From assembly GCF_009792355.1 (NCBI RefSeq), contig NZ_CP047045.1, positions 2,010,501 through 2,074,500 of the forward strand: a DNA stretch of 64,000 nt, in the 5' to 3' direction. This document shows, one piece after another, positions 1-64,000 of this stretch. Both the position numbers and the translations under genes were made by a program. Source of the stretch: Terricaulis silvestris. Lineage in GTDB: Bacteria; Pseudomonadota; Alphaproteobacteria; Caulobacterales; Aquidulcibacteraceae. Each line of letters starts with the position of its first letter. Positions within the stretch are counted from its first letter, which is position 1. The notes beneath the pieces were generated by a model, which was not told where the DNA came from, ran no database searches, and saw only the letters and a list, made by a program, of their open reading frames with translations.

Positions 1-124
1 CTGTCTGCGAGCGCGCGATCAGCCAGACTGGGCCAAGTTCGTTGCGTTCGGCGCGGCGACGCGCCTCCAGTATGGTGGAGTCGATTTCGTCGAACGTTTC
101 GACAGGCGCTTGGCCGTCGATCAT
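1..124 (-). CDS. birA: Biotin--[acetyl-CoA-carboxylase] ligase, N-terminal fragment cut by the window edge
   Basis: Only the first 41 codons are inside the window. Reading from the ATG at 124 gives a start like MIDGQAPVETFDEIDST, then EARRRAE and a GPVWLIARSQT stretch. This is the typical opening of the BirA/LplA-fold catalytic domain: a beta strand, the EIDST nucleotide-loop region, and the strand before the biotin-binding motif. There is no room for the DNA-binding domain of E. coli BirA, so this would be a ligase-only form. It begins 13 bases after the nuoN stop, a neighbour pair common in alphaproteobacteria. The missing GRGR biotin/AMP loop lies outside the window, so the call rests on the N-terminus and context. 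Confidence 0.75.
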   Translation of the reverse strand, partial: MIDGQAPVETFDEIDSTILEARRRAERNELGPVWLIARSQT

Positions 125-137
125 CGCGCGCGCTTTC

Positions 138-1595
138 TCAATAGCTCATCCGCACCGCGGCTTCGGCCCAAGTCTGCAGCGCGCCAAGCGCCAACACCAG
201 GACGGGGAAGCTGAGCGCTGCGGCAGCCGTCGCAGTCAGCGCGATCACCGGCCCGTAGCCTTGCAACGGCGCTGCTGCGGGCGCGCTGAACCAGATCGAG
301 GCGAGCAGCCGAAGGTAGTACGCGGCGGCCACAACGGCGGCGATGGCGCCGACGATGGCCAGCCCGACCAAACCGGCGTCGATCGCGGCGATGAAGACCA
401 GCAGTTTGCCGATAAAGCCGGCGAATGGCGGAATGCCGGCGACGGAGAACAGCAGCATCGTGAACAGCGCCGCCATCCACGGCCGCGTCTGCGCGAGGCC
501 GGCGAGATCGCCCACGGTCTCGACCGCCTCACCGTCGCGGCGCATGGCGAGGATGAGCGCGAAGATGCCGATGGTCGCGGGCAGATAGAGCGCGAGATAA
601 ATGAGCGAAGCCACCGGGCCGCTCTGCTCTCCGCTTGAGAGTCCCATGAGCACGAAGCCCATGTTGGCGATCGAAGAATACGCCATCAGCCGCTTCAGGT
701 TCGTTTGCAATAGCGCGCCAATCGAACCCCAAGCCATGGAGATCGCCGAGAGGGCGGCCACGACTTGCTGCCACTGGCCGTCGAGGCCGGCGAACGGCTC
801 GTAGAGGAGGCGCGCCATCAGCGCGACGGCGGCGACCTTCGGCGCAGCGGCGAAGAACGCCGTCACTGGCGTTGGCGCGCCTTCGTAGACGTCGGGCGTC
901 CACATATGGAACGGCGCCGCGCTCATCTTGAAGCCGAGTGCGCACAGCATCAGCACGAGACCGAACATGAGGCCGAGGCCCCCCGCCCCTTCGCCGACGG
1001 CCGAAGCGATGGCGTCGAAACGGATCGAGCCGGTGAAGCCGTACACGAACGACGAGCCGAACAGCAGCAGGCCGGACGAGATCGCGCTGAGCACGAAATA
1101 CTTGAGGCCGGCTTCCGAAGAGCGCGCGTCGTCGCGACGCCAGGCGGCGAGCACGTACGCTGCGAGCGATTGCAGTTCGACGCCAACATAGAGCGTGATC
1201 AAGTCTTGCGCCGAGACCATGACGAACATGCCGAGCACGGCGAGAACGATCATGATCGGGTATTCGAAGCGTTGTTCCTTGGTGCGCACAAAATGATCAG
1301 CGCCGAGCGCGAGCGTCGCCGCGGCCGAGAACGCGATCAGCGCCTTGGCGAAGACGCCGACGCCATCGACGACCATGGCGCCTTGCAGGATTTCGACCGG
1401 CGCCGCCGGCGCAAATGCGATGGCGAGGCCAGCGGCGGTGAGCAGCGCTAACACGCCCAGCACCGACAGCGCGACGAAGGATCGATCCTTGAACCACGCG
1501 CCCAGAATCACCGCGATCAACGCAAAACCAGCCAGCAGCAACTCAGGCCGGGCCAACGGCAAGCTATTGGTCAGGTCCACCATGGGCGAGTTCAT
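138..1595 (-). CDS. nuoN: NADH-quinone oxidoreductase subunit N
   Basis: One of the three antiporter-like proton-pumping subunits in the membrane arm of complex I. The 485-residue product has the usual length and about 14 hydrophobic segments. Family signatures are visible: a membrane glutamate in GVELQSLAAY (E140), the lysine in GFKMSAAPFHMW (K223) on the broken helix, and the SIANMGFVLMG segment. It is the last nuo gene. Its ATG overlaps the nuoM stop by four bases (ATGA), which indicates coupled translation, and birA follows after 13 bases. Nothing looks damaged. Confidence 0.97.
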   Translation of the reverse strand: MNSPMVDLTNSLPLARPELLLAGFALIAVILGAWFKDRSFVALSVLGVLALLTAAGLAIAFAPAAPVEILQGAMVVDGVGVFAKALIAFSAAATLALGADHFVRTKEQRFEYPIMIVLAVLGMFVMVSAQDLITLYVGVELQSLAAYVLAAWRRDDARSSEAGLKYFVLSAISSGLLLFGSSFVYGFTGSIRFDAIASAVGEGAGGLGLMFGLVLMLCALGFKMSAAPFHMWTPDVYEGAPTPVTAFFAAAPKVAAVALMARLLYEPFAGLDGQWQQVVAALSAISMAWGSIGALLQTNLKRLMAYSSIANMGFVLMGLSSGEQSGPVASLIYLALYLPATIGIFALILAMRRDGEAVETVGDLAGLAQTRPWMAALFTMLLFSVAGIPPFAGFIGKLLVFIAAIDAGLVGLAIVGAIAAVVAAAYYLRLLASIWFSAPAAAPLQGYGPVIALTATAAAALSFPVLVLALGALQTWAEAAVRMSY

Positions 1596-3103
1596 GGCGT
1601 GGCTCCGAGATAGGCCGACGAGATGGCCTCAGCGGAGACACTGGTGAAATCGAGCACGTAAGCGGGCGCTAGACCCATGATGAGCGTGGCGATAACGAGC
1701 GGGATGAACGTGATCCACTCGCGCGCGTCGAGATCGGTGATGCCGTCGAGCTTTGGGTTCTCGATCACGCCGAACGCGACCTTACGGTAGAGCGTCAGCG
1801 CGTATGCCGCCGAGAAGATGACGCCGAGCGCTGCGCCCGCTGCGACCCAGGCGTTGATCTGGAAGGCGCCGACCATGGTGAGAATTTCACCGGGAAATCC
1901 GCTCGTGCCCGGCAAGCCGACATTGCCCATGGTGAACAGCATGAACACCGCGGCGTAAACCGGCATGCGGTTCACGAGACCTCCATAGAAAGCGATCTCG
2001 CGCGTGTGCATGCGATCATAAACGACGCCGACGCAAAGGAAGAGCGCGCCGGAGATGACGCCGTGCGACAGCATCTGGAAGATGGCGCCCTGGATGCCCT
2101 GCACGTTGCCGGCGAAGATGCCCATGGTGACGAAGCCCATGTGTGCGACCGATGAGTACGCAATCAGCTTCTTCATATCGACCTGACGGAAGGCGACCAA
2201 CGAGGCGTAGACGATGGCTATGACGCTCAGGATGAACACCAGCGGCGTGAAGAAGTGTGACGCATCCGGGAACATCGGCAGCGAGAAACGCAGAAAACCG
2301 TACCCGCCCATCTTCAGCAGGATCGCTGCCAGCACCACAGACGCCGCTGTCGGCGCCTCGACGTGCGCGTCCGGCAGCCAGGTGTGCACCGGCCACATAG
2401 GCATCTTCACGGCGAACGACGCGAAGAACGCGAGCCAGAGCCAGATCTGCAAGTCGGGATCGAAGCCGGTGGTCTGCGCGTATTCGGTTAGGCGCTCGAT
2501 ATTACTGGTGCCAGCGATGGCGATGATGACGACGATCGCGACCAGCATCAAAAGCGAACCGAGCAGCGTATAGAGGAAGAACTTGAACGCGGCGTAGACG
2601 CGCCGCTCGCCGCCCCACACCCCGATCAGGATGAACATCGGGATCAGGCCGCCTTCGAAGAACAGGTAGAACAGGATGATGTCCTGCGCGCAGAAGACGC
2701 CGACCATCAGCGTCTCGAGCAGCAGGAACAGCACCATGTAGGAGCTGACCTGTTTTTCGATGTGCCAGCTGGCGAGAATGCAGAGCGGCGTCAGGAACGT
2801 CGTCAGCAGCACCAGCGACATGGCGAGCTGATCGACACCCATGGCGTAGCTGGCGCCAAACGCCCAAGGGATCTCTTCTTTGAGCTGATAGCCTGGCGCA
2901 TCCCAGTCGAACGCGGCGAAGGCAAACAGCGAGACGAAGAAGGTGGCGATGGTGACGATCAGCGTCAGCACGCGCACAGCGCTGTCGTAACCGGGGTTGT
3001 GGCCCTGTTGCGACGCGCGCGACAGCAGGATCAGCAGCGCACCCGCCGCCGGAAAGAACGTGGTGACGGAGAGCAGCGGCCAGCTCGCGAACATCTCGCT
3101 CAT
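1592..3103 (-). CDS. nuoM: NADH-quinone oxidoreductase subunit M
   Basis: Second antiporter-like proton-pumping subunit of the complex I membrane arm; 503 residues, normal for the family. The FYLFFEGGLIPMF motif carries the conserved glutamate (E150). The FAVKMPMWPVHTWLPDAHVEAPT region carries the lysine and histidine of the proton path, and AYSSVAHMGFV follows. About 14 membrane spans are expected from the hydrophobic pattern. The ATG at 3103 overlaps the nuoL stop by four bases, and the stop overlaps the nuoN start in the same way, so L, M and N are tightly coupled. Confidence 0.97.
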   Translation of the reverse strand: MSEMFASWPLLSVTTFFPAAGALLILLSRASQQGHNPGYDSAVRVLTLIVTIATFFVSLFAFAAFDWDAPGYQLKEEIPWAFGASYAMGVDQLAMSLVLLTTFLTPLCILASWHIEKQVSSYMVLFLLLETLMVGVFCAQDIILFYLFFEGGLIPMFILIGVWGGERRVYAAFKFFLYTLLGSLLMLVAIVVIIAIAGTSNIERLTEYAQTTGFDPDLQIWLWLAFFASFAVKMPMWPVHTWLPDAHVEAPTAASVVLAAILLKMGGYGFLRFSLPMFPDASHFFTPLVFILSVIAIVYASLVAFRQVDMKKLIAYSSVAHMGFVTMGIFAGNVQGIQGAIFQMLSHGVISGALFLCVGVVYDRMHTREIAFYGGLVNRMPVYAAVFMLFTMGNVGLPGTSGFPGEILTMVGAFQINAWVAAGAALGVIFSAAYALTLYRKVAFGVIENPKLDGITDLDAREWITFIPLVIATLIMGLAPAYVLDFTSVSAEAISSAYLGATP

Positions 3104-5127
3104 CGCCCGTCCCCGATGCCGGCGAAGATCGCGTAGGCGCCGAACGCGACCGCCGCGATCAGCATGATGAAGCTGTAGTGATAGACAAAGCCGCTCTGCA
3201 CCTTCTTGAGGCCGCGCGAGACGACACGCGACGTCGTCGCGACGCCATCGGGGCCGAGACCGTCGATGATTTTCTGATCACCGACTTTCCAGAACAGATC
3301 GCCGATGGCGCGCGAGCCTTTGACGAAGATGAAGTCGTAGAGTTCGTCGAAGTACCACTTGTTGTAGAGGAACGCCCATACCGGGCCCCGCGCCATGGCT
3401 TTGGCGGCGCCGGTGTTGAAGAGATAGAAGACGACGGCGAGAAGGAAGCCGGTGACGGTGACGGTGAGCGGCGCCCAGATCACCCAGGCTGGGAAGTCGT
3501 GCTCGCCATGCGTGAGCGGCACCGCGTGGTCCCAGAACGCTTCGGCGTGCTCGCCAAGGAAGTACGGCGCGAACAGGAAGCCTGCGGCGATCGCGCCAGC
3601 CGCCAGCACCATGAGCGGCACGAGCATGACCCACGGCGATTCATGCGCGGGCGCTGAGCGGTCCGCCGGTTTGGCGTGCGCGTCGTCGTGGCCGAGGCCG
3701 TGATCATCATGCGCGGCGTGCGCGTGATCGTCGTGATGGGCGTTTGGGTTGCCGCGATACATGCCTTCGAAGATCATGAAGGCGAGGCGCCAGGAATAGA
3801 AGCTCGTGAGCAAAGCCGCCGTAACGCCGCACCAGAACGCGAACTGGCCGCCGATGCCGTGGCTGCCGTAGGCGGCTTCGATGATGGCGTCCTTGGAATA
3901 GAAACCGGCGAAGCCGCCCAAGCCAGGAATGCCGAACCCAATCAGCGCCAGCGTGCCGATCGTCATCAGCGCCCAGGTGATCGGCATCGATTTGCGGACG
4001 CCGCCCATGTAACGCATGTCCTGCTCATGATGGAGGCCCGTGATCACGGAGCCTGCGCCGAGGAACAGGAGCGCCTTGAAGAAGGCGTGCGTGAACAAGT
4101 GAAACATCGCCGCGTTGTAGGCGCCGACGCCCGCGGCGAAGAACATGTAGCCAAGCTGCGAACAGGTTGAGTACGCGACGACGCGCTTGATGTCGTTCTG
4201 CGCGAGGCCGACTGTGGCGGCGAACAGCGCCGTGGTGGCGCCAACCACAGTGACGAAACCGCTCGCCAACGGCGCCAGGTGATAAAGCTCACCGCAACGG
4301 CTCACCATGAACACGCCGGCGGTGACCATGGTCGCGGCGTGGATCAGCGCCGAGACCGGCGTCGGGCCTTCCATGGCGTCCGGCAACCAGACATGCAGGA
4401 AGAACTGCGCGCTTTTGCCCATCGCGCCGATGAAGAGCAGCACGCAAATGACTTCGACGGCGCGGAACTGCACGGCGCCGACGCCGAGCATCAAGTCTGG
4501 ATTGGCGGCGGCGGCGTGGAAAACTTCATTGAACTGGATCGAGCCGTAGCAAAAGAACGCGGCCATGACGCCGAGGGCGAAGCCGAAATCGCCGACGCGG
4601 TTGGTGATGAAGGCCTTGATGGCGGCGTCGTTGGCGCTGCGTTTATGGAACCAGAAGCCGATCAGCAGGTAGGAGGCGACGCCCACGCCTTCCCAGCCGA
4701 AGAAGAGTTGCAGGAAGTCGTTTGCCGTCACCAGCGCAAGCATCGAGAAGGTGAAGAACGACAGGTAGGAGAAGAACCGCGCCTTGTGGGGATCTTCCGC
4801 CATGTAGCCGATCGAATAAACGTGAACCAGGAAGCTGACCGTGTTGACGACGACCAGCATCACCGCCGACAGCGCATCAATGCGGACGCTCCAGGTCGAC
4901 GTGAAGCCTCCGACGTCAATGAACGTGAAAAGTTCGATCAGCCGCGCGTGGCCCTCGCCCCAGACGAAGTCGGCAAAGATCGGCAGCGACAGCGCGAGCG
5001 ACAGGCCGACCGAACCAGTCGTCACGGCCATGGCGATCTTGTCGCCAATGTAGCGTTGCAACAGCCCCGCGAACGCGGCCGCGAACAAGGGGCCGAGGAC
5101 GATCAGGACTTCGGGTGAAAACTGCAC
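3100..5127 (-). CDS. nuoL: NADH-quinone oxidoreductase subunit L
   Basis: Distal proton-pumping subunit with the long lateral helix of complex I. I place the start at GTG 5127, giving 675 residues opening VQFSPEVLIVLGPLF, because the open frame upstream runs back through nuoK and would add non-family residues. The start is three bases from the nuoK stop (5130-5132). Motifs include FFGWEGVGVASYLLIGFW, NRVGDFGFALG, and HVWLPDAMEGPTPVSAL with ALIHAATMVTAGVF. A His/Asp-rich loop (HDDHAHAAHDDHG) lies before the C-terminal helices; such loops are variable in this family. The start codon is the main uncertainty. Confidence 0.95.
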   Translation of the reverse strand: MQFSPEVLIVLGPLFAAAFAGLLQRYIGDKIAMAVTTGSVGLSLALSLPIFADFVWGEGHARLIELFTFIDVGGFTSTWSVRIDALSAVMLVVVNTVSFLVHVYSIGYMAEDPHKARFFSYLSFFTFSMLALVTANDFLQLFFGWEGVGVASYLLIGFWFHKRSANDAAIKAFITNRVGDFGFALGVMAAFFCYGSIQFNEVFHAAAANPDLMLGVGAVQFRAVEVICVLLFIGAMGKSAQFFLHVWLPDAMEGPTPVSALIHAATMVTAGVFMVSRCGELYHLAPLASGFVTVVGATTALFAATVGLAQNDIKRVVAYSTCSQLGYMFFAAGVGAYNAAMFHLFTHAFFKALLFLGAGSVITGLHHEQDMRYMGGVRKSMPITWALMTIGTLALIGFGIPGLGGFAGFYSKDAIIEAAYGSHGIGGQFAFWCGVTAALLTSFYSWRLAFMIFEGMYRGNPNAHHDDHAHAAHDDHGLGHDDAHAKPADRSAPAHESPWVMLVPLMVLAAGAIAAGFLFAPYFLGEHAEAFWDHAVPLTHGEHDFPAWVIWAPLTVTVTGFLLAVVFYLFNTGAAKAMARGPVWAFLYNKWYFDELYDFIFVKGSRAIGDLFWKVGDQKIIDGLGPDGVATTSRVVSRGLKKVQSGFVYHYSFIMLIAAVAFGAYAIFAGIGDGR

Positions 5128-5129
5128 GC

Positions 5130-5438
5130 CTAGCCCCGCATCTGGTTGATGTCTTCGACGGCGATGTTGCCGCGATTGCGGAAGTACGTAACCAGGATCG
5201 CCAGTCCCACAGCAGCCTCGGCGGCGGCGACTGTGAGCACCATCATCGCAAAAATCTGGCCTTCGAGGTTCTGCAGGTACGCCGAGAATGCGACTAGGTT
5301 GATGTTCACCGCGAGCAGGATGAGCTCGATCGACATCAGGATAATGATGACGTTCTTGGCATTGGCGAAAATGCCGAAGGCGCCGATCGTGAACAGGGCG
5401 GCGGCGACAATCAGATAGTGGAAGAGCGTGATTTCCAT
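5130..5438 (-). CDS. nuoK: NADH-quinone oxidoreductase subunit K
   Basis: Small three-span membrane subunit next to the quinone-side proton path of complex I; 102 residues, as expected. Two membrane glutamates lie in [17 protein letters not shown] and in the [13 protein letters not shown] segment, matching the conserved pair needed for proton transfer in this family. The ATG shares one base with the nuoJ stop (TGATG), and nuoL starts three bases after its stop. Confidence 0.97.
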
Positions 5439-6046
5439 CAGCCGAGTCCCTGCCCCGGACGAATGTCTTTGAGTTCGACGCCCTCGGAGCGCTTACGCCC
5501 AACTTGTGCGTGAATGTCCTGCTTCCTGACGCCGGGCCGATGGCGCAGCGTCAGCACGATGGCGCCGATCATGGCGACCAAAAGCACGAGCCCGGCGAGT
5601 TGAAAGACGAGCAGATAGTCGGTGTAAAGCACCTGACCGATGGCTTCGGCGTTGGTGACTGCACCCGGCTGCGCGGGCGTCAACGCGATTGGGGCGCCGT
5701 CAGCGGTGATCGCAGCGCCCGCCACCAGACCGAGTTCGATCATGAGCGCGATGGCAATCAAGGCGCCGACAGGCATGTAGCTCAGGAAGCCGCGCTTCAG
5801 TTCGGTGAAGTCAACGTCGAGCATCATGACGACGAAGAGGAAGAGCACCGCTACTGCGCCGACATAAACGACGACCAACAGCATCGCCAAAAACTCGGCG
5901 CCGAGCAGAACGAACAGACCTGCCGCAGTGAAGAACGTCAGGATCAGGAACAGCACCGAGTGCACAGGATTGTGCGCGGAAATGACCGCGAACGCGGACA
6001 TCACCGCGACCGCGGACAGCGCGTAGAAGGCGATTGCCGCCAGCAT
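5438..6046 (-). CDS. nuoJ: NADH-quinone oxidoreductase subunit J
   Basis: Membrane subunit of complex I whose third helix contains the pi-bulge region near the quinone channel. The 202-residue product has five hydrophobic segments. The [52 protein letters not shown] run is typical of the family; it spans roughly residues 25-75. A polar C-terminal tail of about 35 residues ([20 protein letters not shown]) follows. A 66-base gap separates it from nuoI upstream and it overlaps nuoK by one base downstream. Confidence 0.96.
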
Positions 6047-6112
6047 CCGTTACGCCCTCCCAATCCGATTGCGCGGGGCTCTTCTGAACCGGCGCGATGA
6101 GACAAACGCGGC

Positions 6113-6601
6113 CTATCTGTAGGGCGCGTCCAGTTCTAAATTCTTCGCGATCTCGCGTTCCCAGCGGTCGCCGTTCGCGAGCAGACGTTCTTTGTCGTAG
6201 TACAATTCTTCGCGCGTCTCGGTGGCGAACTCGAAGTTCGGGCCTTCGACGATGGCGTCGACCGGGCACGCTTCCTGGCAATAGCCGCAATAGATGCACT
6301 TCACCATGTCGATGTCGTAGCGCGTGGTGCGGCGGCTCCCGTCTTCGCGCGGTTCGGCTTCGATGGTGATGGCTTGCGCCGGGCAGATAGCTTCGCAGAG
6401 CTTGCAGGCGATGCAGCGCTCTTCGCCATTGGCGTAGCGGCGGAGCGCATGTTCACCGCGAAAGCGCGGGCTCAGCGGACCCTTCTCGAACGGGTAGTTG
6501 ATCGTCGCCTTGCGCTTAAAGAAATACTTCATGCCGAGGTAAAAACCCCCGATCATGTCGAGCATCAGGGCGCCTTTGGCGGCTTGGAGGATGCGTGACA
6601 T
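6113..6601 (-). CDS. nuoI: NADH-quinone oxidoreductase subunit I
   Basis: Peripheral-arm subunit carrying two [4Fe-4S] clusters (N6a and N6b) that pass electrons toward NuoB. From ATG 6601 ([10 protein letters not shown]) the product has 162 residues, the standard length; the longer upstream frame overlaps the preceding lipoprotein and is rejected. The two ferredoxin motifs are [12 protein letters not shown] and [12 protein letters not shown], each with the CxxCxxCxxxCP spacing. [21 protein letters not shown] stretch before them is also characteristic. It lies ten bases after the small lipoprotein gene. Confidence 0.97.
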
Positions 6602-6611
6602 CAGAGCGTTC

Positions 6612-6851
6612 TCATCGGAATGCACACCGGTAGGTGCGATAGGCGAAGCCGTCGAAGCCGGTTTGTTGGCTGACGTAGCCCGCCGCGCCGTTGGAGCAAT
6701 GGCTGTTGGCCTTGGCGTCCACTTCGGCTTGGGTTTGCACCGCCGCGTCGTAGCGCACGTCGAAGGTGTCGCCCTCGCGCTCGACGATCTGCGGAAGCTG
6801 CGTGGCGCAGGCTGCGAGTGCAACAAGCGCGGTGAGAGCGAGGCGGCGCAT
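6612..6851 (-). CDS. Small predicted lipoprotein inserted between nuoH and nuoI
   Basis: The 79-residue product opens [18 protein letters not shown], a classic signal peptide with lipobox LAAC, so the mature lipoprotein would begin at Cys15. The mature part is short and polar, with cysteines later in HCSNGAAGY and YRCAFR. The ATG shares a base with the nuoH stop (TGATG), which argues that it is translated with the operon. Another reading frame is open over the same bases but gives an arginine-rich product and is rejected. I do not recognise a domain. Its position suggests a role at the outer or periplasmic face, but nothing here proves a link to complex I. Confidence 0.75.
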
Positions 6852-8005
6852 CACCCACCCGCCACGGTGCTGCTCGCGGCGGGCGCGAGGAAGGTCACGT
6901 AATAGCCCATGGCGACGACGGCGACGAGCGAGGTCGGCAGGAAGATTTTCCAGCCGAGACGCATGAGCTGATCGTAGCGGTAGCGCGGCACGATCGCCTT
7001 CACCATCGCGAACAGGAAGAACATGAACCAAAGCTTGGCGTAGAAGATCACGAAGCCGATCACGCCAACGCCGACCCAGCTAAAGAACGGGCCCACGACC
7101 GGCCACATCAGCATGCTTTCTACCGGCCCCCAAGGTGGATGCCAGCCGCCGAGGAACAGGATCGACGTCATCGCGCACATCAGTACGATGTTGAGGTATT
7201 CACCGATCATGAAAAGGAGATACGGCGTCGAGCTGTACTCGACTTGATAGCCAGCGACGAGTTCGGACTCGGCTTCAGGCAGATCGAATGGCGGCCGGTT
7301 GGTCTCGGCAAGCGCCGAGATGAAGAACATCCCCATCATGGCGAGCATGGTGACGCCGACGAGAATGTTGTTCGGGAATTCGTTGAAGTTGAAGATGCGG
7401 AAGCCGGTCCACATCCAGATGCCGTCGCGCTGACTTTCGACGATTGTGGTGAGGTTAAGCGAACCGACCAACAGCAGCACGGTGATGATGATGAAGCCGA
7501 TCGAGACTTCGTAGCTCACCATCTGCGCCGCCGAGCGCAGACCGCCGAGGAACGGATATTTCGAGTTCGAAGCCCAGCCGCCCATGATGATGCCGTAGAC
7601 ACCGAGCGAGCTGATCGCGAACAGGTAGAGGATGCCCACGTTTAGATCGGCGATCACGACATCCGGCGCCCACGGGATCGCGGCCCAGCCCACGAAAGCG
7701 AGCACGAACGTGATGAGCGGCGCCAGGATGAACACGGTTTTGTTCGCGCCGGCCGGGATGACGATTTCCTTGAACACGAACTTGAAGAAGTCGGCGAAGG
7801 ATTGGAGCAAGCCGAACGGCCCGACGACGTTGGGACCCTTGCGCAGCTGCACTGCCGCCCAAACCTTGCGGTCGAACAGCAACAGGAACGCGAGCGACAG
7901 CAGCAGCAGGATCATGATGAGCAAGACCTGCCCGGTCTTCATGAGCGCCCACTCGACCTCAACCGGCCAGTTCACGAACCACGTATAGTTGGCGTCCGGG
8001 TTCAT
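6851..8005 (-). CDS. nuoH: NADH-quinone oxidoreductase subunit H
   Basis: Membrane subunit that forms the quinone chamber with NuoB and NuoD. I choose ATG 8005 (MNPDANYTW), giving 384 residues; the longer frame runs back into nuoG. This start overlaps the nuoG stop by four bases. Family motifs are [31 protein letters not shown], spread over about residues 40-70, and the acidic cytoplasmic loop [20 protein letters not shown] in the middle, which lines the quinone tunnel. Eight or nine membrane spans are visible. Confidence 0.97.
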
Positions 8006-10062
8006 TCCGCCGCCACCTTTGCGCCAGCGCCGGCGCGCAAACGCGAGCACTCGGCCATCGTCTTGGACGCGCGCGCGATCGGGTTGGTGAGATAGAAATC
8101 GGTCACCGGGCTGCGGAACGGCTCGTTCGAGACTTGGCCGTCGATGCCAATCTTGGTGGCGTCGAAGCTGGCAGCATCAGCGGCGCCTGGCGCGTAGTCG
8201 ACTTGGCCGAAGCTCGGATGATCCGCGATCATCTTGGCGCGGAGCGCGGTGATCGAGTCGTACGGCAGCGTCTTGCCGAGTGAGGCAGACAGCGCCCGGA
8301 TGATGGCCCAATCGTCTTTGGCTTCGCCCTTCGGGAACGTGGCGCGGCGCCCGTATTGGACGCGGCCTTCGGTGTTCACCCAAGTCGCGTCTTTTTCGGT
8401 GTAGGCGGCGCCCGGCAGAATGATGTCGGCGCGGTGCGCGCCGGCGTCGCCGTGGGTGCCGATGTAGATCACCGTGCCGGCCTTCGGCAGCGCGACTTCG
8501 TCAACGCCAAGCAGCAGCAGCGTATCCATGCCGCCCGCGAGCATTTCGCTGGCGCTCTTGCCGCCCTGCCCCGGCAGGAAGCCGAGATCGAGACCGCCGA
8601 CACGTGAAGCCGCCGTGTGCAGAACATTGAACGCGCCGGCTTTGCCGAGGCTAGCAGCGAGTTTGCCCGCCGCACGCAACACCGCACCGCCGTCCTTACG
8701 CGCGAGCGCGCCAGCGCCGACGATGATCATCGGCTTTTGCGCGTTCTTCAGTACGTCTCCGAATTTGCCGAGATCGCTCAGCGACTGCGGGCCGGCGCCG
8801 AGGTGCTGGTACTTGTAGCTGAGATCAACAGCCTCGCCGACGACGCCAATGTCAGCGCCGCGTAGCCACGCCTTGCGCAGACGCGCGTTCAGCACCGGCG
8901 CTTCGAGGCGCGGGTTCGTGCCGATGAGCAAGATCGCATCGGCTTGATCGATGCCGGCGATGGTTGAGTTGAAGATGTACGACGAACGCTCGCCACCAAC
9001 TTGCGCGCCATCGGCGCGGCAATCCGTGTTCGGCGAACCGAGCGCACGGAACAGGTCCAGCGTCGCCTTCATGCTTTCCGCGCAAGCGAGATCGCCGGCG
9101 ATGGCGCCGATCTTCTTGGCGTCGCCGGAGAGCGCTTTTGCCGTCGCTTCCAGAGCCTCGGACCAGGAGGCCGGACGCAGCTGACCGTTCTCGCGAATAT
9201 ACGGACGATCGAGCCGTTGGCGACTTAGGCCATCCTCGGCGTAGCGCGTCTTATCCGAGATCCACTCTTCGTTGATCTCTTCGTTCAAACGCGGCAGGAC
9301 GCGGAGCACAGCGTCGCCGCGCGCATCGACACGGATATTGGCGCCGAGCGCGTCCATCACGTCGATGGTCTCGGTCTTCGTCAGCTCCCAGGGGCGGGCG
9401 TTGAAGGCGTAGGGCTTCGAGGTCAGCGCGCCGACGGGGCAAAGATCGATCACGTTGGCCGAAAGCTCGCTGGTGAGCGCCGCTTCCAGGTACGTGGTGA
9501 TTTCCATGTCTTCGCCGCGGCCGGTGGCGCCAAGCTCGGAAACGCCAGCGACCTCGGTAACGAAACGGATGCAGCGCGTGCATTGGATGCAGCGCGTCAT
9601 CACGGTCTTCACCAGCGGACCCATGAATTTCTCTTCGACCGCGCGCTTGTTCTCATCGAAGCGCGAGCCGCCGCGACCGTAGGCCACCGACTGGTCTTGC
9701 AGGTCGCACTCGCCGCCCTGATCGCAGATCGGGCAGTCCAGCGGGTGATTGATGAGCAGGAACTCCATCACGCCGTTGCGTGCGCGCTTCACGGCGGCGC
9801 TCTTGGTGACGAGTTCGTTGAGCTTGTCGTCGCGCGGCGGCGGCAGGTCTTTCACTTGCTGCGCGCACGATGCGATCGGTTTCGGCCCAGACTTGCCGCC
9901 AACCTTCACTTCGATCAGGCACATGCGGCAATTGCCGGCGACGCTGAGCCGCTCGTGATAACAAAAGCGCGGAATCTCTGCGCCGGCGGCTTCGCACGCC
10001 TGCAGCAAAGTGAGCTCTGGAGGAACGTCGACTTCAACGCCGTCGACGAGAATTTTCGTCAT
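8002..10062 (-). CDS. nuoG: NADH-quinone oxidoreductase subunit G
   Basis: Large iron-sulfur subunit of the peripheral arm; 686 residues, normal for the alphaproteobacterial/mitochondrial type. The N-terminal 2Fe-2S domain has [18 protein letters not shown]. Then come the HxxxCxxC motif [19 protein letters not shown] and the 4Fe-4S motif [10 protein letters not shown], followed by [15 protein letters not shown]. The remainder is the molybdopterin-oxidoreductase-like domain, which lacks a cofactor in this family. It starts 233 bases after the yciI-like gene, the only large gap in the operon. That gap holds an imperfect palindrome (10150-10164), so nuoG may have its own promoter. Confidence 0.97.
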
Positions 10063-10149
10063 AGAGTCAGACCGCTTTCGCGGACGCGAATGGACGATTT
10101 ATTGCGTCGCCGCAAGTGGGCGAAAGAGCCGCTACGGCGGCGGGTTAGA

Positions 10150-10164
10150 TGAGAACTATTCGCA
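10150..10164. promoter_or_regulatory. Inverted repeat upstream of nuoG, related to the nuoA and hemA sites
   Basis: The + strand reads TGAGAA-CTA-TTCGCA, five of six arm positions paired. It has the same 6-3-6 layout as the sites at 17395-17409 (nuoA) and 63979-63993 (hemA). It sits in the 233-base gap between the YciI-like gene and nuoG, centred about 95 bases before the nuoG ATG. An AT-rich AATAAA element at 10098-10103 on the minus strand could be a -10 box, but no convincing -35 is seen. Apart from this, the gap 10063-10295 shows nothing else. Confidence 0.5.
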
Positions 10165-10295
10165 AGAATTGGTAGTGGTCAAAGGCGCTCGACGCGGTAG
10201 TCGATTGAACCGTAACCGCAATTTGAGCCCTTCAACCTAACTATCTGATATTCTGTGTCTTCTGCCGAAACAGCTGGTGCCTGCGGGGCGCGGAC

Positions 10296-10595
10296 TCAGA
10301 CTTTGGTCAGAGCGCCCTCACCCACCACCGTGATCCATTCGCGCACGCGCCAAGTGGTGACGACGCCTTCGCTCACATACGGATCGGCGCGCGCGAAATC
10401 CTCGGCGACTTGCGCGGTCTCGGTTTTGAACAACAGCAAGCCAAACGGCGGATCGTCGCTTGGCACGGCACCGCCAAGCTGCAGTTCGTCACGCGCGACG
10501 GAGGCCCGCGCAAGTTCGAGGTGCGCGGGGCGGACGGCGGCGCGCTTTTCGACGTAGTCGGGCGCGTAGGTGTAGAGGAGGAGGAAGTGTTTCAT
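10296..10595 (-). CDS. YciI-like protein within the nuo operon
   Basis: The 99-residue product begins MKHFLLLYTYAPDYVEKRA and continues with PAHLELARA, a GGAVPSDDPPFGLLLFK strand and FARADPYVSEGVV. This is the arrangement of the YciI/YCII-related ferredoxin-like fold: the N-terminal strand with a conserved His/Asp region, then the DPY motif. The function of this fold is poorly known; some relatives are dehalogenase- or hydrolase-like. I choose ATG 10595 because it lies four bases after the nuoF stop and has a purine-rich GGAGGAGG stretch downstream on the opposite strand only; upstream extension overlaps nuoF. Its place between nuoF and nuoG implies co-expression, not necessarily a complex I role. 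Confidence 0.82.
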   Translation of the reverse strand: MKHFLLLYTYAPDYVEKRAAVRPAHLELARASVARDELQLGGAVPSDDPPFGLLLFKTETAQVAEDFARADPYVSEGVVTTWRVREWITVVGEGALTKV

Positions 10596-10599
10596 TGCC

Positions 10600-11913
10600 C
10601 TACTCCGCCGCAACCGGCGTGATGACCTGGTGCACGCCCTTGGCGCTGCGATAGCGATCAATCCGCTGCTCGATCTCGCCGCGGAAGCAGCGGATCAGGC
10701 CTTGGATCGGCCAGGCGGCGGCGTCGCCCAGCGCGCAAATGGTATGGCCTTCAACTTGGCCAGCGACGTCGAGCAGCAGGTCGATCTCGCTGTGATCGGC
10801 TTCGCCTTTCGCCATGCGCTCAAGCACGCGCCACATCCAGCCGGTGCCTTCGCGGCACGGCGTGCACTGGCCGCAACTTTCGTGCTTGTAGAAATACGCG
10901 ATGCGCGCAATGGCGCGGATCATGTCGGTGGACTGATCCATCACGATCACCGCAGCCGTGCCGAGGCCCGAGCGATGTGGCGCGGCCATTAGCGCATCGA
11001 AGTCCATCAGCATCTCTTCGGATTCTTGCGCCGTGATCATGCGCACCGATGAACCACCCGGGATCACTGCTTTGAGATTGCCCCAACCGCCCCGCACGCC
11101 GCCGGCGTGCTCCTCGATCAGCTGCTTTAGCGGAATACTCATCGCTTCTTCGACGTTGCACGGCTTGTTCACGTGGCCGGAGATGCAGAACACCTTGGTG
11201 CCGGTGTTGTTGGCGCGGCCGAAGCCAGCAAACCACTTCGCGCCACGGCGCAGAATGGTCGGCACCACCGCGATCGATTCAACGTTGTTGACCGTCGTCG
11301 GGCAACCATAGAGGCCAACGTTCGCCGGAAACGGCGGCTTCAGGCGCGGCTGGCCCTTCTTGCCTTCAAGGCTTTCAAGTAGCGCGGTTTCTTCGCCGCA
11401 AATGTACGCGCCAGCGCCGTGGTGCATGTAGATGTCGAAATCCCAGCCATGCACGTTGTTCTTGCCGACAAGCTTGGCGTCGTACGCCTCCTTGATCGCG
11501 CGCTCCATCGCCTCGCGCTCATAGACGTACTCGCCGCGGATGTAGATGTAACAAGCGTGCGCCTGCATCGCGAACGACGCGACGAGGCAGCCTTCGATCA
11601 GCAAATGCGGATCGTGACGCATCATGTCGCGGTCTTTACACGTGCCCGGCTCTGACTCGTCCGCATTCACGACGAGATAGTGCGGCCGATCCTTCACCTC
11701 TTTCGGCATGAAGGACCACTTCAGGCCGGTCGGAAAGCCGGCGCCGCCGCGCCCCCGCAAGCCGCTTTCCTTCACCTGGCTGATGATCCAGTCGCGACCA
11801 GCCGCGATCATGTCTGCGGTGCCGTTCCATGCGCCGCGCTTCTTCGCGCTCTCCAAGTCGGGCCCGTGGGCGCCGTAGAGATTGAGGAAGATGCGATCCT
11901 TATCCGCGAGCAT
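10600..11913 (-). CDS. nuoF: NADH-quinone oxidoreductase subunit F
   Basis: NADH- and FMN-binding catalytic subunit of complex I; 437 residues. The glycine-rich NADH site [14 protein letters not shown] appears near residue 55. The FMN region [15 protein letters not shown] is followed by [19 protein letters not shown]. The N3 cluster ligands are in [15 protein letters not shown] with a further cysteine in [13 protein letters not shown]. All hallmark motifs are intact. Its start overlaps the upstream two-span membrane protein gene by 14 bases. Confidence 0.98.
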
Positions 11914-12157
11914 TGGAACTCCAGATCATAAACAAGCGAAGCGCGAACCAAACCGCGCCAATAGCGGGAGCGATAACGTAGGGGCTGGTGAGATCGAGCC
12001 CCTGCACCATGGCGTTGTAACCAGCCAGGCCGCCAAGAACGGCGACAACGGTGGCATAGATGACAAGCTTGCCGCTCTTCAGCGCGCTGCCTTCGAGCGG
12101 CTGCTCGACTGCGAGCTTCTTGCGCGGCGGCAAATTCGGGGGCGGTGTCTCGCTCAC
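11900..12157 (-). CDS. Small two-span membrane protein between nuoE and nuoF
   Basis: The 85-residue product starts at a GTG that overlaps the nuoE stop (GTGA) and ends 14 bases inside nuoF, so it is almost certainly translated with the operon. It has a proline-rich, basic cytoplasmic-type N-terminus (about 28 residues) and two hydrophobic segments at roughly 31-50 and 57-77. I recognise no family. A small helper or assembly factor for the membrane arm is possible but is only inferred from position. Confidence 0.75.
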
Positions 12158-12807
12158 GCCTTCTCCGGCAGAGCAGGCAGAGTGAGCGGCTTGCCGAGCG
12201 AGCCGTCATAGAGCGATGGATCAGTCAGCGTCTTCGCAGCTCCTTCAGGCGCCGAGGTTTGGCGCTCAATGGCGGAGCCCGGCTCAATCTTCTCACCGCG
12301 CGCGAGCTTATCCATGATGGCTTCGAACGCGTCCGGCGAGAGATCTTCGTGGTAGTAATCGTGGATCGCCACGATCGGCGCATTCACGCACGCGCCCATG
12401 CACTCCATCTCTTCCCACGAGAACAGGCCATCCGCCGTCACAGTGTGCGCGGGACCGATGCGGCGTTTGCAGACGGCTTTCAGTTCTTCTGAACCGCGCA
12501 ACATGCACGGCGTCGTGCCGCAGATTTGAAGGTGATGTTTGCCGACCGGGTGCAGCTGAAACATCGTGTAAAACGTCGCGACTTCCAACACGCGGATCGG
12601 CGGCATCTCTAACAGTCTCGCGATCTCCTGGATCGCGGGTTCGCTGACCCCGCCTTCCTGCTTTTGCGCCAACCACATGATCGGGATCACGGCTGACGCC
12701 TTGCGCTCCGGCGGATACTTGGCGATCCACCAGCCCGCTTCGTCCATGGTCTCTTTCGAGAACGCGAAGCTGTCTGGCTGCTCTAGGGCGAGGCGGCGTA
12801 CGCTCAT
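12154..12807 (-). CDS. nuoE: NADH-quinone oxidoreductase subunit E
   Basis: Thioredoxin-fold subunit that binds the [2Fe-2S] cluster N1a and pairs with NuoF; 217 residues. Cluster ligands are visible in CGTTPCMLRGSEE and ECMGACVNAPIV, the CxxxxC and CxxxC pairs. ATFYTMFQLHPVGKHHLQ before them is typical. The C-terminus after about residue 165 is an extension with low similarity to the core, as is common in alphaproteobacteria. The gene starts two bases after the DUF4177-like gene. Confidence 0.97.
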   Translation of the reverse strand: MSVRRLALEQPDSFAFSKETMDEAGWWIAKYPPERKASAVIPIMWLAQKQEGGVSEPAIQEIARLLEMPPIRVLEVATFYTMFQLHPVGKHHLQICGTTPCMLRGSEELKAVCKRRIGPAHTVTADGLFSWEEMECMGACVNAPIVAIHDYYHEDLSPDAFEAIMDKLARGEKIEPGSAIERQTSAPEGAAKTLTDPSLYDGSLGKPLTLPALPEKA

Positions 12808-12809
12808 CG

Positions 12810-13007
12810 TTAGATTTCCAACTCTTCGGTCACTAGGCTCTCGCCCAGCATCTTCTTGCGGATGATCACCAGCTTCGATTTGCCTTGCCGACGCATCAGA
12901 AACGAATGCACCAACGAACCAGTACTGGGGTCAGCAGCGGCGCTGTAGTTCGCGACCTCCCATCCTTGGGAGGTGAAAGCGGTCAGCGGCTTATCCATGT
13001 CGCTCAT
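12810..13007 (-). CDS. DUF4177-like small protein in the nuo operon
   Basis: The 65-residue soluble protein contains the pattern LTAFTSQGWEVANYSAA, followed by a strand-rich region LVHSFLMRRQGKSKLVIIRKK. The GWEV-xx-Y motif followed by alternating strands is what I associate with DUF4177-type proteins, a match made by eye only. Its ATG overlaps the stop of the preceding membrane protein gene (ATGA). The function is unknown. Confidence 0.7.
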   Translation of the reverse strand: MSDMDKPLTAFTSQGWEVANYSAAADPSTGSLVHSFLMRRQGKSKLVIIRKKMLGESLVTEELEI

Positions 13008-13384
13008 GGTTTAGACTCCGGCGGACGAGGGCCGAGCCGCTCCATCACGGCTTCGACACGAGCGCGGTGCAGGTCCTTCAGCAGCGGCCCCGTCGCGGGC
13101 AACGCGCGCAGAAGAAAAATTACGCCGATGCCAACGGCTACGGCGATCATCACGTCAATCCCGGCCGGCAGCCGACCGATCAGCAGGATGATCACAACCG
13201 GAATTGGGATCATGAAACCAGCCGCTTGAACGGTAAGCGCCGCCAGATAACGCCGATTGCCGCCCGGATAAAGCGCGCGCGTGCGCGGTCGGCTGAAATA
13301 GGTGAACGCCACCGCCAACGCGATAGCGATCACAACCCAAAGCGCGATCTGCGCTAGCAGCGACCAGCCATCGATCACGTTCAT
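13004..13384 (-). CDS. Predicted three-span membrane protein in the nuo operon
   Basis: The 126-residue product has hydrophobic segments at about 10-30, 47-70 and 72-93, and a basic, polar C-terminal tail (HRARVEAVMERLGPRPP). It begins at an ATG overlapping the previous stop by four bases and ends overlapping the DUF4177-like gene. No family is recognised. It sits beside another multi-span protein of similar size; the two have similar layouts but no obvious sequence identity. Translational coupling on both sides makes it a real gene. Confidence 0.75.
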   Translation of the reverse strand: MNVIDGWSLLAQIALWVVIAIALAVAFTYFSRPRTRALYPGGNRRYLAALTVQAAGFMIPIPVVIILLIGRLPAGIDVMIAVAVGIGVIFLLRALPATGPLLKDLHRARVEAVMERLGPRPPESKP

Positions 13385-13821
13385 GCTGAGGCCCTCCGGC
13401 CTTCGATGACGTCGAGCTTGGCCAGCGCCTTGTTGGCGTCATCACGCGCTTTCAGCAGCGTCGCGCGGCGGTAGGCACGGAGATAAGTCGAAAGCACCGG
13501 CGCCTTCAGCAACGCGCCGCGGCGGATGACGATCAGCATCAACAGCGCCGGCAGAAACGAAAGCGACGACATGCCGGGCGACAAGCCCGGATCAAACCCT
13601 CGCACATCCATCACCTGCATCCGCAGCGGCACGATAACGAAACCGATCAACAGCCCGATCGTGAGCCCTTGGATGGCCGCGCCGATGCGCACGCGCGCCG
13701 GATGATGCTCAACGTGCTCCGGTCTGAAGGCAAAAAACGAATGGATCACGAACGCAAGCATGATCACGAGAGCAACAATGCCCTCGATCCAAAGCATGAG
13801 CGGTGCGTCTTCCGCGCTCAC
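13381..13821 (-). CDS. Predicted three-span membrane protein downstream of nuoD
   Basis: The 146-residue product starts at GTG 13821, which overlaps the nuoD stop (GTGA). Hydrophobic segments lie at about 8-30, 47-67 and 84-99. A basic C-terminal region follows, with [19 protein letters not shown] looking helical and amphipathic. No family is recognised. The coupling to nuoD and the next gene supports expression as part of the complex I operon. An assembly or lipid-facing accessory role would be pure inference. Confidence 0.75.
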
Positions 13822-15032
13822 CGATCGATCTCACCGAACACGATGTCGAGCGAACCGAGCACGGCGGAAACGTCGGCCAGCATATGGCCCTTGCAGAGAT
13901 AATCCATGGCCGCGAGGTGTGGGAAACCGGGGGCGCGGATCTTGAGGCGGTACGGTTTGTTTGTGCCGTCACTAACGAGATAAACGCCGAACTCGCCCTT
14001 GGGCGCCTCGACAGCGGCGTAAGCTTCGCCGGCGGGCACGTGGAAGCCTTCCGTATAGAGCTTGAAGTGATGGATCAAAGCTTCCATCGAGTTCTTCATC
14101 TCGGCGCGGCGCGGCGGCGCGTACTTGGAGTTCTCCGTCATCACCGGACCGGGCGTCTGCCGCAGCAGCTTAATGCATTGCTGCATGATCTTGGTGGACT
14201 CGTACATCTCCTCCGTGCGGCAGAGATAGCGATCGTAGCAATCGCCGTTCTTGCCGAGTGGAATTTTGAAATCGAGTTCGCTGTAAATCTCGTACGGCTG
14301 CGAGCGGCGCAGGTCCCAGGCCATGCCGGAGCCGCGCACCATCACGCCGGAGAAGCCCCAGTTCAGCGCGTCCTCTTGGCTGACGACGCCGATATTGACG
14401 TTGCGCTGTTTGAAGATGCGGTTGTCAGTGAGCAGGCCTTCGATGTCGTGAACCTTGGGCGGAAATTGCTCGCACCACGCTTCGATGTCGTCGATCAGTT
14501 GCGGCGGCAGGTCTTGATGCACGCCGCCTGGGCGCACGTAATTGGCGTGCATGCGCGACCCCGAAGCGCGCTCATAGAACACCATCAGCTTTTCGCGTTC
14601 TTCGAAACCCCACAGCGGCGGCGTCAGCGCGCCAACGTCCATCGCCTGCGTGGTGACGTTCAGCAGATGGTTTAAAATGCGGCCGATTTCGGAATAGAGC
14701 ACGCGGATGATCGAAGCGCGGCGCGGCACGTCGATGCCAGCGAGCTTTTCGATCGCCAGGCAGAACGCGTGCTCCTGGTTCATCGGCGCGACGTAGTCGA
14801 GCCGATCGAAGTACGGGATCGCCTGTAAGTACGTCTTGTACTCGATCAGCTTCTCGGTGCCGCGATGAAGCAGTCCGATATGCGGATCGACACGCTCAAC
14901 AACTTCGCCATCGAGTTCGAGCACCAAGCGCAGCACCCCGTGCGCGGCCGGGTGTTGCGGACCGAAATTGATCGTGAAGGTGCGCCGGTCTTCTGAGACG
15001 CCTTGCGAATGGGAGGCGATGTGGTCAGCCAT
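13818..15032 (-). CDS. nuoD: NADH-quinone oxidoreductase subunit D
   Basis: 49-kDa type subunit that forms the quinone site with NuoB. From ATG 15032 (MADHIASHS) there are 404 residues; a GTG one codon earlier is the alternative. Motifs include [15 protein letters not shown], containing the quinone-site histidine in [25 protein letters not shown] and [17 protein letters not shown] follow, with [17 protein letters not shown] and a C-terminal [10 protein letters not shown]. All are standard. The start shares bases with the stop of the VOC-fold gene. Confidence 0.98.
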
Positions 15033-15430
15033 CACGCCGCCCCCGAGATGTCGTGACCGAAAATTAGAAGATGGCCGTCGAAGTCGCGAATTGAGAACTC
15101 GCGCATCATGTAGACCTCATCCTGGGGTTCGCAGACGATGTCAGCGCCCGCGGCCTTGAATTCGGCGTGCAGCGCGTCGGCGTCTCGCACCCAAAAATAA
15201 GCATCGGCGCGCCCGTCATAGTTGGCGTTGGGATGAATCGGCGCGCCCTGGTCGACCTGATTCAGCATCAGCGAAACCTCGTCGCGTTGCGGGATGGCGA
15301 AGCGCGGCGGATCGCCCCACAATTTCGGCGAACGCATGCCGAGCTTGGTGGCGTAATAGTCGTGCGCCTTCACCACGTCAGCGACCAGCAGCACCGGCGA
15401 CGCGGCGAAGATTTGCTTGCCGCCGCTCAT
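15032..15430 (-). CDS. VOC superfamily (glyoxalase/dioxygenase-fold) protein
   Basis: The 132-residue product has the VOC pattern: a first beta-alpha unit with [21 protein letters not shown], a middle [11 protein letters not shown] strand, and a second unit with [24 protein letters not shown] ending in [15 protein letters not shown]. Metal-ligand-like His and Glu residues occur at the usual strand ends, but the substrate cannot be told. Relatives include bleomycin-binding proteins and lyases. It is translationally coupled to the genes on both sides, so it is expressed with nuoC and nuoD. Confidence 0.85.
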
Positions 15431-15726
15431 TCGCTTCGCTCCGCCGCCGCCTTCGCCTCGGCCATACGTGAATTGAATTTGCTGCTGATCGCGTCGTCCT
15501 CGGCAATCGATGCATCCATTCCCTTCAGCATGACTTCGGTGACGAACAATCCGCCAAGAAGCACGGCGGCGATGAGCAGAAACACGGCACTAGTTAAGAA
15601 GCCCGAGAACTCGTTGCCGTGGACAATGCCGCTATAAGGAGCAACCGCCATGCATCCCAAGCCGACTGCTAGCAAAACCAGCGTCGCCATCGAAGGCGCG
15701 CGCGCGGGGGCGGATACGTCCGCCAC
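15427..15726 (-). CDS. Small two-span membrane protein between nuoC and nuoD
   Basis: The 99-residue product starts at GTG 15726, sharing one base with the nuoC stop. Two hydrophobic segments lie at about 13-32 and 42-66, followed by a charged helical tail (DASIAEDDAISSKFNSRMAE). No family is recognised. It ends overlapping the VOC-fold gene by four bases. The operon position and coupling make it a credible gene of unknown role. Confidence 0.72.
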   Translation of the reverse strand: MADVSAPARAPSMATLVLLAVGLGCMAVAPYSGIVHGNEFSGFLTSAVFLLIAAVLLGGLFVTEVMLKGMDASIAEDDAISSKFNSRMAEAKAAAERSE

Positions 15727-16340
15727 TATTTCTTCTCTTCCGGCGGAGCGCCCGCTTTTTCATCGCCGGGCAGCGTCATGCCTTCCCACGGCGAGAGGAA
15801 GTCGAAGTTGCGGAACGCTTGGGTGAGTTTCACCGGCTCATAAACAACACGTTGCTGCTCGCTGTCGTAGCGGACCTCGACGTGGCCGGTCAGTGGGAAG
15901 TCTTTGCGCAGGGGATAGCCTTGGAAGCCGTAGTCCGTCAGCAACCGGCGCAGGTCGGGGTGGTTGGCAAACAGGATGCCGTACATGTCGAACGCCTCGC
16001 GTTCAAACCAGTCGGCGCAGGGATAGATGTCGGCGATGCTGGCGACCGCGGTCTCTTCGTCGGTCTCAATCTTGATGCGGATGCGGTGGTTTAGCTGCAT
16101 CGAGAGCAGGTGATAGACGACATCGAAACGCTTGCCGCGCTCCGGATAATCCGCGCCACAAATATCGATCATGGTGGTGAACTTGCACCGCGGATCGTCG
16201 CGCAAGAATTTGATGACGGGATAGATCTGATCGGCGCGCGCGGTGAGGGTCAGTTCGCCGAACGCCACCGAAGCGCCCTCGATGGCGCTGGTCATCGACG
16301 CCTTGATGTGAGCGCCAAGGTCTTCAAGCGCTTGGCTCAT
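15726..16340 (-). CDS. nuoC: NADH-quinone oxidoreductase subunit C
   Basis: 30-kDa type peripheral subunit without cofactors that helps join the arms of complex I. ATG 16340 ([13 protein letters not shown]) gives 204 residues and overlaps the nuoB stop by four bases; the longer upstream frame lies within nuoB and is rejected. The family signature is [42 protein letters not shown], spanning about residues 118-160, with ERE-x-FDM-x-G and HPDLRR-x-LTD-x-GF elements. Confidence 0.97.
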
Positions 16341-16900
16341 CGCACGATATTCCCTGAGCGGCGGATTTTGCGCTGTAGCTGCAGCACGCCATACACCAGC
16401 GCTTCCGCCGTCGGCGGGCAGCCCGGCACATAAATATCGACGGGCACGATACGGTCGCAGCCACGCACGACGGCGTAGCTGTAGTGGTAATAACCGCCGC
16501 CGTTGGCGCATGAGCCCATTGAGATAACGTAGCGCGGCTCCGGCATCTGGTCGTAAACCTTGCGGAGCGCCGGCGCCATTTTGTTGGTCAGCGTCCCGGC
16601 AACGATCATCACGTCGCTCTGACGCGGCGAAGCCCGCGGCGCAAACCCGAAGCGCTCCAGATCGTAACGCGGCATCGAAGCCTGCATCATCTCGACCGCG
16701 CAGCACGCAAGCCCGAACGTCATCCACATCAGCGAGCCGGTGCGCGCCCAAGTGATGAGATCATCAGCAGCGGCAACGAGAAAGCCCTTGTCGGCAAGCT
16801 GGTTCGACAGACCCGTGTAGAACGGATCGTCCTCTTTCACCGGATAGCCGCCCTCAACGCCGCTACGCGCGGCGCCGCCGGCTGGAGTGACAATGGTCAT
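16337..16900 (-). CDS. nuoB: NADH-quinone oxidoreductase subunit B
   Basis: Subunit that holds the terminal [4Fe-4S] cluster N2 next to quinone; 187 residues. Ligands are visible as the tandem cysteines in [12 protein letters not shown], the cysteine in [12 protein letters not shown], and the cysteine in [14 protein letters not shown]. The spacing matches the family. It starts four bases after the nuoA stop and overlaps nuoC by four bases. Confidence 0.98.
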
Positions 16901-16904
16901 GCGC

Positions 16905-17291
16905 TCACTCCCATTCCAGCGCGCCTTTTTTCCATTCGTAGATGAAACCCACCGTCAGCACACCGAGGAACGTCATCATAGACCAGAACGCGAACTGGCC
17001 GATCTCGGGCGGCATGTCGCCCAACGTGATCGCCCACGGAAACAGGAACGCGACTTCGAGGTCGAAGATGATGAAAAGGATCGAGACGAGATAAAAGCGC
17101 ACGTCGAACTTCATGCGCGCATCGTCAAACGCGTTGAATCCACACTCGTAAGCCGAGACTTTTTCCTTGTCGGCGTTCTTCGGCGCGATCACCCAGGCGG
17201 CGATCAGAAAGCCCGCGCCCATGACGAGCGCGATCGCGAAAAAGATCAGGATCGGCGCGTATTCGAGGAGGTCCAAACCCATGCGTTTCAC
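16905..17291 (-). CDS. nuoA: NADH-quinone oxidoreductase subunit A
   Basis: First gene of the operon: a three-span membrane subunit near the quinone chamber; 128 residues. Hydrophobic segments lie at about 11-31, 66-86 and 96-116. The conserved loop [41 protein letters not shown], around residues 45-85, includes YECG and the FDLE motif. A sigma70-like promoter and an inverted repeat lie upstream (see 17353-17409). Confidence 0.98.
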
Positions 17292-17352
17292 CTAGGCGCG
17301 TCGGCGTCTCGACGCCAGGGATCCAGGCGCCGCAGCCGCGAAATCGGCGCGG

Positions 17353-17381
17353 ACGCTAGTGGCGCCCGCCTCGGGACGCAA
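17353..17381 (-). promoter_or_regulatory. Putative sigma70-type promoter of the nuo operon
   Basis: On the minus strand a TTGCGT element (17376-17381) is followed by 17 bases and TAGCGT (17353-17358). This resembles the loose housekeeping promoters of alphaproteobacteria. Transcription would begin near 17346, about 55 bases before the nuoA ATG. The call is by eye. Confidence 0.4.
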
Positions 17382-17394
17382 CCAGCGGAATAGC

Positions 17395-17409
17395 TGCGAA
17401 CTACTCGCA
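17395..17409. promoter_or_regulatory. Inverted repeat TGCGAA-CTA-CTCGCA upstream of the nuoA promoter
   Basis: The arms TGCGAA and CTCGCA match at five of six paired positions around a three-base centre. The centre is about 56 bases upstream of the predicted transcription start and 13 bases beyond the -35 element, a position that suits an activator. The same layout occurs upstream of nuoG and hemA. The 15-base size and AT-centred symmetry resemble Fur-family operators, but the regulator is not known. Confidence 0.55.
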
Positions 17410-17625
17410 ATAAACGCTCAGCGGAACGGATTCGGACGGTCGCGGATCCACTGCGGGAAGATCCACTTTCTGCCCGCGGTTGATCGAGCGCGCGGCACAT
17501 GTCGCCCGGTGACGAATGCGTGAGGCAAGCTTGCGCGCCGTACGCGGCGCTGACGTTATGCCTGTGGCACGGCACTAAGTGATTTGGCGGCTGGCGGAAG
17601 TCGCTGAAGCGAACGCTGACAAGAA

Positions 17626-17702
<77 letters not shown>

Positions 17703-17785
17703 GCATCTTTCGCGAGAGGCAGGGGGTTAGGACAAGCCGCTCCACCGGTCAAGCGCGGCAGAAAGGCCCTTCTGACAGACAAAGC

Positions 17786-18280
17786 TTAAGGCTGCGCTGC
17801 CTCGGGATTGTCCCACGCGCGCGTGGGCGAGTTGAGGCGGAGCAGCGCTTCCACGCGCTCGTTGGGCGCCAGCACGTCGGCGCCGCCGACATCGCGGACG
17901 CCGGCAAAAGCCACCCCGGTGGCGACGTCGATCGCCACGATGGAGACCCCTTCTTCGCAGCCCTGCTCCGAGCAACCCCGGAACACCAGAGCCTCGGCCC
18001 CGCCGCCGGTCAGCAACGCACTTGGCGTCGCCTCCGCCATGCCTCGCCACAGGCGAACCCTGTCCGCCGCCGGAATACCCAGGGCGTCCGGGCTATAGCT
18101 AGCGCCGGCAGCCGCCACGAACTCTGAATAGGTCTGACCCGCGTGCGGGCTAACGTCCGGCGCCACCGCGGCCAACGCGGGGGCCGGGCCAGGCGCAGTC
18201 CGTTCGGGCGCGAGCTGTCCGCACCCACCGGCTGCCGTGAGCGCGGCGACCACCAGCATGCGCGAGAGATTGCACGTCAT
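17786..18280 (-). CDS. Predicted lipoprotein of unknown function
   Basis: The 164-residue product has an N-terminal signal with lipobox AAGGC (Cys20 from ATG 18280), followed by a proline/alanine-rich linker to about residue 50. The rest is a globular part with a cysteine pair in FRGCSEQGCEEG. That part continues SIVAIDVATGVAFAGVRDVGG, which looks like beta strands. An internal ATG at 18259 would also give a workable signal peptide. No family is recognised. It is monocistronic, with about 145 bases between it and the protease stop. Confidence 0.75.
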   Translation of the reverse strand: MTCNLSRMLVVAALTAAGGCGQLAPERTAPGPAPALAAVAPDVSPHAGQTYSEFVAAAGASYSPDALGIPAADRVRLWRGMAEATPSALLTGGGAEALVFRGCSEQGCEEGVSIVAIDVATGVAFAGVRDVGGADVLAPNERVEALLRLNSPTRAWDNPEAAQP

Positions 18281-18367
18281 TCCCGGACCTTAGCCCCGAT
18301 CGCGGCATGGGGGGAAGCGCCCTCCCCATCCATCGACGATGCGGGCCAGCGGGCGAGCGCAACCGAC

Positions 18368-18405
18368 AAAAAAATGGCGCGGAAGCCAGGAGGCCTCCGC
18401 GCCAT
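18368..18405 (-). terminator. Rho-independent terminator after the serralysin gene
   Basis: A perfect 10-base-pair stem (18374-18383 with 18396-18405) with a 12-base loop is followed on the minus strand by a run of seven T residues. It lies 21 bases past the protease stop codon. Confidence 0.9.
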
Positions 18406-18425
18406 CGAAAGCAAAACTGTTCAGC

Positions 18426-21134
18426 TTAGCCGAACAGGAAGCTGTCCTTGGTCAGGTTGGTGACATCGTCGATCCGAACGACATCGACGCCGCCCACGCC
18501 GCCATTGGCCAAGCCAAGGTCGATGAAGGTGTCGCCGCTCGCAACGCTGACATAGAGGTCGGCGTCGTCGAGCTTGTTGTTGGCGTTGGAGTCGAGATCA
18601 CTCCAAACCAAGTCTGTCGGTCGAAGGTCGATCAGATCCGTGTTCTTTTTGAAGTCGGTGATGCGGTCTTGGCCGTCGCCGAAAGCGAACACGAAGTGGT
18701 CGCGGGCGTTGCCGCCGGTCAGCGTGTCGTTGCCGATGCCGCCGTCAAGCGTATCGATCCCGTTGCCACCGGTCAGCTTGTCGTTGCCGGCGCCGCCCGA
18801 GAGCGAGTCGTTGTCGTTGCCGCCATCGAGCTTGTCGTCGCCGTCGCCGCCCGACAGGGCATCAATGCCGTTGCCGCCGTAGAGCGTGTCGTTGCCATCG
18901 CCGCCGTCGAGCGTGTCGTTGCCGCTGCCGCCGTCGAGCTTGTCGTTGCCGTCGCCGCCAGTCAGCGTGTTGTTGCCGCTGTTGCCGGTCAGCGTGTCGT
19001 TGAACGCGCTGCCTTCAACGGCTTCGATGTTCGTGAGGCAATCGCCGGCGGCATCGCCGCCGCTGCCGGAGCCGCTGGCCAACGAGACGTTCACTGCTGC
19101 GCCGGAACCTTGGTAGCTGGCTGTGTCGAAGTCAGCGCCGCCGTCCAGTTTGTCACCGCCTGCGCGGCCCATCAGGAAGTCATCGCCGGCGTTGCCGTAG
19201 AGCTCATTCTTCGCCGAGTTGCCGATCAGGACATCGTCGCCCGATCCGCCGCGTGCGTTCTCGATGACAACGCCGGCGGCGATCGTGAAGCCGCCCCAGA
19301 TGCCATCAACGAAAGAGACCACGCCACCACCGGTCGGGCTGTAGTTCAATGTGGCGGCGGTGAGATCGATGCGGGCGTTACGGGCGCCATCGTAGCGGAT
19401 GGTGTCTTTGCCCTTCGTATCCCAGATCGTCTCGTAATAGGTGCCGACCGCTTGGACGTCTTTGATCGTGTAGGTGTCGTTGCCCTCGGCGTAGTGATTG
19501 TTGGCGCCGTAACGCTCTTGCAGCATTGCGATATCGAACGCGCTCAGAGTGCCAGCCCAACCATTGCTCACGCCGGCAATCGTGAAGGGTGACTCGCCAT
19601 TCGGGCCGGTTTCCCATGAGCTGTTGTAGCTCATGACCGTGTAGACGCCCTGGTTCAGGTCGTAGATGCCGTACGAGCCTTGCGCGGCGGTGACGCCGAG
19701 CATGATCTCAGAGCCGCCGCCGTTGTCGTGCGGGTGCGCCAGGCCGTGACCGTGGCCGAACTCGTGCAGGATGGTTTCGAACGAATACCCGCCTTGCTCG
19801 AGGCTTTGCGGGAACGCGCCCCAACCGCCGCTATCGACGTTGAACGCCGCGATGCCTTGCGCATCACCGAACGCCGGATCCTGCGGATACATGTAGGCGC
19901 CGAACGAAGCGGACGTCGTCGTGAACAACCGGAATGTGGCTGCGCTCTCGTCAGTGGTGATTTCATAGTTCACGCCGAGGACTTTCTCGTATTCCTCAAG
20001 CGCCTTCATCACTTGTTGCTTTTCGAAATCGGTCCAACCAAACGACGGCAGCCCTTCGCCGAAATCGTTGCCCGCCTCGGCAAAATAAACATAGGCGGTG
20101 TTGCACTCGTCGAACTGCACGTTGTTCGCGCTGACCCAGTTGATCGAGTCCAGCGGATCGTAATCAGCGGGATTGATCTCCGAGGACGTAATCGAAAATC
20201 CGCCGCTGTAGGGCTGATAGGAAAACACGTCGAGATAATAGGTTCCGCTTTCTTCGGCGAAGAAGCCGACGCGCGACCCAAGATCACCGCCGAAGAAGTT
20301 GATGTCGTCGTTCAATGCGACCAGATTTCCGTCACCGTCGTATATGGCGATAACCGTGTCGAGTTCGCCTGCCGGAAGATTGAATATATCCGAATTGTAG
20401 TCGGCGCCGCCGGCGATCTCGAATGAGTAGAACATTCCCGCTTCCGCGGTGAACGAATAGGTGTCTACTTCGCCGAAACCAGGACCGTATGGGCCGTCGG
20501 GGCCGGCGTCGATAAAGCCGTAAGCGACAGTGCCGATCGTTAGCGACGGGGCGCCAGCGAACGTGTCGCCGACGATATCGGTTGGGGGCTGCAGCAGAGC
20601 GTCGAGCGTGTACCCGCCGGTCTGGCTCGCGCTAAAGCCCTCGACGCCGATAATATGAAGACCGGTGTAGGTCGCCGTGTACGTCACCAGCGAGTTGACG
20701 CCCGCGCCGCCATCATCGTCGAAGTTAAGCAGTCCAAAACCGCCGTTGAGAACATACAGAAACGTATCAGGCAGCGGCGTGGCGCCGGACCCGTACACGC
20801 TGAACATGTAGGTTTGGCCCGCAACCAAATTGAAACCGAAGAAATCCGTTTCGCCGGGATTGATCGTGCCGTCGATTGCGACGTCATTGGAGGGCGCAGC
20901 GATCGTAGTCAGATTGCCCTGCGAGCTGGTGGACGGTGAGTGAACAGCGCTGCCGTCTTTTCCGCTTGAAGCGGCCGCGGCGCACCCTGCGCAACCACAG
21001 GCGAGGGCATGGAACGTCAAGCCGCTCGTGTCTTCTTGCGGCTTGTGCAAAAGGCCGCCCACATCGCCCCTGGATAAGCTCGAAGTCCCCCAAAAATCAG
21101 ATGATGGGCCGGTCCCGTCCTGACGTAGATACAT
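18426..21134 (-). CDS. Secreted serralysin-type RTX metalloprotease (M10 family) with PPC-like domains
   Basis: A 902-residue extracellular zinc protease. After a short N-terminus with a CGCAGC cysteine cluster come two beta-rich regions resembling pre-peptidase C-terminal (PPC) domains, about residues 65-180 and 185-310. The catalytic domain has the zinc motif HEFGHGHGLAH at residues 457-467, and its Met-turn is TVMSYN. Calcium-binding GGxGxDxLx repeats run from about 630 to 815, and the C-terminus ends in hydrophobic DSFLFG, the uncleaved type I secretion signal. I choose ATG 21134 because GGGGAA precedes it and upstream residues are not family-like. The HlyD and ABC genes lie upstream on the same strand. 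Confidence 0.93.
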   Translation of the reverse strand: MYLRQDGTGPSSDFWGTSSLSRGDVGGLLHKPQEDTSGLTFHALACGCAGCAAAASSGKDGSAVHSPSTSSQGNLTTIAAPSNDVAIDGTINPGETDFFGFNLVAGQTYMFSVYGSGATPLPDTFLYVLNGGFGLLNFDDDGGAGVNSLVTYTATYTGLHIIGVEGFSASQTGGYTLDALLQPPTDIVGDTFAGAPSLTIGTVAYGFIDAGPDGPYGPGFGEVDTYSFTAEAGMFYSFEIAGGADYNSDIFNLPAGELDTVIAIYDGDGNLVALNDDINFFGGDLGSRVGFFAEESGTYYLDVFSYQPYSGGFSITSSEINPADYDPLDSINWVSANNVQFDECNTAYVYFAEAGNDFGEGLPSFGWTDFEKQQVMKALEEYEKVLGVNYEITTDESAATFRLFTTTSASFGAYMYPQDPAFGDAQGIAAFNVDSGGWGAFPQSLEQGGYSFETILHEFGHGHGLAHPHDNGGGSEIMLGVTAAQGSYGIYDLNQGVYTVMSYNSSWETGPNGESPFTIAGVSNGWAGTLSAFDIAMLQERYGANNHYAEGNDTYTIKDVQAVGTYYETIWDTKGKDTIRYDGARNARIDLTAATLNYSPTGGGVVSFVDGIWGGFTIAAGVVIENARGGSGDDVLIGNSAKNELYGNAGDDFLMGRAGGDKLDGGADFDTASYQGSGAAVNVSLASGSGSGGDAAGDCLTNIEAVEGSAFNDTLTGNSGNNTLTGGDGNDKLDGGSGNDTLDGGDGNDTLYGGNGIDALSGGDGDDKLDGGNDNDSLSGGAGNDKLTGGNGIDTLDGGIGNDTLTGGNARDHFVFAFGDGQDRITDFKKNTDLIDLRPTDLVWSDLDSNANNKLDDADLYVSVASGDTFIDLGLANGGVGGVDVVRIDDVTNLTKDSFLFG
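18693..18959 (-). repeat. Tandem 27-base repeats encoding RTX nonapeptides
   Basis: About ten imperfect 27-base units each encode one nonapeptide such as GGDGNDKLD or GGSGNDTLD, which forms the calcium-binding parallel beta roll of the protease. The repeats keep long frames open on the plus strand as well, but those are artefacts. Confidence 0.93.
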
Positions 21135-21244
21135 CTGCGTTCCCCTGTTCACCAAGCCTGTGCAAATTGACTTGCCGAGGATTTCAAAAGGACCGCACAA
21201 TCCCGTTCGCGATGTTGGATTGCGCTCGTTCGCCAGTGGCCCAA

Positions 21245-21604
21245 ATGAACTCCACGCTACGCTCAACCTATGCGGCGCTTTTTTGGATCGCAACGCTAAT
21301 CGTGGCGGCGTGTTCGTGCAATCCAACGGTTCCAACCGCATATGCTGCGCCCGCACAGGAGACGCCAAACATGCAAGAAACACGCGAGGATGGAGGCGTG
21401 TCAGGGTTGCCTTTTGCGCGCGGCGCGATTTTCCGTTGCCTTGACGACTATCTCGTTCACTTGGAAGCACATGGCGCGATCGATCTGCCCTGGTGGCGAG
21501 AGATCAGTCCGGGCGTTTATGAGCGCGTTGTAAGAATGACCGGCGCCGAGCGCGAAGTCGCGACGCGAGAAGAGCTGATGCAACGTTTCGGGTTTGAATG
21601 TTGA
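21245..21604 (+). CDS. Small exported protein between the protease and its secretion genes
   Basis: The 119-residue product lies on the opposite strand to the protease (starts 110 bases apart, divergent) and ends 15 bases before the end of the HlyD gene (convergent). The N-terminus is a signal peptide, ALFWIATLIVAACSCNPT, with a possible lipobox VAAC. The mature part is about 85 residues with a cysteine in IFRCLDDYL and another at the very end (RFGFEC), which could form a disulfide. A tail TGAEREVATREELMQRF looks helical. I recognise no family. Known serralysin loci often carry a small periplasmic inhibitor at this place, so an inhibitor or chaperone role is a testable guess. A start two codon-groups earlier (MLDCARSP) is less likely. 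Confidence 0.65.
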   Translation: MNSTLRSTYAALFWIATLIVAACSCNPTVPTAYAAPAQETPNMQETREDGGVSGLPFARGAIFRCLDDYLVHLEAHGAIDLPWWREISPGVYERVVRMTGAEREVATREELMQRFGFEC

Positions 21605-21619
21605 ACGCCCTGATCGCGG

Positions 21620-22891
21620 TCAACCCTCGCGGAAGCTGCTCCAAATCGATTGGTTGAGCGGCTCTAAAAGGTACTGAAGTGCGGTGCGCTTTCGGGTCGG
21701 GACCACGACCTGCGCCGGCAAGCCAGGGCGTAACTGGCGCGCGCCGGATGCTTCAGGATTCAGCCGTTCCAGCTCTTCGCGCGACACCGCCATCTGTAAC
21801 AAGAAATAAGCATTGCCGTTGCGCTCATCGACAAAACGGTCGGCCGATACGCGGCGTACTTCGCCGCGCAATCTCGGCATGTTGCGTCCCGAGAACGCGG
21901 TGATCAGCACTTCGCCTTCCAACCCCTGATGCAAATCGTCGGCATCCTCGGGGCGCACCTGGGCTTCGACAATCAGGTCTTGCCCTTCCGGCACAATGTC
22001 CATCACCGCTTCACCGGCCCGCACGACGCCACCGACCGTGTTGGCTTGCAGGCCGACGATGACGCCGGCCACCGGCGCGCGCATCAGCGTGCGTTCCAGT
22101 TCGGCTCTGGCGCCGGCGAGCTGCGGCAGCAACTGCGCAAGACGCGCTTCGATGTCCCGTAGCTCTTCGGCGCGATCTTCCATGGCGCCCGCGATGGCCG
22201 CACGCAGTTCGGCGCGGCGGCCGTCGAGTTCGGCCTGAGAGCGCTCCAATGCGCGCACGCGCGTGAGCGGCATCAGGCCCCGTTCAGCGAGCGAGCGCAC
22301 GCCGGTCAGTTCGTCCTCAAGCAAGCTGTGCTGGCGGTTGATCGCAACAATTTCTTCCTGATAGCCGGCGATGCGGGCTTCAACCGCGCCGCCACCGGAG
22401 CGTTGCGTGCGCAGCGCCGCGCGCCGCGATTCCGCTTCGATGCGATGGCGCTCAAGCGCGGCGTCAGCGATGGCGCGATCTTCGGGCGGCAACGCCGCCC
22501 ACTCGGCGGGCGCTTGTATCTCAGCCCCGGTATCGCGTGAGGCGAGCAACTGAGCGCGCTGCATTTGCAGATCGAGCGTTTGCGACAAGATCGCTTCCTT
22601 GCGCGCCAGCACTTCCGGCGCGCTGAGTTCGATCAGCAGTTCGCCCTCCTGAACGCGTTGGCCCTCCTCCACCGCAATGCGGGAGATCACACCGCCATCG
22701 CGATGTTGCACGGTCTGGCGGCTGCCGGCGACGACGACGACGCCGGGCGCGACGACAGCCGCATCGAGCGGCGCAAACGCCGCCCAGCCGAGAAACAGGC
22801 CAAAGAAGCTGAGCAGCGCGATCACGCCAAATCGGATCTCTCGCCGCGCATCATCGCTGGTCAGCGCTTCGTCGGCGTCGGAGATCGCCAC
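21620..22891 (-). CDS. Type I secretion membrane-fusion protein, HlyD/PrtE family
   Basis: The 423-residue periplasmic adaptor connects the inner-membrane ABC exporter to an outer-membrane TolC-like channel. One membrane anchor lies at about residues 24-45. A first lipoyl half follows, with VVVAGSRQTVQHRDGGVISRI. The long coiled coil runs from about 95 to 255. The second lipoyl and beta-barrel part has RAPVAGVIVGLQANTVGGVV. The start is GTG 22891, sharing one base with the stop of the ABC gene. No TolC-type gene is nearby, so an outer-membrane partner must be encoded elsewhere. Confidence 0.94.
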   Translation of the reverse strand: MAISDADEALTSDDARREIRFGVIALLSFFGLFLGWAAFAPLDAAVVAPGVVVVAGSRQTVQHRDGGVISRIAVEEGQRVQEGELLIELSAPEVLARKEAILSQTLDLQMQRAQLLASRDTGAEIQAPAEWAALPPEDRAIADAALERHRIEAESRRAALRTQRSGGGAVEARIAGYQEEIVAINRQHSLLEDELTGVRSLAERGLMPLTRVRALERSQAELDGRRAELRAAIAGAMEDRAEELRDIEARLAQLLPQLAGARAELERTLMRAPVAGVIVGLQANTVGGVVRAGEAVMDIVPEGQDLIVEAQVRPEDADDLHQGLEGEVLITAFSGRNMPRLRGEVRRVSADRFVDERNGNAYFLLQMAVSREELERLNPEASGARQLRPGLPAQVVVPTRKRTALQYLLEPLNQSIWSSFREG

Positions 22892-24624
22892 TATTGGCTC
22901 TCCCGCGCCCGAATTGGCGTCAGATTTCCGGAACCGGATTGCGCCGCGTTCAAAGTGCGCATGATCTCGTCGCGCGGTCCGAAAGCGTCGATGCCGCCGT
23001 CGCGGACGACCAGCACCTTATCGACCGCGGCGATAACACCGGCGCGGTGCGCGACGGTGAGCACCGCGGCGCCCCGCGCCTTGGCGCGATTGATCGCTTG
23101 GATGAGGGCAACCTCACCCTCGGCGTCGAGGTGCGCGTTGGGCTCGTCGAGCACAAGCAACACGGGGTCATCATAGAGCGCGCGCGCCAACGCTACACGT
23201 TGCGCTTGGCCAAGCGACAAGCCGCGACCCATCGGGCCGAGCTGTGTGTCATAGCCCTTCGGCAAACGCAGGATCATGTCGTGGGCGCCAGCGGACTGCG
23301 CCGCGGCGATCGTTAGCGCATCTGCTTCGTTTGACGATGGCGCGAAGCGACGAATGTTCTCGCCTACCGTGCCGGCGATCAGCGCGACTTCCTGTGGCAA
23401 GTACCCGACGTGGCGTCCCAAGGCGTCCGGATCCCAGTGCGCCAAGTTGGCCCCGTCCAGGCGCGCGACGCCAGCGTCTGGCGCGATAGCGCCGGCTGCG
23501 ACACGGGCGAGCGTCGATTTACCTGCGCCGCTTGGGCCGATCACACCCAACACCTCACCGCGTTCCGCGGCGAAAGAGATGTTGTTGAGCGCGAGCCTAT
23601 CGCCTTCAGGGAGGCGCACGCTAACCCGCTCGAAGCGAAGGCCAGTCGTCGGCGCCGGCAGCGTGGTGCGGTCGATCTCTTGGGGCGCGTCATCAATCAG
23701 TTCAGTCAGATTGCGGAACGCCAGTCGTGCCTGCTCGACCTGGCGCAGCCCGCCCACGACCTGTTCCAGCGGCGCCAGAGCGCGCGCTGCGAGGATCGAG
23801 CCGGCGATAAGAGCGCCTGGCGAAATTTGTCCGTTCACGGCGAGGTAGGCGCCCGCGGCCAAAACCCCCGACTGCAGCAGGAGACGCCAGAAGCGCGAGG
23901 TCGAGCCATATGCCGCTTGCATCATGGCGGCTCGTGTTTGCTCGGTCAGCAATTCCTGGCGGCGCTCTAACTGGCGGTCGATCAGAACGCCGCGCATGCC
24001 GAGCGCGCGTACCGCTTCGGAAGCGCCGCGATCGGCCTCCTGGGCCGCGTAATAGCGCGGCGCGAGAGCCGTGGTGCGTTGGATGATCGGGCGCATGGCG
24101 TGTTCGTTGCGCAGGGCAATGAGCAACAGAATGATGCCGCCAGCCAAAGTCAGGACGCCGATCAGCGGGTGGATCATGAAGCAAACCGCCACGAACACGA
24201 TGGTCCAGGGCGCATCGAGAATGGCGGTGGCGGCCGGGCTGGCGAAAACTTGTCTCAGCGTATCGAAGTCGCGCGCCGCTTGCGTGCGCGAGAGGTCGGC
24301 AGGTCCGCGCCCCGCGCCGAACCCAAGCTGGATAACCTGGCGCGAAAGCAGCCGATTGAGCCGGAGGCCAATGCGCGCGCCGATGCGTTGACGCGTCAAA
24401 TCGAGGAGTGCGAGCACGCTCAGCGCGAAGATCAGCACAACACCGAGCAACCCCAGTGTCGCGATGCCGCCCGTGTTCAGGACGCGATCGTACACCTGCA
24501 TCATGAAGATCGACGGCGCGAGGTAGAGCAGGTTGATGCCGGCGCTGAAAACGACCGTCCAACCGAGCAAGTTCCGGCACGCCCGTACCGCGCCGCGCAG
24601 GCCCGATGTCTGATTTGCCGCCAA
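22891..24624 (-). CDS. Type I secretion ABC transporter (permease-ATPase), PrtD family
   Basis: A fused half-transporter of 577 residues that energises export of the downstream protease. The N-terminal half has six hydrophobic spans, including VFSAGINLLYLAPSIFMMQVYDRVL, typical of the PrtD/AprD type without a C39-like domain. The ATPase half has the Walker A GPSGAGKST, the Q-loop YLPQEVAL, the signature LSLGQAQRVALARAL, and Walker B VLLVLDEPNAHLD. The only start I see is a TTG at 24624, just after an in-frame TGA. The order ABC, HlyD, protease on one strand suggests a dedicated secretion system. Confidence 0.95.
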   Translation of the reverse strand: MAANQTSGLRGAVRACRNLLGWTVVFSAGINLLYLAPSIFMMQVYDRVLNTGGIATLGLLGVVLIFALSVLALLDLTRQRIGARIGLRLNRLLSRQVIQLGFGAGRGPADLSRTQAARDFDTLRQVFASPAATAILDAPWTIVFVAVCFMIHPLIGVLTLAGGIILLLIALRNEHAMRPIIQRTTALAPRYYAAQEADRGASEAVRALGMRGVLIDRQLERRQELLTEQTRAAMMQAAYGSTSRFWRLLLQSGVLAAGAYLAVNGQISPGALIAGSILAARALAPLEQVVGGLRQVEQARLAFRNLTELIDDAPQEIDRTTLPAPTTGLRFERVSVRLPEGDRLALNNISFAAERGEVLGVIGPSGAGKSTLARVAAGAIAPDAGVARLDGANLAHWDPDALGRHVGYLPQEVALIAGTVGENIRRFAPSSNEADALTIAAAQSAGAHDMILRLPKGYDTQLGPMGRGLSLGQAQRVALARALYDDPVLLVLDEPNAHLDAEGEVALIQAINRAKARGAAVLTVAHRAGVIAAVDKVLVVRDGGIDAFGPRDEIMRTLNAAQSGSGNLTPIRARESQ

Positions 24625-24899
24625 AGGTCACCCACCATCCATCGGACCGTCACCGGACCGGCCAGTCCACCTAACCAAGGCCAGCCAGCCCGGCAATGCC
24701 CGCGCGCACGCCCCGTACGCGACAACCGCCCCTAAATTCCCCTTGGAACCTGGCGCTCAGGGGATCGGAGGCCGCAAAACAATGAGGGCCTAGCGGCCAG
24801 CTACCCGTCAGCACGAAAAGACCCAAGACCATCACGATCGAGCGCGATAGTGTGCACCGAGGCATGTCGAACGCGCCGAAGCCGTCGGTGAGGACAACA

Positions 24900-25748
24900 A
24901 TGGCTAAACGCGCGCGCGCCATCTTCGCTGTCGCAACGCTGCTTGCCGGCTGCGCGGATCCAACGCTTTCCCCCGCTCAGCCGACCTTATCATCGCAGTC
25001 TGACTTCGCCGTAGAACCCGTCCGGCAATGGCGCTTGCCATCCGCGCTCGATGAAATTTCAGGGCTCGCCGCGGCCACGGATGGCCGGTTGTTCGCGCAC
25101 GACGACGAGCGCGCGGTCCTCTACCAGATCGACCCGGCGCAAGGCCGTCTCGCATCGACGTTCGCGGTGGGCGCGCCTGAGACAGGTGACTTCGAGGGCC
25201 TCGCCATAACGCCTGACGGCGTATTCTGGTTAGTCACCAGCGCCGCCGAATTGCTGAGTTTTCGCGAGGGAGAAGGCGGTTCGCGTGTCGCCTTCGAACG
25301 CTTCGACAGCGGTCTTCGCGATATTTGTGAAGTCGAGGGACTGGCCTATCTGTCGGCCGACGACGGCCTCATTCTCGCCTGCAAGCACATGGACGCTGGC
25401 GACATGCGCGATCAAGTTCAACTGTATGCTTGGCGTCCGGGCTCGCCGGCCAGCCTTTGGCGCTCGATCCCCAAACGCGATGTGACGGAGGCTGCGGGCG
25501 TCTCGGACTTCCAGCCGTCATCAGTGGAGATTGAAGCGTCCACCGGCGCGTTCTTTGTGCTGTCGGCGCGCGACGGCGCAGTCGCATGGTTCGGCGCGGA
25601 CGGATCGCTACGCAGCGCGTGGGCGCTGAGCGCGGAGCACACGCAGGCGGAAGGGCTCGCGCTCTTGCCGGACGGCCGGCTCGTTATCGCGGATGAGGGT
25701 GCGCGCAGGGGCGCACTGCTTTCGATCTATGAGCGGCGTCATGATTAG
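24900..25748 (+). CDS. Predicted lipoprotein with beta-propeller-like repeats, SdiA-regulated-like
   Basis: The 282-residue product starts at ATG 24900 after GAGGACAACA, with a signal peptide and lipobox LLAGC. The mature part has repeating patterns such as DEISGLAAATDGRLFAHDD, GDFEGLAITPDGVFWLVTS and QAEGLALLPDGRLVIADEG, spaced like propeller blades. They resemble SdiA-regulated or phytase-like propellers, which I judge by eye. It overlaps the next gene by eight bases, so the two form an operon. The function is unknown. A start upstream at 24852 is possible but lacks a better ribosome site. Confidence 0.8.
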   Translation: MAKRARAIFAVATLLAGCADPTLSPAQPTLSSQSDFAVEPVRQWRLPSALDEISGLAAATDGRLFAHDDERAVLYQIDPAQGRLASTFAVGAPETGDFEGLAITPDGVFWLVTSAAELLSFREGEGGSRVAFERFDSGLRDICEVEGLAYLSADDGLILACKHMDAGDMRDQVQLYAWRPGSPASLWRSIPKRDVTEAAGVSDFQPSSVEIEASTGAFFVLSARDGAVAWFGADGSLRSAWALSAEHTQAEGLALLPDGRLVIADEGARRGALLSIYERRHD

Positions 25749-26901
25749 ATATTTGCGCACATTCCTCGCGGCATGCGCACTCCTCGCGGGCGCTTGCGCG
25801 TCTGCGCCGGCGGCGCGCGCGCAAGCGCATTGGGATGGCGTTTCCCGTGTGGTGGCCGTTGGAGATCTTCACGGCGATTACGAAAAATTTGCCGACATGC
25901 TGCGCACTGCGAACTTGATCGATACGCAAGGCAATTGGGTCGGTGGCCGCGCGCATCTGGTGCAACTCGGAGACATTCCCGATCGCGGCCCCAACAGCCG
26001 CATGATCATGGACCATCTGATGCGCCTTGAGCCACAGGCGCGGCGTGCGGGCGGCTACGTGCACGCTTTGATCGGCAATCACGAGGCGATGAACGTCGAA
26101 GGCGATTTGCGCTACGTGCATCCCGGCGAATACGCCGCCTTCGCCAACGCCGGTTCAGAGCGCCGCCGCCAACGCTATTATCGCGCCACGCTCGACGCGC
26201 TCCGTGCACGGCCGCCAGCGAGTGGCCTGCCCGTGTTCGATGACGCCTTCCGCGCTCAATGGGAAAGCACGTATCCACTGGGTTACGTCGAGCATCGCGA
26301 GGCCTGGGGACCAAACGGACGATACGGCCGCTGGATCGCGAGCCACGACGCCGTCATCCGCATCAACGACACACTGTTTGTGCATGGTGGCCTCGGTCCG
26401 AGTTTTGTCACACCGAGCGCAGACGTGATGAACGACGCTGTTCGTGGGGCGCTGCAGGGGCGACCTGACCCGGTCTATCTGGACATTGTCACCAATCAGG
26501 AAGGCCCGCTTTGGTATCGCGGCCTATCTCTCAACGCCGAAGAGACCGAACGCGCCAATCTTGAGGCCCTGCTCACGCGGCATGGCGTAGCGCGGATCGT
26601 TGTTGGCCACACCAAACGCGCGTCCACGGTGTGGCCCCGCTTCAACGGGCGTGTCCTGATTGCCGACATCGTGGTGCCTGCCGGCTTCAGCGACCCACAT
26701 GCCTATCTTGAAATCGACGGCAACCTGACGACGATCTATCGCGGCACGCGCGTCCCGCTTCGGGCTGCAACGCGGGACGAAACTTGCGCTTATCTCGCGG
26801 CCATTGCCGCTCTCGATGAGGCTGGCTCGCCCAACACCACGGCCGCGGCGCAGTGCGCCACGCCCGCCGCCGCCGAAGCTATCCCCGGCAGCGCTGAATA
26901 A
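25741..26901 (+). CDS. Secreted Shewanella-like PPP-family metallophosphatase
   Basis: The 386-residue enzyme starts at ATG 25741, eight bases inside the preceding gene. A signal peptide with LLAGACASAPAARAQA makes it exported or lipid-anchored. The metallophosphoesterase motifs are in order: GDLHGDYEKF, GDIPDRGPNS, GNHEAMNVEGDLRYV, HGGLGPSF and VVGHTKR. These supply the binuclear metal ligands. The insert between GNHE and HGG fits the Shewanella-like phosphatase (SLP) branch of the PPP superfamily, known for protein phosphatase activity. The substrate is unknown. Its 3' end overlaps the convergent downstream gene by 23 bases. Confidence 0.88.
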   Translation: MIRYLRTFLAACALLAGACASAPAARAQAHWDGVSRVVAVGDLHGDYEKFADMLRTANLIDTQGNWVGGRAHLVQLGDIPDRGPNSRMIMDHLMRLEPQARRAGGYVHALIGNHEAMNVEGDLRYVHPGEYAAFANAGSERRRQRYYRATLDALRARPPASGLPVFDDAFRAQWESTYPLGYVEHREAWGPNGRYGRWIASHDAVIRINDTLFVHGGLGPSFVTPSADVMNDAVRGALQGRPDPVYLDIVTNQEGPLWYRGLSLNAEETERANLEALLTRHGVARIVVGHTKRASTVWPRFNGRVLIADIVVPAGFSDPHAYLEIDGNLTTIYRGTRVPLRAATRDETCAYLAAIAALDEAGSPNTTAAAQCATPAAAEAIPGSAE

Positions 26902-27928
26902 TCTGAGACTGCACCCGCGCCGGGTTCTCGATCATCTCGAAGAAGTCGTCGATGTAGCGCTGCGCTTCGCGGCGCTTGCTTTCGGTTAAGCGAGGTTCAT
27001 TGGCGATGACGGCTGTCAGTTGCGCACGGCGAGCGCGGAACGTTTCGATCGCGGCGGGAATTTCGGCGTTGTGCCGGCACATCCCGCGATAGAGCCGGGT
27101 CCGGATATTGTTGATCGGGAGCCCTTCGGGAACCGCTGCGTAGGGCGCGTCGGCAAAGCCCGAACCATCGAAATCGTACGGCACCGGGATCACGGCTTGG
27201 CGTGACTCTTGGGTTGCCGCGAGCAGCTTGCTGTTGTGGCAGCAATCTTCGCCCGGCACGCCGGTGACCAAATCCCAATCGAGATTGCCGATCATCATTT
27301 GAAACAGCACGTACCGCGCAGTGGCGGCCGCATCGAGATGCGGGGTACGAACGCCGCCCGTCATCACGTCTAACGCGACACGCTGATTGCGGTCGGCGAC
27401 GTCGTCGATGTCCTCGATTAGAAAGTTGAACTGGGTCTCGTCACGGCGCCGACCCTCCGTGTCGCGATAGGTCACGCGTAGAGGACGCACGCGATAACTC
27501 AATGGCGTGATCTCGTTATAAAGCCGATAGGCCAGATATTCGTGGACGATGATCTGCTCGTAGTTGCGGCTCGGACGGCAGGTCGTCACCAGCTTAAGAC
27601 GGTTCTGTCCTTGCAGCACTGTGCCGCCCAACGTGTCCGCGTCGAAGTCCAATCGCAGTGGCGGAAACGCACAATAGCCGCGTGTGCGACGCGAGAGCCC
27701 TCGTGCCGACAGTGCGATCTCGAAGCGCGACGGTTCGCCGGCGCCGATCAAGGTCACAACGGCCGGATGCGGATCGGTGCTGCGCGGCGCCTGGCGGAGC
27801 AGCGTCGACAGCGGCGCCTCGATCGTCAGCTCGAGCTCTGTGTCCGTCGAAAACAGCGCCGTTTGCGCGGATGCCTGGCCAGCAAACGAAAGAGCGGCCG
27901 CCACCGCCAATAAAGCCAACCATCTCAT
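26879..27928 (-). CDS. Exported protein with faint kinase-fold (CotH/HipA-like) motifs
   Basis: The 349-residue product has a Sec signal peptide cleaved near AGQASAQ. A conserved-looking core has RLKLVTTCR, then HEYLAYRLYNEITPLSYRVR. The segments FQMMIGNLDWD and PVPYDFDGSGF sit about 50 residues apart, and this spacing recalls the catalytic loop and metal loop of atypical kinases such as CotH and HipA. A CRHNAEIP element and paired cysteines (GEDCCHN) are also present. This is a weak motif match, not a family assignment. It is convergent with the phosphatase gene, overlapping it by 23 bases. Confidence 0.72.
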   Translation of the reverse strand: MRWLALLAVAAALSFAGQASAQTALFSTDTELELTIEAPLSTLLRQAPRSTDPHPAVVTLIGAGEPSRFEIALSARGLSRRTRGYCAFPPLRLDFDADTLGGTVLQGQNRLKLVTTCRPSRNYEQIIVHEYLAYRLYNEITPLSYRVRPLRVTYRDTEGRRRDETQFNFLIEDIDDVADRNQRVALDVMTGGVRTPHLDAAATARYVLFQMMIGNLDWDLVTGVPGEDCCHNSKLLAATQESRQAVIPVPYDFDGSGFADAPYAAVPEGLPINNIRTRLYRGMCRHNAEIPAAIETFRARRAQLTAVIANEPRLTESKRREAQRYIDDFFEMIENPARVQSQIIQRCRG

Positions 27929-27999
27929 GGCGCCCTCCCAGAACGGACTCGAGCCACTATGGGCAAGGATGAGCTTGGCTGGAAGTCCGCCGATGACAT

Positions 28000-28093
28000 G
28001 GGATGGCCTACCATCCGAAGCTCGCGGGTGGAGCGCGCAGTCCTCCTACGCCAAGGCTTCGGAGGACATCCCACGCGCTGCACGAGCGTAGGA
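28000..28093. repeat. Palindromic repeat directly 3' of tRNA-Val (copy 1)
   Basis: This stretch matches the one at 31209-31305. The shared core is CCATCCGAAGCTCGCG, then later GGCTTCGGAGGAC. The two are arms of an inverted repeat (TCCGAAGC with GCTTCGGA). The repeat begins immediately after the CCA end of the tRNA, reading along the minus strand. Confidence 0.7.
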
Positions 28094-28168
28094 TGGTGGG
28101 CGGTGAGGGGATCGAACCCCCGACCCTCTCCGTGTAAAGGAGACGCTCTACCGCTGAGCTAACCGCCC
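28094..28168 (-). tRNA. tRNA-Val (TAC)
   Basis: The minus strand forms a 75-base cloverleaf including an encoded CCA. The acceptor GGGCGGT pairs with ACCGCCC. The D arm has AGCTCAGCGGTAGAGC. The anticodon stem TCTCC/GGAGA encloses TTTACAC with anticodon TAC, and the T loop is TTCGATC. Copy 1 of a repeat follows its 3' end. Confidence 0.97.
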
Positions 28169-28179
28169 CTGTCCATTGG

Positions 28180-28986
28180 CTATCTGCCGGCCTTCCCTCT
28201 GGCCGTCCGCGCAATCCCGCGCAAGGGCGCCGTGAGCTCTGTGCCGCAGACCTTGCAGTGACGCGCATCGAGATCGTGTCGATCCGCGCCGCACTCGGTG
28301 CAGCGGACAATCTTTTTCTCCGGCGCGAAGGCCTTTTGAGCGATCGAGAAAAAGAGACTGATGCCGGTGATCATCAACACAATGGTGAAGATGCGCCCGC
28401 CCGCGGTCCCCAAGGTTATGTCGCCATAGCCGGTCGTCGTGAGCGAGGTGACCACGAAATACATGGCATCGACGAAATTGTTCAGCCCAGGATGGTGACC
28501 CAAGAACAGCGCCTGCGTCACGCCGGCGGCGAGGAAGATGAAGACGACCATCGTGACGATCGCCTTGCTCAGCTCCTCCACGTAGGTGTCATCCCAACGC
28601 CCGCGCGCCAGCACGTTCCAGAAGCGCTCGCTGTGCACCAGCGTCCACAGCCGCAGAATGCGCAGGAAGCCCCAATTGTAGAGAACGGCGGGGAAAAACA
28701 ACGTCGCCAGCACGATGAGATCGATCCAAGTGGTCGGATATTTCAGCCACCGCCGCAACGTTCCGAACGCGAACAGGCGCGCGAGCAGATCGATGGAGAG
28801 AAAAGCCGCGATGGCGGCGTCAATCAGCCAGAAGTACGGTTGCTCGGCGATGAACTGGCTGCCGATGAAAAAGCCGATGATCAGCAGATCAAGCGCCAGC
28901 AGCACGCCCTGAAAGCGCACGGCCGATTGCGTGTGTCCAAAGTAGAGCGCTCGGACGCGCGAGCGCAGACGATTGCCCGGCTTCAC
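28180..28986 (-). CDS. Voltage-gated-like potassium channel with C-terminal zinc ribbon
   Basis: The 268-residue membrane protein has six hydrophobic segments. An arginine-bearing fourth helix is suggested by WGFLRILRLWTLV. The pore helix and selectivity filter read MYFVVTSLTTTGYGDITLG. After the last helix comes a cytoplasmic zinc ribbon with two CxxC pairs (CTECGADRHD and CKVCGTEL), an unusual addition. The start is GTG 28986, overlapping the stop of the GFA-family gene (GTGA). Potassium selectivity follows from the TTTGYGD filter; gating by voltage or by metal is not shown. Confidence 0.9.
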   Translation of the reverse strand: MKPGNRLRSRVRALYFGHTQSAVRFQGVLLALDLLIIGFFIGSQFIAEQPYFWLIDAAIAAFLSIDLLARLFAFGTLRRWLKYPTTWIDLIVLATLFFPAVLYNWGFLRILRLWTLVHSERFWNVLARGRWDDTYVEELSKAIVTMVVFIFLAAGVTQALFLGHHPGLNNFVDAMYFVVTSLTTTGYGDITLGTAGGRIFTIVLMITGISLFFSIAQKAFAPEKKIVRCTECGADRHDLDARHCKVCGTELTAPLRGIARTARGKAGR

Positions 28987-29441
28987 CCTTGGTTGCTCGT
29001 CATCGTCTTGAAGAACTCGGCCGATGCGGCGTCCTCGCCAGTCTTCTCAGCCGGCACGTCTTCGCAGAACTTAACCCACGGAACGCGGCTCTCGATCCCG
29101 TATTGGATAATGATCGGCGCCGCCTCCGGCTCATCGAGCGTGCCGGTGGTGACGTAGAAGCGCGCGTCCGGCGTGTTGTAAGCGAATGAGAGCGGCGTGC
29201 CGCAATCGCGGCAAAAAGCGCGCGACGCCAGGTTGGAGCTGGCGAACACCGCGGGTTCGCCCTTGGTCCAGGCGAAGTCCGCCTTCTTCGAACCCACGAG
29301 CGCGGCGAACACCCCGCCGGTGGCGCGCTGGCACATGCGGCAGTGGCAGACGTGACTGTTCTCAAGCGGCACGTAGAAGGCGTAGCGCACGGCGCCGCAT
29401 TGGCAGCCGCCGGTGACAACGGGCGTTCGCGTCTCGGTCAT
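28983..29441 (-). CDS. GFA family zinc-binding protein (DUF636)
   Basis: The 152-residue protein shows the glutathione-dependent-formaldehyde-activating (GFA/CENP-V) zinc pattern: CQCGAVRY near residue 13, CHCRMCQRATGG near 33, and CRDCGTPLSF near 78. These would bind two zinc ions. Most members have no proven substrate, and the family name reflects one relative. It is translationally coupled to the channel gene downstream. The start ATG 29441 is clear, and a divergent CoA-transferase gene starts 49 bases away. Confidence 0.9.
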   Translation of the reverse strand: MTETRTPVVTGGCQCGAVRYAFYVPLENSHVCHCRMCQRATGGVFAALVGSKKADFAWTKGEPAVFASSNLASRAFCRDCGTPLSFAYNTPDARFYVTTGTLDEPEAAPIIIQYGIESRVPWVKFCEDVPAEKTGEDAASAEFFKTMTSNQG

Positions 29442-29490
29442 GATGTCGCTCTAGCTCCGTTCGCCGGGGCGAGGCAACGTGCGGCGCATC

Positions 29491-30705
29491 ATGAACACAT
29501 CTCCAACCGCGCTGGCCGGCGTACGCGTGCTCGATCTCTCTCGCGTGCTGGCGGGACCGTGGGCGACGCAGATCCTGGGCGATCTGGGCGCGGACGTGAT
29601 CAAGGTGGAAAAACCCGGCGCCGGCGATGACACGCGCAGCTGGGGTCCGCCCTTCACCACCACGCCCAACGGCGAACGAGGCGACGCCGCCTACTATCTC
29701 GCCGCCAACCGCAACAAGCGCTCGGTGGCGATCGATTTCGCAAAGCCGGAGGGCGCAGCGCTGATCAAAAGACTCGCACCGCAGTGCCAAGTCTTTGTCG
29801 AGAACTTCAAGACCGGCGGGGTGAAGCGCTACGGCCTCGATTACGAGAGCATAGCGGCGCTCAATCCGGCGATCGTCTATTGCTCGATCACCGGTTTTGG
29901 CCAAACCGGCCCGTACGCGAAACGGCCTGGCTACGACTACATGATCCAGGCCATGGGCGGGCTGATGAGCCTCACTGGCGAACCCGACGGTGAGCCGATG
30001 AAATCCGCCGTCGCGGTCGCCGATCTCTTTACAGGCATGTACGCCGTCACGGCCATCCTCGCGGCGCTGCGCCACGCCGAGCGCACCGGCGAAGGTCAGC
30101 ATCTCGATATCTCACTGCTCGATTGCCAGATCGCGATGCTCGCCAATCTCGGCATGAACTATCTGGTCTCAGGCGAGGAGCCAAAGAGGCTCGGCAACGC
30201 ACACGCATCCATTGCGCCTTACCAGGTGTTCGCGACTGCCGACGGACACGTCGTGTTGGCCGTCGGCAATGACGGCCAGTTCCATGATTTCTGTGTGGCT
30301 GCGGGGCTGACTCTGGCCGACGATCCTCGCTTTGCCCACAACGCCGCGCGCGTCGCCAATCGCCTGGCGCTGACGGATGCGATTGGCGCGGCGATGCGGC
30401 AACGGCCGACGGCTGAGTGGATGGGCGCGCTTGAAGCCGCAGGCGTGCCGTGCGGGCCAATCAACACACTGCCGCAAGTGTTCGCCGACCCGCACGTGAT
30501 TGCGCGGCAAGCCGTACACACAATGACGCGCGAGAAAGGCGCTGAAGTCCGGCTTACCGCCAACCCAATCCGCATGAGCAAGACGCCGCCGCGCGCCGAT
30601 CACGCACCGCCTGCGCTAGGCGCAGACACTGACGCGATCCTCGCCACGCTGCTCAACGCCGACGAGATGGAACTTCGTGCGCTGCGGGAAACGGGCGTGA
30701 TCTGA
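29491..30705 (+). CDS. CaiB/BaiF family CoA-transferase
   Basis: Class III CoA-transferase moving CoA between acyl groups; 404 residues from ATG 29491. The N-terminal signature is LAGVRVLDLSRVLAGPWAT with LGADVIKVEKPG. GKxDDTR-type residues follow in GAGDDTRSWGPPF. ANRNKRSVAIDF, PAIVYCSITGFGQTGPY, GYDYMIQAMGGLMSLTG and the VADLFTGMYA segment are typical. A GTG at 29479, closer to a GAGG sequence, is an alternative start. The substrate cannot be told from sequence alone. Confidence 0.93.
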   Translation: MNTSPTALAGVRVLDLSRVLAGPWATQILGDLGADVIKVEKPGAGDDTRSWGPPFTTTPNGERGDAAYYLAANRNKRSVAIDFAKPEGAALIKRLAPQCQVFVENFKTGGVKRYGLDYESIAALNPAIVYCSITGFGQTGPYAKRPGYDYMIQAMGGLMSLTGEPDGEPMKSAVAVADLFTGMYAVTAILAALRHAERTGEGQHLDISLLDCQIAMLANLGMNYLVSGEEPKRLGNAHASIAPYQVFATADGHVVLAVGNDGQFHDFCVAAGLTLADDPRFAHNAARVANRLALTDAIGAAMRQRPTAEWMGALEAAGVPCGPINTLPQVFADPHVIARQAVHTMTREKGAEVRLTANPIRMSKTPPRADHAPPALGADTDAILATLLNADEMELRALRETGVI

Positions 30706-30726
30706 CATGTCATTGCAGCAATGCGA

Positions 30727-30751
30727 GGAACTGCCGCCAAGGCGGGACGTT
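30727..30751 (+). promoter_or_regulatory. EcfG-type (general stress response) promoter candidate
   Basis: GGAAC (30727-30731) is followed after 16 bases by CGTT (30748-30751), an exact match to the alphaproteobacterial EcfG sigma pattern GGAAC-N16/17-CGTT. It lies 33 bases before the start of the glycine-zipper lipoprotein gene. Confidence 0.65.
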
Positions 30752-30784
30752 TAGGGCGACTGAGTTCCAGTGAGGAGAAACTCT

Positions 30785-31138
30785 ATGCGTCTAACGCTTA
30801 TAGCACTTGCGGCAGCGGGCCTGTTGGCCACTGCATGTACACAATCCGGCAATGTTGAGCGTGGCGCAGCGACGGGCGCGGTGCTTGGCGGCGTGGCTGG
30901 CGCAGTGATCGGCAACAACACCGGCGACGGCGACGCGGCGCAGGGCGCCGCGATCGGCGCGGCCATTGGCGCGGCAGGCGGCGCCTATGCCGGTTGCGTG
31001 CGCGACGGCGGCTGCGGCGCGAACAACGGCCAACAAGTGAACCGCCGCCAATCGTACGACGCCCGCAGCGGCCGCTATTACTTCCAAGACCCGCGTTCGG
31101 GTCGTTGGTACTACGAAAACGGCGACCCCTACCCGTAG
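30785..31138 (+). CDS. Glycine-zipper lipoprotein
   Basis: The 117-residue product starts at ATG 30785 after GAGGAGAAA. It has a signal peptide with lipobox LLATAC. A glycine-zipper segment (GAVLGGVAGAVIGNNTG and GAAIGAAIGAAGGAYAG, about residues 32-72) suits membrane insertion, as in YMGG/OmpA-like and Rick_17kDa-type lipoproteins. The C-terminal part is Tyr/Arg-rich (SGRYYFQDPRSGRWYYENG). An EcfG-like promoter is upstream and a clear terminator downstream, so it is a single-gene unit, possibly stress-induced. Confidence 0.88.
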   Translation: MRLTLIALAAAGLLATACTQSGNVERGAATGAVLGGVAGAVIGNNTGDGDAAQGAAIGAAIGAAGGAYAGCVRDGGCGANNGQQVNRRQSYDARSGRYYFQDPRSGRWYYENGDPYP

Positions 31139-31159
31139 GGTCTTCCTTAACGTACAAGA

Positions 31160-31189
31160 ACGCCGCGTTCCGGAAGGAGCGCGGCGTTT
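31160..31189 (+). terminator. Rho-independent terminator after the glycine-zipper gene
   Basis: An eight-base-pair stem ACGCCGCG (31160-31167) with CGCGGCGT (31180-31187) and a 12-base loop is followed by T residues. It lies 21 bases past the stop codon. Confidence 0.8.
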
Positions 31190-31208
31190 CTCATTGGGCG
31201 TGCTCTGG

Positions 31209-31305
31209 ACGGCCTGCCATCCGAAGCTCGCGCGGGTGAGCTACGGTCCTCTTTCGCCTGGGCTTCGGAGGACGACCATCCTCCACTCGCTTCGTGAGCG
31301 AAGGA
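31209..31305. repeat. Palindromic repeat directly 3' of tRNA-Pro (copy 2)
   Basis: Second copy of the element at 28000-28093, with the same CCATCCGAAGCTCGCG core and GGCTTCGGAGGAC arm. The tRNA-proximal part forms a further hairpin from ACCATCCT and AGGATGGT. It also begins exactly at the CCA end of a tRNA. Open frames here on both strands are not genes. Confidence 0.7.
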
Positions 31306-31382
31306 TGGTCGGGGCAGAGGGATTCGAACTCTCGACATCCAGCTCCCAAAGCTGGCGCTCTACCAGGCTGAGCTATACCCCG
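31306..31382 (-). tRNA. tRNA-Pro (TGG)
   Basis: The minus strand forms a 77-base cloverleaf with encoded CCA. The acceptor CGGGGTA pairs with TGCCCCG with one T-G pair. The anticodon stem CCAGC/GCTGG encloses TTTGGGA with anticodon TGG, and the T loop is TTCGAAT. Repeat copy 2 follows. Confidence 0.97.
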
Positions 31383-31428
31383 ACTGGGGCGCCGATCTGC
31401 CATGCGCCAGCGCGCGGGGCAACAATCC

Positions 31429-31917
31429 TCAGCCGGCGAAGATGCGATGCCGCACCCGGTCTCCAGGGCGGATGCCGCGTTCCGCGGCAAGTCCGGCGCG
31501 AATTTCGAGAACGCCGCGCGCCTCACCTGTCGAAGGGATCATGTTTTCCGAATACGGCGTGGTGTGATCGGCGATATTCAGGACTCGGCCGTCCGCTCCG
31601 ATAAAGATGATGTCGAGCGACGATGGCGTATTGCGCATCCAGAACGTCACCCGGCGAGGCTCTGGGAAGTCGAACAGCATGCCGCGATCGTCCGGCAGGG
31701 GCTCGCGGTACATGAGGCCGTGATCGCGCTCCTGGTCGTCGTCCGCGATTTCGACATTGAAGCGCACGGCGCCGCCGGAGGTTTCCACGGTTAGCACTTC
31801 AGTCGGCGCTTCAGGCCCGACGCTTGCGCCACTGGCGGTTTCCGCCGCCTGCTGCGCACAGGCGCTGCCGGCGATTAGCGCGGCGATCGCGATGGCTCGC
31901 AACGTGGTCTTGAGCAT
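31429..31917 (-). CDS. DUF192 family exported protein
   Basis: The 162-residue product has a signal peptide (LIAGSACAQQA, possibly a lipobox) and then the DUF192 pattern. FNVEIADDDQERDHGLMYREPLPDDRGMLFDF is the opening, about residues 54-85. It continues with VTFWMRNTPSSLDIIFIGADGRV and ends YVLEIRAGLAAERGI-like sequence near 145. Structures exist for the family, but its role is unknown. It is monocistronic between two tRNAs. Confidence 0.92.
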   Translation of the reverse strand: MLKTTLRAIAIAALIAGSACAQQAAETASGASVGPEAPTEVLTVETSGGAVRFNVEIADDDQERDHGLMYREPLPDDRGMLFDFPEPRRVTFWMRNTPSSLDIIFIGADGRVLNIADHTTPYSENMIPSTGEARGVLEIRAGLAAERGIRPGDRVRHRIFAG

Positions 31918-31981
31918 GTCCCAGTCCTTCAGTTCGGCGTGCTTCTAGCACGGCCTCTGAACGCGCGATAAGGCGGGAAAG

Positions 31982-32056
31982 TGGCAGGCCCTAGGGGAGT
32001 CGAACCCCTCTTTTCAGGTTGAAAACCTGACGTCCTAACCGATAGACGAAGGGCCC
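31982..32056 (-). tRNA. tRNA-Glu (TTC)
   Basis: The minus strand forms a 75-base cloverleaf with encoded CCA. The acceptor GGGCCCT pairs with AGGGCCT, with a G-U first pair. The anticodon stem TCAGG/CCTGA encloses TTTTCAA with anticodon TTC, and the T loop is TTCGACT. Confidence 0.96.
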
Positions 32057-32140
32057 ACGGAACCACGTGGAAACGCGGGAAGCGGCCATATAGAGGCGCC
32101 CGCCGAGGCTGGCAAGCCGGACCATCCGCCGCTCTCCGGG

Positions 32141-33370
32141 TTAACTGGCGTACCCGCTGCTGGCTGCGGCCTTCGCACCGCCGACCTCAACGAGGGCCTC
32201 TTCCAGATCCGCCAAATAACGCTCGCTCGCCTCCAGGTGCACCGGCGACAGCATCAAATGCAGCGCGGACGGATCGACCAACGCACCGGTGATCCAACCC
32301 TTGTGATGGAGCTTGCCGAGCAGCGCGAATGTGTCGGCCTCCGGATGGCGGAACGCAACGATGCCGAGTTGCGGTTTGCCGAACACCTCGAAGCCAAGTC
32401 GCCTCACCCCCGCCTCCACTTTCTCGCGCGTGTCGGTAACCATCTTCTGCTTGGCGCGATAGCCGTCGACGCCTAGGAAATTGATCACTGCCCACGCCGC
32501 GGCAATTGCGCCGCCAGGGCGCGTACCGGCGAGCGTCGGTGTGATCATGCGCCCAAGCGGCCAGGGGCCGGCGTCGAACGGCATGAATTCCTTCAGCGCC
32601 TCGGTCCGGAAGAAGACGGTCGAGGCGCCCTTCGAGGCGTAACCGTACTTGTGCAGATCGCCCGAGATCGACGACACACCCGGCACGGCAAAATCCCACG
32701 TCGGCAGATCCGCGCCGTTCATCTTCACAAACGGCGCGATGTAGCCGCCGACGCAAGCATCGACGTGCAGCCAGAGCTTCTTGCGCTGCGCGACTTCCCC
32801 CAGCGCTTCAATTGGATCGATCAGGCCGTACGGAAAATTCGGCGAGGATCCGACGATCATGATCGTGTTCTCGTCCGCCGCCGTTTCGATCGCTGCCAGA
32901 TCGGCGAGGCACTCCTTTAGCGGCGTCCGGCGGACTTCTATGTCCATCACCATCGCGGCCTTGTGGAACGCCGGATGCGCCGAGTACGGCGTGACGATGT
33001 TCGCCGGCCCCTTCTGGCCTTTTGATCGCGCGTAATCCCGCGCCGCCTTCACGGCCATGAAGATGGAATCCGTGCCGCCGCTTGTCATGCCGCCCGCCGC
33101 GCCCTTCGGCGCATTGAGCAGCTGCAGCCCGAACGCCACCACTTCGCGTTCCATCCGCGCAAGGCTCGGAAACGCCGCCGGCCCCAAGCCGTTCTCTTCA
33201 GAGAACATGGCGTAGGCGGTCTTCTTCACGCGCTCGATCTCTTCGCCGGCGTTGAAGATGTAGATCGCGGTTTTGCCTTCGCGCCATTTAACATCGCCCG
33301 CGCCCATCTCGCGCATGCGGGGTTCGAGGTCGCTCCAAGGCGTGCCGTGCTGTGGGAAATCCGTGCTCAT
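32141..33370 (-). CDS. PLP-dependent group II decarboxylase family, sphingosine-1-phosphate-lyase-like
   Basis: The 409-residue fold-type I PLP enzyme starts at ATG 33370 (MSTDFPQHG). Signatures are GGMTSGGTDSIFMAVKAARDYAR for phosphate binding, LWLHVDACVGGYIAPF with the cofactor aspartate, and SISGDLHKYGYASKGASTVFFR with the Schiff-base lysine in HKYG. The overall layout, with an early SxENGLGPAAFPSL, is closer to sphingosine-1-phosphate lyase (DPL1 type) than to glutamate or aromatic decarboxylases. Breakdown of a phosphorylated sphingoid base is therefore plausible, but the substrate is inferred. Confidence 0.9.
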   Translation of the reverse strand: MSTDFPQHGTPWSDLEPRMREMGAGDVKWREGKTAIYIFNAGEEIERVKKTAYAMFSEENGLGPAAFPSLARMEREVVAFGLQLLNAPKGAAGGMTSGGTDSIFMAVKAARDYARSKGQKGPANIVTPYSAHPAFHKAAMVMDIEVRRTPLKECLADLAAIETAADENTIMIVGSSPNFPYGLIDPIEALGEVAQRKKLWLHVDACVGGYIAPFVKMNGADLPTWDFAVPGVSSISGDLHKYGYASKGASTVFFRTEALKEFMPFDAGPWPLGRMITPTLAGTRPGGAIAAAWAVINFLGVDGYRAKQKMVTDTREKVEAGVRRLGFEVFGKPQLGIVAFRHPEADTFALLGKLHHKGWITGALVDPSALHLMLSPVHLEASERYLADLEEALVEVGGAKAAASSGYAS

Positions 33371-33406
33371 GCGCTGAACCAAGCACGCGGACGCGCTGGG
33401 TTCAAC

Positions 33407-35209
33407 TCACGACGCGAGCGCCAAATCCACGATCTCGACTTCGGCCTTCACGGTGCCGTTCCACTCGTTCTTCTTGATCCGGACAGCGGCGTGGTAGGTC
33501 GCGTCGCGCTTCATCAGCGCTTCGCCAAGCGGGCTCTTCATGGCGCGGAAGGCGATGCCGCTGACACGGGCGCCGCGCGCGTCCTCCAGTGTGAAACGGA
33601 CGTGCTCTTCCTTCACCAGCTTGGCGAAGCATACGCGCACGTCCGGTAGCGCAAACACCGGCTCCGGGTGGCCCTGCCCGTATGGCCCGATCTGCTCAAG
33701 TGCATCGAGCAGCTGCAGATCCATCGTGCCAACGGCGCCCGCCGCATCGATTGAAAGCGCGCGCGCTTCGCCGGCTGCAGCCGCGATCTCAGGCGCAAGG
33801 TAATCGGACAGAAAATCCTTCAGCGCTTCAACCTTGTCCCACTCAACCGTCAGACCCGCCGCCGCCGCGTGACCACCACCGTTGATGAGCAGTCCTGCCA
33901 ACTTCGCGGCAGCCACGGCCGCCCCGAGATTGACCCCTGGCGTCGAGCGGCCTGAGCCTTTTGCCGGTTCATGCTCGGAGACGCCGCCGAGCACGATGGT
34001 CGGCTTCATCAGCCGATCCTTCAGCCGGCCCGCGGCGATGCCGATCACGCCTGGATGCCATAGGTGCGAGCCGACGATGACGACGTTGCGCTTCTCGGCC
34101 TCCGCCAAAGCTGCGGTCTCGGCATCAGCCAACATTTCGGTTTCCCGCGCGCGGCGCTCCTGGTTCAAGGCCTCGAGCGTAGCGGCGAGTTCGCGGGCTT
34201 CTTCTTCGTTTTCGGTTGAGAGCAGTTTCGTCGCCAGCGACGCATCGCCGACACGCCCACCCGCATTGATGCGCGGGCCTAGAATAAAACCAAAATCGTA
34301 GACGGTCGCCTCGCCCTTGCGCCCAGCGTTCTCCGCCAGCGCGACCATGCCGATGTTCTTTCCGTTGCGCAGAATCTTCAGCCCCTGTGCAACGATGGCG
34401 CGGTTGAACCCAGTGAGCGGCGCGACATCACACACCGTCCCGATAGCCGCGAGATCGAGCATCTGGATCAGGTCGGGCAGATTGTTTGAGCCAATCGACC
34501 CGCGCTTGCGCGCTTCGCGGTTCACGGCGGCGAGTGTCACTAACACCACGCCGGCGGCGGTAAGATGCCCCTGCCCCGATGTGTCGTCGAGCCTGTTCGG
34601 ATTGACCACCGCGCGCGCTTTTGGCGGCGGGCCGGCCATCAAGTGGTGATCGAGCACGATGACATCGAGGCCGAGATCCGCGGCTGCGTTCAACGGCTCT
34701 TCAGCCGCCGCGCCGCAATCGACGGTGATGACGAGTTCGACGCCTTCCGCCTTCAACCGCTCGAACGCCAAAGCGGAGGGCCCATAGCCCTCCTTCATCC
34801 GATCCGGCACGTAAATCTTCAGCTCACGCCCGCGCGCGCGAAAGTAGCGCACGAGCTGCGCCGCGGAGGAGCCGCCATCGACATCGTAGTCTGCCAGCAC
34901 GGCGCAGGAGCGGCCGCCGACAATCGCATCTTCAATCACGCGCGCGGCTTCATCCATGTCCTGAAACGACGACGGATCAGGAAAATGCGTCTTCAGCGTC
35001 GGCGCCAGAAACGCTTCCGCCTCATCCAGAGAAATCCCACGCGCTGCCATCAGCCGCGCGGCGATCTCCGGCAAGCTGAAACGCCGGCGAAAGACCTCGG
35101 TCAGTCCCAGATCGGCCTCGCGCGCGCGCCAGCGCCGGCCCGTCAAGGAGCGTTCCACGCCAAGAAACGCGGACTCCGTTGGCTTTTTTGCGATCGCCGC
35201 CGTGGCCAT
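33407..35209 (-). CDS. recJ: Single-stranded-DNA-specific exonuclease RecJ
   Basis: A 5'-3' exonuclease of the DHH family acting in recombination and mismatch repair. The 600-residue product has metal-site motifs LADYDVDGGSSAAQL, TVDCGAAAEEPL and VIVLDHHLMAG in the first domain. HPGVIGIAAGRLKDR and the NGGGHAAAAGLTV motif of the DHHA1 domain follow, with an OB-fold region at the end. The length and motifs are those of full RecJ. It sits 28 bases upstream of a separately readable PLP-enzyme gene start region and 28 bases after glpX; the three run in the same direction. Confidence 0.96.
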   Translation of the reverse strand: MATAAIAKKPTESAFLGVERSLTGRRWRAREADLGLTEVFRRRFSLPEIAARLMAARGISLDEAEAFLAPTLKTHFPDPSSFQDMDEAARVIEDAIVGGRSCAVLADYDVDGGSSAAQLVRYFRARGRELKIYVPDRMKEGYGPSALAFERLKAEGVELVITVDCGAAAEEPLNAAADLGLDVIVLDHHLMAGPPPKARAVVNPNRLDDTSGQGHLTAAGVVLVTLAAVNREARKRGSIGSNNLPDLIQMLDLAAIGTVCDVAPLTGFNRAIVAQGLKILRNGKNIGMVALAENAGRKGEATVYDFGFILGPRINAGGRVGDASLATKLLSTENEEEARELAATLEALNQERRARETEMLADAETAALAEAEKRNVVIVGSHLWHPGVIGIAAGRLKDRLMKPTIVLGGVSEHEPAKGSGRSTPGVNLGAAVAAAKLAGLLINGGGHAAAAGLTVEWDKVEALKDFLSDYLAPEIAAAAGEARALSIDAAGAVGTMDLQLLDALEQIGPYGQGHPEPVFALPDVRVCFAKLVKEEHVRFTLEDARGARVSGIAFRAMKSPLGEALMKRDATYHAAVRIKKNEWNGTVKAEVEIVDLALAS

Positions 35210-35237
35210 CCCCCTCGGTAGCCCGATTCGCAGGCGT

Positions 35238-36185
35238 TCAGACCGGCTGGCGCACCCGGAGTTCGCTCACCGTCCGCGTATAGGAATTCAGCACCAGCGT
35301 ATGCGTGTGCGCGACGCCGTTCACGACGCGGACGCCATCGAGCAGTGAGCCCTGCGTCACGCCAGTCGCCAAGAACAGCGCATCATCCGACACCAGCTCC
35401 GTCAGCGTATAGCGGCGCTTGAAATCGGTGACGCCGGTGCGCTCGGCGCGTTGCTTTTCGTCGTCGTTGCGGAAAACCAGGCGCCCCTGGAATTGGCCGC
35501 CGACGCACTTCAACGCTGCCGCCGCCAGCACGCCCTCGGGCGCGCCGCCTTGGCCCACGTACATATCGATGCCGGTTTCCGGCTTGGTGCAGTTGATCAC
35601 GCCGGCAACGTCGCCATCGGTAATAAGATGTACGCGGCAACCGGCTTTGCGCAGCGCGGTGATGATGTCGGCGTGGCGCGGACGATCGAGCACGCACACG
35701 CCAATGTCTTCGATCTTCACGCCCTTGGCCTTCGCCAGCGCCTTGGCGTTTTCATCAGCCGGCTTGTCTAGATCAACGATCCCGTCTTCGAAGCCCGGGC
35801 CAACGGCGAGTTTGTCCATGTAAGTATCGGGAGCATGCAGCAGCCCGCCGCGAGGTGCGAACGCGATGACGGCGAGCGCGTTGGCCATGGCTTTGGCCGT
35901 CAGCGTCGTGCCTTCGAGCGGATCGAGCGCGATATCGAGTTCGACGCCCTGGCCCGTGCCGACTTCTTCGCCGATATAAAGCATCGGCGCCTCGTCGCGT
36001 TCGCCTTCGCCGATGACGATGCGGCCCTTCATGGGCATCTGGTTCAGCATGTTGCGCATGGCGTCGACGGCGGCCTGGTCGGCGGCCTTCTCGTCGCCCC
36101 GGCCCGTCAGCTTCGCAGCCGCGATCGCCGCCGCGATCGGCACACGCGCCGCCGAAAAGGCGAGGTCGTCGGTCATGTTATGCAT
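35238..36185 (-). CDS. glpX: Class II fructose-1,6-bisphosphatase
   Basis: Gluconeogenic enzyme that hydrolyses fructose 1,6-bisphosphate; 315 residues from ATG 36185, which has GGAG six bases upstream. Signatures are GRIVIGEGERDEAPMLYIGEEVG, DIALDPLEGTT with metal-binding acids, and DRPRHADIITALRKAG. DGDVAGVI and GQGGAPEGVLAAAALKCVGGQFQGRL follow. No Class I features are seen. A longer upstream frame is open but has no ribosome site. Confidence 0.96.
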   Translation of the reverse strand: MHNMTDDLAFSAARVPIAAAIAAAKLTGRGDEKAADQAAVDAMRNMLNQMPMKGRIVIGEGERDEAPMLYIGEEVGTGQGVELDIALDPLEGTTLTAKAMANALAVIAFAPRGGLLHAPDTYMDKLAVGPGFEDGIVDLDKPADENAKALAKAKGVKIEDIGVCVLDRPRHADIITALRKAGCRVHLITDGDVAGVINCTKPETGIDMYVGQGGAPEGVLAAAALKCVGGQFQGRLVFRNDDEKQRAERTGVTDFKRRYTLTELVSDDALFLATGVTQGSLLDGVRVVNGVAHTHTLVLNSYTRTVSELRVRQPV

Positions 36186-36260
36186 GCGGAACTCCGAAAA
36201 TGTGGCGATGGCTTTCCCCGCCGGGAGGCCCGGCGTCAAGCGCGAAGCGGCGATGGAAAG

Positions 36261-37463
36261 CTACTCTGCAGCCGTGGGGGCCGCATTGGACTGAAGAAAA
36301 CGTTTTAGGTTGCGCGCGGCTTGGCGAATGCGCTGTTCGTTCTCCACCAAGGCGATGCGGACGAAGCCGTCGCCGTATTCACCGAACCCAGCACCCGGCG
36401 CGACGGCGATCTCGGCGCCCTCCATCAGGCGCTTGGCGAACTCGATCGAGCCCAGGTGTTTGAATTGCTCCGGCAACGGCGCCCAAACGAACATCGACGC
36501 GCTTGGCTTCGGCAGCGTCCAGCCTGCCTTGGCGAAGCTATCGAGCAACACGTCGCGGCGCTGCTTATAGGTGCTTCGCATCTCTTCAACGCAATCCTGC
36601 GGCCCGTTCAGCGCGGCGGCAGCGGCAACCTGCACTGGCGTGTAGGCGCCGTAATCGAGATATGACTTCACTCGCGCCAGCGCCGCGATCAGGCGCTCGT
36701 TGCCGAGTGCGAAGCCGACGCGGAAACCGGCCATCGAATACGTCTTGGAGAGCGTGTTGACCTCCACGCACACATCAGTCGCGCCATCGACTTGCAGGAC
36801 CGATGGCGGCGGATCGCCTTCGAAGTAGATCTCCGAATACGCCATGTCCGAGAGCAGAAACATCTCGTGCTTCTTCGCCAGCGCGACTGCGTCTTTGTAG
36901 AAATCGAGTTCTACCGTCTGGGCGCTCGGGTTGGCCGGATAGCACGTCACCATCGCGATCGGCGGCGGCACAGAGTGGCGCGCGGCGCGGCTGATGCCGG
37001 AAAGGTATTGCTCGGGCGAATGCGCTTCGATCGAGCGGATCACGCCGCCGGCCATGATGAAGCCGAAGGCGTGAATCGGGTACGACGGATTGGGCGAGAT
37101 GATCACGTCGCCCGGCGCGGTGATGGCTTGCGCCAAATTGGCGAAGCCCTCCTTCGAACCCAACGTCGAGACAATCTGGGTGTCTGGATTGAGCTTCACG
37201 CCAAAACGGCGATCGTAATAGCCGGCCATCGCCTTGCGCAGCCCCGGAATACCGCGCGACGCGGAGTAGCGGTTGGTGCGCGGCTTGGCCGCCGTCTCAC
37301 ACAACTTCTCGACGATGTGCTGCGGCACCGGCAAATCCGGATTGCCCATGCCGAAATCGATAATGTCCACGCCCTGATTGCGCAGGCGCGCTTTCAGCTT
37401 GTTGACCTCCTCGAACACATAAGGCGGGAGGCGGCGGATCTTGTGAAAGTCGGAGGCGCTCAC
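36261..37463 (-). CDS. Class I/II aminotransferase (alanine/LL-diaminopimelate type)
   Basis: The 400-residue PLP enzyme starts at GTG 37463, which overlaps the stop of the upstream lipoprotein gene (GTGA). Features are FHKIRRLPPYVFEEVNK at the N-terminus, DIIDFGMGNPDLPVP, RYSASRGIPGLRKAMAGYY, and SPNPSYPIHAFGF. The Schiff-base region reads VNTLSKTYSMAGFRVGF. This set fits the AlaC/DapL-like branch used for glutamate-pyruvate transamination. Substrate choice is not certain. The longer open frame upstream is inside the lipoprotein gene and is rejected. Confidence 0.9.
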   Translation of the reverse strand: MSASDFHKIRRLPPYVFEEVNKLKARLRNQGVDIIDFGMGNPDLPVPQHIVEKLCETAAKPRTNRYSASRGIPGLRKAMAGYYDRRFGVKLNPDTQIVSTLGSKEGFANLAQAITAPGDVIISPNPSYPIHAFGFIMAGGVIRSIEAHSPEQYLSGISRAARHSVPPPIAMVTCYPANPSAQTVELDFYKDAVALAKKHEMFLLSDMAYSEIYFEGDPPPSVLQVDGATDVCVEVNTLSKTYSMAGFRVGFALGNERLIAALARVKSYLDYGAYTPVQVAAAAALNGPQDCVEEMRSTYKQRRDVLLDSFAKAGWTLPKPSASMFVWAPLPEQFKHLGSIEFAKRLMEGAEIAVAPGAGFGEYGDGFVRIALVENEQRIRQAARNLKRFLQSNAAPTAAE

Positions 37464-37792
37464 GGTTCGTGCGACTGACGCGTCTCTTCCAAATCCTCGC
37501 GGGCTTCGTCGAGGAATTCGGCTGGCGTCTCGGCCAGCGAAGCGGGCTCTGAGCGCGGGTTCTGCTTCACGGCTTGGCCCGCGGCGACAACATCGGCCTC
37601 CACCGCCGCCCAATGCGCGGGATCGACGTTAGCGTCATGGTCCCGCGGAACGGATCGAAGGCTCGGGTACGACGAGTCGTTCTCAGCACTGCGCTCGCTG
37701 AACCATTCCGGCGTCTCTACCGAGGAGGTGTTGATGCAGCCGCCGAGGCCGACGAGGCCCGCGAGAGCTGCAAGAGCGATGGTTCCGCGCAT
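37460..37792 (-). CDS. Small predicted lipoprotein upstream of the aminotransferase
   Basis: The 110-residue product begins MRGTIALAALAGLVGLGGC, a signal with lipobox GLGGC. The mature protein is acidic and polar, with WFSERSAENDSSYPSLRSVP and a helical, Glu-rich C-terminus (EFLDEAREDLEETRQ). No domain is recognised. It shares a GTGA overlap with the aminotransferase gene, which suggests one transcript. Confidence 0.78.
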   Translation of the reverse strand: MRGTIALAALAGLVGLGGCINTSSVETPEWFSERSAENDSSYPSLRSVPRDHDANVDPAHWAAVEADVVAAGQAVKQNPRSEPASLAETPAEFLDEAREDLEETRQSHEP

Positions 37793-37851
37793 GAAAAGAC
37801 TTCCCTGGAGGGATTTGGACCCCGATTTCCCTCCTATACCAGAGCCTGCCT

Positions 37852-37881
37852 TTGCGCCACCACGCGAAGCGGCATTACAAT
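37852..37881 (+). promoter_or_regulatory. Putative sigma70-type promoter of phaC
   Basis: TTGCGC (37852-37857) is followed by 18 bases and TACAAT (37876-37881). Transcription would start near 37888, just before the AGGGAG ribosome site of phaC. The call is by eye. Confidence 0.45.
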
Positions 37882-37902
37882 ATCTCCAATAGGGAGAACA
37901 CG

Positions 37903-39885
37903 ATGACCGAAGCTGACGGCGGCGCCCCAGGCCCCGCCGCGCCCGCGCCAAAGCCCGCCGCCAAGCGGGCGCGCAAGCGTGCATCGGGTACGCGCAAGCC
38001 GCGCGCTGCCAAGGCCGAGCCGGCGCCTGAAGCGGTAAAAACCGAGGCGCCGAAGCCAACCGCGAAACCACCGGCGGAAACGCCAGCGCGGCTCAATGAC
38101 CTCATCATGGAGCAAACCGCCGAGAGCCTTTCAGCACTCTCATCGAACCTGACCGCCGCGATGACGCGCGCGAACCAGGTGTTCTCCACCGCCTTCATGG
38201 ATCAGTCGAAGAACACGGAGACGTGGCAACCCGATCCGCTCGGCATGCAGAGCGCGCTGAACGATGTGTGGGGCCATCTTGCGTCGCAGCCGGAAACACT
38301 GCGCGAAGCGCACGCCACTCTGTGGCAGCGCTACGCCGACATCTGGGAACGCCACGCCGGTTACATGCTGACCGGCCAAACGCCAGATGAGGGTCCCATC
38401 CGCGACAAGCGCTTCCGCGATCCGGAATGGCGCTCTAACCCGGCGTTCTCAATGCTCCGCGAATCCTATCTCGCGACTTCGCAATTCATCACAGACTTGG
38501 TCGAACGCACTGAAGGCGTGGACGAAGCCACCAAGCGCAAAGCGGTGTTCTTCATCAAGCAAGCGGTAGATGCCGCTTCGCCTTCGAATTTCCTGATGAC
38601 GAACCCCGCCGCGTTGCGGGCAATGTTCCAGTCCGGCGGCACGAGCTTGATGAAGGGCGTGGAGAACCTCGCCGAGGATCTGAAACGCGGCAAAGGCGCG
38701 CTGGCGATCTCGCAAACGGACCTAGACGCCTACAAAGTCGGAGAGAATGTTGCGACGTCGCCGGGCAAGGTCGTCTTTCGTAATCGCGTGTTCGAACTGA
38801 TCCAGTACGCGCCGTCCACGGAGAAAGTGCACGAGGTTCCCCTGCTGATCTTTCCGCCCTGGATCAACAAATTCTACATCCTCGATCTCCAGCCCAAGAA
38901 CTCGATGATCAAGTGGCTCACCGATCAAGGCCACACCGTGTTCTTGGTCTCCTGGGTTAACCCGGGCGAGGACATGGCGGAGGTCGGCTTCGAAGACTAC
39001 ATGCGCGAAGGCATCTACGCCGCCGTCGAGGCAGTGACGAAGGCCGCCAACGTCGATCGCATGAACACGGTTGGCTATTGTGTTGGCGGCACGCTGCTGG
39101 CGGCAACTCTCGCGCATATGGCCAAGCTTGGCGACGAACGTATCCAGAGCGCGACGTTCTTTGCGTCGCAGGCTGACTTCAAGCTCGCCGGCGATTTGCT
39201 CGTTTTCTCCGACGAGGCCGGCATCAAGTTTCTCGAAGACAAAATGGATCAGGCCGGCGGCGTGCTCGACGCGCAGACCATGGCCGATACCTTCAACTCA
39301 CTGCGGTCCAATGATCTAATCTGGAATTACGTCGTCGACAATTATTACATCGGAAAACAACCACCACCGTTCGATCTGCTCTATTGGAATGCCGACCAGA
39401 CGCGCATGCCCAAGGCGCTGCACCTATTCTATCTGCGCCAGTTTTATCGCGATAACGCGCTGAGCGAAGGCAAGCTCAGCCTGCTCGGCGAGAAGCTCTC
39501 GCTGAAGGACGTGAAAATCCCGATCTTCATGCAAAGCTCAAAAGAAGATCACATCGCGCCCGCGCCCAGCGTTTATCGCAGCGCGCTCTCATTTGGTGGC
39601 CCGGTTGAGTTCATCGTGGCGGGCTCTGGCCACATCGCCGGCGTCATCAATCACCCGAGCGCCAACAAATACCAATACTGGACCAACAAGAACCTCAAAG
39701 GCTCGGTCGACGACTGGATGGCGTTCGCCCACGAGGCGCCAGGTTCGTGGTGGCCGTATTGGGATAAATGGCTGGGCGAACGCAGCGGCGAAGACGTACC
39801 CGCGCGCACGCCGGGCGACGGCGAACTGAAACCGCTCGCTGACGCGCCAGGCGAGTACGTGAAGGTGCGATCGAGCTCTAGCTGA
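37903..39885 (+). CDS. phaC: Class I poly(3-hydroxyalkanoate) synthase with basic N-terminal tail
   Basis: Polymerises hydroxyacyl-CoA into PHA granules. ATG 37903 follows AGGGAGAACACG and gives 660 residues. The catalytic core has the lipase-like box GYCVGG (active cysteine). FPPWINKFYILDLQP, VSWVNPG, an aspartate in KEDHIAPAPS, and GSGHIAGVINHP with the catalytic histidine follow. Residues 1-65 are an extra Ala/Lys/Pro/Arg-rich tail with repeated PKPAAKRARKRA-like motifs, reminiscent of histone H1 or AlgP tails. This is longer and more basic than in ordinary class I synthases. Its 3' end overlaps the convergent argC gene by eight bases. Confidence 0.95.
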   Translation: MTEADGGAPGPAAPAPKPAAKRARKRASGTRKPRAAKAEPAPEAVKTEAPKPTAKPPAETPARLNDLIMEQTAESLSALSSNLTAAMTRANQVFSTAFMDQSKNTETWQPDPLGMQSALNDVWGHLASQPETLREAHATLWQRYADIWERHAGYMLTGQTPDEGPIRDKRFRDPEWRSNPAFSMLRESYLATSQFITDLVERTEGVDEATKRKAVFFIKQAVDAASPSNFLMTNPAALRAMFQSGGTSLMKGVENLAEDLKRGKGALAISQTDLDAYKVGENVATSPGKVVFRNRVFELIQYAPSTEKVHEVPLLIFPPWINKFYILDLQPKNSMIKWLTDQGHTVFLVSWVNPGEDMAEVGFEDYMREGIYAAVEAVTKAANVDRMNTVGYCVGGTLLAATLAHMAKLGDERIQSATFFASQADFKLAGDLLVFSDEAGIKFLEDKMDQAGGVLDAQTMADTFNSLRSNDLIWNYVVDNYYIGKQPPPFDLLYWNADQTRMPKALHLFYLRQFYRDNALSEGKLSLLGEKLSLKDVKIPIFMQSSKEDHIAPAPSVYRSALSFGGPVEFIVAGSGHIAGVINHPSANKYQYWTNKNLKGSVDDWMAFAHEAPGSWWPYWDKWLGERSGEDVPARTPGDGELKPLADAPGEYVKVRSSSS

Positions 39886-40828
39886 GCCCAGCGCCCTCAT
39901 CCAATCCGAGCGCGATGTTCAAATTCTGCACCGCTGCGCCGCTGGCGCCTTTGCCGAGATTGTCCAACAGCGCCACGAGGCGCGCTTCTTCGTCGTGACC
40001 GAACACGAAGAGCTTGAGCTGGTTCGTTCCGTTCAGGCTTTCGGGATCGAGCGTCTTCAGCGCGCGCGCTTCTTCCGGCGAGGCGACGGTGACGAAACGT
40101 TCGCCTTTATAAGCTTGAGCCAGCACCGCATGCACGTCTTCGAGTTTGGCGCCTTTGCCCATCGCAGCCAGCGGCAGCGGGACTTCGACGATCATGCCTT
40201 TGTAATAGCGCCCAACGCTCGGCGCGAAAATCGGCGCGCGAGCAAGCCCGGCGTATCTCTGCATTTCCGGCACATGCTTGTGCTTCTGCGCCATCGAGTA
40301 GATGCGGTACGGCACACGCGTAAAGCTGGGATCAGCCTCGTTCTCGAACTCCGCAATCATCGCCCTGCCGCCACCGGAATAACCGCTGACAGCGTTCACG
40401 CTGATCGCCCAATCGCGCGGAACGATCCCAGCTTCCGCTAACGGTCGCACCAACGCGATAAAGCCGGTAGGATAGCAACCAGGATTGGAGATGCGCTTCG
40501 ACGCCGCGATCTTGGCGCGCTGATCCTTGGCCATCTCCGCAAAGCCGTAGGCCCAATCGGGCGCAACACGATACGCCGTCGACGCATCGATCACCTTCAC
40601 CGCGTCGTTCTCGATCAACGACACAGCCTCACGCGCCGCATCATCCGGCAAGCACAGGATCACCGCGTCGACACTATTCAGCAGCCGCTTGCGCTCGTCC
40701 GCGTCCTTGCGCTTGGCCGGATTGATCGAGACAAGCTCAACGTCGCGACGGCTTTCCAGTCGCTCGCGGATTTGCAGGCCGGTTGTGCCCGCTTCGCCAT
40801 CAATGAAGACTTTAGCGCTTGAGATCAT
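39878..40828 (-). CDS. argC: N-acetyl-gamma-glutamyl-phosphate reductase, short type 2
   Basis: Third step of arginine synthesis, an NADPH-dependent reductase; 316 residues from ATG 40828. Motifs are VFIDGEAGTTGLQIRERL at the N-terminus, VILCLPDDAAREAV, the active cysteine in ISNPGCYPTGFIAL, and SGYSGGGRAMI. The short length and EAGTTG rather than GxxGYTG at the start mark the type-2 ArgC common in alphaproteobacteria. The start overlaps the upstream small gene by 17 bases. Confidence 0.95.
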   Translation of the reverse strand: MISSAKVFIDGEAGTTGLQIRERLESRRDVELVSINPAKRKDADERKRLLNSVDAVILCLPDDAAREAVSLIENDAVKVIDASTAYRVAPDWAYGFAEMAKDQRAKIAASKRISNPGCYPTGFIALVRPLAEAGIVPRDWAISVNAVSGYSGGGRAMIAEFENEADPSFTRVPYRIYSMAQKHKHVPEMQRYAGLARAPIFAPSVGRYYKGMIVEVPLPLAAMGKGAKLEDVHAVLAQAYKGERFVTVASPEEARALKTLDPESLNGTNQLKLFVFGHDEEARLVALLDNLGKGASGAAVQNLNIALGLDEGAGLS

Positions 40829-41090
40829 TTCTGCGGACTCGCCAATCTTCGATGGAAGAATAGAGGACACACGTGACACCACCCGGGCCACGTATCGGTA
40901 AATGCATCTCCGCTACACGACCATCCGACACTCGAAACAAAAACTCGTCCACTTCGGAGTTCTCAGCGATTGCCTCTAGCGTCTCGGGGTCGAGAGGGAA
41001 TGTCGGCGGAAGAGCGCGCTTAAACTCTCCACGCAGTCGCACACGAGCATTCTCGTCGACCTCGCGCCAGCCATCCGGCCAAGTCTGCAT
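40812..41090 (-). CDS. Small conserved-looking protein upstream of argC
   Basis: The 92-residue product starts at ATG 41090, which has GGAGAG upstream. The sequence WPDGWREVDENARVRLRGEF, an acidic middle (LDPETLEAIAENSEVDEFLF) and a strand-rich end (CVLYSSIEDWRVRR) look like a soluble folded protein. No family is recognised. It follows the rpsI terminator and overlaps argC by 17 bases, so it and argC may form a unit. Confidence 0.65.
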   Translation of the reverse strand: MQTWPDGWREVDENARVRLRGEFKRALPPTFPLDPETLEAIAENSEVDEFLFRVSDGRVAEMHLPIRGPGGVTCVLYSSIEDWRVRRNDLKR

Positions 41091-41103
41091 CGCTCTCTCC
41101 AAA

Positions 41104-41137
41104 AACAAAACGGGCGCTTCCCGAAAGAAGCGCCCGT
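41104..41137 (-). terminator. Rho-independent terminator after rpsI
   Basis: A perfect 11-base-pair stem (41110-41120 with 41127-41137) has a six-base loop and is followed on the minus strand by TTTTGTTTTT. It lies 25 bases past the rpsI stop. Confidence 0.92.
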
Positions 41138-41162
41138 CCCGTAACCCAAACCTTGAAGCGGC

Positions 41163-41657
41163 TTAGCGCTTCGAGAACTGGAAGCTCCGGCGGGCCTTCT
41201 TGCGGCCGTACTTTTTACGCTCGACCACGCGACTGTCGCGGGTGAGGAAGCCGGCGTGCTTCAGCGGCGGACGAAGCGCCGGTTCGTAATCGCAAAGCGC
41301 CTTCGAGATGCCGTGACGCACCGCGCCGGCTTGACCCGAGAGGCCAGAACCGACGACCGTGCAGAACACGTCGAACTCGCCTTCGCGGTTCGTGATCTTG
41401 AACGGCTGGTTGATCATCATGCGCAGAACCGGGCGCGCGAAGTATGCATCCGACTCTTTGCCGTTGATGGTGATCTTGCCCTTGCCGGGCTTCACCCAAA
41501 CGCGCGCGATGGCGTTCTTGCGCTTGCCGGTGGCGTAAGCGCGGCCGAACTTGTCGACCTTGCGTTCACGCTCGATGGCGATGTGTTCGGTGCCAGTCCC
41601 CGGCGGACGGCCGGTGATTTCGCCGAGTGACTCAAGGCCTTGGCCGATGTCGCTCAT
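41163..41657 (-). CDS. rpsI: 30S ribosomal protein S9
   Basis: Small-subunit protein whose C-terminal tail reaches the P-site tRNA. The 164-residue form has an extra N-terminal segment of about 35 residues, then the canonical [21 protein letters not shown]-type opening. [19 protein letters not shown] and the C-terminal [19 protein letters not shown] end are standard. It begins two bases after the rplM stop and ends before a strong terminator. Confidence 0.98.
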
Positions 41658-41659
41658 GA

Positions 41660-42136
41660 TTAGCCAACCCTCGAGTTCTTGCGGTTCTTGGATTTGAAGT
41701 CGATCGAGACCGGGTTCTGCGCCGCGTGCGGATGATCGGCGCCAGCATAGACGCGCAGCTTCGCGAGCTGACCACGCGCCAACGGGCTTTCCTTCGGCAT
41801 CATGCGTTCGACGGCTTTCTCAAGCACGCGCTCGGGATGCTTGCCAGCGAGCACCTTGCCCGCGACGCGCTCCTTGATGCCGCCCGGATAACCGGTGTGG
41901 CGATAGTAGATTTTGTCGGTCAGCTTCTTGCCGGTCAGGGCGACCTTCTCGGCGTTGATGACCACGACATGATCGCCGGTGTCGACATGCGGCGTGAAAT
42001 CGGCGCGATGCTTGCCACGAAGGCGCAGCGCGATGAACGAAGCGAGACGGCCCACAACCACGCCTTCGGCGTCCACCACGATCCAGCCGTGGGTGATCTC
42101 CGAGGCCTTGGCCGAGCGCGTCGATTGGGTGCGCAT
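41660..42136 (-). CDS. rplM: 50S ribosomal protein L13
   Basis: Early-assembly large-subunit protein; 158 residues from ATG 42136 ([13 protein letters not shown]). Signatures are [48 protein letters not shown], and [21 protein letters not shown]. It forms the usual rplM-rpsI pair with two bases between the genes, behind a good sigma70-like promoter. Confidence 0.98.
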
Positions 42137-42166
42137 TGGAATAAGTCCTGACGAAACGAAGGCGCG

Positions 42167-42195
42167 CGTGTAGTGGAGACGCGAATCGGCGTCAA
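42167..42195 (-). promoter_or_regulatory. Putative sigma70-type promoter of rplM-rpsI
   Basis: The minus strand has TTGACG (42190-42195), a 17-base spacer and TACACG (42167-42172). This gives a predicted start near 42160, about 24 bases before the rplM ATG. The -35 hexamer is close to ideal. Confidence 0.6.
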
Positions 42196-42246
42196 TAGGC
42201 GACGTTTTCTTCCGTGTTTTCCATAACTTACTATTACGGTAATATT

Positions 42247-43272
42247 CTACCGCCGCACCAAACGGATGGTCCCGACCGTCGCAATCCAAAGCGCTACGGC
42301 TCCAAACTGGTGCAGCAAGCTCAAGGAGAGCGGCGCAGCGGCCAGAACCGTCAGCACGCCCAACATCACCTGAAGCAGCGCCAAAGCCCCAATCGCGAGG
42401 CCAGCAGCCCTGCCCTCGCCCTCGCCGCGCAGCAACGACGCTAGCGCTACGCTCACCGCAGCTAGCGCCACGACATATCCGCTAGTTCGGTGCAGCAGAT
42501 GCTGCGTTGCGTGGTCCTCCGTGAAGTTCGCCCAGAACGATTCCAGCCCAAACGCGGACGATGGAATCCACTCCCCACCGATCGTCGGCCAATCCGCATA
42601 CGCGCGCCCGCCGTCGCTACCCGCGAGCAACGCGCCGAGCATCGCCTGAACAAAGACTAGCACGAGCAACAGCGACGGCGCCCAACGTGGCGCTCCGAGT
42701 TGCGTCGGCGTACGCGGCCAACCAAACGCGCCCAGCGCTACGCTAAACGCAAGCGCGAGAATAAAGAGCGCCATGCCCAGATGGATCGCTAGACGCACTG
42801 GGCTTACATCCAAGCGATCGAACAGTCCGCTCGTCACCATCCACCAGCCAATCGCGCCCTGCAGGCCGCCGAGCACGAACAGTAGCCCCGTCACGCGAAA
42901 GCGTCCGCGCAAGCGTCCGGTGAACAGGAAGAACAGCGCCGGCAAAGCGAACGCCATGCCAATCAACTGGCCCAAAAAGCGATGGCCCCACTCCCACAGA
43001 TAGATCTGCCGGAATTGCGTGAGGCTCATGCCGTAATTCTGGTTCTGGTACTCAAGCGTACGCTGATAGAGCGCGAACTCCTGCGCCCACGCCGTCTCGT
43101 TCATCGGCGGGACGAAGTGCTTCATGACGTTCCATTCGGTGATGGAAAGGCCGCTATCGGTCAGCCGCGTCGCGCCGCCGACGAGGATCATGCATGTCAC
43201 CAGCGCGCAAATGACCAGCAGCCAGATGCCGACCCATTTGTCGCGCGGCGGCCAGATGTCGTCGCTTGCCAT
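42247..43272 (-). CDS. ctaA: Heme A synthase (COX15/CtaA family)
   Basis: Oxidises the methyl group of haem O to make haem A for aa3-type oxidases. The 341-residue membrane protein starts at ATG 43272 and has eight hydrophobic segments. Haem-binding histidines lie in [37 protein letters not shown] and [27 protein letters not shown] and [12 protein letters not shown] are also typical. It is divergent from the DUF2842 gene and 110 bases upstream of rplM. Confidence 0.95.
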
Positions 43273-43351
43273 GCTTGTCGTCCCTCGCTCGCCTCCATAG
43301 AACCGGGCGAGCTTGGCGGAAACGCGGCGCGCCGCCGCGTAGGGACGTTTC

Positions 43352-43555
43352 ATGAATATCCGCACACGCAAGGCGGTCGGCTGCTTGGCGCTGCTGGCGT
43401 ACATCGCGCTCTACGCCGTGCTGGCGGCAAGCCTCGGCGTGGCGCTAGCGCCGTTGCTGCCGACCTGGGCGGAACTCGTGTTCTACGCCATTGCCGGCAT
43501 CGTCTGGATTTTTCCGCTGAAGCCGCTGTTCGCCTGGATGAACCGCGGCGCATAA
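43352..43555 (+). CDS. DUF2842 family small membrane protein
   Basis: The 67-residue protein has two hydrophobic helices (about 9-32 and 41-57). The second contains the characteristic FYAIAGIVWIFPLKPLFAWM end that I associate with DUF2842. The family is largely restricted to alphaproteobacteria and has no known function. It is divergent from ctaA with 79 bases between starts, which is a frequent pairing of this kind. Confidence 0.88.
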   Translation: MNIRTRKAVGCLALLAYIALYAVLAASLGVALAPLLPTWAELVFYAIAGIVWIFPLKPLFAWMNRGA

Positions 43556-43588
43556 GAAAACCGCCCCGAAGCGAGGCTCCGAGGCGGC
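43556..43588 (-). terminator. Putative terminator after the RcnB-like gene
   Basis: A GC-rich hairpin pairing CCGCC with GGCGG (ends near 43561 and 43588) is followed on the minus strand by TTTTCTT. It lies about 22 bases past the RcnB-like stop. The stem has at least one mismatch. Confidence 0.55.
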
Positions 43589-43609
43589 TTCATCATCGCG
43601 ACTGAAGCG

Positions 43610-44074
43610 TTATTGGTTGAGCAGGATGCTCAGGATAACGCCGGTGGCGATGCCGACGAGCAGCACTTCACCGCGATCGTCGCGGACGTAGTGGTAGCCA
43701 CGCGGCGGCGCACGCAGGTGCTCACGGCGATAGTCGACTTGGCGATAGCTCGACCGCGCGTAGTTCGGGAGACGGTCGCCACGGCGCCATTGCTGATAGG
43801 CCGGGCGATAGTCGCGGCGTTGCATCTGCGCGCCGTTCGGTTGGCCGTAGTAGAATCGGTTGCCAACATAATAGCCATTGTGGTTGCGCTGATTCCAGCG
43901 TTGCGCTTGGCGCACGTCCCGACGCTGCTCACGCAAGTTCTGACGCGCATCGCGCACGTCCTGGCGCTCTTCCCGAACGTCGCGGCGCGATTGCGCGGCA
44001 GCTGTGCCGGTCATCGCCAGCGGGCCGACCGCAACAAGCGCTGCAAGCGCCGCGGTTTTGAAAATCTTATTCAT
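43610..44074 (-). CDS. RcnB family periplasmic protein
   Basis: The 154-residue product has a signal peptide ending GTAAAQS. It is followed by an Arg/Asp/Gln-rich coiled region (VREERQDVRDARQNLREQ). The RcnB signature comes near the C-terminus, with WRRGDRLPNYARSSYRQVDYRREHLRAPPRGYHYVRDD, about residues 96-135, and then a hydrophobic end. RcnB of E. coli tunes nickel and cobalt export; most alphaproteobacterial relatives have no tested role. A near-match to an EcfG promoter lies at 44127-44151. Confidence 0.88.
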   Translation of the reverse strand: MNKIFKTAALAALVAVGPLAMTGTAAAQSRRDVREERQDVRDARQNLREQRRDVRQAQRWNQRNHNGYYVGNRFYYGQPNGAQMQRRDYRPAYQQWRRGDRLPNYARSSYRQVDYRREHLRAPPRGYHYVRDDRGEVLLVGIATGVILSILLNQ

Positions 44075-44126
44075 GACTTCTGCTCCTCTTCCGACGAGAC
44101 CTCGTCATCTCGTTGTGTGTGAAGCT

Positions 44127-44151
44127 AACGTCCGGCCCCTGAATGCGTTCT
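44127..44151 (-). promoter_or_regulatory. Weak EcfG-like promoter candidate for the RcnB-like gene
   Basis: On the minus strand AGAAC is followed by 16 bases and CGTT, one base off the EcfG consensus GGAAC-N16-CGTT. It lies 53 bases before the ATG at 44074. The mismatch in the -35 box makes this tentative. Confidence 0.3.
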
Positions 44152-44249
44152 GAGGAGGTGTGTCCAATCAATAACTTAGCGGCGCCAACCTGTGTCAGCG
44201 GCCGCGTTGGACAGAGCTTGGCGCAACTTTTTTCAGCTTATTGAATGCG

Positions 44250-44275
44250 GGAACCTGTACGGTGCTGAAAGCGTT
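44250..44275 (+). promoter_or_regulatory. EcfG-type (general stress response) promoter of the trehalose operon
   Basis: GGAAC (44250-44254), a 17-base spacer and CGTT (44272-44275) match the EcfG sigma consensus of alphaproteobacteria. Transcription would begin near 44283, about 80 bases before otsB. No other promoter was obvious in the 290-base gap. Confidence 0.7.
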
Positions 44276-44364
44276 TCACCCTGCCCATTGCGCGCGGGGC
44301 GGCGTTGGGCGCGCCGAAGTGTTTTCACGCTGCGCGGCCGTCCGACAAACCAGTAAGAGGACGC

Positions 44365-45120
44365 GTGCCCCACGATTGCGCATCACCATCGAAAGCGCCG
44401 CCACCCCTCGACCTTCGCGCTCATGCTCTCTTCCTCGATTTAGATGGCACGCTCGTCGATATCGCCGCGCGTCCGGAGGACGTTGTGGCTGGCGAGAACC
44501 TTCGCACCTTGTTGCGTGACCTCGCACGCGCGCTCGGCGGCGCAATGGCGCTGCTGACCGGACGTACAATTGAAAGCGCCGAAAGCATCCTAGGCGGCGC
44601 CATAGACTCCATCGCCGGGTTGCACGGATTTGAAACCCGCTTCCACGGCGCCACGCATCGAGCTGAAGACGATCTTTCGCCGGTGACGGCCGCACTCGTT
44701 GCAGCGCGCGCGATGCATCAATCGGGTGTCCTTCCCGCGCGCATTGAGGATAAACGAGCAGGCTTTGCTCTGCACTACCGTGATGCGCCGGAGGCGGGCC
44801 CTGCTGTCCGGCAGATCGCAGAGATGATTGCCGAAGCGCACGGGCTCACCGTGATCGAAGGCAAGATGGTTGCAGAACTCACGCTTGGGGTGCGCACCAA
44901 GGGCGATGCGCTCGCCGCGTTCATGCAAGAGGCGCCGTTTCGCGGCCGCACGCCCATCGCTCTCGGCGACGACGTCACCGACGAAGACGCCTTCACGGCG
45001 GCGCGCGAACGCGGTGGATATGGCGTGCTGGTTGGCGCGACGCGGATCAGCGTCGCCACCTACGCAGTGCGCGACTCTAGCGCTGTCACCGCCTGGCTCG
45101 CCGCGGGGCTCCGCGCATGA
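44365..45120 (+). CDS. otsB: Trehalose-6-phosphate phosphatase
   Basis: HAD-superfamily enzyme that removes phosphate from trehalose 6-phosphate. I choose GTG 44365, six bases after AGAGG, giving 251 residues; a TTG at 44305 has no such site. HAD motifs are LFLDLDGTLVDIAARP (nucleophile aspartates), LLTGRTIES, KGDALAAFM with the motif III lysine, and ALGDDVTDEDAF. It overlaps the GH15 gene by four bases, placing trehalose synthesis and a glucosidase in one unit behind an EcfG-like promoter. Confidence 0.94.
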   Translation: MPHDCASPSKAPPPLDLRAHALFLDLDGTLVDIAARPEDVVAGENLRTLLRDLARALGGAMALLTGRTIESAESILGGAIDSIAGLHGFETRFHGATHRAEDDLSPVTAALVAARAMHQSGVLPARIEDKRAGFALHYRDAPEAGPAVRQIAEMIAEAHGLTVIEGKMVAELTLGVRTKGDALAAFMQEAPFRGRTPIALGDDVTDEDAFTAARERGGYGVLVGATRISVATYAVRDSSAVTAWLAAGLRA

Positions 45121-46904
45121 CCAGCCTTGACCTCTCTCCCATCGGCAATTGCGCGCAATCCGCGCTGATAGACCGCAACGGCCGCTTTGTCTGGGCCTGC
45201 GTGCCGCGCATCGACGGCGATCCGATGTTCTGCGCGCTGATGTCCGGGCGCGACGCGGCGGAAGATCAAGTCGGCATATGGGCAATCGACCTGATCGACC
45301 AAGTGAGCGCCGAGCAACGCTACGAGCGCAACACGCCAATCCTGGTGACAACGCTCACCGACGCGCGCGGCAACGTGCTGGAGATCACCGATTTCTGCCC
45401 GCGCTATCGCCGCCACAACCGGCTCTATCGGCCAAACGCGTTCATCCGCATCGTGAAGCCACTCTCCGGCGCGCCACGCATCCGCGTCCGGCTGAAGCCC
45501 GCGATCGATTGGGGCGCACAGGGCGCGGAGACGACTTCGGGCTCCAATCACATTCGCTACCGCGTGCCCGGTGTGATGCGGCTCTCCACATCATCCCCCA
45601 TCTCGCACACGCTGAGCGGCCAGGTGTTCCGGCTTGAGCAAGAGCACGTCTTCTTCCTCGGCCCTGACGAGCCGTTTGACGAGGATCTCCGCGTCCGCGT
45701 CAGCGCGATGTACGACAACACCAAACTCTACTGGCAGCACTGGTCGCGCATGCTGGCGACCCCGCTAGAATGGCAAGCCGACGTCATCCGCGCCGCCATC
45801 ACGCTGAAGCTCTGCGTCCACGAGGAAACCGGCGCCATCGTCGCGGCGATGACGACGTCGGTGCCGGAGTTTCCGAATAGCGGCCGCAACTGGGACTATC
45901 GCTATTGCTGGCTGCGCGATGCTTATTACACGGTCCAGGCGTTGAACCGCCTCGGCGCAGCAGACATCCTCGAAGGCTATCTCGGCTATCTGCGCAACAT
46001 CATCGACGCAACGCCGAGCGGTCGCATCCAGCCCGTCTACGGCGTCGGCATGGAGCCGATCCTGCAAGAGGCGATGATCGACTCCCTGCCCGGCTATCGC
46101 GGCATGGGGCCTATCCGCGTCGGTAATCAAGCGCACGAACACCACCAGCACGACGTCTACGGCCAGATTGTTCTCTCCACCGTGCAAGCCTTCTACGACA
46201 CGCGCCTACTGCGCCCGCCTGGCGTGGATGATTTCCGCGCCCTCGAGAGCGTCGGCGAACGCGCCTACGACGTGCATCTGAAACCGGACGCCGGACTCTG
46301 GGAATTCCGGACTAAAGCCGCCACGCACACGTACTCGACGCTGATGTGCTGGGCCGCCTGCGATCGTCTCGCCAACGCCGCCAATCGTCTGAGTTTGCCG
46401 GATCGCGAAGCCTATTGGCGTGACCGCGCCACGGCGATCCGCACGGCGATCGAGACCAAAGCCTGGAACGGCAAACTCGGCCGCTTCGCTGCCACACTCG
46501 GCGGCGCCGAGATGGATGCGAGCCTGTTGCAGATGCTCGACACGCGCCTCGTTGCGCCCGACGATCCGCGCTTCCTCGCCACCCTCAAAGCCATCGAACA
46601 CGATCTTCGCCGCGGCGATCACGTGCTGCGCTACGCCGACGAAGACGATTTCGGCAAACCCGAAACCGCCTTCAACTTCTGCACGTTCTGGCTGATTGAA
46701 GCGTTGTATCTCGTCGGGCGTCACGAAGAGGCTCGTTCGCTTTTTGAACAGATGCTGGCGCGCCGCACCCACGCCGGCCTGCTGTCGGAAGACTGTGATC
46801 TCGCCACCGGCGCGCCCTGGGGCAACTACCCGCAAACCTATTCGCTGGCCGGCCTCATCAATTGCGCCGTCCTTCTGAGCAACCCATGGAGCACAGTGCG
46901 ATGA
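45117..46904 (+). CDS. Glycoside hydrolase family 15 protein (trehalase/glucoamylase-like)
   Basis: The 595-residue enzyme has an N-terminal beta-rich domain and a C-terminal (alpha/alpha)6 barrel. The barrel contains FPNSGRNWDYRYCWLRDAYYTVQAL with the general-acid region. The second catalytic glutamate is in AGLLSEDCDLATGAPWGNYPQTYSLAGL near the C-terminus. Family members hydrolyse alpha-glucosidic bonds, and some bacterial ones are trehalases. Its place between otsB and otsA, overlapping both by four bases, suggests it turns over trehalose or a related glucan. The exact substrate is inferred. Confidence 0.93.
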   Translation: MTSLDLSPIGNCAQSALIDRNGRFVWACVPRIDGDPMFCALMSGRDAAEDQVGIWAIDLIDQVSAEQRYERNTPILVTTLTDARGNVLEITDFCPRYRRHNRLYRPNAFIRIVKPLSGAPRIRVRLKPAIDWGAQGAETTSGSNHIRYRVPGVMRLSTSSPISHTLSGQVFRLEQEHVFFLGPDEPFDEDLRVRVSAMYDNTKLYWQHWSRMLATPLEWQADVIRAAITLKLCVHEETGAIVAAMTTSVPEFPNSGRNWDYRYCWLRDAYYTVQALNRLGAADILEGYLGYLRNIIDATPSGRIQPVYGVGMEPILQEAMIDSLPGYRGMGPIRVGNQAHEHHQHDVYGQIVLSTVQAFYDTRLLRPPGVDDFRALESVGERAYDVHLKPDAGLWEFRTKAATHTYSTLMCWAACDRLANAANRLSLPDREAYWRDRATAIRTAIETKAWNGKLGRFAATLGGAEMDASLLQMLDTRLVAPDDPRFLATLKAIEHDLRRGDHVLRYADEDDFGKPETAFNFCTFWLIEALYLVGRHEEARSLFEQMLARRTHAGLLSEDCDLATGAPWGNYPQTYSLAGLINCAVLLSNPWSTVR

Positions 46905-48331
46905 GCCGCCTCATCGTTGTTTCCAACCGCATCTCGCCGCCGGCGCCCGAAGGCGCGTCGAGCCAAGGCGGCCTCGCCATGGCGATGTCGGCGGCTTTGC
47001 GCGAATATAGCGGCGTTTGGTTCGGCTGGAGTGGCGAATCCACGGGGCAATACACCGGCCAAATCGCGATGCAGCGCGTCAATGGCATCACCGTCGCGAC
47101 GCTCGATCTCGAAGAACAGGATATCGAAGAGTACTATAACGGCTATGCCAATCGAACGTTGTGGCCGCTCTTCCACTATCGGATCGATCTCACCCAATAC
47201 GAGCGCTCGTTTGGCGAGGGCTACGAACGCGTCAACAAACGCTTCGCCGAAACGCTGCTGCCCCTGATCGAGCCGGACGACATTATCTGGGTGCAGGACT
47301 ATCACCTAATCCCGCTCGGCCGGGAATTGCGCGAACGCGGCGTCAAGAACGCGATCGGCTTTTTCCTACACATTCCTTGGCCCGCACGCGAACTTATCCT
47401 CACGCTGCCACGCCACCGCCAATTGGTTGAATCGCTGTTCCACTACGACGTCGTCGGCTTCCAGACCGATGAGTGGAAGAACGCGTTTCAAAGCTATGTG
47501 GTTTACGATGCCGATGGCATGACGCTCTCGGACGGGCGCATCCGCGCCTTCGGCCGCACGGTCCGCCCGCAAGCGTTTCCGATCGGGATCGATGCGAAAG
47601 GCTTCGCCGCGTTCAAGAACTCCGATGTCGCGCAAGAGAGCTTCACGCGCATGACGGAGAGCAAAGCTGGGCGCAAAATGCTCTTAGGCGTCGATAGGCT
47701 GGATTATTCCAAGGGCATCGACGAACGCATGCTGGCGTTTGAGCGCCTCCTGATCGAGAATCCAAAACTGAAGCGGAAGATCTTCCTATTGCAAATCTCG
47801 ACGCGCACCCGCGAAGATGTTGAGGCCTATCAAGATATGATCCATCGCCTCGACGCACTGTCCGGGCGCATCAACGGCGCCAACGCCGAAATGGATTGGA
47901 TACCGATCCGCAACGTCCACCGCATGCACTCGCGTGAGGAGCTCGCCGGCATCTACCGCGCCGCCGACGTCGGCCTCGTGACGCCGCTGCGCGATGGCAT
48001 GAATCTGGTCGCCAAGGAATTCGTGGCGGCGCAAAACGAGACCGATCCTGGCGTGCTGGTGCTGTCGCGCTTTGCCGGCGCCGCGCAGCAGATGCGCGAA
48101 GCCTTGATCGTGAACCCCTTCAGCCAAGAGGACGTGGCCGACGCCATCAAGCGCGGACTCGCCATGCCAGTGGCGGAACGGCGGCGCCGTTGGCGCGCCT
48201 TGATGGATGGGGTGGAGAAAGACGATGTCGTCGCCTGGCGCGACAACTTCGTCGCGGCGCTTGAGGAAGCCCGCGACGCAGGGCTCAAGCCGCCACGCCC
48301 GCGCATTGCCGCGGGCGGCAAGGACAGCTAA
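46901..48331 (+). CDS. otsA: Alpha,alpha-trehalose-phosphate synthase (UDP-forming)
   Basis: GT20 enzyme joining UDP-glucose and glucose 6-phosphate; 476 residues from ATG 46901 ([11 protein letters not shown]), which overlaps the GH15 stop. Signatures are [21 protein letters not shown], the acceptor region [39 protein letters not shown], and [33 protein letters not shown] binds the nucleotide sugar. The product is full length. The operon makes and processes trehalose. Confidence 0.96.
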
Positions 48332-48365
48332 GAGGGCCGTCCCGCGGGCGACCCTCGCGGGGTGT

Positions 48366-48443
48366 CGGAGCGTAGCGCAGCCCGGTTAGCGCACCAGTCT
48401 GGGGGACTGGGGGTCGAGAGTTCGAATCTCTCCGCTCCGACCA
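48366..48443 (+). tRNA. tRNA-Pro (GGG)
   Basis: A 78-base plus-strand cloverleaf with encoded CCA. The acceptor CGGAGCG pairs with CGCTCCG. The D arm has GCGCAGCCCGGTTAGCGC. The anticodon stem CCAGT/ACTGG encloses CTGGGGG with anticodon GGG, and the T loop is TTCGAAT. It is the second proline isoacceptor in this window. Confidence 0.96.
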
Positions 48444-48456
48444 ACACTTTTCCGCG

Positions 48457-48906
48457 TTACGGCGCCGATGCAGTAGCCACGACACGCGCGCGGCTGCGCA
48501 GCGGCCGGTTCAAGCCTTCCTCCGTCACCGCGCCACGATCACCACGCGCGCGCAGCTCGAACTTATCGTGGTCCCAGCGGAATTCGCTCTCCAGATAGGC
48601 GCGAATGGCGCGGGCGCGCGCTTCGGAAATCTCGATGCTGATCTCAGCCTCAAGCGCGGCGTCGGCCATACCGATGATGCGCACGTGATCGATCCGGCAG
48701 CCGCGCAACGCGGTGCCGACCGCGCTGATCGCTTCGCGGGCCTCAGGAGACAGCGTCGCGTCGGCGCCGTCGAAATAGACGTTGAAGTCGCGCTCGTAAC
48801 ACGCCGCCGGATCGAACGCCGTGGCGGCGTCGCTCGAGCCTGGCAACGTCTCGCACGCACCCAACGCAGCAGCGAACACAACGGCGGCAAACATCTTATT
48901 CAGCAT
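48457..48906 (-). CDS. OmpA-like lipoprotein
   Basis: The 149-residue product starts at ATG 48906. Signal peptide and lipobox are FAAALGAC. The C-terminal domain has FNVYFDGADATLSPEAREAISAVGTAL, an ISEARARAIRAYLESEF helix and NRPLRSRARVVA, the usual OmpA/MotB peptidoglycan-binding order at about residues 40-148. The NxxLSxxRA-type motif is modified (EISEARARAI), so binding may differ. A start at 48948 has no support. It is monocistronic. Confidence 0.85.
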   Translation of the reverse strand: MLNKMFAAVVFAAALGACETLPGSSDAATAFDPAACYERDFNVYFDGADATLSPEAREAISAVGTALRGCRIDHVRIIGMADAALEAEISIEISEARARAIRAYLESEFRWDHDKFELRARGDRGAVTEEGLNRPLRSRARVVATASAP

Positions 48907-48966
48907 CGAGGATCCCCCTGACTCGGAGCCAACTACTCGGAGCAACATACGCGGAGCGAACTTAGC

Positions 48967-49278
48967 TTAGGATTTGGCGCGGCCGCGACCGCCTTTTTCG
49001 ACGAAATCGCGCATCATCTGTGAGGGCCGGAACGTCACGACGCGGCGCGGCGTGATCGGCACTTCCTCGCCCGTTTTCGGATTGCGGCCGATGCGTTGAC
49101 GCTTGGCGCGCACATTGAAGTTCCCAAACCGCGAGAGCTTCACCGTATCGCCGTCGACAAGCGCGTCCTGCATCATTTCGAGCATACGCGTGAGCAAGCG
49201 ATTGGCGTCAGTGCGCTGCATATTGGCGCGACGCGCCAGCGCTTCGACTAGATCGGCGCGTGTGACAGTCTTGGCCAC
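48967..49278 (-). CDS. ihfA: Integration host factor subunit alpha
   Basis: DNA-bending protein of the HU/IHF family; 103 residues. The start is GTG 49278, preceded by GGAGGGGG. Motifs are TVTRADLVEALARRANM, the FGNFNVRAKRQRIGRNPKTGEEVPI beta-arm with the tip proline in RNPKTGE, and VTFRPSQMMRD at the end. It is downstream of plsX-fabH, the usual alphaproteobacterial order. Confidence 0.95.
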   Translation of the reverse strand: MAKTVTRADLVEALARRANMQRTDANRLLTRMLEMMQDALVDGDTVKLSRFGNFNVRAKRQRIGRNPKTGEEVPITPRRVVTFRPSQMMRDFVEKGGRGRAKS

Positions 49279-49360
49279 CGGAGCCCCCTCCGCTTGCGCG
49301 TCCTCGCGCGCCAGGAAAAGCTAGTCGTCCCTGATGGTTAGGTCAAATATTGCGGAGCGG

Positions 49361-50326
49361 TCATAGTCGGACTAGTGCGGCGCCCCAGGTGAGCCCCCCG
49401 CCCAACGCTTCCATCAGCACTAGGTCGCCCGTTTTGATTCGTCCATCACGCACCGCAACATCGAGCGCCAGCGGGACCGAGGCGGCCGAAGTGTTGCCGT
49501 GAATGGCGACAGTGGCGACCACTTTGTCCACATCGATGCCGAGCTTGCGCGCCACACCGTCGAGAATGCGCTGGTTGGCCTGGTGCGGGACGAACCAATC
49601 GACCGCGTCGAGTGATACACCCGCCCGCGCGCAGGCTTCGAGCATAGCGCCGGAGATATGCTCAACGGCCTGGCGGAAGACGGCGTTGCCCACCATGCGG
49701 ACTTTGCCAACGGTGCCCGTCTCGGACGGGCCCCCGTCGACATAGAGCAGATCGTGCATGCGTCCGTCAGTGCGCAGGAACGTCGAGACGATCCCACGGT
49801 CGCCGGCATCCTCCTGCGCCTCGAGCACGACCGCGCCAGCGCCATCGCCGAACAGCACGCAGGTGCCACGATCCTCCCAGTCCATGATGCGCGAGAAGGT
49901 CTCTGCGCCGATCACCAACGCGCGCTTGGCCTGACCGCGCGCGAGAAAATTGTCCGCCGTGGCGAGCGCGAAGACGAAGCCAGAGCACACCGCCTGCAGG
50001 TCGAAGGCGATGCCAGGCCCTGCGCCAATCGCGGCCTGAACGCGCGCGGCGGTGGCGGGGAACGTGAGATCAGGCGTTGCGGTGGCGAGGATGACGAGGT
50101 CGATGTCTTTCGCCTCTCGTCCGGCTTGTTCGAGCGCAGCGAGTGAAGCCTGGCAAGCGAGATCGGATGTCTTCTCATCGTCAGCCGCGATGTGGCGTTG
50201 GCGGATGCCGGTGCGCTCGACGATCCATTCGTCGCTGGTATCAACCTGCTTGGCCAGCTCTGCGTTGGTCAGAACGCGCTTGGGCAAATAGGAGCCGACG
50301 CCCAGCAGCACGGAGCGCAACGCCAT
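49361..50326 (-). CDS. fabH: 3-oxoacyl-[acyl-carrier-protein] synthase III
   Basis: Starts fatty-acid synthesis by condensing acetyl-CoA with malonyl-ACP; 321 residues. The catalytic triad is visible as Cys in [13 protein letters not shown], His in [13 protein letters not shown] and Asn in [10 protein letters not shown]. The N-terminus has [24 protein letters not shown] and [10 protein letters not shown]. The ATG shares one base with the plsX stop, so the two are coupled. Confidence 0.97.
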
Positions 50327-51384
50327 CAGCCGGCGTCCCCGACCTTCGCCGCCGCCGCGATTTCAGCGTGCGCGAGCCGTTCAAGATTGTGTGCGATCTC
50401 TTCGCGATAATGGCTGCGCGCCATCTTCTCGGCGACGCCGATCGCGGCTGCGAAGCCGCGACCGTTCGCGCTGCCATGGCTCTTCACCACAAGGCCGTTG
50501 AGACCAAGGAAGAGCGCGCCGTTGAAAGTGCCGGGATCCATGCGCTTCCTGAGTTGCTGTAACGCCGGATAGGCGATCAGGGCGCCAAGCCGCGCCATCA
50601 CGCCGCCGGTTAGCGCCTCACGCAGGAATTGGCCAACGAGCCGCGCAGTGCCTTCCCCGGTTTTCAACGCGATATTACCGGTGAAACCGTCCGTCACCAC
50701 AACGTCCACGGTTCCCTTGGCGATATCGTCGCCCTCGACGAAGCCTTGAAAGTTCAGATCGACGCCGGTCTCGCGGATGAGCTGCGCCGCCGCGCGGATT
50801 TCCTCGTGGCCCTTCTGCTCCTCGGCGCCGACGTTCAGCAGCGCCACGCTCGGCTTGTCGACGCCAGTTACAGCACGCGCGAAAGCTTCGCCCATGATTG
50901 CGAACTCGACGAGCTGTTCACCGTTGGCTTCCACATTGGCGCCGACGTCGAGCATCACGGTGTAGCCACCCTTGGCGTTCGGCCAGCGCGTGGTCAGCGC
51001 GGGACGGTGCACGCCTTCCATGGTGCGCAGACGGAACATCGAGATCGCCATGAACGCGCCGGTGTTGCCGGCTGAGACCACCGCGTTGGCGCGGCCTTCC
51101 TTCACCGCCTCGACGGCGTTCCAAAGGCTTGAGCCCTTACCTTGGCGCAGCGCTTGGCTCGCCTTGATTTCCATGCCGATCGCTTTCTCAGCGGGCACGA
51201 TTTCGGATTGCGCCTTGGCGCGCGGATATTTCTCGAGCAGCGCTGCGAGCTTTGTCGGGTCGCCATGGATCAGGAACCGCGCATCAGCGCTGCGGCGCGC
51301 GGCGATATCCACGCCTTCGACCACAATGTCGGGAGCGTGATCACCGCCCATGCCATCGATGGAGAGTACGAGGCCGTCGCTCAT
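50326..51384 (-). CDS. plsX: Phosphate acyltransferase PlsX
   Basis: Makes acyl-phosphate from acyl-ACP for phospholipid synthesis; 352 residues from ATG 51384 ([18 protein letters not shown]). Family signatures are [49 protein letters not shown], and [15 protein letters not shown]. It is coupled to fabH and lies 88 bases after the cytochrome bc1 chaperone gene. The DUF177/YceD gene often found between these two is absent. Confidence 0.96.
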
Positions 51385-51472
51385 GCGGCGTGATTGTCCT
51401 GGGTGTCCCTGGCCGCCTGGGCCGCAGGGCGCGGACCATAGTCCTCGCGCCAGGGAAAGCCAAACCAACCGC

Positions 51473-51991
51473 TCATCCGGGGAAGTCTGGCCAGGCCGAG
51501 CTTTCAAACAATGCGACGAACGGCGCCTCAGCCTGCTGCGCCACAATCCGGAGCACATGCGGCGCGAGGCGGCTGGCGAAGTCCTCGGAGACGCCGGCAT
51601 TGCGAACCAGCGCTGCCGCCAGGGCCGTCGCGTCCTGATCTGTGATCGCGCGCCCGTACGCGTCGAGCCGTCCGTAGAAATCGCCCGCTAGCTTATGCAT
51701 GCGCTTGGGGACCGAGGTGTCGCCGACACCGTACTCCCGCAACCCAGCGTCGAAATGCCGGAAAAGCGTGTCCGTAAAGGCTTGGGCCAGGGGCGCCGCC
51801 TGCGGTTCCGCGCCCAGGCGCAGCAGGGCTTGCCCCGCGTACAGCGCCATGATTTCAAATCGCCCCTCCAAGGTATCTGGCGCCCTGCCTGCCCCGAACA
51901 AGGCGGGCCGCCGGCCAGCGGCCTGAACCGCCTCCAGCAAACGTTGCGCATCCGTCCCCACGCGGGATCGCCGAAACGGCCATATTCCCAT
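51473..51991 (-). CDS. Ubiquinol-cytochrome c chaperone family protein (Cbp3-like)
   Basis: The 172-residue protein starts at ATG 51991 (MGIWPFRRS). The core resembles the CBP3/UQCC domain, with RFEIMALYAGQALLRL, AFTDTLFRHFDAGLREYGVGDTSVPKRMHKLAGDFYGRLDAY (about residues 85-125) and a helical tail. In mitochondria the family helps assemble cytochrome b of complex III. It is divergent from bamE, an arrangement seen in many alphaproteobacteria. The domain match is by eye but quite clear. Confidence 0.88.
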   Translation of the reverse strand: MGIWPFRRSRVGTDAQRLLEAVQAAGRRPALFGAGRAPDTLEGRFEIMALYAGQALLRLGAEPQAAPLAQAFTDTLFRHFDAGLREYGVGDTSVPKRMHKLAGDFYGRLDAYGRAITDQDATALAAALVRNAGVSEDFASRLAPHVLRIVAQQAEAPFVALFESSAWPDFPG

Positions 51992-52082
51992 CCCCTGTCC
52001 TGTGCTCCCCTCTTGCCCGTCCGCGCGGTCCGCCTTACCCGTGACCCGGTTTTTGGGGCCGATGCGCCCGCGAGGTGAAAAC

Positions 52083-52568
52083 ATGAATCGCGGTTTCTTG
52101 CGTTTGTCTGCTGCGGCTCTGGCGCTCGGCGCCGCCGCAGCCTGTGCGCCGGTGACGACCTACAGCGGCTTCCGTCCTGAGCGCAACGACGTCGAGATCG
52201 CCGATCCGCAGATCGGCGTAGACACGCGCTCCACGGTACAGCAGCGCTTCGGCTCGCCGTCCACGACCGCGGTGTTTGACGCCACGTCCTGGTATTATGT
52301 CAGCCAGACCCAAGAGCGCATCGCCTTCTACACGCCGCGCACCACCGATCGCCGCGTCATGATCGTGCGCTTCGACGGCGATACAGTTACGGCGGTCGAG
52401 AAGTTCGGCCTGGAGCGCGGGCGCCTCGTCAACTACAGCAGCGACTACACGCCGACGCGTGGCCGCGAACTCGGCTTGATCGAACAATTGCTCGGCAACG
52501 TTGGCACCACGCCACCGCTTCCGAACGCTAACGAAAACGAACAAGGCCCGCGCCGCGACCGCGAATAG
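52083..52568 (+). CDS. bamE: Outer membrane assembly lipoprotein BamE (SmpA/OmlA)
   Basis: Part of the beta-barrel assembly machine. The 161-residue product starts at ATG 52083, after GAGGTGAAAAC, with lipobox AAAC (ALGAAAACAPV). The compact domain has IGVDTRSTVQQRFGSPSTTAVFDATSWYYVSQTQERIAF, residues about 38-80, and a DGDTVTAVEKFGL strand, which are typical. The C-terminus is a polar tail. A bidirectional terminator follows. Confidence 0.92.
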   Translation: MNRGFLRLSAAALALGAAAACAPVTTYSGFRPERNDVEIADPQIGVDTRSTVQQRFGSPSTTAVFDATSWYYVSQTQERIAFYTPRTTDRRVMIVRFDGDTVTAVEKFGLERGRLVNYSSDYTPTRGRELGLIEQLLGNVGTTPPLPNANENEQGPRRDRE

Positions 52569-52584
52569 GCGCAGAGCTCTAGAC

Positions 52585-52618
52585 AAAAAAACGCCCCGGC
52601 TTTTGGCCGGGGCGTTTT
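52585..52618. terminator. Bidirectional terminator between bamE and hppA
   Basis: A perfect 11-base-pair stem (52590-52600 with 52606-52616), five-base loop, T tract on the plus side and a run of seven A residues on the other side. It can end both the bamE and the convergent hppA transcripts. Confidence 0.93.
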
Positions 52619-52638
52619 GCTTTTCGGGCTAAGCCCGA

Positions 52639-54819
52639 TCAGCCGTTCCAGTGCGCCAGCACCGCGAGCAGCAGCAGCGCCACAATGTTGGTGATCTTGA
52701 TCATCGGGTTCACAGCCGGACCAGCCGTATCCTTGTAGGGATCGCCGACCGTATCGCCCGTGACAGACGCCTTGTGCGCCTCGGAACCTTTCTTGTGAAC
52801 GACGCCGTCCTTGTCCTTGAAGCCGTCTTCAAAGCTCTTCTTGGCGTTGTCCCAAGCGCCGCCGCCAGACGTCATCGAGATGGCGACGAACAAGCCCGTC
52901 ACGATCACGCCGACCAGCAGCGCGCCGAGCGAAGCCAGCGCCATCGAGACACCGGCAATGGCCCAGATCACCAGGAACAACACGATCGGCGCCAACACCG
53001 GCAGCAAGGACGGCACGATCATTTCGCGGATCGCGGCTTGCGTCAGGATGTCGACCGCCCTGCCGTAATCCGGCTTCGCCGTGCGTTCCATGATGCCCGG
53101 AATTTCGCGGAACTGGCGGCGCACTTCGGCAACCACCGCTTCAGCCGCACGTCCAACCGCCGTCATCGACCAGCCGCCAAACAGGTAGGGCAGCAGGCCG
53201 CCTATGAACAATCCGACGATCACGTACGGATTGCTCAAGCTGAAGTCCGGCACCACGCCTTCGAAGAAGCGGAATTCCGCAGCGTTCGCGGCGTAGTACT
53301 TCAGGTCTTCCGTGTACGCAGCAAACAGCACCAGAGCACCGAGACCGGCCGAACCGATCGCATAGCCCTTGGTGACGGCCTTGGTCGTGTTGCCAACGGC
53401 GTCGAGCGCATCTGTCGTTTTGCGCACTTCCGGCGGCAGTTCGGCCATTTCGGCGATGCCGCCGGCGTTGTCCGTGACCGGACCAAACGCATCGAGCGCC
53501 ACCACGATGCCCGCGACCGAAAGCATGGCGGTGACCGCGATCGCGATGCCGAACAGGCCGGCAAGCGTGAACGTTGCGATAATGCCTGCAACGATGGTGA
53601 GCGCCGGCAGCGCCGTCGATTCCATCGAGACCGCGAGACCTTGGATCACGTTGGTGCCGTGACCCGAGACCGAGGCTTGCGCCACTGAACGGACCGGACG
53701 GAAGTTCGTGCCGGTATAATATTCCGTGATCCACACGATCGCGCCCGTGACAAGCAGACCGATCAGACCGCAGACGAAGAGATCTTGGCCAGTGATGTTC
53801 GCGAGTTCAGACGTCGCGCCGAGGCTTGGTGCGATAGAGCCCCAACCGACCGTGACTTGGAGTGCGGCGTAAAGACCAACGGCCGAAAGGACGCCAGCAA
53901 CGATGAGGCCCTTATAGAGCGCGCCCATGATGTTGTTGGACGGTCCGAGCTTCACAAAATACGTGCCGATAATCGAGGCGATGATCGCGATGCCGCCGAT
54001 CGCGAGCGGCAGCAGCATGATGGCCGATACTTCCGCCGCTTCGCGGAACAGGATCGAGCCCAGCACCATGGTCGCGACCGCCGTCACCGCGTAGGTTTCG
54101 AACAAGTCAGCAGCCATACCGGCGCAATCGCCGACGTTGTCGCCAACGTTGTCGGCGATGGTGGCGGGGTTGCGCGGATCGTCTTCGGGAATGCCAGCTT
54201 CAACCTTGCCGACCATGTCGCCGCCGACGTCCGCACCCTTGGTGAAGATGCCGCCGCCGAGACGGGCGAAGATCGAGATTAGCGAAGCGCCGAAGCCGAG
54301 CGCCACGAGCGAGTCGACAACGGTACGGCTGGTCGGTTCGTGGCCCAGCCATTGCGTCAACACGAGATAGTAGAACGCGACGCCAAACAGCGCACCGCCG
54401 GCCACGAGCATGCCCGTCACGGCGCCCGCCTTGAACGCCATCTTCAGGCCGCCCGCCAGCGAGTGGCGCGACGCTTCCGCCGTGCGCACGTTAGCTTGCA
54501 CCGAGACGTTCATACCGATGAAGCCGGCCGCGCCCGAAAGCACCGCGCCGATTATAAAGCCCACCGGGATCGTCCAGTTTTCGTGGATGGGCAAAAACGC
54601 GATCGTCAGCACGATCACAACGCCAACGCCGACCATCGCGATGGTGCGGTATTGGCGATTCAGGTAAGCACGCGCGCCTTCCTGGATCGCCGCGGCGATC
54701 TCTTTCATCCGGTCAGTGCCGGCGTCGGCCTTGGTGATGGCTTGGGTTTCGAGCCAGCCGTAGAGCGCGGCGATGACGCCGCTGGCTACGACCAGCCAAA
54801 GGATAAGTTCTTGGCTCAT
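52639..54819 (-). CDS. hppA: Membrane proton-pumping pyrophosphatase, K+-independent type
   Basis: Couples pyrophosphate hydrolysis to ion pumping; 726 residues from ATG 54819, about 16 membrane helices. The substrate site is [46 protein letters not shown], about residues 205-250. A second acid motif is [16 protein letters not shown]. The diagnostic helix reads [12 protein letters not shown]: a lysine and a threonine stand where potassium-dependent enzymes have alanine and glycine. This indicates the potassium-independent proton pump. The C-terminal [18 protein letters not shown] motif is intact. Confidence 0.96.
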
Positions 54820-54983
54820 GGTACCTGTCCTGGGCGTGGGGAAGACCCGTGGCGCCGGTTGGGGAAATGGGTTGGCCGCCGCGCGACAGTCCGTCAGCGC
54901 TACGCTTCCCCCAGAGGTCGCGCGGGTTACTGCCAAAAACCGCGCTTTTAGGCAATGGACGGCTTAACGCAGGGCGGCCGTGC

Positions 54984-55454
54984 TCAGATGCCGGACCCTT
55001 GGCTGGAATAGGTCGCCACGATCTGGATGGGTCCGACCGCCCGCTCGCCCAGCGCCTGAACCGCTGCCGCGCGATAGACCTGCAGCGCTAAGGCCTCGTT
55101 GAGGGCGTTGTTGTTGTGCGGATCAGCCAAGTCGTTGGAGTGGCTAGCCCGAACCAGGGCGTCGCGCAGAAAATGAGCACGCTCGCGGGTGCGCCAGAGG
55201 TCGACTTGCGGCGCGATCTCAATCCGAAGCGACACGAATAGGTAATTGACGAGATGGCCATCTCGGACGACCGGCACCGCCAAGTACGGCGCATCCATGG
55301 AGCGCGCCGTGGTGGACGGTCCCTCTTCTTCCTTGGCCTTTTCCTTCTCCCCGCCGTGGCCGCCCCCGCCCGAAGCGTTGGCGAGGCCAGCAAGCAGCGT
55401 CGAAGCGATCATGGCCGCGGCGATGGCGCGGGCAACGGCGTGACTACGTTTCAT
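54984..55454 (-). CDS. Exported protein of unknown function
   Basis: The 156-residue product has a signal peptide (MIASTLLAGLANA) followed by a Gly/Lys/Glu-rich linker, HGGEKEKAKEEEG. A globular part opens YLAVPVVRDGHLVNYLFVSLRIEI and then has two helical segments, RTRERAHFLRDALVRASH and NALNEALALQVYRAAAVQA. It looks like a soluble periplasmic protein related to flagellar FliL-type or similar accessory domains in layout, but I cannot assign a family. It starts 36 bases after thiL ends and runs in the same direction. Confidence 0.75.
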   Translation of the reverse strand: MKRSHAVARAIAAAMIASTLLAGLANASGGGGHGGEKEKAKEEEGPSTTARSMDAPYLAVPVVRDGHLVNYLFVSLRIEIAPQVDLWRTRERAHFLRDALVRASHSNDLADPHNNNALNEALALQVYRAAAVQALGERAVGPIQIVATYSSQGSGI

Positions 55455-55490
55455 ACCGACGGAAAGTCCGCCGCATTGGTTAGCGAGAAG

Positions 55491-56564
55491 TTACCGGCCG
55501 AGCGTGTGACTGTAGCCCGCCGAAACGATCGGCACAGCCGCACCAGTTGCGTCAAGAACCTGAACACCCTCGCCTGCCTCGACCCAACCAATCCGCGACA
55601 GCCGCAGCGCCTGATCTCTTTCCGCAGCCGCAATGGCTTCGCGTTGCTCACGCGGCGCCGTGAACAGCACGACGTAGTCGTCGCCGCCGGTGATCAGCTT
55701 GCGGAAATCGCCGCCGGTGAAAGCCCAACGTTGCGCCGGGATCGAGAACGGAATGTCGTTGGCCGAGATCCTAATCGCGACGCCTGACGCCGCCGCCATC
55801 TTGGCTGCATCCGTTACCAGCCCGTCCGACACATCCATCGAAGCATTGGCAAAGCGCGCAACGATGTCCGCGCATTCGAGCCTAACGAACGGCGAGAGAT
55901 ACGCCGATTGAAGCCACGCGGCTTCAGCGTCGAACTTGTGGCCCGGCAAAGTCAGATAATCCGGCATCGCGTCGGCGAGCGCACGCGACTCCGCCTGTGC
56001 CAGCTCCTCATCGCGATCACGCCGCAAATCGTCGAACGCCATGGCCCCGCTGCGCAGTTGCAAGCCAAGCCACGCCGAGCCAATTTCACCGCCCACCAGC
56101 CAAACATCATCGCCAACCTTGGCGTCCGCCCGCGCAGGCGTACGCGCGCCAAGCGGTTCGCCGAACGCGGTGATCGACACCATCAGCGGCCCCGGAGTCG
56201 ACGTCGTGTCGCCGCCAATCAGCGCGACTCCGAAATGCTTGAGGTCCCGGCCCAGCGCTTCAGCGAAGACGGCGATCTGATCCGACGGACGATCTTTTGG
56301 CCAAACCAGCGTCAGTAGCGCGGCGGTCGGCTTGGCGCCCTTTGCCACCAGGTCCGAAATGTTCACCCGCAACGCCTTCATCGCGATCGTTTCGATCGGA
56401 TCGTCGGCGAGGAAATGTACGCCTTCGACGATGGCGTCTGTGGTCACAACAAGCGCGCCGCGCGCCTCCAGCACCGCCACATCATCGGCGAGCGCGCGGG
56501 CGCCGGCGTGCGTCGCCAGCGGCGCGAACAGATCGCGAATAATTTGGAACTCGTTGGCGGCCAT
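55491..56564 (-). CDS. thiL: Thiamine-monophosphate kinase
   Basis: Phosphorylates thiamine monophosphate to the diphosphate. The 357-residue PurM-like enzyme has the ADDVAVLEARGALVVTTDAIVEGVHFL opening. Other metal and ATP motifs are GVALIGGDTTSTPG and ASMDVSDGLVTDAAKMAAAS. The C-terminal GGDDYVVLF segment completes the fold. It lies 11 bases after nusB in the rib-nusB-thiL cluster, a common alphaproteobacterial order. Confidence 0.95.
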   Translation of the reverse strand: MAANEFQIIRDLFAPLATHAGARALADDVAVLEARGALVVTTDAIVEGVHFLADDPIETIAMKALRVNISDLVAKGAKPTAALLTLVWPKDRPSDQIAVFAEALGRDLKHFGVALIGGDTTSTPGPLMVSITAFGEPLGARTPARADAKVGDDVWLVGGEIGSAWLGLQLRSGAMAFDDLRRDRDEELAQAESRALADAMPDYLTLPGHKFDAEAAWLQSAYLSPFVRLECADIVARFANASMDVSDGLVTDAAKMAAASGVAIRISANDIPFSIPAQRWAFTGGDFRKLITGGDDYVVLFTAPREQREAIAAAERDQALRLSRIGWVEAGEGVQVLDATGAAVPIVSAGYSHTLGR

Positions 56565-56575
56565 TTGGCTCGCGC

Positions 56576-57043
56576 TTATGCGCCTTGTTCGCCCGAACGC
56601 AAGTCACGCGCGGCAGCATCTAATGCCGCATTGATAAAGCCCGGCTCCGGCCCTTCGAAGAACGACTTCGCGATATCCACGTATTCGTTGATCACCACGG
56701 CCGTCGGCGTGTCGCGCTGCTGCTCCAGCTCGGCGGCGCCGGCGCGAAGAATGGCGCGCGCCACGGCGTCGAGGCGATCCAGCCGCCAGCCTTTACTGAG
56801 ATGACGCGCGATGGCGCGGTCCAAGGTAGCCTGTCGCTCTACGGCCTTCTCGATCAAGACTTTGAAGAGTTCGAGATCGCCTTCGCTCTCGGTGTAGGTC
56901 GCCTCAGTCTCGCGCGGCAATTTGCCAGCGACAAAGTCTGCGATCACATCGGCGGTCGAAGCGCCGGAGACCTCCATCTGATACAGCGCCTGCACCGCGC
57001 CCAAGCGAGCAGCGCGCCGCGATGCAATCTCCGCCTGGTTCAT
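56576..57043 (-). CDS. nusB: Transcription antitermination factor NusB
   Basis: All-helical RNA-binding factor for rRNA antitermination; 155 residues. ARLGAVQALYQMEVSGAS at the N-terminus, LDRAIARHLSKGWRLDRLDAVARAILRAGAAEL and PTAVVINEYVDIAKSFF at the C-terminus are the family pattern. The ATG overlaps the ribH stop by four bases. Confidence 0.95.
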   Translation of the reverse strand: MNQAEIASRRAARLGAVQALYQMEVSGASTADVIADFVAGKLPRETEATYTESEGDLELFKVLIEKAVERQATLDRAIARHLSKGWRLDRLDAVARAILRAGAAELEQQRDTPTAVVINEYVDIAKSFFEGPEPGFINAALDAAARDLRSGEQGA

Positions 57044-57516
57044 CGCGGCAGCTCAGCGAAATGCCGCTTTAGCGCAATCATCGCCAACGCCGCACGCGCG
57101 CTCTCGCCGCCCTTGTCGCCACGCCCCGGGTCGGCGCGCTCTTCGGCCTGCGCCAGCGTGTTCACAGTGAGAATGCCGTAGCCGATCGCGAGCCCTTCGC
57201 GCACCGTTAGATCCATCAATCCGCGCGCGTTTTCACCGCAGACGTAATCGTAATGGCTGGTCTCACCACGCACGACGCAGCCGAGCGCGAGATAGCCGTC
57301 CCAGCTTTCCGTTTTGGCCGCCAACGCAATCGCCGCCGGAATCTCAAATGCACCCGGCACGAACACGCGATCTAGCGTCGCTTTCGCGTCTTCCGCCGCC
57401 GCTTCCGCGCCGCGCTGCATCATGTCGGCGACGCCATTGTAGTAGGGAGAAATCACCATCAGCAGCCGCGCGCCAGGCACGCTGGCGACCGGGAATTTTT
57501 CAACGTCGGTTTTCAC
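57040..57516 (-). CDS. ribH: 6,7-dimethyl-8-ribityllumazine synthase
   Basis: Penultimate step of riboflavin synthesis; 158 residues. I choose GTG 57516, which overlaps the ribB stop (GTGA) like the other joints of this cluster; a TTG at 57534 is the alternative. Motifs are SPYYNGVADMM, VPGAFEIPAAIAL, ALGCVVRGETSHYDYV with the catalytic histidine, and a C-terminal KGGESARAAL. It is coupled to ribB and nusB. Confidence 0.94.
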   Translation of the reverse strand: MKTDVEKFPVASVPGARLLMVISPYYNGVADMMQRGAEAAAEDAKATLDRVFVPGAFEIPAAIALAAKTESWDGYLALGCVVRGETSHYDYVCGENARGLMDLTVREGLAIGYGILTVNTLAQAEERADPGRGDKGGESARAALAMIALKRHFAELPR

Positions 57517-58640
57517 GACTTGAATCCGCGCCAACCGTCGATCGACAGCCCATAGCCTTCCAGCCCCACCAGCTTCTGCGGCGCGCCCGCCAGCACCGTC
57601 ATACGCCCGACCCCTAGTTCGCGCAGGATCTGCGACCCCAAGCCGATCACGCGGCGCATGTCATCTTCCTCGAACTCTAGCGGCTCACCCGACAAACGAC
57701 GCGACAACGCATCCGGCACCAAGTCGCGCAACAGCACCACAACGCCTGCGCCTTCCGCTTCGATCTCTGCCACCGCGCGCTCGACCAACCCAGCGCGCGC
57801 GCCATAGCCGCCCATCACGTCAGCAGCGAAATCAATGCGATGCACGCGAACGAGCGACGACTTATCCGCCCCGATCTCGCCCTTCACCAGAGCAGCGTGC
57901 TCAACGCCATCCAGCTTGTTGCGAAACACGACGAGCTTGAAGTCCTTGCCGCCGCGCACCTCAAACGGCGCCTCGGCAACCTTCTCAACCAAGCGCTCTT
58001 GCACGCGGCGGTACGCGATCAGTTCATCGATCGCGCCAATCTTCAGATTATGGAACTGCGCGAACGCGACCAGCTCAGGCAGCCGCGCCATGGTCCCGTC
58101 GTCGTTCATAATCTCGCAGATCACCGCCGACGGGTTCAGCCCCGCCGCACGAGAAATATCGACGCTCGCTTCCGTATGCCCAGCGCGAACCAAAGTGCCG
58201 CCCTCACGCGCCGTCAGCGGAAACACGTGGCCAGGCGAAACGATATCGCGACGGTCCTTCGTTGGATCGATCGCGGTTGCGATGGTTAGCGCACGATCGT
58301 GCGCGGAGATGCCGGTGGACACGCCCTCACGCGCCTCGATCGATACCGTGAAGGCCGTACCCATCCGCGTCTGATTGCGCGGCGTCATCGGATCGAGCCC
58401 CAGCGTCTCCGCCCGCTCCGGCGTCAGCGCCAGGCAGATCAGGCCACGCCCGTGCTTGGCCATAAAGTTCACTTGCGCCGGCGTCGCGAACTGCGCGGGG
58501 ATGACGAGATCGCCTTCGTTCTCGCGATCCTCTTCGTCGATCAGGATGAACATGCGCCCCTCGCGCGCTTCCTCGATAATCTCGGGGACCGACGAGATCG
58601 CGCGCTTGAACTCAGAAATGGCAGACGGCTTGGCCGTCAT
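57513..58640 (-). CDS. ribB: 3,4-dihydroxy-2-butanone-4-phosphate synthase with degenerate RibA-like domain
   Basis: Converts ribulose 5-phosphate to dihydroxybutanone phosphate. The 375-residue protein has an intact RibB half, about residues 15-215. It shows MFILIDEEDRENEGDLVIPA, HGRGLICLALTPERAE, AHDRALTIATAIDP, and HTEASVDISRAAGL. The second half resembles GTP cyclohydrolase II in layout but lacks the zinc cysteines of the ECLTGD/RCDCG region and the RGxGIG arginine loop, here LLRDLVPDAL. It is thus like RibBX proteins, whose second domain is not a cyclohydrolase. Overlaps join it to ribE and ribH. Confidence 0.92.
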   Translation of the reverse strand: MTAKPSAISEFKRAISSVPEIIEEAREGRMFILIDEEDRENEGDLVIPAQFATPAQVNFMAKHGRGLICLALTPERAETLGLDPMTPRNQTRMGTAFTVSIEAREGVSTGISAHDRALTIATAIDPTKDRRDIVSPGHVFPLTAREGGTLVRAGHTEASVDISRAAGLNPSAVICEIMNDDGTMARLPELVAFAQFHNLKIGAIDELIAYRRVQERLVEKVAEAPFEVRGGKDFKLVVFRNKLDGVEHAALVKGEIGADKSSLVRVHRIDFAADVMGGYGARAGLVERAVAEIEAEGAGVVVLLRDLVPDALSRRLSGEPLEFEEDDMRRVIGLGSQILRELGVGRMTVLAGAPQKLVGLEGYGLSIDGWRGFKS

Positions 58641-59248
58641 GTGTTTCTCCGCGCTTCGATGATACGCGCCGCATAGCGCGCCATCATGTCCGCTTCCAGG
58701 TTCACCTTATCGCCCGCTTTGAGCTTCGACAAAGTCGTAACGCTCCAGGTATGCGGAATGATCAGCACGCCGAAGCCCCGATCATCGACTTCGTTCACCG
58801 TCAGCGACACGCCAGCAATCGCAATCGAGCCCTTGGACGCGATGAGTGGCGAAATCTCATGAGGCGGCTTGATCTGAATCCGCCAGCCCTCGCCGTCTTG
58901 GCTGATCGAGAGCACTTCGCCTAAACCGTCGACGTGCCCCAGCACCATGTGCCCGCCCAATTCGTCGCCGACGCGAAGCGAGCGCTCCAGATTCACCTTG
59001 TCGCCTTCGGCAAGCGAACCCAGCGTGGTCAGCGCCAAACTCTCCGCCGCCACTTCCACGACGTGCCTCATGCCGCCTTGCTGCCCGCTCGTCTCCACCA
59101 CCGTGAGACAGCAACCATCGTGCGAAATGCTAGCGCCGATCTCCACGCCCGCGGGATCGTACGAACTCGCAATTGTGAGGCGCACGAGACCAGGCAAGCG
59201 CTCGACCGCCTTCACCTCTCCAAGCGCGCTGACAATCCCAGTGAACAT
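58637..59248 (-). CDS. ribE: Riboflavin synthase alpha chain
   Basis: Final step of riboflavin synthesis, dismutating two lumazine molecules; 203 residues. The duplicated barrel is visible: MFTGIVSALGEVKAVERL opens the first, and GHMVLGHVDGLGEVL opens the second. The catalytic region with ISHDGCCLTVVE appears in the first barrel and GSIAIAGVSLTVNEV in the second. It ends overlapping ribB and starts nine bases after ribD. Confidence 0.95.
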   Translation of the reverse strand: MFTGIVSALGEVKAVERLPGLVRLTIASSYDPAGVEIGASISHDGCCLTVVETSGQQGGMRHVVEVAAESLALTTLGSLAEGDKVNLERSLRVGDELGGHMVLGHVDGLGEVLSISQDGEGWRIQIKPPHEISPLIASKGSIAIAGVSLTVNEVDDRGFGVLIIPHTWSVTTLSKLKAGDKVNLEADMMARYAARIIEARRNT

Positions 59249-59257
59249 GAATCTCTC

Positions 59258-59923
59258 TTACGAGGCCCGCTCGTAGCTTTCCCACACATCGGGGCCAAGC
59301 TCGCGCAATGCAACGCGGGTGAGGCGTGGCGCATCCGCAAGCCTGTCCAGCGCCAATGCCGCGACGGCAGGGCGGCCTTCCTCGCCCAGCACCATCGGCG
59401 CCCGGAACCACTCAAGCCGATCCACCAGCCCGCCCTGGATCAAACTAGCGGCCAACTTGCCGCCACCCTCGACCAGCACCCGCTGCACGCCGTCAGCCGC
59501 GAGCTGCAACAGCGCCTCAGACGCATCCACGCCGCCAGCACCGCGCGGCACCACCGCGACACGCGCGCCAGCCGATTGCAGCCCAGCACGACGTTCGAAC
59601 TCCGCATCCTCCGCACCGATCACCAGCAGCGGCGCTTGGGCGAGCGTCTCGAACAAGCGCCCCGCCGGCGGCAGATTGAGATTGCTGTCCAGCACCACGC
59701 GCAACGGTTGCTTCGCCGGCGGTGGATCGGTGCGCGCCAACAGCTCCGGATCGTCCGCCCAGGCCGTGCCGGCGCCGATCATCACCGCATCATGGTTCGC
59801 ACGGAGCTTCTGCACTTCTGCGCGCGCCAGCTCGCCCGTGATCCAACGGCTCTCGCCCGACGCGGTCGCAATGCGCCCGTCGAGCGAAGTCGCAAGTTTC
59901 AAAGTGACGTAAGGGCGAACCAT
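59258..59923 (-). CDS. ribD: Riboflavin biosynthesis reductase domain (RibD C-terminal only)
   Basis: The 221-residue product starts at ATG 59923 (MVRPYVTLKLATSLDGRIA) and contains just the NADPH-dependent reductase domain: KLATSLDGRIATASGESRWITGELARAEV, then DAVMIGAGTAWADDPEL and VLVEGGGKLAASLIQGGLVD. The zinc deaminase domain (HAE and PCxxxG motifs) that precedes it in ordinary RibD is absent; the upstream 73 bases hold a large hairpin and then nrdR. The ribosome site is poor. Deaminase activity must come from another gene. Whether this is a loss or a stable split cannot be told from one genome. Confidence 0.88.
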   Translation of the reverse strand: MVRPYVTLKLATSLDGRIATASGESRWITGELARAEVQKLRANHDAVMIGAGTAWADDPELLARTDPPPAKQPLRVVLDSNLNLPPAGRLFETLAQAPLLVIGAEDAEFERRAGLQSAGARVAVVPRGAGGVDASEALLQLAADGVQRVLVEGGGKLAASLIQGGLVDRLEWFRAPMVLGEEGRPAVAALALDRLADAPRLTRVALRELGPDVWESYERAS

Positions 59924-59929
59924 GCTCGC

Positions 59930-59998
59930 AATATGGACCGCCGGCGCCCTCGCCGGCCAGCGCCGAAGCATGCCGGCGAGGCGCCGGCGGTCCATATT
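59930..59998. repeat. Long near-perfect inverted repeat between nrdR and ribD
   Basis: A 28-base left arm (59930-59957) and a 27-base right arm (59972-59998) pair perfectly apart from one extra C, around a 14-base loop. The arms are GC-rich with AATATGG at the outer ends. The right arm reaches into the nrdR stop codon, and the left arm ends six bases from the ribD ATG. There is no T tract, so it is not a classic terminator. It may be a REP-like element or an mRNA processing structure. Confidence 0.9.
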
Positions 59999-60461
59999 AC
60001 CCGCGCTTGGGCGACTTCTCGGCTTCTTCGATGAAGTCCGCGAAGTCCGACGCTTCGCTGAAATCACGATAGACCGACGCGTAGCGGACGTAGGCCACGG
60101 TATCGAGGTTGCGTAGCGCCTCCATCACCATGCCGCCGATCACCTCCGACGTGATCTCGCTCTCGCCCTGGCTCTCAAGCTTGCGAACAATACCGGATAT
60201 CATCTGTTCGATCTGATCCTGCTCGATCGGGCGCTTCCGGAGCGCGATGGAGAGCGAGCGCGCCAGCTTGTCGCGATCGAACGGCACGCGCCGGCCCGAG
60301 CGCTTCAGCACCACCAGATCGCGCAATTGCACCCGCTCGAACGTCGTGAAACGCGAGCCGCACTTGTCGCATTGGCGCCGGCGCCGGATCGCGGCGCCGT
60401 CCTCAGTCGGACGGCTGTCCTTCACCTGGGTGTCTTCGTTCTGACAAAACGGGCAGCGCAT
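59997..60461 (-). CDS. nrdR: Transcriptional repressor NrdR
   Basis: Zinc-ribbon and ATP-cone repressor of ribonucleotide reductase genes; 154 residues. The zinc ribbon has [22 protein letters not shown] and [12 protein letters not shown]. The ATP-cone begins [20 protein letters not shown]. The Ala/Tyr segment [15 protein letters not shown] follows. All is as expected. The stop codon lies in the right arm of the inverted repeat before ribD. Confidence 0.97.
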
Positions 60462-60504
60462 TCGGCGGACTCCCGGCGGGCAGCCGAATCAGCGCCGCGC
60501 CGCC

Positions 60505-61854
60505 TCAAGTGTAGATGGGAAACCGCGCCGTGAGTTGTTCGACCTTGGCGGCAACTGCAGCTTCGACCGAGGAATTGTCCCCGTTCGTTCCCTGCAAGCC
60601 GTCCAAAACTTCACAGATCAGGTCCGCCACTTGGCGGAATTCCGCCGGGCCAAACCCGCGCGTCGTGCACGCGGGTGAGCCCAACCGGATGCCGCTCGTA
60701 ACAAACGGCTTTTCCGGATCGAACGGGATGCCGTTCTTATTGGTGGTGATCGACGCGTTCTCCAGCGAATGCTCGGCCACCTTACCGGTGGCGCGCTTCG
60801 GCCGCAGATCGACCAGCATGACGTGGCTGTCGGTGCCGCCCGAGACGACCGCGAGGCCGTTCTCGATCAGCCGCGCCGCCAACGCGCGCGCGTTTTCGAG
60901 CGTGCGTTGGGCATAGAGCTTGAATTCCGGCTGCAGCGCTTCGCCGAAGCTCACGGCCTTCGCCGCAATGACATGCATCAGCGGCCCGCCCTGCAAGCCA
61001 GGGAAAACCGCTGAGTTGATGCGTTTGCCGATCTCTTCGTCGTTCGAGAGGATCATGCCGCCGCGCGGGCCCCGCAACGTTTTGTGGGTCGTCGTCGTGA
61101 CCACGTGCGCATGCGGCAGAGGAGACGGATAGACGCCGCCCGCAATGAGCCCCGCATAGTGGGCCATATCCACCATCAGGATCGCGCCGATTTCATCGGC
61201 AATTTCGCGGAAGCGCTTGAAATCGATGTGCCGCGAATAGGCGCTCGCGCCCGCCAGGATCAGCTTCGGCTTCTCGCGATGCGCAATTTCGCGGACCTCA
61301 TCCATGTCGATCAGATGATCGTCCGGCCGCACGCCGTACGCGACAGGATTGAACCACTTGCCCGAGATGTTCACCGGCGAGCCGTGCGTCAGGTGACCCC
61401 CGCACGCCAGATCCATGCCCAGGAACTTATCGCCCGGCTGCAGCAGCGCGAAGAACACAGCTTGGTTCGCGTTCGCGCCCGAGTGCGGCTGCACGTTGGC
61501 GAATTTGCAATCGAACAGACGCTTGGCCCGGTCGATGGCGAGGCGCTCGACTTCATCCACGAACTCGCAGCCACCATAATAGCGGCGGCCCGGATAGCCC
61601 TCCGCGTACTTGTTCGTAAGAACCGAGCCTTGCGCCTCCAACACCGCCTTCGAGACGATGTTCTCGGACGCAATCAGCTCGAGCTGGCGCTGTTGGCGCT
61701 GCAGCTCGGCGTCGATCGACGCCTTGACGTCATGATCCACGCGCTCGAGCGCCGCCTCGAAGAAACGGTCGCGTTCACCGGCGGAGCGTCCCGCGGCCTG
61801 CATCATGCCAGTTCTCACCATTCGTCTGGGTCCGCCGAGATTCGGCTCGCCCAT
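60505..61854 (-). CDS. glyA: Serine hydroxymethyltransferase
   Basis: PLP enzyme interconverting serine and glycine with folate. The start is uncertain: ATG 61854 (seven bases after GGAG) gives 449 residues with a Met-rich N-terminal extension, while an internal ATG at 61806 would give the standard length. Motifs are [41 protein letters not shown], the Schiff-base segment [16 protein letters not shown], and [15 protein letters not shown]. It is divergent from mucR and 43 bases downstream of nrdR reading direction, so order is glyA then nrdR. Confidence 0.95.
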
Positions 61855-62023
61855 CATAATTCTCCGCACCGATGTAAGCAAAGCGCGGGATTTCCCAAGG
61901 GTGAGGCGCGACTTCTGTAAATATCGCGAAGCTAAACGGGTTAGACCGATAGTAATACTTGCCAGAAATACCGCAAACCGCGTATAGCGGCGCTGAGGGC
62001 ATTGTATTAGCTAGGAAATTCGC

Positions 62024-62461
62024 TTGGCTATACGAGATGAAGACGATCAGGATATCGCCGCAAGCGGCGATGCGCTGCGCATGACCGCAGATATCGTCGC
62101 CTCCTTTGTCAGCAACAACAAATGCTCTTCTGACGAACTGAGCGAGATCATCCGCTCAGTTCATAAGGCCGTTACAGGATTGTCGGTTTCGAACGGAGCG
62201 GCGCCCGCGGAAAGGCCCAAACCGGCCGCGCCAATCGGAAAATCCGTCCACAACGACTACATCATCTGTCTCGAAGACGGCAAAAGGCTGAAAATGCTGA
62301 AGCGCTATTTGCGTTCGACTTACGGCATGTCGCCGGATGACTACCGCAAGCGCTGGGGTCTGCCCGCCGATTATCCGATGGTCGCGCCCTCGTACGCCGC
62401 ACGCCGCTCCGAGTTCGCCAAGAAGATCGGCCTCGGCAAGGGCGTGCGCCGCAAAGACTAG
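62024..62461 (+). CDS. mucR: MucR/Ros family zinc-finger transcriptional regulator
   Basis: Regulator binding AT-rich promoters, known from rhizobia, Brucella and Caulobacter. The 145-residue product uses TTG 62024, preceded by AGGAAATTCGC; the next in-frame ATG (62081) has no ribosome site and would remove residues before MTADIVASFV. The central zinc finger region is DYIICLEDGKRLKMLKRYLRSTYGMSPDDYRKRWGLP: a single cysteine is visible and the histidine ligands of the classical finger are absent, a variation found in some family members. It overlaps the convergent downstream gene by four bases. Confidence 0.92.
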   Translation: MAIRDEDDQDIAASGDALRMTADIVASFVSNNKCSSDELSEIIRSVHKAVTGLSVSNGAAPAERPKPAAPIGKSVHNDYIICLEDGKRLKMLKRYLRSTYGMSPDDYRKRWGLPADYPMVAPSYAARRSEFAKKIGLGKGVRRKD

Positions 62462-62685
62462 ACGATCTTGCCCGGCCGCTCCGGCGGCGGTTCCTCGTCT
62501 TCCTGATCGTCTCTCAGGGCGCGCTCCAGCTTTCTGAGCGCGAGTGTTCGCACATCGACCAACGCCGCATGCGCAGGCGCTTGGATCACGACTTCAATAC
62601 CTGTCGCGACATCCACTGCCGCAACGCGCTGCGCGTCGCCGATGCGCGTAATCTCGAAGATGACTTCGCGATCCTCGCCGCTCAC
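62458..62685 (-). CDS. Small protein coupled to hemA (DUF6898-like)
   Basis: The 75-residue protein starts at GTG 62685, which overlaps the hemA stop (GTGA). It has strand-rich sequence [30 protein letters not shown] and a following helix [11 protein letters not shown], then an acidic/proline tail ([13 protein letters not shown]). This resembles a small alphaproteobacterial family that I recall as DUF6898; that naming is uncertain. The coupling to hemA suggests co-expression with haem synthesis. Confidence 0.75.
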
Positions 62686-63905
62686 CCGGCCACATGCACC
62701 GGGCACTTGGCCCACACGGTTTTGAACGCCTCGATCAGCCGATCCATCAGCTCATCGTCATGGAATGGCGACGGCGTGATGCGCAGCCGCTCGGTCCCGC
62801 GCGGCACCGTCGGGTAGTTGATCGGCTGCACGTAGATGCCGTGATCATTCAGCAGAATGTCGGAAATCTTCTTGCAGCGCGCCGCATCGCCCACCAGCAC
62901 TGGCACGATATGCGTGGTGCTTTCGACCATCACCGGGATGCCAGCCTCGCGCAGCAGCGCCTTCAGCCGCTCCGAGCGCTCCAACAGACGATCGCGTAAA
63001 TGCGGGCATTCCTTCACGATCCGTACGCTTTCCAGCGCCGCAGCCGCAATCGAAGGCGCAAGCGAAGTGGTGAAAATAAAGCCCGAGGCGGTCGAGCGAA
63101 TAGCGTCAATCGCCACCGACGGCCCGGTGACGTAGCCGCCCATCGTGCCGAACGCCTTGGCCAGCGTGCCTTCGATGAAATCGACGCGGTGCATCACGCC
63201 ATCACGCTCAGCAACGCCACCGCCGGTCGGCCCATACAAGCCAACGCCGTGCACTTCATCGAGATACGTCATCGCGCCATACGCTTCGGCGAGATCGCAG
63301 ATCTGTTCGATCGGCGCCGTGTCGCCGTCCATCGAATAGACGCTCTCGAACGCAATTAGCTTGGGCGCATGCGCCGGCGCCTCGTTCATCAAAGCTTCCA
63401 GGTGCTGCACGTCGTTATGACGGAACACGCGACGCTCGCACTTGGCGCGCTTGATGCCCTCGATCATCGAGGCGTGGTTTTGCGCGTCCGAGAAAATCCA
63501 GAGGTCCGGAAACAGCTTCGCCAGCGTCGACAACGTCGCGTCGTTCGAGACATAGCCCGACGTGAACAGCAGCGCCGCTTCCTTGCCGTGCAGCGACGCT
63601 AACTCCAGCTCCAGATCGACGTGATAGCTCGTGGTGCCCGCGATGTTACGCGTGCCGCCGGCGCCAGCGCCGACTTGATCCAGCGCCGCATGCGCCGCGT
63701 CGAGTACTTCGGGGCTCTGGCCCTGGCCGAGATAGTCGTTCGAGCACCACACCACGATGTCGCGGTACGCGCCGTCCTCGCCGCGCAAGCGCGCATGGGG
63801 AAAACGCCCGCGTTCGCGCATGATATCGGCGAACACGCGATAGCGCCCTTCGTCGCGAATGCCCGCGACGGCGCTCTCGAAAACCTGAAGGTCCTGGTCT
63901 CTCAT
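62682..63905 (-). CDS. hemA: 5-aminolevulinate synthase
   Basis: First step of haem synthesis in the C4 pathway: glycine plus succinyl-CoA to aminolevulinate. 407 residues from ATG 63905 ([13 protein letters not shown]), the usual length. Motifs are [82 protein letters not shown], and the Schiff-base segment [19 protein letters not shown] (rather than glutamyl-tRNA reductase) is an alphaproteobacterial trait. A perfect 6-3-6 palindrome lies 74-88 bases upstream. Confidence 0.97.
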
Positions 63906-63978
63906 CCTATCTGCTAGTGTATAGGCACTCCGCGCCGCCGAAGTAACTGAGACGCGAGCGCGCAACTGAAAGAGAATT

Positions 63979-63993
63979 TGCGAACCATTCGCA
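63979..63993. promoter_or_regulatory. Perfect palindrome TGCGAA-CCA-TTCGCA upstream of hemA
   Basis: The two six-base arms are exact reverse complements around a three-base centre. It is centred about 81 bases before the hemA ATG. A TATACA element on the minus strand at 63918-63923 could be the -10 box, which would put the palindrome near -75. It matches the sites found upstream of nuoA and nuoG. Confidence 0.6.
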
Positions 63994-64000
63994 TGAATTA

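Follow-up and report, generated by a model that had tools for sequence, protein, structure and literature searches.

Our analyses have identified three 15 bp palindromes in the 64-kb stretch of Terricaulis silvestris DNA under study (hereafter the window) that almost certainly belong to one family of operators, predicted from their sequences to be of the Fur type. These palindromes are located before nuoA, before nuoG and between the divergent genes hemA and hemB (Table 1), and it is very probable that they are Fur boxes of a system in which iron-loaded Fur (Fe-Fur) represses iron uptake and activates nuoA, nuoG and hemA; the binding of Fur, the positions of the promoters and the sign of the regulation are all inferred. 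The three sites fit TGNGAACNAYTCGCA, a 7-1-7 inverted repeat, and 5, 5 and 6 of the seven pairs are intact at the nuoA, nuoG and hemA/hemB sites, respectively, which confirms the common layout that a first-pass annotation of this DNA had reported at these coordinates. The same annotation had named the genes downstream as nuoA, nuoG and hemA. The products are indeed NuoA, NuoG and 5-aminolevulinate synthase, but the third site also adjoins hemB, which the edge of the window hides from view.

Table 1. Predicted Fur boxes, promoter elements and genes in the window of Terricaulis silvestris.
Feature	Position	Strand	Basis and remarks
Fur box (predicted), nuoA-N promoter: TGCGAACTACTCGCA	17395..17409	.	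+ strand read; matrix
Fur box (predicted), internal nuo promoter before nuoG: TGAGAACTATTCGCA	10150..10164	.	+ strand read; matrix
Fur box (predicted) between hemA and hemB: TGCGAACCATTCGCA	63979..63993	.	+ strand read; matrix; conservation
Probable -35 box of nuoA (TTGCGT)	17376..17381	-	conserved in aligned nuoA upstream sequences; the Fur box is 13 bp further upstream
Probable -10 box of nuoA (TAGCGT)	17353..17358	-	conservation; 17 bp from the -35 box
nuoA	16905..17282	-	ATG at 17282; the ORF list has GTG at 17291
Conserved promoter/leader block before nuoG (TTTCGCCCACTTGCGGCGACGCAATAAATCG...CCGCGAAAGCGG)	10063..10125	-	28-genome alignment; putative function
nuoG	8002..10062	-	TIGR01973, 669 bits
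Probable -35 box of hemA (TTACTT)	63941..63946	-	conserved CAGTTAC block
Probable hemA -10 box (TATACA, mostly TATAA among relatives)	63918..63923	-	alignment
hemA, 5-aminolevulinate synthase	62682..63905	-	TIGR01821, 636 bits; ATG at 63905
hemB, porphobilinogen synthase, first bases	63993..64000	+	continues beyond the window

Within the window, TGCGAAYNRTTCGCA is matched with at most one mismatch at exactly three places, viz. the nuoA, nuoG and hemA/hemB sites. Dinucleotide shuffles of the window give an expectation of 0.13 such matches and none of 100 shuffles reaches three; when the half-sites were permuted instead, all 150 resulting palindromes stayed below three matches in the window. Because this pattern was derived post hoc from the window sites, greater weight attaches to an independent matrix, trained exclusively on 13 fbpA sites (12 from relatives and one from the T. 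silvestris genome) and therefore blind to nuo and hemA. This matrix scores the nuoA, nuoG and hemA/hemB sites at 20.6, 19.8 and 25.5 bits, respectively, against 9.2 bits for the next best position in the window.

The complete genome of T. silvestris (3.86 Mb, one contig) contains TGNGAAYNAYTCGCA at four places, viz. the three window sites and fbpA, whose product has ferric-iron-binding proteins as its closest solved structures. Allowing up to one mismatch, TGCGAAYNRTTCGCA is found at nine places genome-wide, seven of them in promoter regions (fbpA, hemA/hemB, nuoG, nuoA, acnA (aconitase), a haem TonB receptor/regB pair and piuC) and two inside coding sequence. The genome scan that the first-pass annotation had proposed thus places seven of the nine best sites at promoters of iron uptake, Fe-S, haem and respiratory genes. 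That annotation had named matches at random or mainly coding positions as the contrary outcome: coding positions account for two of the nine; the raw count, however, is weak evidence, being no higher than in a dinucleotide Markov sequence as long as the genome (7-8 matches), although above that of palindromes with permuted halves (about 2.4). Since the number of sites does not exceed the Markov expectation, the case rests on gene context and conservation and not on number.

Several individual sites of the genome scan deserve description. The piuC box is located between the PKHD hydroxylase gene (piuC) and another ORF, and the Fur-like box at L008 1501-1515, flanked by the haem TonB receptor gene on one side and a gene for a redox kinase of the RegB/ActS type on the other, would link iron and redox control. 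The two near-matches inside coding sequence, one in a gene for an S4-type RNA-binding protein (recognised by eye; L005) and the other in a TonB receptor gene (L006), were set aside. At two mismatches, the whole genome holds 44 sites versus 40 in the control, and these sites are mostly ascribed to chance; one of the six that were inspected, a weaker box with the sequence TGCAAGTCATTCGCA (L224 1063-1077) about 285 bp before a bacterioferritin gene, may nonetheless be real and possibly stands before a bfd gene.

The distribution of the palindrome among related species was examined in a genus sample made up mostly of draft and metagenome assemblies, the closest named relatives being labelled Hyphomonadaceae or Caulobacteraceae. 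The exact palindrome occurs 35 times in 25 genus genomes versus once for a reversed control, and assignment of these occurrences to genes by tblastn and position places 15 at fbpA, 8 at hemA/hemB, 5 upstream of guaA, 4 at nuoG and one each at acnA and piuC, with one unassigned. Hence, 29 of the 35 sit at genes that are also boxed in T. silvestris itself (viz. fbpA, hemA/hemB, nuoG, acnA and piuC). The occurrences upstream of guaA (GMP synthase) are found in L107, L214, L216, L218 and L219; in L219 the assignment relies on a contig edge. Either guaA or one of its neighbours may be a member of the Fur regulon.

When the fbpA-trained matrix is applied to the genus, the hemA/hemB box is kept in 23 of the 24 testable genomes, the nuoG box is present in 15 of 28 (at -90 to -113), the acnA box in 14 of 25, and a strong nuoA box in 6 of 29, where it occupies a fixed place at -116 to -118 from the nuoA start. 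The nuoG site is therefore commoner than the nuoA site, and every genome with a strong nuoA site also carries the nuoG site (6/6). The boxes are better conserved than their flanks, with values of 0.92 versus 0.57-0.66 for hemA and 0.85 versus 0.46-0.58 for nuoG. In 1.54 Mb of nuo loci from named relatives, the four matches above 16 bits are all located before nuoA or nuoG. Beyond the genus, in 16 genomes from four other families of the Caulobacterales, a Fur-like box is found before nuoA in six and before hemA in four; all four of these hemA boxes are without an adjacent hemB and two are without any divergent gene.

The position of the boxes differs between the uptake gene and the iron-using genes. 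The fbpA upstream regions share a TTGACC and, 17 bp further on, a -10 element that touches the box, and the fbpA boxes overlap the -10/start region, 20-45 bp before the start. The nuoA, nuoG and hemA boxes lie upstream of the predicted core promoters (about -56 to -75), which they do not overlap. The location of the nuoA site upstream of a putative -35 box, as claimed in the first-pass annotation, holds across several species in the alignment, and the centre of this box is at about -56 relative to the predicted promoter. The gene immediately upstream of nuoA, in the same orientation, encodes a tRNA (17629-17702), and in two relatives with a degraded nuoA box (L154 and L155) an apparent tRNA 3' end is seen in this region.

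The nuoG box is centred at about -68, and the strongly conserved block before nuoG lies 24 bp beyond it. A small ORF (10296-10661; YciI-like by reading of its sequence) separates nuoF from nuoG, so that the nuoG site sits in a genuine intergenic stretch of the operon. The block, which aligns in 28 genomes including those free of a Fur box, holds CTTGCGGCGACGCAATAAATCG (a 5-4-5 inverted repeat, TTGCG GCGA CGCAA) and CCGCGAAAGCGG; it matches no Rfam family, and a promoter, the site of another regulator and a structured leader are candidates for its function.

The hemA/hemB box is centred at about -75 relative to the predicted hemA promoter, a conserved pair of the TTAC-17-TATAA type; the TTG at 63965, at which hemA starts in the ORF list, falls inside this promoter. 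A second conserved element at 63947-63964 (TGCGC-N4-GCG-C in relatives), located downstream of the Fur box but ahead of the hemA -35 box, may be bound by a different regulator, e.g. of the RegA/PrrA type. In T. silvestris the hemB ATG begins with the last base of the box; hemB is divergent to hemA at every genus locus where the two were found adjacent, and of the 23 genus genomes with the site, most have the box next to the start of hemB. The conservation of the box may be due in part to the hemB start. The boxes before hemA in other families, which lack an adjacent hemB, favour hemA as a target, and we infer that the third site serves mainly hemA and not hemB.

The FUR-family search of the T. 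silvestris genome found only two members, viz. one Fur (L017) and one Zur (L018), and no Irr gene. Two clear Rrf2-family proteins are fitted better by IscR models than by the RirA model, on which they score 57.5 and 39.6 bits against a cut-off of 193, and no RirA gene was found. The segment ISIATVYRTVRLFEE of Fur, which comprises the recognition helix, is identical in the Fur of Magnetospirillum gryphiswaldense MSR-1, for which the feoAB1 operator TTAATCGCAACTCATTCGCAATTGC has been footprinted (PMC4506495). This operator shares 11 of 15 bases with the hemA box, a level reached by 0.025% of random 15-mers from the window, and its right half, CATTCGCA, is the same as in the hemA box, while its left half, CGCAACT, differs, as does a residue of loop 1 (Lys15 in the Magnetospirillum protein, arginine in T. 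silvestris). The resemblance to Fur-family operators noted in the first-pass annotation is thus supported by the fbpA-trained matrix, by the iron-gene context and by the presence of Fur in the genome, whereas Irr, RirA and Mur, which it had offered as alternative regulators, are disfavoured in comparison with Fur, no Irr having been found and the two clear Rrf2 proteins being IscR-like.

The placement of the boxes over the promoter at the uptake gene and upstream of it at iron-using genes is fitted by one dual-mode regulator, which is most likely how Fur acts here. Fe-Fur bound at the -10/start region of fbpA would repress iron uptake when iron is ample, and Fe-Fur bound upstream of nuoA, nuoG and hemA would most likely act as an activator, so that the synthesis of complex I and haem would be raised only when iron is available. 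The net effect would be a direct iron-sparing switch, with uptake repressed and iron-using genes (nuo, acnA, hemA) activated. In Caulobacter crescentus, Fur binds and activates nuoA-N, acnA and sdh, the mRNA of nuo, acnA and sdh falling there without iron or Fur, and it represses genes whose promoters overlap the Fur site (PMC6120978; PMC3751524), with bfd and a gene for a PKHD hydroxylase among its repressed targets; at the sites before nuoA-N and acnA, direct binding and activation by Fe-Fur are described in the account of da Silva Neto et al. (2009) given in PMC6120978 (see also PMC3751524). Sites before nuoA-N and acnA are common to T. silvestris and Caulobacter. T. silvestris adds the nuoG box within the operon, the hemA/hemB box and the fbpA box, its boxes have the GC-rich form TGCGAAYNRTTCGCA, and no box was found upstream of sdh, a Fur target in Caulobacter. 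The main texts of the two Caulobacter studies (PMC3751524; PMC6120978) do not name hemA or hemB. In Gluconacetobacter diazotrophicus (PMC9368920), nuoA-N, acnA, sdh and genes for the uptake of iron are likewise preceded by predicted Fur boxes; this species belongs to another alphaproteobacterial order, the matrices used were those of E. coli and Pseudomonas, and hemA is not named.

Other explanations of these sites have been considered. That GC-rich palindromes merely happen to precede nuoA, nuoG and hemA is barely conceivable: the genome-wide count does equal the Markov expectation, but seven of the nine sites fall at promoters of iron genes, the exact palindrome outnumbers its control 35 to 1 in the genus, both place and sequence are conserved while the flanks vary, and the strong matches in the related nuo loci are confined to nuoA and nuoG. 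It is also very unlikely that a metal regulator other than Fur, viz. the manganese-sensing Mur, Irr or RirA, acts at these sites. The Fur of T. silvestris is as close to the chains of 5fd5/5fd6, which we take to be the Mur of Rhizobium (207 bits), as to the Fur of Magnetospirillum (204 bits), but the targets found concern iron uptake, Fe-S proteins, haem and respiration and not manganese uptake, the FUR-family search found Fur and Zur but no Irr, and the two clear Rrf2 proteins score far below the RirA cut-off. Fur is a repressor in most cases, and repression at nuoA, nuoG and hemA as well would agree with this usual mode; we nevertheless regard it as improbable, as the boxes are clear of the conserved core promoters and the nuo and acnA genes of Caulobacter are activated by Fur.

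A further alternative for the third site is that Fe-Fur bound at the hemB start region represses hemB, either alone or together with activation of hemA. The box touches the hemB ATG, most of the genus sites are found beside the hemB start in a placement that resembles that of the repressed fbpA, and in L138, the sole genus genome with a hemA locus lacking hemB, the box is also missing. However, repression of a haem enzyme under ample iron contradicts physiology, Irr repressing hemB when iron is scarce (PMC11442138); no hemB promoter is recognisable; and the box precedes hemA without an adjacent hemB in the four genomes of other families, two of which have no divergent gene. Repression of hemB is accordingly somewhat unlikely, and activation of hemA by Fur is the reading we retain. 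A more far-reaching form of this reading, in which Fur takes over the role that Irr plays in rhizobia, with Fe-Fur at the hemA/hemB box activating hemA while touching the hemB start and thereby coupling the first two steps of haem synthesis to iron, and in which complex I is controlled by iron chiefly via an internal, Fur-activated nuoG promoter and less via nuoA, is put forward tentatively, as a possibility we would not yet favour. The Irr of Bradyrhizobium similarly ties an early step of haem synthesis to the iron supply, but it does so by repressing hemB at low iron (PMC11442138), whereas in T. silvestris no Irr was found and Fur would activate.

The nuo part of these results repeats the known wiring of Caulobacter, which the nuoG and hemA/hemB boxes extend. 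Three short palindromes lead in this manner to a Fur regulon that can be put to the test, in a genus represented in this sample mostly by draft and metagenome assemblies. The control of complex I by Fur, as described in Caulobacter, extends across the order, yet it has been gained and lost. Of all the parts of this regulon, the hemA/hemB box, present in 23 of 24 testable genomes, is conserved best and documented least, and it suggests how haem synthesis may be coupled to iron where Irr is absent.
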